Below are positions 1-22,877 of a stretch of DNA of 22,877 nucleotides, in pieces (position 1 is the first letter of the stretch; every line of letters starts with the position of its first letter). Origin of the DNA: JALSIF01 sp026981635 [NCBI: bacterium] (GTDB lineage Bacteria > 4484-113 > JALSIF01); contig JALSIF010000104.1 of the NCBI GenBank assembly GCA_026981635.1, positions 1 through 22,877 on the forward strand. The letters are read 5' to 3'. The translations under genes and the position numbers were made by a program. The notes under the pieces were generated by a model. The model had not been told where the DNA came from and did no database searches. It worked only from the letters and a program-made list of their open reading frames with translations.

Positions 1-19
1 TTCTCCCGACTGTGTCCTG

Positions 20-847
20 CTAAAGCCCCCCGGCCTGTTTGAAGCTGAGCACCAGGCTGCCGAAGATCAGGTTCCAGCCGTCGGCAACGATAAAGAGCAG
101 AAGCTTGAAGGGAAGGCTGATAAGGATTGGCGGAAGCATGAGCATCCCCATGGAGAGCAGGATTGAGGAGACCACCATGTCAATGATCAGGAAGGGGACA
201 AAGATGATAAAGCCGATCTCAAAGGCGGTCTTTAGCTCGCTGATTAGGAAGGCGGGGATGATCACGTAGGTGGGCACATCCTCCACCGTCTCCACATTCT
301 CAAGCTCTGCCATGCGCACAAACAGCTCCAGGTCCTTCTTGCGGGTCTGGGCAAGCATGAACTGGCGCAGGGGCTGCTCGCTTCGTTCAATGGCCTCGGG
401 AAGCTCAATCTCGCCGGCAAAGTAGGGCCTCAGCCCCTGCTCGTAGATCTGCTTGTTTACCGGCGCCATGATGAACAGGGTGAGGAAGAGGGCAAGCCCA
501 ATCAGCACCTGGTTGGGGGGCGACTGCTGGGTCCCCAGGGCGCTTCTCAGCAGGGAGAGGACGATGATGATGCGGGTAAAGGGGGTGACCATGATGATCA
601 GGGCGGGGGCGAGGGTGAGCAGGGTGAGCAGGATGAGGATCTGGATCAGGTTTCTCGCATCGGAAGGCTCCCCCGAGGTGGAAAGCTCAATGCGCAGGCT
701 GGGGAAGGCCCCCCCGCCCGCCTGCTGGGCATAGACCAGGCCGGCAAACACCCCGATGAGGACCACCACCAGCCCCCCCGCCGCCAGGGCGGGCAGGGCG
801 CTCCTCAGCCTCTCCTCCCACCTGTGCCTCAGGGCTAGACTTCCCAT
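20..847 (-). CDS. fliP: Flagellar export gate protein FliP
   Basis: FliP is a core membrane subunit of the flagellar type III export gate, forming the entry pore with FliQ and FliR. The 275-residue product has an N-terminal hydrophobic segment (about residues 22-42, likely signal/anchor), a short variable stretch, then the FliP domain. Family hallmarks are plain: PFTRIIIVLSLLRSALG followed by TQQSPPNQVL near residues 88-115, and the C-terminal helices with FLISELKTAFEIGF and LPFKLLLFIVADGW. Length is slightly above the usual 245 residues because of the leader. The ATG start lies inside the end of fliO (13-base overlap), so the two are translationally coupled. The next gene of the operon, expected to be fliQ, would lie left of base 20. 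Identification is essentially certain. Confidence 0.97.
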   Translation of the reverse strand: MGSLALRHRWEERLRSALPALAAGGLVVVLIGVFAGLVYAQQAGGGAFPSLRIELSTSGEPSDARNLIQILILLTLLTLAPALIIMVTPFTRIIIVLSLLRSALGTQQSPPNQVLIGLALFLTLFIMAPVNKQIYEQGLRPYFAGEIELPEAIERSEQPLRQFMLAQTRKKDLELFVRMAELENVETVEDVPTYVIIPAFLISELKTAFEIGFIIFVPFLIIDMVVSSILLSMGMLMLPPILISLPFKLLLFIVADGWNLIFGSLVLSFKQAGGL

Positions 848-1899
848 TGGCTGAGCTTCTCGGAAAGCTTCTCCAGAAACCTCCTCCCCGCCGGGGAGAG
901 CTCCTCCCCCCGGTCTGTCCTAGCCCCACCGCCCTGCTCAAACATCACCCGGCGGGCAAAGCGCCTCGCCTCCGCCTCGGGGGTGGGCTCCCACTCGTCC
1001 CGCCGGGCAAGCTCTGCCTCCTCCCGGGCCACCCGCTCCATCTCCTCCCTGAGCTCCCGCGGCATGCGGGGAACGCTGGAGAGCAGGGTGATGGAGTCCT
1101 TGGTCACCCCCAGGATCAGGTCCTCGTCCGGCGTCCTCACCACCAGGATCTGGCGCCCCTGGCCCAGGTTTAGCGCCTCAACGATGGAGAGGCCCGCTCC
1201 GCTAAGTCCCAGCAGGCGGCCCGCATTCATCCTGCGCACCAGCGAGGCAAAGATGATAAGCAGCCCCAGGATGGCCACCACCCAGCCCAGCGCCCGCCAC
1301 GGGTTCCACTGGTCCAGCGGGCTTCCCGTCTCAAGACCGACCGCCTGGTCTCTTCCGGTGCCCGGGTCAATGAAGCCGGTGCGGATGGGGGAGGTGTCCA
1401 GCTCCTCCCCTTCACCGATGCCCAGGGCGCCCGCCTCCAGGTCCTGCTCCTCGCCGGAGGTGGCCGCTGCCACATCTTCCGGCTCATCGCCGGGCTGGGA
1501 GCTCTCCTTTGCCAGCCCCTCGTCTGACGGCTTGACTTTTGGGGAGGGCTCCGCCTGGCCACCTTCAGGGCTGGCCTCGCCCTGGCTGGAGGAGCTCTGA
1601 CTGGCTACTCCAGCTTCTCCTCCTTTGCCTGATCTTTGCCGGGAGGAGGACTGCTCTTTTGGGGATGGCCGGCTGGGGGTGGCCTTTGGCTTGGCCTTGG
1701 TTCCTCCCTGGCCGGCCTTCTCCTCCCCGGGAGTCTGCTTGGCGCCGGGGTAGAGCTGCTCCCGGGAGGGGATGGGGTAGAGGATCTCCTCTTCCCCCGC
1801 TGCCCTAAGAGGGGGCTGGGGTAGGAGACCAGCAATCGGCAGAGCAAAAGCGGCAAGCAGGGCTGCTGTGGCGACTAGCTTGCTGAGAGCCCTAAGCAA
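835..1899 (-). CDS. fliO: FliO-family flagellar biosynthesis protein with long low-complexity extension
   Basis: FliO is a membrane protein that helps assemble or stabilise the FliP ring. The 354-residue product starts with a signal-like hydrophobic stretch (residues 8-26), followed by about 150 residues of Ser/Pro/Lys/Glu/Gly-rich low-complexity sequence, a single membrane span near residues 203-222 (LGWVVAILGLLIIFASLV) ending in RR, and the FliO core with VEALNLGQGRQILVVR and LILGVTKDSITLLSS. A charged tail follows. Typical FliO proteins are about 100-220 residues, so the extra length is the periplasmic or extracellular linker. The start is TTG: an AGGAGG site sits six bases upstream, on the minus strand around 1906-1911. 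It overlaps fliP and lies 57 bases after ispH, probably in one transcript. Confidence 0.9.
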   Translation of the reverse strand: MLRALSKLVATAALLAAFALPIAGLLPQPPLRAAGEEEILYPIPSREQLYPGAKQTPGEEKAGQGGTKAKPKATPSRPSPKEQSSSRQRSGKGGEAGVASQSSSSQGEASPEGGQAEPSPKVKPSDEGLAKESSQPGDEPEDVAAATSGEEQDLEAGALGIGEGEELDTSPIRTGFIDPGTGRDQAVGLETGSPLDQWNPWRALGWVVAILGLLIIFASLVRRMNAGRLLGLSGAGLSIVEALNLGQGRQILVVRTPDEDLILGVTKDSITLLSSVPRMPRELREEMERVAREEAELARRDEWEPTPEAEARRFARRVMFEQGGGARTDRGEELSPAGRRFLEKLSEKLSQWEV

Positions 1900-1956
1900 T
1901 CCTTCCTCCTCGGCAGAAATTCTACCCCCAACTCGCCCCCGGGGCGAAGCCCCACC

Positions 1957-2871
1957 CTAGCCAGCAGGTTGCCCGCTCACCGGAGCCCGGCGGGAGGGTT
2001 TCGCCTCCTTGCTGCTCTCCGTACCGTAGCGGCTTAGCAGGGTCTTTTCAATCTCGTCAATGATCCAGTCGGGGGTGGAGGCTCCCGCGGTAAGCCCCAC
2101 CGTCATCCCGGCACTGAGCGGAATCCCTTCCAGGTCATCCTTGGAGTGGATGAAATAGGTGTTGGGGTTTACCTGCTTTACCTTCTGGTAGAGGGTCTTG
2201 GAGTTGGAGGAGTGGGGGTCGCCGATTACCAGCATCACGTCACAGCGCGGTGCGATGGCCATGCTGGTCTGCTGGTTGAGACCGGTGTGGGGGCAGATGG
2301 TGTCGGCGGTCATCACCCTCTCAAATCGCTCCTTGAGCTTCTCGGTAAGCTCCCTCACCCGCGAGGGGTCAAAGGTGGTCTGACTTACCACCCCGATGGT
2401 GCGGGCGGGGGGAAGCCCCGCTATGTCGCTCTCGTCCTCCACCACATAGCAGCGCTCAATCCAGCTTGAGTTTCCCCTCACCTCGGGGTGGGCCTTCTTG
2501 CCAATCAGCACCACATACTCCGCCCCCTCTTCCAGGAGCTGGTTGCCCCTGATGCGCACCTTGGTGACGATGGGGCACACCAGGTCAATGATCTCGTTGC
2601 CCTTCTCCACCAGCTTCTCGTAGACCTCCCGGGTCTCTCCGTGGGTACGGATGATTACCCGGGCCCTCTCGGGGATGTACTGGTAGTCGTTTCGCTCAAT
2701 GCCGAACGACTTCACCCGCTCCACCACGCTCTTGTTGTGGACGATGTCACCGATGAGCACGGTGGGCTTGCCGTCGGCTCCATTTCTTTGCTGGTGGAGG
2801 GCCTCAATGGCGCGATAGGCGCGCTCCACCCCGAAGCAGAACCCCATCTTGTCGGCCCGGATTACCTTCAT
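1957..2871 (-). CDS. ispH: 4-hydroxy-3-methylbut-2-enyl diphosphate reductase (IspH/LytB)
   Basis: IspH is the last enzyme of the MEP pathway: a cytosolic 4Fe-4S enzyme reducing HMBPP to IPP and DMAPP. The 304-residue protein has the three cluster cysteines at 12 (MGFCFGV), 99 (LVCPIV) and 193 (TICPHT), the active-site histidines 45 (IVHN), 77 (RTHGE) and 128 with the proton-donor glutamate 130 (AHPEV), the QTT motif at 164-166, the SSN phosphate-binding motif (HSSNSK) and TAGASTPDW near the C-terminus. All known catalytic positions are therefore present. The residues after Cys193 (PHTGLNQ) differ from the more familiar NATQ pattern. A GGGAG ribosome site precedes the ATG. A perfect TATAAT lies about 30 bases upstream on the same strand, so the gene may have its own promoter. 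Confidence 0.97.
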   Translation of the reverse strand: MKVIRADKMGFCFGVERAYRAIEALHQQRNGADGKPTVLIGDIVHNKSVVERVKSFGIERNDYQYIPERARVIIRTHGETREVYEKLVEKGNEIIDLVCPIVTKVRIRGNQLLEEGAEYVVLIGKKAHPEVRGNSSWIERCYVVEDESDIAGLPPARTIGVVSQTTFDPSRVRELTEKLKERFERVMTADTICPHTGLNQQTSMAIAPRCDVMLVIGDPHSSNSKTLYQKVKQVNPNTYFIHSKDDLEGIPLSAGMTVGLTAGASTPDWIIDEIEKTLLSRYGTESSKEAKPSRRAPVSGQPAG

Positions 2872-2900
2872 GCCATCTCCCGCCGAGGGCTGCTGGCGGG

Positions 2901-2906
2901 ATTATA
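2901..2906 (-). promoter_or_regulatory. Candidate -10 box for ispH
   Basis: Read on the minus strand this is a perfect TATAAT in the 56-base gap between the permease gene and ispH, placing a transcript start roughly 20 bases before the ispH ATG. No convincing TTGACA-like -35 is visible at 16-18 bases, so only the -10 is supported. Confidence 0.4.
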
Positions 2907-2927
2907 GCCTCTGTGGCCTGCGCTGGG

Positions 2928-5672
2928 CTAGCCTTTCCCCTTGGCTTGGGTCTCCTTCCCGTCGGGATTGGGGGCGGGCGCCTCCTCCAGGCCGATGAGC
3001 TTGCCCCCCAGGCCGCGGGCAATGAGCATCCGGTGGCGGAACTCCGAATGGAGGGTGACCAGGCGGGAGAGGATGAAGAGGCTAGCCACATATGCACCCA
3101 GGCCAACGAAGGAGAGCATTCCCCCGTCCCCTAGCCACATGATAAGGATGCTTGCTCCCACAAAGGCTACCCAGCCGAGGTAGAGCAGCGGGGCCAGCCG
3201 CCAGTCGCTCCCCTCTGGGTCCATCTCCATCCCCTCGGGAAGCCCCACCGTAAGCGGTCCGCTTACCGTACTCTCCAGCCGGGGCTGGTCGGGAGGCTCG
3301 CGGAAGAACTGGAAGAAGGACTGCAGGTGAAAGTAGGCGCCCGCCGCCCGCCGCTTCACTACGGCCACCGGGACCGGCGACTGGCCGGCCAGCCGCTCGG
3401 CGATGGCTCCCAGCACCTGTCTCCCCAGCGGTCCGCCCGGCCCTGCCCCCACCACCATAAGGTCATACTCCTTGGCCCGGCCAAGCAGGTGGGAGACGAT
3501 GTCGCCTGCTTCCTCCACCATCAGCCTCACCTCAAAGTCGTCCAGCCTGAGGGGGGTTCCGTCGGTGGGGATGGGCTTGCCGGTGACCTCGGCCAGTGCC
3601 TCCCTCAGCCGCTCAAGCTGCCCTTCCACCACCTCCTCCTCGGTCTCTGGACTGATCAGGCGGATGATGTCAATCCGGGCCGGGTTCTCCTTCTCCCGTT
3701 CACAGATGGCAGCCGCCACCGCCAGCATCAGCTTGGCCTGCTCCGGGTGGGCGGCGGGGATCAGCACCCGCCGGATGGGGGTGCGCCCCTCCTTCAGCAC
3801 CACGAAGTTGGTGTTGGTCCGCCGAAGGATCTGGTCCAGGTTGCTCCCCATCACCCAGTTGGCTCCCCGGCTGGAGCCCCGCCAGCCGAGTACACACAGC
3901 TCTGCCCCGGTCTCCTCAATGGTGCGCTCAATGGCGATCCAGGGGTAGTGGGCAAGACGAATCAGCAGCCTGCCCTCCACCCCCTCCTGCTGGACCAGCT
4001 CCAGCAGGGGCTCAAGCTCGCGGCTTGCCTCCCGGGCCAGATCCTCACCGGCACTCAGGGGCAGGTTGGGTGGCAGGCTCACCACGTGGAGGATGAGGAC
4101 GGGGCGTCCCAGGGCACGGGCGATGCGGGCGGCACTCCTCACCCTCGCCCGGGCGGCGGGGGCGAAGGCTACCGGCACCAGCACCGGCCGCATGTCCACC
4201 CTAAGTTCAGCGGTGCGCTCCTCAAACAGCACCTGGACCGGGGTCTCTTCCAGCAGGCGGGGCCGGGAGTAGAAACGGTAGACCAGTGCGCCGGCCACTA
4301 TCCACCCCACCACCGAGATCATCACCCGAGGGCTGAAGCTGAGCATCACCGCCGCCAGCACCAGTTCGGCCAGCGCGGCGGTGGCCGGGATGAGGGGATA
4401 GAAGGGGGTCACATATCCATAGGCCAGCTTATGCCCCAGGCGCTTGCGGATGACGATGGCGGAGATGTTTACCATCATGAAGAGGAGCAGAAACATCAGG
4501 GAGGCGGCTGCTGCCACCTCCTCCAGGGGGAGGGTAAGCAGCATGCCGATGATGATCGCCCCGCTGGTGATCACCGCAAAATGGGGGATGCGGTTTGCTG
4601 GGTGGATCTCTCCCAGCTTGTCGGGCATGTAGCGGTCCCGCCCCATGGCAAAGCCGATCCGGCTGGAGGAGTAGATGGCCGCATTCAGGGCGCTCATGGT
4701 GGAGAGGAGCCCTCCCAGGATGATGAGCAACTTGCCGAAGGGCAAGACCTGCTGGGCCGCCTCGGCCAGCCCCAGCTCCTTCAGCTTGCCCAGCCACTGC
4801 CAGTTGGGCAGGTTTACCCCTTCCGGGGGTCTTATCCCCCCGATAAGGGCGATGCTCACCACCAGGTAGACCGTAATCACCACCGCCAGCGCCACCACGA
4901 TGGCCCGGGGGATGTTGCGCTTGGGGTCAATGGCCTCCTCGCTGGTCTGAACGATCACTTCTGAGCCGGTAAAAGCAATGAAGGTCAACCCCATGGCCAG
5001 AAACACTCCCAGCACACCCTCTGGAGCAAAGGGCTGAAATGGATCCAGAGGTTCTGGGCGACCCATCATGACCCAGATGCCCGCCGCAGCGAATATCAAG
5101 ATAGTTAAAACTTTGAGAGCTGAAACTATAGCTCCAATGAGACCCGTCTCTCCTACCCCACGAAGGTTTATCCACAGAAAAAGTGCAACTATTCCAACTC
5201 CAAAAACTAATTCGGGTATTCTATGGCTTAGACCAATCTGGGTAACTATCTCCTTCAGATTTAATCCTGCGAGGTGAAACAGTTCGGCGGCAAAGCTGCC
5301 AAATCCAAGGGCATAGAGGGAGCCTGCTACTGAGATGGCAAACCAGCTCATCCAGCCAGCCAGAAAGCTAAAGCCTGTAGGGAGACCTTCTTTTACGAAG
5401 ACATAGCTCCCCCCTGCTGAGGGGAGAGCACTCCCCAGCTCGGCATAAACCAAGGCTGTCAGAAGGACAATTAGGCCGTTTAGGGCAAAGGCAACGAGTA
5501 GTGCTGGTCCCGCTTTCCCGGCTGCGGATCCAATCAGGACGAAAACCCCAGCCCCGATCAGTGCTCCCACTCCGATGAGAACGATCTGCCAGAAGGGCAG
5601 CTCACGGGTAAGTTCCACCGAGACGTTGGCATCCGGGAGGCTGCCTTGCTTCGCATGGCTGAGGGTGTTCAT
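2928..5672 (-). CDS. APC-family amino acid permease fused to two universal stress protein domains
   Basis: A 914-residue membrane protein. Residues about 25-475 form an APC-superfamily transporter with around twelve membrane spans; TM1 carries the substrate-site signature GVGALIGAGVFVLIG. Residues about 490-640 are a UspA domain with the full ATP-binding pattern G-2X-G-9X-G-S (GWRG, nine residues, GS). A second, more divergent UspA-like domain follows (about 645-795, with VVGAGPGGPLG), then a linker and two further hydrophobic spans near 830-885, so the C-terminus is re-anchored in the membrane. Permease-USP fusions are a known architecture; the substrate cannot be told from sequence. The stop is 56 bases before ispH. 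No clear ribosome site precedes the ATG, so the start is less certain. The stretch 5101-5280 has much lower GC than its surroundings. Confidence 0.9.
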   Translation of the reverse strand: MNTLSHAKQGSLPDANVSVELTRELPFWQIVLIGVGALIGAGVFVLIGSAAGKAGPALLVAFALNGLIVLLTALVYAELGSALPSAGGSYVFVKEGLPTGFSFLAGWMSWFAISVAGSLYALGFGSFAAELFHLAGLNLKEIVTQIGLSHRIPELVFGVGIVALFLWINLRGVGETGLIGAIVSALKVLTILIFAAAGIWVMMGRPEPLDPFQPFAPEGVLGVFLAMGLTFIAFTGSEVIVQTSEEAIDPKRNIPRAIVVALAVVITVYLVVSIALIGGIRPPEGVNLPNWQWLGKLKELGLAEAAQQVLPFGKLLIILGGLLSTMSALNAAIYSSSRIGFAMGRDRYMPDKLGEIHPANRIPHFAVITSGAIIIGMLLTLPLEEVAAAASLMFLLLFMMVNISAIVIRKRLGHKLAYGYVTPFYPLIPATAALAELVLAAVMLSFSPRVMISVVGWIVAGALVYRFYSRPRLLEETPVQVLFEERTAELRVDMRPVLVPVAFAPAARARVRSAARIARALGRPVLILHVVSLPPNLPLSAGEDLAREASRELEPLLELVQQEGVEGRLLIRLAHYPWIAIERTIEETGAELCVLGWRGSSRGANWVMGSNLDQILRRTNTNFVVLKEGRTPIRRVLIPAAHPEQAKLMLAVAAAICEREKENPARIDIIRLISPETEEEVVEGQLERLREALAEVTGKPIPTDGTPLRLDDFEVRLMVEEAGDIVSHLLGRAKEYDLMVVGAGPGGPLGRQVLGAIAERLAGQSPVPVAVVKRRAAGAYFHLQSFFQFFREPPDQPRLESTVSGPLTVGLPEGMEMDPEGSDWRLAPLLYLGWVAFVGASILIMWLGDGGMLSFVGLGAYVASLFILSRLVTLHSEFRHRMLIARGLGGKLIGLEEAPAPNPDGKETQAKGKG

Positions 5673-5706
5673 GGTGACTTGGAGAAGAGAGTTTATCGGC
5701 TGGCCA

Positions 5707-5724
5707 TCCGAGTTATCACTCGGA
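5707..5724. repeat. Short inverted repeat upstream of the permease gene
   Basis: TCCGAG and CTCGGA flank a six-base loop (TTATCA) in the 97-base gap between the NYN gene and the permease gene. No T-run follows on either strand, so it is not an obvious terminator; it could be an operator or mRNA leader hairpin. Confidence 0.4.
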
Positions 5725-5769
5725 AGGGGACCTTGCCCGGATGAGGAAGCGAGGAAAAATGGCTGTGGT

Positions 5770-6273
5770 TCAGGCGATGCGCTTTTCTATCCGGTCTCGC
5801 ATCTCGGCCAGGTCGTGATAGTTAAACCCGACGGCCATCCTCAGTTCCCGACTGACCATCCCCTGGGTGGAGAAGACGTGGACCACCTTGCCCCGGGTAC
5901 GCAGGATCTCCACCACACGGACAAAGTCTCCGTCTCCGGTGACCAGGTAGCACTGTTCATAGAGGGGCAGGGTGTTGAAGATGTCAATGATCATCTCCAC
6001 ATCTAGGTTGGCCCGGTAGACCACCTCGCCGGTTTCCTCGCGCACGATGCGCTTGATGGGCTTGGAGCGGATGATGTAGCCCACGTAGCTCATCGCCTCC
6101 AGGAAGCGGAAGGCGCTGTCGTCGTCCTCGTCCAGCCCCTGGTACCAGTAGGCCTCAACTAGCTCGTTCCCCTTGCCTAGCTCCTCCAGAAGGAGGCGCC
6201 CATCAATGTGGAAACCGAGCTTCTTCTGGGTGTAGTACAGATTAGACCCGTCAACGAACACCGAGGTTCGCAT
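5770..6273 (-). CDS. NYN-domain (LabA/DUF88-like) PIN-fold protein
   Basis: A 167-residue soluble protein matching the NYN/LabA family, PIN-fold proteins that are probably metal-dependent ribonucleases. The N-terminus has the first acidic motif (VDGSNLY, Asp8 and Asn11), Asp91 lies in a helix (NLDVEMIID), and the second strong motif is VTGDGDFVRVVE with Asp114 and Asp116. These are the acidic residues expected to bind the metal. Length and domain cover the whole protein; no membrane segment or RNA-binding extension is seen. It lies on the same strand between the M20 hydrolase and the permease gene, with a terminator-like hairpin upstream, so it is likely transcribed separately. A purine-rich stretch (GAGGAG, AGAGG) precedes the ATG. 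The biological substrate is unknown. Confidence 0.92.
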   Translation of the reverse strand: MRTSVFVDGSNLYYTQKKLGFHIDGRLLLEELGKGNELVEAYWYQGLDEDDDSAFRFLEAMSYVGYIIRSKPIKRIVREETGEVVYRANLDVEMIIDIFNTLPLYEQCYLVTGDGDFVRVVEILRTRGKVVHVFSTQGMVSRELRMAVGFNYHDLAEMRDRIEKRIA

Positions 6274-6306
6274 TCCTCTTCACTCTCCTCTTTTTAGGTT
6301 CTCTTC

Positions 6307-6326
6307 AAAAAGCCCCCATCGGGCTT
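6307..6326 (-). terminator. Rho-independent terminator after the M20 hydrolase gene
   Basis: On the minus strand AAGCCC, a five-base loop (GATGG) and GGGCTT form a six-pair stem running into a short T-run. It lies about 55 bases after the hydrolase stop and ahead of the NYN gene. A TATAAT on the same strand at 6334-6339 sits just upstream of the hairpin, so the hairpin could also act inside the NYN leader. Confidence 0.65.
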
Positions 6327-6333
6327 GGGGAAA

Positions 6334-6339
6334 ATTATA
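6334..6339 (-). promoter_or_regulatory. Candidate -10 box for the NYN gene
   Basis: Perfect TATAAT on the minus strand in the gap between the M20 and NYN genes. No good -35 is seen at 16-18 bases, and initiation here would place the terminator hairpin at the very 5' end of the transcript. Confidence 0.3.
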
Positions 6340-6378
6340 ACCAAGTCGCTCTCGCTCTCACTACAAGTTCCAGAGCGG

Positions 6379-7596
6379 CTAGTGTTGGTTCAGCCAGCGG
6401 CGGGTAACCTGGGAGATGAGCTCCACCCCGATGGCCAGGGCATCCTCATCAAGGTTGAACTTGGGGTGGTGGTGGGGATAGATGGCCCCCTTCTCGGGGT
6501 TGGCCATCCCGATGAAGGAGTAGCAGCCGGGGGCGATCTCCTGATAGAAGGCGTGGTCCTCTCCCCCCATGGAGGGCTCGGGCTCCACCACATTTTCCTT
6601 GCCCACGATCTCCTCGGCCACCTCCCTGACGAAGGCGGCCACCTCGGGGTCGTTGACGGTGGCGGGAATCTCCTGCAGATACTCAATCTCCGCCCTTCCC
6701 CCCAGCGCCTCGGCCACTCCGCTGACGATGGCTCTAAAGCGCTCCGGGATGAGCTTTCTGGCCTCGGGCGAGAAGGTGCGTACGGTCCCCTTTAGCTCGG
6801 CGTACTCGGGGATGATGTTGAAGGCGGTGCCTGCATTTATTGCCCCCACAGTGACCACCGCCCGGTCCAGCGGGTTCAGGTTGCGGCTGACGATGGACTG
6901 CAGGGCGCTTATCACCTGGGCAGCGATGTAGATGGGGTCCACTCCCCCGTGAGGGTAGGCGGCGTGGGTAGAGGAGCCGATGATCCTCACCGTAAAGACG
7001 TCCACCGCGGCCATGCAGGGCCCGGGTACGATGCCGATCTTGCCCACCGGAAGGGGCTGCCACACGTGGTAGCCGAAGACCACGTCCACCTTGGGCTCCT
7101 CCATCACCCCCGCCTCAATCATGTGCTTGGCGCCCAAAAAGCCCTCCTCGCCGGGCTGGAAGATGAACTTGACCACCCCCTTCTGGGGAGGGCTCTGCTT
7201 AAGCTCCCTTATGGTGCCAAGCATGATGGCCATGTGGGCGTCGTGACCGCAGGCGTGCATCCGGCCGGGGTGTTCGCTCTTGTAGTCGTGCTCGTTTTGT
7301 TCCTCCACCGGCAGGGCGTCAATGTCGGTTCTCACCATGGCACACTGGCCGGAAGCACCGGTGTCAAGCAGGCTCACCAGGCCGGTCTTGGCCACCTCCC
7401 TATACTCCATCCCCAGCCGGGAAAGCTCCTCCTCAATACGTTTCTGGGTCCACACCTCCTCAAAGCCCAGCTCGGGGTGGCGGTGAAACTCCCTTCTTAG
7501 CTCCCTCACCCAGGGGAAGCTCTCCCTCACCGAAGGGGAAAGGTTTACCTGCTCAAGCAGTGTGCCGTGCTCGCCCATCTTGGTGCCAACCTCCAC
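6379..7596 (-). CDS. M20-family amidohydrolase / N-acyl-amino-acid deacylase
   Basis: A 405-residue cytosolic metallohydrolase of the M20D group (hippurate hydrolase, aminoacylase, IAA-amino-acid hydrolase relatives), which removes acyl groups from N-acyl amino acids or cleaves related amides. Family motifs are intact: RREFHRHPELGFEE at the N-terminus, MHACGHDAHMA with Cys116 and His118, FIFQPGEEGFLGAKHMI with the Glu150/Glu151 pair, His177 in GYHVW, and a GGEDHAFY motif followed by a histidine-rich HHHPKF segment. The dimerisation domain lies between about residues 190 and 305. The start is uncertain: a GTG at 7596 is the longest frame, while an ATG at 7578 has a GGAGG about ten bases upstream. 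It is divergent from the marC leader. The exact substrate cannot be inferred. Confidence 0.93.
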   Translation of the reverse strand: MEVGTKMGEHGTLLEQVNLSPSVRESFPWVRELRREFHRHPELGFEEVWTQKRIEEELSRLGMEYREVAKTGLVSLLDTGASGQCAMVRTDIDALPVEEQNEHDYKSEHPGRMHACGHDAHMAIMLGTIRELKQSPPQKGVVKFIFQPGEEGFLGAKHMIEAGVMEEPKVDVVFGYHVWQPLPVGKIGIVPGPCMAAVDVFTVRIIGSSTHAAYPHGGVDPIYIAAQVISALQSIVSRNLNPLDRAVVTVGAINAGTAFNIIPEYAELKGTVRTFSPEARKLIPERFRAIVSGVAEALGGRAEIEYLQEIPATVNDPEVAAFVREVAEEIVGKENVVEPEPSMGGEDHAFYQEIAPGCYSFIGMANPEKGAIYPHHHPKFNLDEDALAIGVELISQVTRRWLNQH

Positions 7597-7637
7597 GCTC
7601 CATTTTAGGCCCTCTCCTTCCCCCCTCTGTGCCGAGG

Positions 7638-7666
7638 TTGACAGGCTTGGCGATTTGTCCTAGATT
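7638..7666 (+). promoter_or_regulatory. Sigma-70-type promoter for the marC leader
   Basis: A perfect TTGACA (7638-7643), a 17-base spacer and TAGATT (7661-7666, four of six matches to TATAAT). Initiation would be near 7673, about 190 bases before the marC start, giving a long structured leader. Confidence 0.7.
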
Positions 7667-7675
7667 AGCCGCTCC

Positions 7676-7756
7676 ATGCGGACTGTTTGGACAGCAGGCG
7701 GCACCCATTTTGGCGCTTGGGGCCGACGCATGCACGTGCCCGACGGGGGAGGCTAG
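7676..7756 (+). CDS. Possible 26-residue leader peptide upstream of marC
   Basis: An ATG opens a 26-codon frame only a few bases after the predicted transcript start, so it would be leaderless or nearly so; there is no Shine-Dalgarno site. The frame has two Trp codons (codons 5 and 15). Its TAG stop is just after 7739-7748, the strand that can pair with the 5' half of the marC terminator. A ribosome reaching the stop would cover that strand. The position suggests an attenuator leader, but the short frame could also be chance. Confidence 0.3.
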   Translation: MRTVWTAGGTHFGAWGRRMHVPDGGG

Positions 7757-7790
7757 CTAGCGTCGTCTAGCGGGCCTCGGCCCCGTCGGG
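7739..7790 (+). promoter_or_regulatory. Putative antiterminator helix in the marC leader
   Basis: CCCGACGGGG (7739-7748) is perfectly complementary to CCCCGTCGGG (7781-7790), giving a ten-pair Watson-Crick stem. A second helix, GCTAG (7752-7756) with CTAGC (7767-7771), can nest inside it. The right arm is also the 5' strand of the terminator, so the two structures exclude each other. Confidence 0.6.
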
Positions 7791-7819
7791 AAGAACTCCC
7801 GGTGGGGCCTTTTTCTTTT
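7779..7819 (+). terminator. Rho-independent terminator in the marC 5' leader
   Basis: A 12-pair stem (7779-7790 with 7798-7809, including two G-U pairs), a seven-base loop (AAGAACT), and a T-rich tail TTTTTCTTTT. It lies between the marC promoter and the marC ribosome site, and the upstream gene is divergent, so it can only act on the marC transcript itself: a premature, presumably regulated, terminator. Confidence 0.75.
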
Positions 7820-7864
7820 CCCCCGACATGCATGGGAAAAAAGTCCCGCAGGGCAGGAGAAGGG

Positions 7865-8479
7865 ATGATGGATCTGATAGCACAGCTTCTGGGAGCCACG
7901 GTCACCCTGCTGGTGGTGGTAAACCCCTCCGCCGGGGCGGTTTACCTGACCAGCCTCAGCCACCGCCGCTCCCGTCGCGAGCTGGCTAGGCTTAGCCTGG
8001 TCGCCTGCCTGGTGGCAGGGGCGGTGCTGGTTGGGGTAGCCATGGCAGGCCGCTCCCTGATTGAGGGCGTGCTCCAGATTGACCTTGCCAGCCTGCGGGT
8101 GTTTGGCGGGATCGTACTGGCCATCCTGGGAATTGAGTATGTGCTCAGGGGCGAGGGGCCGGAAGAGGAGCAGGGGGAGGCGGCCGGGATAACTCCCCTG
8201 GCCCTGCCCCTGATTGCCGGCCCGGCTGCCATCACCACGGTGATCGTACTGGCGGGTAGGTCGGGCGAGCTGGTTGCCGCCGGGGCGGTGGCGGCCACCC
8301 TGGTGGCCACCCTGGCGGTGCTGCTTATGGCAGTGGTGGCTAGTCAAGTGGTCAGGCCCGGCCTGCTGCTGGCGGTGGTGAGGCTCAATGGCTTTATCAT
8401 CGGTGCCCTGGGAGTGAAGATGGCCACTTCCGGGTTGGCGGAGCTTTTCACCACCCTGACCGCGGGGTCGTTTCGTTGA
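7865..8479 (+). CDS. MarC/SnatA-family integral membrane protein
   Basis: A roughly 205-residue membrane protein with about six hydrophobic segments, matching the MarC (UPF0056) family: it opens MMDLIAQLLGATVTLLVVVNPSAG-like, with the family's NP motif in the first span, and contains GIEYVLRG, a central loop, then LPLIAGPAAITTVIVL. Family members include the archaeal SnatA small neutral amino acid transporter and E. coli MarC, whose role is unclear. The open frame extends upstream to a GTG at 7802, but that codon is inside the terminator stem; the ATG pair at 7865/7868 follows an AGGAG at 7855-7859 and gives the usual family length. Expression is probably controlled by the attenuator-like leader. 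Amino acid transport is an inference from the family. Confidence 0.9.
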   Translation: MMDLIAQLLGATVTLLVVVNPSAGAVYLTSLSHRRSRRELARLSLVACLVAGAVLVGVAMAGRSLIEGVLQIDLASLRVFGGIVLAILGIEYVLRGEGPEEEQGEAAGITPLALPLIAGPAAITTVIVLAGRSGELVAAGAVAATLVATLAVLLMAVVASQVVRPGLLLAVVRLNGFIIGALGVKMATSGLAELFTTLTAGSFR

Positions 8480-8482
8480 GTG

Positions 8483-8510
8483 GCGACAAGGGGAGATGCA
8501 GGGCTATAAT
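8483..8510 (+). promoter_or_regulatory. Candidate promoter between marC and the 7TM-HD operon
   Basis: A perfect TATAAT (8505-8510) with GCGACA (8483-8488, four of six matches to TTGACA) at a 16-base spacing. It would drive the hypothetical gene and the pgpH-like operon from a site just after the marC stop, which also argues for the GTG 8560 start. Confidence 0.45.
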
Positions 8511-8559
8511 GGGCCAGTTGAAACTACCTGGCACAGCCGGCCAGGGTGGGAGGTCATCT

Positions 8560-8958
8560 GTGGGGGCGAGTGAAGGGACGCTCAGTTTGGGAGGTCACTT
8601 GGAGCGCAGTTTCACCAGCGATCGCCTGCTAGAGGAAATCCTCCGGCAGCTGGTGGTGCTGGAAATTTACGAGCAGTTCCCCCGCCGACTTACCCGTCCC
8701 GACGATCCCCGCTTGGTCCCCTTCAAGGTTGAACGCCTGAGCCCTTCCTCTGGAGAGCCGGGAGGATGGAAGGTGGTGATCCTCGCTTCCGATCCGGGCT
8801 ACGAGTCCTTGCTTCATGGGACTCCCCTGGAGTCCATCGTGGTGGATACGGCCCGCAAGCACCTGGGAGCAGACCCGCAGATAGAGGTGCGCACGGTGGG
8901 CATGGTAAGACTTCGGGAGGCGGCCGAGAAGCTGGACGTTAGGCTGCCTCCCCTCTAG
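8560..8958 (+). CDS. Hypothetical protein upstream of the 7TM-HD gene
   Basis: I do not recognise this family. From the GTG at 8560 the product is 133 residues, soluble, with an amphipathic helical N-terminus (LLEEILRQLVVLEIYEQF) and a mixed alpha/beta remainder including WKVVILASDPGYESLLHG and a final REAAEKLDVRLPPL. The start is ambiguous. The frame is open back to a TTG at 8476 that overlaps the marC stop, giving 160 residues, but the first 28 codons look non-conserved in character and span a TATAAT at 8505-8510. GTG 8560 has GGGAGGT upstream, and a TTG at 8599 also follows GGGAGGTCA. It ends 32 bases before the 7TM-HD gene, so co-expression is likely. Confidence 0.7.
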   Translation: MGASEGTLSLGGHLERSFTSDRLLEEILRQLVVLEIYEQFPRRLTRPDDPRLVPFKVERLSPSSGEPGGWKVVILASDPGYESLLHGTPLESIVVDTARKHLGADPQIEVRTVGMVRLREAAEKLDVRLPPL

Positions 8959-8990
8959 GGTATAACAAGGTTGAGACCGGTCCTTCTACA

Positions 8991-11114
8991 GTGGGAGTTC
9001 TGAGCCCAATCATCTCCCTGATGGCACAGCTTCGCTCCTTTAACTCGCCCTTCTGGCGAGCAGCCGCTCTGCTGGTCTCCTTCCTTCTGCTTACTTTTGC
9101 CCTCTACCTCAACTTTGAGATCTCTCCCCTCCGACCCCGGGTGGGTCAGATAGTCCCCTACACCATCGTAAGTCCGGTCTCCTCCCAGTGGGTGGACACG
9201 GAGAAGCTCTCCCGCCTGCGCTCCCAGGCCCGCTCCAGGGATGAGCAGGTGGAGGGAGTGACCGAGGCCCAGCTCAGCAAACTGGACAGCTTCTTTGCCG
9301 AACTTGCCCGGCTACGGGAGCAGGGCTCCTCCTTTGACCAGGCCTATCCCCAGCTGAACAGCCAGTACGGTATTGACCGGCCCACCCTGGCTGTCCTCTG
9401 GCTGATGAAGGAGGCTGAACTTAAGGAGGTCCACCAGAAGGCGCGCGACCTGCTCAGCGCCTGGATGGAGGTGGGGATTGACCGGGAACAGCGCCGCCGT
9501 CTGATGGAGGACCTCAACCAGCAGGGCCTGGGGCTCTCCCCCGAGCGCCGCATCGCCATCTACTTCGTAAGAGAGAACCTGGTGCCGGGGACCATTGACG
9601 AGGCTGCCCTCACCACCGAGGCGACCAACCAGCTGCTCCGCGGGGAGGTGGTGGTGGCGGAGGGCTCGCGGGTCTCCCAACGGGTGATGGACAAGCTCAA
9701 AAGCATTGAGCACGCCCTCCGCCGTCAGGACCGCTTGCGCTTTGCTGGCTCCTTTGTCCTGCTGGTCTTCTGGACCGCCCTGCTCGTCTTCTATGCCCTC
9801 ACCTACAAGCCCAAACTCGCCTCCCGCACCGAGACCATCCTCACCATCGGTCTCATCTCTTTCCTCGCCCTGCTCATCGCCATCGGGGTAATGCGTCTGC
9901 CCATAGACTACGGCTTCTATGCCGTTTCCCTTGCCCCCCTCATGCTTAGCATGGTGATTGCCAGCCTCTTTGACTCCATCTTTGCCCTCTATCTCGCCAT
10001 CGGGGTGGGAACTCTCATCTCGCTGATGAACAACTTCGGCTACGGCCTCACCGTCTACACCCTGACCGGTGCGCTGGTTCCTCCTTTGATGCTCCACGCC
10101 CGCACCGAGCGCCGCAAGGAGGTGCTCATCGGAATGTGGGCGGCGGGGGTGAACCTGGTGCTGGCCGGGGTGGTGATCCTTATCTCGGTTCACACCCTGA
10201 GCCTGCGAGCTCTGCTGGTAAGCGCCGCCAGCGGTTTTCTGGGGGTGATCCTGGGTCTCGGCCTGGCCATGTTGATTGACACCTTCTCCCACGTGATAAC
10301 GCCGGAGAAGCTCAAGGACCTGCTCAATGAGGATAACGAGCTCCTGCGCAAACTGAAGATGAGCGCTCCCGGCACTTACCTTCATAGCCTGATGGTGGCG
10401 GAGCTCTCCCACGCCGCCGCCTTGGCCATCGGGGCGGATGACCTCCTGGTGCGGGTGGGTGCCCTCTACCATGACATCGGCAAGGTCAAGCACCCCAAAT
10501 ACTTCGCTGAGAACCTCAAGCGGGGGGAGGTGAATCCCCACGAGGCCCTAAGCCCCGACTCCTCGGCCAAGGTCCTGCGCGACCATGTGACCGATGGGAT
10601 AAAGATGGCCCGCGAGGCCGGTTTGCCCGACGAGGTGGTTGATTTCATCCGCACCCACCACGGCACTACCCTGATGAAGTTCTTCTACGAGAAGGCGCTG
10701 GAGAAGGTGGGCGACAGCCCTGGCCAGGTGGAAGAAAGCCAGTACCGCTACCCCGGCCCCCGTCCCTTCTCCAAGGAGACCGGCATCGTCAGCTTGGCCG
10801 ATGCGGTGGAGGCCACCGTGCGCGCCCTCCAGATAAGTGAACCGGATGAGTTGAGGCGCACCATCCATCAGATCATCATCTCCCGCCTGGAGGAGGGGGA
10901 ACTGGACGATTCGGGCCTCACCGCCGGCGAGCTGAACCAGATTGAACAGGCATTCTTTGATGTGCTCATATCCCAGGCCCACGAGAGGGTGCTCTACCCG
11001 GGCCAGAAGCGGGCCGATGAGGCGGCCGGCGAGGAAGCCGCCGAGGGGCAGGAAGACAGCGGGGAGGAAGGTGGGGTGCGCGAGGAGGACTTCTACTACA
11101 GCGATGTCTACTGA
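8991..11114 (+). CDS. pgpH: 7TM-HD family protein, probable cyclic-di-AMP phosphodiesterase (PgpH-like)
   Basis: A 707-residue membrane protein with the 7TMR-HDED/7TMR-HD layout: TM1 near residues 24-44, an extracytoplasmic helical domain to about 240, a multi-span membrane block to about 440, then a cytoplasmic HD domain. All HD metal ligands are visible: LHSLM (about 464), YHDIGK (about 494), RDHVTDG (about 532), RTHHGT, and the final Asp in SLADAVEA. In Listeria PgpH this domain hydrolyses c-di-AMP to pApA; that activity is inferred here. An acidic Glu/Gly-rich tail follows. The frame opens at GTG 8991 with no clear ribosome site; ATG 9021 is an alternative. Its end overlaps the PspC gene by 11 bases. 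In many genomes the neighbours are phoH and ybeY; neither is here. Confidence 0.92.
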   Translation: MGVLSPIISLMAQLRSFNSPFWRAAALLVSFLLLTFALYLNFEISPLRPRVGQIVPYTIVSPVSSQWVDTEKLSRLRSQARSRDEQVEGVTEAQLSKLDSFFAELARLREQGSSFDQAYPQLNSQYGIDRPTLAVLWLMKEAELKEVHQKARDLLSAWMEVGIDREQRRRLMEDLNQQGLGLSPERRIAIYFVRENLVPGTIDEAALTTEATNQLLRGEVVVAEGSRVSQRVMDKLKSIEHALRRQDRLRFAGSFVLLVFWTALLVFYALTYKPKLASRTETILTIGLISFLALLIAIGVMRLPIDYGFYAVSLAPLMLSMVIASLFDSIFALYLAIGVGTLISLMNNFGYGLTVYTLTGALVPPLMLHARTERRKEVLIGMWAAGVNLVLAGVVILISVHTLSLRALLVSAASGFLGVILGLGLAMLIDTFSHVITPEKLKDLLNEDNELLRKLKMSAPGTYLHSLMVAELSHAAALAIGADDLLVRVGALYHDIGKVKHPKYFAENLKRGEVNPHEALSPDSSAKVLRDHVTDGIKMAREAGLPDEVVDFIRTHHGTTLMKFFYEKALEKVGDSPGQVEESQYRYPGPRPFSKETGIVSLADAVEATVRALQISEPDELRRTIHQIIISRLEEGELDDSGLTAGELNQIEQAFFDVLISQAHERVLYPGQKRADEAAGEEAAEGQEDSGEEGGVREEDFYYSDVY

Positions 11115-11349
11115 TCGACCTCCCCGAAGACGCCTCAAGCGAAGCCGCACCGACCGGGTGCTGACGGGCCTGCTTGGCGGTCTGGCCGGCTACCTCGGGG
11201 TGGACCCCTCCCTGGTGCGTATCCTCTTTCTGGCCCTCTTCTTCTTCACCTCGGCCTGGCTCAGTCTGATTCTGATCTACTTCCTCTCGGCTCTGGTTGT
11301 GCCCCTGGAGCCCTCCGCTGAGACCGGCGGAGGAGACAGGCCCCGGTGA
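11104..11349 (+). CDS. PspC-domain small membrane protein
   Basis: An 82-residue protein with a basic N-terminus (PPRRRLKRSRTDR) and a PspC domain covering most of the rest: VLTGLLGGLAGYLGVDPSLVRILF followed by a hydrophobic hairpin to about residue 65. PspC-type proteins sense or respond to envelope stress in the inner membrane. The ATG at 11104 lies inside the last codons of the 7TM-HD gene and its TGA overlaps the next start (GTGATG), so three genes are coupled. The open frame extends upstream to 10942, but the PspC homology starts only around this ATG. Function is inferred from the domain alone. Confidence 0.85.
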   Translation: MSTDRPPRRRLKRSRTDRVLTGLLGGLAGYLGVDPSLVRILFLALFFFTSAWLSLILIYFLSALVVPLEPSAETGGGDRPR

Positions 11350-12422
11350 TGGGAGGGAAGTGGGCCCGGCTGGGTAAACGACTGGGCTGGCTCCTTGTGG
11401 CTGCCCTTTCCCTGGCCGTTTCCTACCTCTTTCACTCGCCGGGTGCACTTCCCACCCCCCCGGATGAGGCCCCCCTCGTCCGCCCCGACCTGGCCCAGCG
11501 GGGCCGCGCCCTTGACCTCCTCTCCCGGGTGGGGGCGGTGCCCCTGGCCCGGGGCCTGGCGGTGGTCCCCCTCTGGGGAGTGCCCGACCAGGCCTTCCAC
11601 AACCCCGCCGGCATCGCCGGTATCTCCCGGCTCAGTCTCACCCACAACCACTCCTTCCGCCACTTTCCGCTGGACGAGGAGGTGGATCTGATTGACGCCG
11701 ACACCGAGGTGGTGGTGTTTCCCATTCCCGGTGGTTTCACCGCCGCCTATGCCACCACCCTGAGGGGAGAACACGGCTGGGACTACCTGAAATTGGCCAA
11801 CACCCGGTGGGAGGAGCAGGGCTTTCCCATTGAGCGCTCGGACGGCTTCCGGGATGTGCTTGCCCTGGCCTACTCCCCCCTTCCCCTCTTCTCCCTGGGG
11901 GCCGCGCTGGTCACCGAGGAGGCGCGCCAGTTTGACCGACAAAACCGCCTGGTAGCCATCCATCAGGGCCAGGGTATGGAGACCGGCTACCTGCTCCGCC
12001 TGCTGGGCTTTAGCTGGGGCAGCTCCCGCCTGAAGCTTGACTTTGACACCTTTGACCTCGCCTCCCGCCGCCAGCTGGGCTGGAGGATGGTGAGGCGACT
12101 TTCCGGCCTGGCCCTCACCCCAACTCCCTGGCTCTCCTATTCAACCCAGTGGGGGGAATACCAAACCCGGCCCCCCCAGGGTTCCCTCCTTCGCCAGGAT
12201 GAGCCCCGCTCAAGCTCCCTGGCCCTAACAGTCCTTCCTGGGGTGACCCTCTACCTCGCCCGCCGGGGCAGGCGTGCCCACTGGGGGGTTGGCCTGCGGA
12301 TGGGTTCCCTGTGGGTGACCGGTGCCTTGGGGGAGGGGACCATGGGTGAACTCTTCCCCCCCGTGAAGGGTGAGCAGTCCAACCTGGGGATCTATGGGGT
12401 AAGGCTGGACTTGCCCTGGTAG
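11346..12422 (+). CDS. Secreted protein, probable outer-membrane beta-barrel (PorV/UPF0164-like)
   Basis: A 358-residue protein. The first 30 residues are a signal peptide-like region (GKRLGWLLVAALSLAVSYLF after a basic start). The mature part has GLAVVPLWGVPDQAFHNPAG, resembling the conserved NPAGIA segment near the start of PorV/UPF0164-type barrels, followed by alternating polar/hydrophobic strands (for example LSLTHNHSF, SLGAALV, WLSYSTQWGEYQ, VTLYLARRG). It ends in LDLPW, and a terminal aromatic residue is typical of proteins inserted by the BAM complex. Together this suggests an outer-membrane protein. The GTG start overlaps the PspC stop; an ATG one codon later is equally possible, with GGAGG upstream. 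Cargo or function is unknown. Confidence 0.7.
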   Translation: MMGGKWARLGKRLGWLLVAALSLAVSYLFHSPGALPTPPDEAPLVRPDLAQRGRALDLLSRVGAVPLARGLAVVPLWGVPDQAFHNPAGIAGISRLSLTHNHSFRHFPLDEEVDLIDADTEVVVFPIPGGFTAAYATTLRGEHGWDYLKLANTRWEEQGFPIERSDGFRDVLALAYSPLPLFSLGAALVTEEARQFDRQNRLVAIHQGQGMETGYLLRLLGFSWGSSRLKLDFDTFDLASRRQLGWRMVRRLSGLALTPTPWLSYSTQWGEYQTRPPQGSLLRQDEPRSSSLALTVLPGVTLYLARRGRRAHWGVGLRMGSLWVTGALGEGTMGELFPPVKGEQSNLGIYGVRLDLPW

Positions 12423-12441
12423 TGGGTAGACCGGAAAGCAA

Positions 12442-12467
12442 AATAATTACTCTGAGTTATAATTATT
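12442..12467. promoter_or_regulatory. AT-rich inverted repeat, candidate operator of the XRE gene
   Basis: AATAATTA (12442-12449) and TAATTATT (12460-12467) are perfect inverted copies separated by ten bases, inside an AT-rich island that contrasts with the GC-rich surroundings. TATAAT occurs at 12458-12463 (overlapping the right arm) and again at 12473-12478. The symmetric site over a -10 box is what an autoregulating XRE repressor would use. Confidence 0.5.
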
Positions 12468-12472
12468 GGGAG

Positions 12473-12478
12473 TATAAT
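12473..12478 (+). promoter_or_regulatory. Candidate -10 box of the XRE regulator gene
   Basis: Second perfect TATAAT in the AT-rich island 12441-12498, about 54 bases before the regulator start. No strong -35 accompanies either TATAAT, so which one is used is open. Confidence 0.4.
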
Positions 12479-12531
12479 AAAAAAGTTGGTAACATATGTG
12501 AGCTCAATGGTTAGTTGGCGGGGGTCCAAGG

Positions 12532-12804
12532 ATGGGCAGGGAAGAGCTGTCTAACCGTTTTTCCCAGGCCAGGCTGGACGAGATCGAGGAGGAGGCGCAG
12601 CGGCGGATCGCCTGCTTCGGGAGGTCTCTCATGAAGCTCAGGGAGAGAGAGGGACTTACCCAGGCCCAGCTGGCCGAAGTCCTCCGGGTCTCGCAGACCT
12701 TCATCCACATGCTGGAGGTGGGTCGCCGGCTCCCCTCGGTCAACCTGTGCCTGCGTCTAGCCCTCATCTTTGAGGTCAGCATGGACGACCTCTTTGAGTG
12801 TTGA
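12532..12804 (+). CDS. XRE-family helix-turn-helix transcriptional regulator
   Basis: A 90-residue single-domain DNA-binding protein. After a charged helical N-terminus (residues 1-27) comes a Cro/CI-type HTH: LMKLREREGLTQAQLAEVLRVSQTFIHMLEVGRR, with recognition helix around residues 51-62, and a closing helix with LRLALIFEVSMDDLFE. There is no sensor domain, so control is likely by abundance or a partner. The gene stands alone between the porin-like gene and tRNA-Glu. It is preceded by an AT-rich promoter island with an inverted repeat and lacks a strong Shine-Dalgarno site. No toxin-like gene is adjacent. Targets are unknown. Confidence 0.9.
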   Translation: MGREELSNRFSQARLDEIEEEAQRRIACFGRSLMKLREREGLTQAQLAEVLRVSQTFIHMLEVGRRLPSVNLCLRLALIFEVSMDDLFEC

Positions 12805-12823
12805 GGAGGGTAAAATTCCCTCC
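12805..12823 (+). repeat. Hairpin after the XRE gene
   Basis: GGAGGG and CCCTCC flank a seven-base AT-rich loop immediately after the regulator stop codon. There is no following T-run, so it may stabilise the 3' end or be a weak terminator. Confidence 0.35.
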
Positions 12824-12843
12824 CCCGGGATCAAGATAGGGGG

Positions 12844-12872
12844 TGGAAAAGCGGGGTAAAGATTGCTAGAAT
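12844..12872 (+). promoter_or_regulatory. Promoter of tRNA-Glu
   Basis: TGGAAA (12844-12849), a 17-base spacer and TAGAAT (12867-12872) preceded by TGC, an extended -10. The GC-rich sequence after the -10 resembles the discriminator of growth-rate-controlled stable RNA promoters. A perfect inverted repeat ATCGGGC/GCCCGAT (12871-12887) overlaps the start region. Confidence 0.65.
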
Positions 12873-12893
12873 CGGGCCTTGCCCGATTAGGGT

Positions 12894-12969
12894 GCCCCCG
12901 TCGTCTAGAGGCCTAGGACACCACCCTCTCAAGGTGGAGACACGGGTTCGAATCCCGTCGGGGGTACCA
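12894..12969 (+). tRNA. tRNA-Glu (anticodon CTC)
   Basis: A 76-base cloverleaf including an encoded CCA. Acceptor GCCCCCG pairs with CGGGGGT (a G-U at the first pair), T at position 8, D-arm GTC...GAC, anticodon stem CCACC/GGTGG around the loop CTCTCAA with anticodon CTC reading GAG, and T-arm with GGTTCGAATCC. A promoter lies upstream and a terminator about 40 bases downstream, so it is a single-gene unit. Confidence 0.97.
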
Positions 12970-13010
12970 TATCTATTGAGGGTAACCCCTCATCTCCCCT
13001 CCCTCCTTCC

Positions 13011-13037
13011 GCCCCCCGCAAGGGGGGCATTTTCTTT
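13011..13037 (+). terminator. Rho-independent terminator of tRNA-Glu
   Basis: GCCCCCC, a GCAA tetraloop of the GNRA type, and GGGGGGC form a seven-pair GC stem followed by ATTTTCTTT. It lies between tRNA-Glu and the convergent AhpD-like gene; on the opposite strand no T-run follows, so it serves the tRNA. Confidence 0.85.
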
Positions 13038-13048
13038 CCCAACTGGGC

Positions 13049-13603
13049 TTAGTAGCGGTAGCCCTTGCCCCCTTCTTCCTCCAGCTCCACTCCCAGCCCC
13101 AGGGCGATGCGGTTGACCATGGCAAAGTAGGCGGCGATCAGGTTGGCAGCCAGGATGTCTTCGTCGGAAAACCCCCAGCGCCTGAGCTGGCGGATGTCCT
13201 CCTCGGTGATCTGGTGGGGCATGAGGGTCACCTTCCGGCAGTAGCTGAGCAGCGCCTGGTCGGAAGGAGAGAGGGAGGGAGAGATCTTTCCCTGTCGGGT
13301 GGCCTCCACCAGCTCCTGGTCCTTGCAGTGGACCCTGAGAGCCTCCTGGTGGTGCTCTATGCAGTAGTCACACTGGTTGAGGGCGCTTACAAATGTGGCG
13401 ATTAGCTCGCGCTGGAAGCGGGTGAGCCCCCGCCTGCCAAACATGATGGCGAGGTATAGGTCCATATGTCCCTTGAGGGCGGCGGGGTTTCCCCCCTGGA
13501 TGGCGATGATGTTTGCCAGCTTGCCGCGGGCTCGCTTCACCTCGTCAAACAGTCCGCGAAGCTGGGGGTCGCTTTCTGGTGAGGGGTAGGGAATAAAGGC
13601 CAC
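13049..13603 (-). CDS. AhpD-like / carboxymuconolactone decarboxylase family peroxidase-related protein
   Basis: A 184-residue all-helical protein of the AhpD/CMD superfamily, close to the 'peroxidase-related' group. The key motif is NQCDYCIEHHQEAL (about residues 74-87): a CxxC redox pair followed by the conserved HH. A second family helix includes LTRFQRELIATFVSAL. AhpD-type proteins reduce peroxides or partner thiols through this CxxC. The C-terminal half (ITEEDIRQLRRWGFSDEDILAANLIAAYFAMVNRIAL) is typical of the longer peroxidase-related members. The gene faces tRNA-Glu and is divergent from the VOC gene across a 69-base gap, which must hold both promoters. The physiological substrate is not known. 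Confidence 0.9.
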   Translation of the reverse strand: MAFIPYPSPESDPQLRGLFDEVKRARGKLANIIAIQGGNPAALKGHMDLYLAIMFGRRGLTRFQRELIATFVSALNQCDYCIEHHQEALRVHCKDQELVEATRQGKISPSLSPSDQALLSYCRKVTLMPHQITEEDIRQLRRWGFSDEDILAANLIAAYFAMVNRIALGLGVELEEEGGKGYRY

Positions 13604-13672
13604 CGCTCAATTCTAGCCCTGCTCTGATAAGCTGATCCCAGAGGAAATCTTTCCCCTTGGGAGGTCCATCCC

Positions 13673-14065
13673 GTGAACAGGCCGGGACACTTTGTCTGGA
13701 ACGAACTTCTTACCCGCAAGGTGGACGAGGTAAAGCGGTTCTACTCCTCGCTGCTGGGCTGGGAGTTTCGCCACTGGGAGGAGGGAAACTACCTGCTGAT
13801 TCGCCGTGACGACCAGGAAGTCGGTGGCCTTATGCCCATCGGTGGCGATGTGTGGGAAGGGGTGCCCAACTTCTGGATGGCCTACATCCAGGTGGAACAG
13901 ATTGACCAGCTGGTTGGCCGGGTGGAGGAGCTGGGTGGCAAGCTCATTGAGCCTCCCATGGAGGTCCCCGGCGTGGGCCGGATCGCCATCGTGGCCGATC
14001 CCTCCGGAGCGGTGGTGGGACTCATCCAGTTTGCCAGCCCTTCAGACGACAGCCAGGCGGGATAG
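13673..14065 (+). CDS. VOC-superfamily (glyoxalase/bleomycin-resistance-like) protein
   Basis: A 130-residue protein with two beta-alpha-beta-beta-beta modules of the vicinal oxygen chelate fold. It opens GHFVWNELLTRKVDEVKRFYSSLLGWEF, as in the CFP-30-like single-chain group, has GGLMPIGGD and VPNFWMAYIQVEQIDQLVGRVEELGGK in the second module, and ends DPSGAVVGLIQF. Candidate metal ligands are His6 and the acidic residue near the end of the second module, but a catalytic role is uncertain. The GTG start is set by a GGGAGGT eight bases upstream (13659-13665). It is divergent from the AhpD-like gene and precedes thiG, with a 115- to 127-base gap holding hairpins. Detoxification is only a family-level guess. 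Confidence 0.88.
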   Translation: MNRPGHFVWNELLTRKVDEVKRFYSSLLGWEFRHWEEGNYLLIRRDDQEVGGLMPIGGDVWEGVPNFWMAYIQVEQIDQLVGRVEELGGKLIEPPMEVPGVGRIAIVADPSGAVVGLIQFASPSDDSQAG

Positions 14066-14141
14066 CCTTCCACCTCGGCTGCCTGGACGGCACGCGCCGG
14101 CAGGGGAGACTGCCGGTGGAGCCGGTAGGCCTTCCCGGGGA

Positions 14142-14174
14142 GGGATATCTCTGCCATCTGGCTGGTAATATCCC
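14142..14174 (+). repeat. Inverted repeat in the thiG leader
   Basis: GGGATAT (14142-14148) and ATATCCC (14168-14174) form a perfect seven-pair stem; the loop holds GCCA and TGGC as an inner pair. Another hairpin, CCGGCA/TGCCGG, lies upstream near 14098-14116. No TPP riboswitch signature (such as CTGAGA) is seen. Confidence 0.45.
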
Positions 14175-14192
14175 CTTAGGATGGGAGCGCAG

Positions 14193-15005
14193 ATGATGGG
14201 CGATGGATCGGATGACCTGCTGAGGATTGGTAGTCACACCTTTCGCAGCCGCCTGATTACGGGAACCGGCAAGTACCCGGACCCCGAGACCATGGTGGAG
14301 GCGACCAAGGCCAGCGGCACCGAGCTGGTCACGGTGGCGGTGAGGAGGATTGACCTCTCCAAGGACCGCAGCGAGAAGAACTTCATTGATTACCTGCTTC
14401 CCCTGGGGGTAAAGATCCTGCCCAATACCGCCGGCTGCTACGATGCCGACTGTGCGGTGCGCACCGCCCGCCTGGCGCGGGCCGCCCTGGAGACCGACCT
14501 GATCAAGCTTGAGGTGATCGGCGACCAGAAGACCCTTTTCCCCGACATGTACGAGACCCTGCGTGCGGCCGAGATCCTGGTCAGGGAGGGCTTTACCGTG
14601 CTCCCCTACACCATCCCCGACCAGGTGGCCGGTAAGCGCCTGGAAGAGATCGGTTGTGCGGCAGTGATGCCCCTGGGCAGCCCCATCGGCTCTGGCCAGG
14701 GCATGCCCGACTTTCGGGTGATTGAGTTTATGGTGGAGGAGCTTTCCGTACCGGTGATAGTGGATGCCGGCCTGGGGGCTCCCAGCGATGCCAGTCTGGC
14801 CATGGAGATCGGAGCCGCCGCCGTACTGGTAAACACCGGCATCGCCAAGGCCAAGGACCCAGTCAAGATGGCCCGCGCCTTCAAACTAGGGGTGGAGGCG
14901 GGCAGGTTGGCCTATCACGCCGGGCGCATCCCTAAGCTCCGCTACGCCATGGCCAGCAGCCCCACCGAAGGGGTAATCGGAACCCCTGCCAAGCCCTCCG
15001 GATAG
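14193..15005 (+). CDS. thiG: Thiazole synthase ThiG
   Basis: ThiG is a cytosolic TIM-barrel enzyme that makes the thiazole phosphate moiety of thiamine from deoxyxylulose phosphate, dehydroglycine and ThiS-thiocarboxylate. The roughly 270-residue product shows the family sequence throughout: [12 protein letters not shown] at the N-terminus, [24 protein letters not shown] with the Schiff-base lysine, a [11 protein letters not shown] phosphate loop, [28 protein letters not shown] and the C-terminal AMASSPTEG. An upstream in-frame ATG exists at 14181, but GGGAG at 14184-14188 fits initiation at the 14193/14196 ATG pair. No ThiS, ThiF or ThiH gene is next to it, unlike many thi operons; tRNA-Leu follows 41 bases after the stop. 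Confidence 0.96.
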
Positions 15006-15011
15006 GCACCG

Positions 15012-15154
15012 GTTAGGGGTCAGGGGGTATGAAGTCTTGCCACCCTGCCCGGGTGGCGGAATGGTAGACGCTGCGGACTTAAAATCCGCTGGGGCAAAGT
15101 CCCCGTGTGGGTTCGAATCCCACCCCGGGCACCTGTCCATTGAGGACCCCTAAC
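15012..15154 (+). repeat. Ten-base inverted repeat flanking tRNA-Leu
   Basis: GTTAGGGGTC (15012-15021), just after the thiG stop, is the perfect inverse of GACCCCTAAC (15145-15154), 14 bases after the tRNA. In a precursor transcript the two would pair and enclose the whole tRNA. Confidence 0.6.
15047..15131 (+). tRNA. tRNA-Leu (anticodon TAA)
   Basis: An 85-base class II tRNA with a long variable arm. Acceptor GCCCGGG pairs with CCCGGGC, the D-region is TGGCGGAATGGTAGACGC, the anticodon stem GCGGA/TCCGC encloses a loop with TAA (reading TTA), and the T-arm has GGTTCGAATCC. Discriminator A is followed by CCT, so CCA is not encoded, unlike tRNA-Glu in this window. No clear promoter is visible in the 41 bases after thiG, so read-through from thiG is possible. 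Confidence 0.97.
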
Positions 15155-15199
15155 TAAGGCCGGAAGCTGGCATAATTTCCCTTCCTGGAGGAGAAGGCC

Positions 15200-15340
15200 A
15201 TGGAGAATCTCAGCAAGTACATCGGGATGAACCCCATTGAGCCGGTCGTCCCCATGATCATCTTCATTGCCGTCTGGATCACGCTCTTTGTGATTGACCG
15301 CTGGATCCTAAAGACCCCCTATCGCAAGGGAGAGGAGTAG
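15200..15340 (+). CDS. Small single-span membrane protein (46 residues)
   Basis: A 46-codon frame beginning MENLSKYIGMNPIEP, with one hydrophobic span (VVPMIIFIAVWITLFVI) followed by DRW and a charged C-terminus ending KGEE. A GGAGGAG site lies seven bases before the ATG, and a CATAAT preceded by TGG at 15171-15176 may be its -10 box. The combination of strong ribosome site, clean membrane span and tight packing with the next gene (six bases) supports a real gene. I do not recognise the family. It may be the first gene of the small cluster leading to the glycosyltransferase. Confidence 0.72.
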   Translation: MENLSKYIGMNPIEPVVPMIIFIAVWITLFVIDRWILKTPYRKGEE

Positions 15341-15346
15341 CCTCCG

Positions 15347-15631
15347 GTGCAGGGGTCCAAACCAAAGCCGGTCTCGGCCCGGGTGAAGGGCGAGCGGGGA
15401 GACCGCTTCATAGTTGAGATCACCTACGAGAACGGCAACCGGGGCGACCTGGAGATTCACCGCGACCCGGCGCGCCGCTTTGACCGCCGCTTTGAGGAGT
15501 ACGCCTACCCGCTGGTCTTTGGCCGTCACCACTGGTTTGACATGCCGGAGGAGGCCTACCAGCAGCTCAAGGATCTGATCAGCCAGGCCATCGCCGACTA
15601 CCAGAAGCAGGGCAAGGGTTCGGCCGGGTGA
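15347..15631 (+). CDS. Hypothetical small soluble protein
   Basis: A 94-residue, highly charged protein of no family I recognise. The N-terminus is basic, followed by a predicted beta-hairpin region (RFIVEITYENGNRGDLEIHRD), an Arg-rich segment (RRFDRRFEEYAYPLVFGRHHWFD) and a C-terminal helix (EEAYQQLKDLISQAIADYQKQ). The start is GTG with GAGGAG about ten bases upstream, inside the end of the preceding small gene. Its stop overlaps the next start (GTGA), so it is translated together with the downstream membrane protein. Confidence 0.7.
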   Translation: MQGSKPKPVSARVKGERGDRFIVEITYENGNRGDLEIHRDPARRFDRRFEEYAYPLVFGRHHWFDMPEEAYQQLKDLISQAIADYQKQGKGSAG

Positions 15632-16428
15632 GCCGGGGCCAGCTTTTCAGAGTGCGCATAGACTCCACCTACCGCAGGGCCAAGCAGGCCCGCGAGCTCA
15701 GGGATCAGGGCCATCAGCTGTCGGAGCTTGCCTTCTCCCGGCTGGACTGCCCGGTGGACCAGCTTTTGGCCGAGCTGGGCAGGGAGGCGCTCAGGGCCGA
15801 CCCCGCCGGAAGAAGACACCTGCTTGCCCTGCGTGAGCAGATGCTCGGTGAGCTGCCCTTCCCCTGGAGCCACTATCACCTCTATTACGCCCTGATCATC
15901 CTCGGGGTGCTTTTGCTCCTTTACTGGTCAACCACTCCCACCTCTCCCATCCCCCCCTTTCTTCCCCAGTCCCCCTGGGTTAAGGGGCTGGGCTATGTGG
16001 CCATGGTTCTACTGGTGGTGCTCTCCCAGTGGCTTCGGGTGAGGATTGAACTGGTGAGAAAAGGGCAGGCCGAGGCCCTGCCTGATACCTACGCCCGTCG
16101 GTTGGGGGCGGACCTTCTGGTGGCTCTAATTGGCAGCACTTTCCTTAGGGAAAAGTTCCCCCTAGACCCGCGTGAGGCGCGAGAACTACTCGACGGCCAG
16201 TTCGCAGTTAGGCGGGTGCTGGAGCTGGTGGAGAGGCTCAACCAGGTGGGAGCACTCGCTTTGGTGGGAGGGGTAAGGCCGGGAGTGCTTGCCCTTACCC
16301 TGCTCGTAAACGACGCCCGTGCCCAGGCCAGGGGAGAGGTCTACCTTACCGCCGACCTTCTCTCCGGGCTCATCTCCCACGAGGAGCTGGGCCAGATTCA
16401 AGGCGCCTCACCCCATGCCGAAACCTAA
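15628..16428 (+). CDS. Hypothetical two-span membrane protein
   Basis: A 266-residue protein of unknown function. The first 80 residues are helical and charged, suggesting a cytoplasmic domain; two hydrophobic segments follow (about 82-101, LYYALIILGVLLLLYW, and 117-134, LGYVAMVLLVVLSQWL). The C-terminal 130 residues are again soluble, with helices (ELLDGQFAVRRVLELVERLNQVG) and a strand-rich end (VLALTLLVNDARAQARGEVYLTADLLSGLI). Both soluble parts would face the same side. It starts at GTG overlapping the preceding stop, and the glycosyltransferase begins three bases after its stop. Position suggests a role linked to filament assembly or glycosylation, but nothing in the sequence proves this. 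Confidence 0.75.
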   Translation: MSRGQLFRVRIDSTYRRAKQARELRDQGHQLSELAFSRLDCPVDQLLAELGREALRADPAGRRHLLALREQMLGELPFPWSHYHLYYALIILGVLLLLYWSTTPTSPIPPFLPQSPWVKGLGYVAMVLLVVLSQWLRVRIELVRKGQAEALPDTYARRLGADLLVALIGSTFLREKFPLDPREARELLDGQFAVRRVLELVERLNQVGALALVGGVRPGVLALTLLVNDARAQARGEVYLTADLLSGLISHEELGQIQGASPHAET

Positions 16429-16431
16429 AAT

Positions 16432-17481
16432 GTGAGTCGCACGGAGGCGACGGCAGCCCGCACCACCATCTCACCCGATCCCGCCAAGCCGGGCATCTGG
16501 CTGATACCTTCTCAAGGTGGAGCAAACCTGCTCTTTATGGTTCCCCTGGGCTACGCCCTCTATCGCCACCGCTATCCCCTCTACAACTTCCAACTGGGGG
16601 AGATGCTGGATACCTTCCCCAAGATTGACACCCTGGCCGCCGATGCCATCTCAATCTTTGGCCGCTATACCCGCCGCATGCTCCACAAGCTGGGCGTTGC
16701 CGGGGTGATCTGCTTTGGCTTCAACCACCTGGTCAAGGCGAGGGAGGGGAAACTGCTCAACTTCTTTGCCGCCGGACGGATAAAGCACCTCTCCCTCTTC
16801 TTCTCCGACCCCTTGGAGCTTCTCCCGGAGGGGGAGCGGGAGGCGGCGCTTAGCTCTAGCTACTGGCGGGCGGTCATATTGGATCCTGAAGCCCATGAGG
16901 AGCTGGTAAGGAAACTGCCCTCCACCAGTTGGCACTACCTCCCCCCCGCTACCGACCCAGAGCTCTACTTCCCCATAGCTGGAGTGAATGATGCAGAGGC
17001 ATGGAGCACCGACTTCTCCTATGTGGGGGCCTATTCTGAGGAGGTGGCCGAGATGATGCTTGCTGCCGGGGCGGAGCGCTTCCTCATCTGGGGAGAGCCC
17101 CGCTGGGGTGAGCATCCTGTCCTGGGCAGCCGTTTCCGGGGAAGCGCCCTGCGCGTTGGGGCGCTGAACCGGATCTACAACCTTTCCCGTTTTGTCCTGG
17201 TATTGGACGAGCCTCCCGCCCTGGCTGTCCAGCGGGGCCTGGATGTGCTTGCGGCTGGATCGGTTCCAGTGATGCGGGAAGGGGTAGCCCGGTGGCTGGG
17301 GGAGCTTGTGGGCAAGGGAGAGTTTCCCCTCGTGACAGGGGGTGAAGATCTGCTCAGTCTGGCAAGGGACTCATCCCCGGCAGAGTGGCGAAGCCGACTG
17401 GCCGGTGCCCGCCGGGCTCTGCTTTCCTCCCATACCTGGTATCACCGCATCCCCCGCCTGGTGGAGATTCTGCTTCGCTGA
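16432..17481 (+). CDS. CgeB/YkvP-like glycosyltransferase, possibly acting on flagellin
   Basis: A 349-residue protein resembling CgeB-type family 1 glycosyltransferases (GT-B fold). The N-terminal half begins PGIWLIPSQGGANLLF and continues as an alternating beta/alpha domain; the C-terminal half has FSYVGAYSEEV, NRIYNLSRFVLVL, then RGLDVLAAGSVPVM near residue 268, which is the donor-binding segment of the family, and AGARRALLSSHTWYHRIPRLVEIL at the end. No membrane span is seen, so it is cytosolic. The start is GTG. The flagellin gene with its own sigma-28 promoter begins 216 bases downstream on the same strand, and flagellin glycosyltransferases often sit next to their substrate. That link is inference; a surface-polysaccharide role is possible. 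Confidence 0.75.
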   Translation: MSRTEATAARTTISPDPAKPGIWLIPSQGGANLLFMVPLGYALYRHRYPLYNFQLGEMLDTFPKIDTLAADAISIFGRYTRRMLHKLGVAGVICFGFNHLVKAREGKLLNFFAAGRIKHLSLFFSDPLELLPEGEREAALSSSYWRAVILDPEAHEELVRKLPSTSWHYLPPATDPELYFPIAGVNDAEAWSTDFSYVGAYSEEVAEMMLAAGAERFLIWGEPRWGEHPVLGSRFRGSALRVGALNRIYNLSRFVLVLDEPPALAVQRGLDVLAAGSVPVMREGVARWLGELVGKGEFPLVTGGEDLLSLARDSSPAEWRSRLAGARRALLSSHTWYHRIPRLVEILLR

Positions 17482-17499
17482 CTTTTTGTTCCCTACCCC

Positions 17500-17526
17500 T
17501 AAAGTTCCTCCCTCTGGGGCCGATAC
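17500..17526 (+). promoter_or_regulatory. Sigma-28 (FliA) promoter of the flagellin gene
   Basis: TAAA (17500-17503), a spacer of exactly 15 bases and GCCGATAC (17519-17526), against the flagellar sigma-28 consensus TAAA-N15-GCCGATAA: one mismatch in twelve. It predicts a transcript start near 17533 and a 165-base leader before flagellin. Confidence 0.9.
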
Positions 17527-17555
17527 TCACCATGGCGGCATGTCCGCCGGCAAAT

Positions 17556-17575
17556 CCATCACAAGGAGGTGATGG
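17556..17575 (+). promoter_or_regulatory. Upstream hairpin with AAGGAG hexaloop, candidate CsrA site
   Basis: CCATCAC and GTGATGG form a perfect seven-pair stem with the six-base loop AAGGAG, placing GGA in the loop as CsrA sites require. The local sequence ATCACAAGGAGGT resembles the CsrA consensus. It also contains an 11-base perfect match to the anti-Shine-Dalgarno region, yet the nearest ATG is too close for efficient initiation. Confidence 0.65.
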
Positions 17576-17602
17576 GCGAGGGAAAAATCGTCACTTTGAG
17601 GT

Positions 17603-17640
17603 GGATGCCTCACGCATCCCCGCACCGAGCCCACCGGTGC
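17603..17640 (+). repeat. Two spacer hairpins in the flagellin leader
   Basis: GGATGC/GCATCC with loop CTCAC (17603-17619) and GCACCG/CGGTGC with loop AGCCCAC (17622-17640). They fill the interval between the two AAGGAG hairpins and would shorten the distance between them. Confidence 0.5.
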
Positions 17641-17673
17641 AATAAGGGAAAGGATCCAAGTGGGCAAATCCAC

Positions 17674-17693
17674 GGTTATCAAGGAGGGTAACC
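17674..17693 (+). promoter_or_regulatory. Hairpin with AAGGAG hexaloop covering the flagellin ribosome binding site
   Basis: GGTTATC and GGTAACC pair over seven positions (one T-G wobble) around the loop AAGGAG, which is the flagellin Shine-Dalgarno sequence, centred about 13 bases before the ATG at 17698. Stem length and loop are the same as in the upstream hairpin at 17556-17575. Binding of CsrA here would block ribosome access. Confidence 0.65.
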
Positions 17694-17697
17694 AACC

Positions 17698-20553
17698 ATG
17701 AGCGTTCTACGCATCAACAACAACATCGTCGCTCTCAATGCGAACCGAAACCTCAGGGTGACCGGTTCGCAGCTCGCCAAGAGCCTTGAGCGACTCTCCT
17801 CCGGTCTGCGCATCAACCGCGCGGCCGACGATGCGGCGGGGCTCTCCATTTCGGAGAACCTTCGCTCGCAGATTCGGGGCCTCAACCGAGCCTCCGCCAA
17901 CGCCCTGGACGGGATCTCCCTGATCCAGACGGCCGAGGGAGCGCTCAATGAGGTCACCAACATCCTCCAGCGGATGCGGGAGCTGGCGGTCCAAGCAGCC
18001 AACGGTGTGCTTACCGCCAATGACCGCATCGCCATCCAGCAGGAGATCAACCAGCTCATTGACGAGATCGACCGCATCGCCTCAACCACCGAGTTCAACA
18101 CCCGAAAGCTGCTGGACGGCACGCTGGGTGCCCTGATCTCCACCGACGACCCCACCAAGCTTCGCGCTGCAGTGGTGGGCAACGTGGGCAAGGGGGGCAA
18201 CTTCATCCTCAACAAGCAGGTGGTGGACGTGGGCCAGCTTCAGGTCCAGAAGACTGACGTCTTTACCACCATCCAGCAGCAGGATGCGGTGGGCACCCTA
18301 AACTTCCTCACCACCTACCGGGCCGAGGCCAAGTTCGCCAATGGGGCTACTGTGGGCTCAACCGGCATCACTGAGATGGTGGTGGACCCCCGAAGCACCA
18401 ACACCCTGACCGGCAAGGACGCAACCTTCCAGCTCAGGGCAGACGCCAACGGTGAGACCCTCAACGTGACCGGCGGTGGCCTTGACTTCGCCAACCTCAT
18501 CAACGTCCAGAACCTCAACTCGGGTGACAAGTTCCAGCTCATCGTCTCCACCGCCTCGGGTCTGCAGACCTTTGAGGTGATATACAGCACCGCCGCTGGA
18601 GGAGTGGGCAGCAACGTCTTCAACACGGTGGCGAGCTTTGCTGCCGCCCTCTCCAATGCGGCCTCCACCGTGGTCAACTACGTGAGCTTCCAGACCGGCC
18701 AGTTCCGTCTGGTGCTTTCCAACGGTACCTTCAAGGGCTTCAAGTTCGTGGACGGCTCCCTTGACACCACCGCCCAGTCCGCCGGAGTGCAGAACGCAAG
18801 CAAGGTCTTCCTCTCCTTCGTGAGCCTCGCTTCTTCTTCAAGCTTTGCCTCAAACATTCTCTTTTCCTCGGCCGATGTGCGCTTCCAGGATCAGGATCTC
18901 ACCATCAACGGAGGAGTTCCCCAGCTGGTCAGTAATACTGCCGGTGATGAGCTCCTCTACGTGCGGCTGGCCACCAACGTGCTTGACATGGGCCTGATTA
19001 GCGGCTCCACCAGCTTCCTGGGCTACTCAACCGGAGGCAACACCAAGTTCATCAGCGCGGCCAACTTCTACAGCGTGAGGGCGGGCCGCACCGATACCAT
19101 CGTCACTGGAAAGGACATTGGCGATCCGGCCATCGGACCCAACCAGCTGGTCAAGTTCGGGCAGGTGGTCCAAGTTTCCACCGTTGCCACCGACGGCACT
19201 TTCCTGATCAGCTCGGCAAGTGAGACGACTTACGCAGTCTTCCAATTTGACAACACGGTCTACAACCAGGCAATCATTGACGGCAAGACCCGTGAGCAAG
19301 CCATCTCTCTGGCCAAGGGTAATGCCCTGGGCTACTCCATCAACGGCACCTTCACCACTGTCTTTGACGTGGGAGAGATCTTCAACGGTGATCTGGCCAA
19401 AGTGAGTGCAGGCTCCACTGAGAACCCGCTCACTGGAGTGAGGATCCGCTTTGACGCCATCCTGCAGGCGGGTGAGACTGCCACCTTCAACGTGAGCACC
19501 AACAACGTGCTTACCGCCGACCAGGCGACCACCCTCGGGTCCATCTCCCGCTTCCAGGAGTTCGGCGTCTTCAACGGTCGGGACAACCTCACCTTCCAGA
19601 TCTTCGTCAAGGGCCAGAACCGCAGCGTCACCATCAACGTGACCAAGAGTGACACCCTGGAGACCCTGGCGGGCAAGATCAGCCTCGCCCTGGCCGATCC
19701 CAGCTCCTCCACCGACCTGAACCTGGAGGGAGGCATCAACTTTGACTTTGCCCCCGACCTGGTTCACGTAAACACCATTGGAGTGGCTAAGGGGACCATT
19801 TCCATCACCACCCCGGTGCCGGGAACCGAGTTGGTCATCGCAGGGGACGAAAACTTCCTCAAGGCCCTGAGTCTGATTGAGATCCAGGATGCCAAAGCTC
19901 CCATCTACTCCATCACTGCCACCAACGTGGAGAGTGGTGAGGTGGTGGGCACGGTGAAGACCGACTCCAACGAGATCAACGGCCTGCTTCCGGGGCTCAA
20001 GATCTTCTTTGACCCCACCGTCCAGCTCACCCTTGACCCCTATCCGCCCACCGGGAACTCCAACGATGCAGTCAACTCCAATCCCTTCTTCCGTCCCGAC
20101 ACCCGTCCTGTCCTCTCCATCACCACCGCCACCGACAGCGAGTTCATTCACGTTGCTCCACGGGGCTTCCGCTTGCAGATCGGTCCCAACCAGGGTCAGT
20201 CCATTGACACCTTCCTGCGCGATCTGTCCAGCGAAGCGCTGGGAGTGGCCGGACTGCTGGTGGTGACTGAAGACCTGGCCAGCGAGGCGATCAGTCGGGT
20301 GAGCGAGGCGCTGACGGCGGTCTCCTCTGAGCGAAGCCGCCTCGGAGCCATCCAGAACCGGCTCGAATCAACCATCCGGAACCTGGACATTGCGGCCGAA
20401 AACCTCACCGCCTCCGAGAGCCGTATTCGAGATGTGGACGTGGCCCAGGAGACGGTTGAGGCCACCCGGCTCCAGATCCTGCTCCAGGCCGGTACCGCGG
20501 CCCTCGCCCAGGCCAACCAGCTGCCCCAGGCAGTCCTCCAGCTGCTGCGGTAA
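17698..20553 (+). CDS. fliC: Flagellin, unusually large (951 residues)
   Basis: The filament subunit. The N-terminal D0/D1 region is textbook: INNNIVALNANRNL, QLAKSLERLSSGLRINRAADDAAGLSISE, RGLNRASANALDGISLIQTAEGAL and ELAVQAANG, to about residue 145. The C-terminal D1/D0 region (about 835-951) has RSRLGAIQNRLESTI, ESRIRDVDVAQETVEATRLQILLQAGTA and ends PQAVLQLLR. Between them are about 690 residues of beta-rich, Ser/Thr/Asn-rich, cysteine-free surface domains, including a flagellin-IN-like segment near 615-700 (RSVTINVTKSDTLETLAGKISLAL). Common flagellins have 270-550 residues. Expression is from a near-consensus sigma-28 promoter, and the leader has paired CsrA-like hairpins. A cytosolic glycosyltransferase is encoded just upstream. 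The gene could equally be called hag. Confidence 0.97.
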   Translation: MSVLRINNNIVALNANRNLRVTGSQLAKSLERLSSGLRINRAADDAAGLSISENLRSQIRGLNRASANALDGISLIQTAEGALNEVTNILQRMRELAVQAANGVLTANDRIAIQQEINQLIDEIDRIASTTEFNTRKLLDGTLGALISTDDPTKLRAAVVGNVGKGGNFILNKQVVDVGQLQVQKTDVFTTIQQQDAVGTLNFLTTYRAEAKFANGATVGSTGITEMVVDPRSTNTLTGKDATFQLRADANGETLNVTGGGLDFANLINVQNLNSGDKFQLIVSTASGLQTFEVIYSTAAGGVGSNVFNTVASFAAALSNAASTVVNYVSFQTGQFRLVLSNGTFKGFKFVDGSLDTTAQSAGVQNASKVFLSFVSLASSSSFASNILFSSADVRFQDQDLTINGGVPQLVSNTAGDELLYVRLATNVLDMGLISGSTSFLGYSTGGNTKFISAANFYSVRAGRTDTIVTGKDIGDPAIGPNQLVKFGQVVQVSTVATDGTFLISSASETTYAVFQFDNTVYNQAIIDGKTREQAISLAKGNALGYSINGTFTTVFDVGEIFNGDLAKVSAGSTENPLTGVRIRFDAILQAGETATFNVSTNNVLTADQATTLGSISRFQEFGVFNGRDNLTFQIFVKGQNRSVTINVTKSDTLETLAGKISLALADPSSSTDLNLEGGINFDFAPDLVHVNTIGVAKGTISITTPVPGTELVIAGDENFLKALSLIEIQDAKAPIYSITATNVESGEVVGTVKTDSNEINGLLPGLKIFFDPTVQLTLDPYPPTGNSNDAVNSNPFFRPDTRPVLSITTATDSEFIHVAPRGFRLQIGPNQGQSIDTFLRDLSSEALGVAGLLVVTEDLASEAISRVSEALTAVSSERSRLGAIQNRLESTIRNLDIAAENLTASESRIRDVDVAQETVEATRLQILLQAGTAALAQANQLPQAVLQLLR

Positions 20554-20572
20554 ACCAGCCGTAGCCTGATCT

Positions 20573-20628
20573 AGCTGGTGCGGGGGTGCCACCCCTCCAA
20601 GGAGGGGGCCTGGCCCCCCGCACCAGCT
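20573..20628 (+). terminator. Long stem-loop after flagellin
   Basis: AGCTGGTGCGGGGG (20573-20586) and CCCCCGCACCAGCT (20615-20628) form a perfect 14-pair stem, continued inside by GCC/GGC and by CCCCTCC/GGAGGGG. No T-run follows, so it is more likely an mRNA 3'-end stabiliser, processing site or partial terminator between flagellin and flaG than a simple intrinsic terminator. The apex again contains AAGGAG (20599-20604). Confidence 0.6.
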
Positions 20629-20658
20629 GGGGCGATCTGTCTTGGGCTGGAGGGCACG

Positions 20659-21099
20659 ATGGCGGTAGGAGCGGTACAAGTTGGTTCCGTCAGGGTGGCG
20701 CCTGAGCTCAAGCGGCAGGCGGTCACCAGTCCTAAGGCACCGTCCTTCTCGCCTATAAAGCAGAGGCCAGCCTCACCCCCACCGGCGTTGTCTGTTCCCC
20801 AGCAGGGGTCCCACACTCCCCAGTCCCCCCCTCCCACCCCCCCTCCCAAGAAGGAGCTTTCCCCAGCCGAATACCTAGCCATGCTTAGACGGATGAATCT
20901 GACCTATGATCTCTTTGAGATTCAGGCCAACTACCGCTACGACAAAGAGTTGGGAATGGTAAGGGTGGTGGTGAGAAACACGGTGACTGGAGAGGTGATC
21001 CGTCGCATACCTCCCTATGAGCCATACCGTCCCATCTCCCTCCATCACAGCAAGGATCAAGCTGACGACTCATCTAACCGGATTGACCTGGTAGGGTAG
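20659..21099 (+). CDS. flaG: FlaG-family flagellar protein
   Basis: A 146-residue protein. The first 70 residues are Pro/Ser/Gln-rich and probably disordered (SPPPALSVPQQG, PPPTPPPKK). The C-terminal part is the FlaG domain: FEIQANYRYDKELGMVRVVVRNTVTGEVIRRIPP, with the typical TGEVIRxIPP signature. FlaG proteins are encoded between flagellin and fliD and affect filament length; the mechanism is not well known. The start ATG follows a GGAGGG by four bases; the frame is open upstream to 20578, but that part overlaps the right half of the long stem-loop and is unlikely to be coding. Gene order flagellin-flaG-fliD is the usual one, which supports the assignment. Confidence 0.9.
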   Translation: MAVGAVQVGSVRVAPELKRQAVTSPKAPSFSPIKQRPASPPPALSVPQQGSHTPQSPPPTPPPKKELSPAEYLAMLRRMNLTYDLFEIQANYRYDKELGMVRVVVRNTVTGEVIRRIPPYEPYRPISLHHSKDQADDSSNRIDLVG

Positions 21100-21125
21100 G
21101 CAAACTGGACCGGGTCCTCCCCGAG

Positions 21126-21170
21126 GGCCGGAGAGTAGTCCTTGATGTTCACTTCCCCTATGCTCCGGCC
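21126..21170. repeat. Inverted repeat overlapping the fliD promoter
   Basis: GGCCGGAG (21126-21133) and CTCCGGCC (21163-21170) are perfect inverted copies 29 bases apart. The right arm includes the first bases of the GCCGATAA -10 box. It could be an operator or an RNA stem in flaG read-through transcripts. Confidence 0.45.
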
Positions 21171-21175
21171 GATAA
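21149..21175 (+). promoter_or_regulatory. Candidate sigma-28 promoter of fliD
   Basis: A perfect GCCGATAA (21168-21175) with TCAC, a poor match to TAAA, 15 bases upstream. Initiation would be about seven bases before the fliD ATG. No Shine-Dalgarno sequence is visible in that gap, so a transcript from here would be nearly leaderless. Confidence 0.5.
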
Positions 21176-21187
21176 CTAACTTTGACC

Positions 21188-22877
21188 ATGGGGGTTAATG
21201 GCATCAGCTTTCCTGGCATCGGCTCCGGCTTGGATGTCCAGTCCATAGTTGACCGGCTGGTAGAGATCGAAGCAGGGACCCTGCGCAGCCTAGAAAACCA
21301 GAGGAGCGAGCTGGAGTTCCAGCGCACCGTCCTCCAGACGGTAAACCAGCGCCTGCTTGACTTTGACAGCAAGCTGAGCATCCTCCGCCTGGAGTCCACC
21401 TTCCTCTCCAAGAATGTGACCTCCTCCAGCCCCGGCCTGGTTAATGCAACCGCCACGGTGGACGCCTCCCCGGGCACCCACCTGGTCACCGTCCAGCAGA
21501 TCGCCAAGCCCTCCCGCGCCGAAAGCGGTCTGGATGGTTCACTTGAGGCCAACCGCGCACTGCTCCTGGGCAACACCGCCGGCATCGGGGGGCTGACGGT
21601 TGGTACCGACTTTGGCAGTGTGCCGGTGGCTTCGCTGGATACCCTGCTTACCGATACCCGCCAGGCGGGGCGGGGGACCCAGGCGGTGACCGCCGGTGAC
21701 ACCATCACCATCTCCGGCCGCACCAAGGATGGGACCCTGCGTACCGGCACCTTCACTTTCAATGGCGACGGCACCGACACCATCCGCCGCTTCGCCGAGA
21801 AGGTGCGCGAGGTGCTCCAGGGGGAAGTGCAGTTCCGCCTCGGTCCCAACGGGGAGCTGATCTTCTACGAGACCGACCCCAGCGTGCCCGGGGATGTGGT
21901 GCTGGACCCCACCCTTGACCCCGCCACCGGCTTTACCTTCAACGACACCGACTTCTCCGGCTCAACCTTCTCCATCGGGATAAGCTCCACTATCGCCGGC
22001 ACCACCAACCGCCAGCAGAAGTTGGTGGAAAACATAGTCCTTACCGTGAGCGGGGCAATAGCCGCCGCCACCGAACAGCTTAATAACCTGGACCAGACCA
22101 CCTCTGCCCTGGACGACGGGGACATAATCCGCATAAGCGGCACCGATAAAAACGGCAACCCGGTAAGCGTTGACTTCGTCTACGGGGCGGCCAACGACGG
22201 AACCACCATCCAGGATCTGGTCAACAAAATAAGCGGCGCCTACCCCACCTCCACCGCCACCTTTGAAAACGGCAAGATCGTCCTTATCGACGACACCGGT
22301 GGTGACAGCCAGACCTCCATGACCCTGACCTTCATTGATCAGGGTACCCCCAGCTCCATCAACCTGGGCTCCTTCCTCATCGCCATCCAGGGCCAGACCG
22401 ATGTGAGTCAGCAGATCTATTCCACCCCCTTCACCCTGGACGCTATTGGCAACTTTGAGCTCCATTTCACAGATGGCATCGCCGGGGCGGTGACCGGAAA
22501 CATAACCCTGACTGCCCAGACCACCCTCGCAAGCCTCGGGGTGACCAACTTCACCGCCTTCACCATTGATGTGGACCAGCCCGGTGCGGGCACTGTCCAG
22601 CCTCGGGCGGTCTTCGGGCTAACCCCGGAGAGTACCGTCCAGGACCTGATCAACCTGATCAACCAACAGGTGCCCGATGTGACCGCCCAACTGGTGGACA
22701 GTGGAGGGGGAAGCCTGGTGCTCCAGGTTTCCGCCGTGCGGGGTGGTCAGGACATCACCCTCACCGATGTGGCGGGCGGGATTCTGGACAAGGTGATGCT
22801 GGGGGGTGGAGCCACTAGTGCCGCCTCCACCGATGCAGCTGCCTACGCCCGCGCCGCCACCACCGCCACCACCGACT
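21188..22877 (+). CDS. fliD: Flagellar filament cap protein FliD (HAP2), 3' end outside window
   Basis: The pentameric cap at the filament tip that guides flagellin folding. The frame is open from ATG 21188 to the window edge, 563 codons without a stop. It begins MGVNGISFPGIGSGLDVQSIV, the FliD N-terminal signature, followed by a heptad-rich helix (RLVEIEAGTLRSLENQR) and FLSKNVTSSSPGLVNATATV. Next come several beta-rich repeats of the flagellin/hook IN kind: TITISGRTKDGT with TIRRFAEKV, IRISGTDKNGN with TIQDLVNKI, and a third with STVQDLINLI. The visible end is Ala/Thr-rich (AAAYARAATTATT). The C-terminal FliD domain has not appeared yet, so the whole protein is probably over 750 residues, large for the family. 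No ribosome site precedes the ATG. Confidence 0.9.
   Translation, partial: MGVNGISFPGIGSGLDVQSIVDRLVEIEAGTLRSLENQRSELEFQRTVLQTVNQRLLDFDSKLSILRLESTFLSKNVTSSSPGLVNATATVDASPGTHLVTVQQIAKPSRAESGLDGSLEANRALLLGNTAGIGGLTVGTDFGSVPVASLDTLLTDTRQAGRGTQAVTAGDTITISGRTKDGTLRTGTFTFNGDGTDTIRRFAEKVREVLQGEVQFRLGPNGELIFYETDPSVPGDVVLDPTLDPATGFTFNDTDFSGSTFSIGISSTIAGTTNRQQKLVENIVLTVSGAIAAATEQLNNLDQTTSALDDGDIIRISGTDKNGNPVSVDFVYGAANDGTTIQDLVNKISGAYPTSTATFENGKIVLIDDTGGDSQTSMTLTFIDQGTPSSINLGSFLIAIQGQTDVSQQIYSTPFTLDAIGNFELHFTDGIAGAVTGNITLTAQTTLASLGVTNFTAFTIDVDQPGAGTVQPRAVFGLTPESTVQDLINLINQQVPDVTAQLVDSGGGSLVLQVSAVRGGQDITLTDVAGGILDKVMLGGGATSAASTDAAAYARAATTATTD

What the first reader, a model, noticed from the sequence alone, without database searches (positions are those of the whole stretch)
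17556..17693. Twin hairpins with identical AAGGAG hexaloops in the flagellin leader: probable dual-site CsrA control
Seen: two hairpins, 17556-17575 and 17674-17693, each with a seven-pair stem and the same six-base loop AAGGAG. The second loop is the flagellin ribosome binding site. The GGA motifs are 118 bases apart with two compact hairpins between. The stem sequences differ completely while loop and stem length match, which suggests selection on structure. Known: CsrA dimers bind GGA in hairpin loops, often one site on the Shine-Dalgarno and one upstream, and B. subtilis hag is controlled this way through CsrA and FliW. Inference: the same circuit acts here, on an oversized flagellin.
Basis: partly seen in the sequence, partly recalled or inferred. 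Interest (0 to 1): 0.75.

Follow-up and report, generated by a model that had tools for sequence, protein, structure and literature searches.

The report
Flagellin leader read by single-chain CsrA
The flagellin message here carries two hairpins that look like docking sites for the translation repressor CsrA, a known control circuit, but the CsrA of this little-studied bacterial lineage is two copies fused into one chain with apparently only one complete RNA-binding face, so the usual two-site bridging may not apply.

Summary
Observation confirmed. Both hairpins are at the stated coordinates, each with seven pairs and loop AAGGAG; the second loop is the flagellin Shine-Dalgarno (SD). None of 20,000 leader shuffles has two such hairpins.

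CsrA control is well supported. The genome has fliW and csrA. The SD hairpin, C-ANGGAG-G, recurs in 12 of 14 flagellin leaders examined in the class, with strong covariation (5 of 7 pairs with changes on both sides). The upstream site recurs in some leaders only. Twin-hexaloop flagellin leaders under CsrA and FliW are known (Campylobacter flaA) and also appear here in distant genomes.

The dual-site part needs revision. In this class csrA encodes one chain with two CsrA domains (9 of 9 csrA-positive genomes; 1 of 98 other csrA-positive genomes surveyed). Beta-1 of domain 1 and the arginine-44 strand of domain 2 are conserved; domain 1 lacks that arginine in all nine, and beta-1 of domain 2 varies. 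This predicts a built-in pseudo-dimer with one complete RNA face. The upstream site also lies farther from the SD (nearest 61-138 bases) than in most other csrA+fliW+ leaders read (22-63; one at 81). I infer separate single-site binding events, relieved by FliW. Nothing was tested at the bench.

The parts
17500..17525 (+). sigma-28-like flagellar promoter, TAAAG-N15-CCGATA; would put the transcript start near 17533 (inferred)
   Evidence: only match of TAAAGN{13,17}CCGATA in the window, none in 100 shuffles; the sigma-28 consensus is recalled
17556..17575 (+). upstream CsrA-site hairpin, loop AAGGAG 17563-17568, closing pair C-G (CANGGANG form)
   Evidence: counterparts in some class leaders
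17600..17640 (+). two predicted compact hairpins between the CsrA sites (about 17600-17621 and 17622-17640)
   Evidence: minimum-free-energy fold
17674..17693 (+). Shine-Dalgarno hairpin, loop AAGGAG 17681-17686; CsrA bound here would block the ribosome (inferred)
   Evidence: covariation in 12 leaders
17698..20553 (+). flagellin, 951 aa (oversized; close relatives have open frames of 896-1144 aa)
   Evidence: Pfam Flagellin_N E 1.2e-46 and Flagellin_C E 4e-27; frames of relatives
20578..21099 (+). FlaG, next flagellar gene
   Evidence: Pfam FlaG E 2.3e-8

Best explanation
The two hairpins are CsrA operators of the flagellin mRNA, part of the flagellin-FliW-CsrA homeostasis circuit. Free CsrA binds the AAGGAG hexaloop that holds the Shine-Dalgarno sequence and keeps 30S subunits off; FliW, freed when flagellin is exported, takes CsrA away. 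In this lineage CsrA is a single chain of two CsrA domains that folds as a built-in pseudo-dimer. Its one complete RNA face is made of beta-1 of domain 1 and beta-5 of domain 2; the other face has lost the essential arginine. The two hairpins would then be bound by two separate chains and not bridged by one protein; the SD hairpin does the blocking, and the upstream one adds affinity, local concentration or CsrA titration. Shown by computation: the hairpins, covariation of the SD hairpin, presence of fliW and of the two-domain csrA, the asymmetric conservation. Inferred: binding, repression, the pseudo-dimer geometry, the single working face and FliW antagonism.
For: Own genome: FliW (E 1e-36) and one csrA ORF of 171 aa with two CsrA matches. 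Class: FliW is found in the same 6 of 10 genomes that have flagellin; in G002 fliW and the two-domain csrA follow one another behind an ORF end that looks like flgL (flgL by eye), and in G004 fliW and csrA are neighbours. SD hairpin in 12 of 14 flagellin leaders examined; on those 12, 96.4% of cells paired, 5 of 7 pairs with double changes, 0 of 500 shuffles reach the covariation score, slid registers far lower. Loop and closing pair C-ANGGAN-G equal the published high-affinity form. CsrA: in 9 of 9 sequences beta-1 of domain 1 keeps LVxTRxxGE and domain 2 keeps the R44 position; beta-1 of domain 2 has no invariant column and domain 1 has no arginine at the R44 position (the strand of domain 1 placed by eye). 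Pfam matches of domain 1 stop at profile position 37-41 of 53. Model of the G007 protein: domain 2 fits CsrA 2bti_A at 0.9 A over 58 residues; RsmN chains align from residue 1 to 113 of the model, 54 residues aligned. Best solved sequence match is 5dmb_D, E 1.6e-12, the CsrA of a complex with a flagellar assembly factor (title). Upstream-to-SD spacing 22-63 in the 23 of 58 best-flagellin leaders of distant csrA+fliW+ genomes that have an upstream hairpin; nearest 61, 104, 118 in the class.
Against: No binding or expression data. In 4 of 9 chains (G001, G005, G007, G008) beta-1 of domain 2 keeps a near-canonical TRK or SRK, and G001 has an arginine two positions after the R44 place in domain 1, so the second face may not be dead everywhere. 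In distant genomes the SD hairpin is not significantly tied to csrA (19 of 58 csrA+fliW+ against 1 of 12 without csrA with 4 or more pairs, Fisher one-sided p 0.08; upstream hairpin 23 of 58 against 3 of 12, p 0.27). A second flagellin gene of G033, a distant csrA+fliW+ genome, has a spacing of 81, and G126 (fliW found, csrA not found) has 111, so wide spacing is not unique to the class. The spacing difference rests on 3 leaders of one clade (p 0.005, not phylogenetically independent). The SD hairpin of G007_C43 is not favoured in the fold (0.00), nor are the upstream stems of G004 (0.25) and G005_C2 (0.00-0.13). Alignments A1 and A2 hold only leaders chosen for such hairpins. The pseudo-dimer model has pTM 0.67 and I could not see coordinates; unrelated chains score as high (top row is an S-layer domain, Z 7.3; all Z under 8). 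The second model (G002) is poorer, pLDDT 69, pTM 0.56, with parts of domain 1 under 50 and no RsmN among the 50 rows shown.
Confidence: 0.7

Rival explanations
1. Same circuit, but two fused chains pair with each other (domain 1 of one with domain 2 of the other), giving an assembly with two complete RNA faces that can still bridge two hairpins like an ordinary CsrA dimer.
For: Ordinary CsrA has two faces, each made by strands of opposing monomers (PMC7652899, passages); 6 of 12 class leaders with an SD hairpin keep an upstream ANGGAN hairpin of 3 or more pairs, and in 4 of 14 leaders it is well formed in the fold (G000, G002, G001_C9, G007_C43).
Against: About 19 residues lie between the last strand of domain 1 and the first of domain 2 in the model, enough in principle for an internal fold, but this does not exclude a swap. 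Spacing is 118 in the window and 61-138 in the class, mostly outside the published bridging range.
Confidence: 0.22
2. The SD hairpin is a plain RNA element (for example display or partial masking of the SD, or a thermosensor) that does not need CsrA; the upstream hairpin is unrelated.
For: The SD hairpin is better conserved than the upstream one; upstream hairpins also occur in 3 of 12 leaders of genomes where csrA was not found; the tie to csrA outside the class is not significant.
Against: Loop and closing pair match the CsrA consensus in all 19 aligned class hairpins (chosen by the ANGGAN loop, but not by the closing C-G), while the outer stem varies; fliW and csrA co-occur with the flagellin genes; the three csrA-less genomes with upstream hairpins are 84-91% complete and one of them, G126, has fliW.
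Confidence: 0.08
3. The upstream AAGGAGGTGAT is a ribosome site for a short leader peptide (39 codons, ATG 17572, TAA 17689-17691 inside the SD hairpin) whose translation couples to flagellin.
For: The ORF exists and ends in the SD hairpin.
Against: Only 2 bases lie between GGAGG and the ATG; the start codon there is ATG in 2 of 5 class leaders examined; the peptides differ in length and share no similarity that I could see (compared by eye).
Confidence: 0.04

Closest known systems
flaA leader of Campylobacter jejuni with CsrA and FliW (PMC4894983, passages read)
   Same: Two hairpins with ANGGA hexaloops of the CANGGANG form, the second covering the ribosome site, compensatory changes in relatives, FliW antagonist
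   Different: Spacing there is 21 bases and one ordinary dimer is thought to bind both; here 118 bases and a two-domain CsrA
hag leader of Bacillus subtilis with CsrA and FliW (PMC7652899, passages read)
   Same: Flagellin mRNA with two CsrA sites, one on the SD; FliW relieves repression
   Different: Ordinary one-domain CsrA (recalled); here a two-domain chain and a remote upstream site
RsmN (RsmF) of Pseudomonas aeruginosa (PMC3791407, start of abstract and passages read)
   Same: CsrA family with a rearranged chain; aligns from residue 1 to 113 of the predicted model
   Different: RsmN is a single rearranged CsrA domain (inserted helix recalled) that works as a dimer; here two CsrA domains are fused
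Engineered E. coli CsrA with R44A in one polypeptide of the dimer (Mercante 2009, as told in PMC7652899, passages)
   Same: One intact and one disabled RNA face
   Different: That was made in the laboratory; here it appears fixed in a natural lineage

Membership tests
CsrA-FliW flagellin control circuit | CsrA site overlapping the flagellin Shine-Dalgarno | tested here: met
   C-AAGGAG-G hexaloop at 17681-17686 on the SD; C-ANGGAG-G hexaloop in 12 of 14 class leaders. By sequence and fold, not by binding
CsrA-FliW flagellin control circuit | second CsrA site upstream in the leader | tested here: met
   17556-17575; not general in the class
CsrA-FliW flagellin control circuit | csrA and fliW in the genome | tested here: met
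CsrA-FliW flagellin control circuit | two sites within bridging distance of one CsrA dimer (10-63 bases) | tested here: not met
   118 bases linear distance; folding between the sites could shorten it. Not a strict requirement of the circuit
CsrA-FliW flagellin control circuit | CsrA represses translation and FliW relieves it | not testable with these tools
   needs binding and expression assays
CsrA protein family (PF02599) | match above the curated cut-off | tested here: met
   77 bits against 27, two stretches; NCBIfam NF002469 76.6 against 73, while TIGR00202 is just below its cut-off, 69.5 against 70.1
CsrA protein family (PF02599) | one domain of about 60 residues acting as a homodimer with two identical RNA faces | tested here: not met
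   two domains in one chain; domain 1 without the R44 arginine in 9 of 9; oligomeric state not tested
CsrA protein family (PF02599) | CsrA fold | tested here: met
   predicted models only: domain 2 of G007 Z 6.2, rmsd 0.9 A over 58 residues to 2bti_A; of G002 Z 5.5, 1.4 A over 58

The most novel reading that the evidence does not exclude
A whole bacterial class (one genome is titled UBP7) has replaced the homodimeric CsrA by a single-chain pseudo-dimer in which one RNA-binding face has died. With one face, CsrA can no longer clamp two hairpins, and the flagellin leaders have answered by keeping a strong SD hairpin while the upstream site drifted out of bridging range or was lost.
Probability: 0.5. 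Interest if true: 0.72.

Novelty: new variant of a known kind. Interest (0 to 1): 0.6.

Why it matters
CsrA is a textbook two-faced dimer; in the passages I read, the need to bridge two sites was probed with engineered R44A mutants. A lineage that carries a one-faced CsrA would be a natural experiment: its targets show what a CsrA operator looks like without bridging. The fusion would also offer a monomeric CsrA for structural and binding work. I found no report of such a CsrA in the library (searches; open-licence papers only).

Tried and rejected
Rfam at gathering cut-offs gave only two tRNAs in the window. The sigma-70 scan found no promoter in 17460-17720; its one terminator-like site, 17460-17479, straddles the end of the upstream gene. 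A wider CsrA regulon: I read 15 class-wide hits of model R1 outside the extracted leaders. One is a further flagellin, two lie together ahead of a 38-codon ORF, and of the other 12, 8 lie inside open frames of 150 codons or more; I treat those as chance. That search scored at most 150 of 514-1184 candidates per genome and missed the window's own SD hairpin, so it cannot exclude other targets. Association of the hairpins with csrA outside the class was not significant. The second structure model (G002) was too weak to confirm the pseudo-dimer. In the phage records the 4 matches to the two-domain protein cover 37-46% of it. The NCBI taxonomy has no name starting with UBP7.

Rows dropped: L020 (G014), no start codon found. 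Of 97 genomes outside the class with a flagellin match at E 1e-20, 71 were taken; the other 26 were not. Second and further flagellins of those genomes were not used there; some were read, among them one with spacing 81. G005:C57 was fetched but its match begins at query residue 18 and its leader was not used. G005:C59, a flagellin start cut by the contig end, carries the hairpin but is not in the counts. Two upstream ANGGAN hairpins (G007_C43 -107, G001_C34 -216) were left out of alignment A2 because they lack the CAC/GTG stem. In one search, 9 of 80 loci could not be read in the frame used. My note gives the leader ATG as 17571; it is 17572.

Full report
What is there. The window encodes flagellar export genes (FliP, FliO), other genes, and at 17698-20553 a 951-residue flagellin followed by FlaG. 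The leader has a sigma-28-like promoter at 17500-17525, the only such match in the window and none in 100 shuffles (consensus recalled). Both are in the minimum-free-energy fold of 17533-17700, with mean pair probabilities 0.98 and 0.99 in a 200-base fold.

Chance. Among 201 ANGGAN hexamers on both strands of the window, 3 lie in a hexaloop with at least 5 pairs: these two and one at 16441. In 20,000 dinucleotide shuffles of the intergenic leader, 14 held at least one such hairpin with 7 or more pairs and none held two. The motif CANGGAGG alone is common (16 in the window against 9.6 expected), so the stems carry the signal.

Relatives. The held genomes include nine others of the same class (G001-G009). 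Six of the ten have flagellin genes. I extracted 14 leaders. In 12 of 14 the SD sits in a C-ANGGAG-G hexaloop with at least 5 pairs. The exceptions are G001_C34 (no ANGGAN loop on the SD) and G005_C66 (a divergent copy, 60% identity). On the 12, 96.4% of cells pair, 5 of 7 pairs show changes on both sides, none of 500 shuffles reaches the covariation score of 0.712, and slid registers stay at or below 0.182. The set was chosen for having the hairpin, so the percentage paired is inflated; the double changes are less affected. Mean pair probability of the SD stem is 0.57 or more in 11 of 12 and 0.00 in G007_C43.

The upstream site is less general. Seven sites with a CAC-ANGGAG-GTG core occur in five leaders: G000, G004, G002, G005_C2 (three) and G001_C9. 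Their outer stems pair less well (79.6% of cells; 9 of 500 shuffles reach the covariation score). The fold supports those of G000, G002 and G001_C9 (0.93-0.98) but not those of G004 (0.25) or G005_C2 (0.00-0.13); a short three-pair AAGGAT hairpin in G007_C43 is also well formed (0.97). Six of the 12 leaders with an SD hairpin have no upstream ANGGAN hairpin of 3 or more pairs within 220 bases. A model built without the window's own hairpins ranks both first and second in the window, E 7.3e-5 and 0.038.

Specificity. With a model of all 19 hairpins, 11 matches over the 10 genomes have E under 0.01. Ten are flagellin leaders, but nine of the eleven were in the training set and match by construction. 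The two new ones are G005:C59:32353, a flagellin start by its sequence, and G005:C17:22141, just downstream of a flagellin gene and ahead of a 38-codon ORF. At most 150 candidates per genome were scored; the window's own SD hairpin was missed this way and found by the unfiltered search.

The regulator. The window's genome (1.75 Mb, 85% complete) has FliW (E 1e-36) and csrA. The csrA product is one chain of 171 residues with two CsrA domains. The same architecture is found in 9 of 10 class genomes, with no further CsrA match at E 0.001; the tenth genome (77% complete) has no CsrA match. FliW is found in exactly the six genomes with flagellin. In G002 fliW and then the two-domain csrA follow an ORF end that looks like flgL (flgL by eye), and in G004 fliW and csrA are neighbours, so I take this to be the ordinary csrA. 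Across 289 genomes, 107 have CsrA; two matches in one open frame occur in 9 of 9 class members with CsrA and in 1 of 98 others. One class record is titled 'UBP7'; that this is a candidate phylum is recalled.

Asymmetry. In nine sequences, beta-1 of domain 1 has 6 of 9 invariant columns (L, V, T, R, G, E); beta-1 of domain 2 has 0 of 9. The R44 position is arginine in domain 2 of all nine and in domain 1 of none (the domain-1 strand was placed by eye, and G001 has an arginine two positions later). Pfam matches of domain 1 stop at profile position 37-41 of 53. In ordinary CsrA each RNA face is beta-1 of one monomer with beta-5 of the other, and R44A eliminates regulation (PMC7652899, passages). 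Conservation of one cross-domain pair is what a pseudo-dimer with one working face predicts. If faces were formed within a domain, G000, G003, G004 and G006 would have no intact face. Against this: in G001, G005, G007 and G008 beta-1 of domain 2 is still near-canonical (TRK or SRK), so their second face lacks only the arginine half.

Structure. AlphaFold2 on the G007 protein with 7 sequences gave pLDDT 79.5 and pTM 0.67, ten-residue block means of 87-95 over residues 1-40 and 61-110, and ten strands in two CsrA-like sets. Domain 2 fits 2bti_A at 0.9 A over 58 residues. The FliW-bound CsrA 5dmb_D aligns over residues 63-136, and RsmN chains align from 1 to 113 (54 residues); an unrelated S-layer domain tops the list at Z 7.3. 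Sequence search agrees on domain 2: best solved match 5dmb_D, E 1.6e-12, residues 64-140. A second model (G002) is weaker, pLDDT 69.1, and adds only the fit of domain 2, tied with unrelated chains.

Spacing. I read the best flagellin leader of 71 of 97 flagellin-bearing genomes outside the class and could use 70 (58 with csrA and fliW; 12 without csrA, one of which has fliW). An upstream ANGGAN hexaloop with 5 or more pairs is present in 23 of 58, in each case 22-63 bases from the SD loop, close to the published bridging range of 10-63. It is also present in 3 of 12 without csrA, at 19, 51 and 111. A second flagellin of G033 has a spacing of 81. By the same rule the class has three leaders with nearest spacing 61, 104 and 118 (Mann-Whitney one-sided p 0.005); with 3 or more pairs the class values are 61, 92, 95, 104, 118 and 138. 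They are one clade, so this is a lead and not a test. The SD hairpin frequency in csrA+fliW+ and csrA-less genomes does not differ significantly (19 of 58 against 1 of 12, p 0.08).

Comparison with the known. The closest case is C. jejuni flaA: two hexaloops of CANGGANG form, the second on the ribosome site, compensatory changes, 21-base spacing, FliW antagonist (PMC4894983, passages). B. subtilis hag is also bound at two sites, one on the SD (PMC7652899, passages). So the twin-hairpin leader is a new member of a known kind. What departs from the known is the two-domain, apparently one-faced CsrA and the remote upstream site. I found no paper on such a CsrA; the library holds open-licence papers only. 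PMC7366521, on CsrA distribution, has no occurrence of 'tandem' or 'fusion' (find).

Verdict. CsrA control of this flagellin is likely. The bridging reading is doubtful in this lineage. The unexpected finding is the regulator.

Noticed in passing
L147 (G281:C1:89070-89339) and L261-L263: A 90-residue protein made of two short CsrA-like halves, with beta-1 kept in the first half and the arginine-bearing beta-5 in the second; matches over nearly the full length in 4 genomes of one genus (one with a stop inside). G281 has 17 CsrA matches. Looks like an independent, compact single-chain CsrA.
   Followed up: partly
L001, L034-L038, L041 upstream of csrA: In several class genomes a TATAAT-like box ends about 6-15 bases before the csrA start codon (G002 and G004 with a good -35), which would make the csrA mRNA leaderless or nearly so; not seen in G003 or G006 (G008 by eye).
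   Followed up: partly
L035 (G008) against L034 (G007): G008, in which flagellin and FliW were not found (84% complete), has a shortened and altered CsrA C-terminus compared with its genus mate G007, which has both; would fit the C-terminus being the FliW-binding part.
   Followed up: no
L192 613-665 (G005:C17:22112-22164): Two SD-type CsrA hairpins side by side, after a flagellin gene and ahead of a 38-codon ORF (MSKPRIETHPKVT...).
   Followed up: partly
L194 (G001:C34:82252-82275, minus strand): An SD-type hairpin GTGAGTTC-AAGGAG-GAACTGAC directly before the ATG of a 69-codon ORF; a possible further CsrA target (E 0.16).
   Followed up: no
window 16432-16455: A weaker ANGGAN hexaloop hairpin (5 pairs) covers the GTG start of the glycosyltransferase-like ORF before the flagellin; third best match of both models in the window.
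   Followed up: no
window 17572-17691: 39-codon ORF that starts in the upstream hairpin and stops in the SD hairpin; no conserved counterpart seen.
   Followed up: partly
L052 (G005:C2 flagellin leader): Three successive upstream CAC-ANGGAG-GTG sites 37-40 bases apart ahead of one flagellin gene, although their stems are not favoured in the fold.
   Followed up: partly
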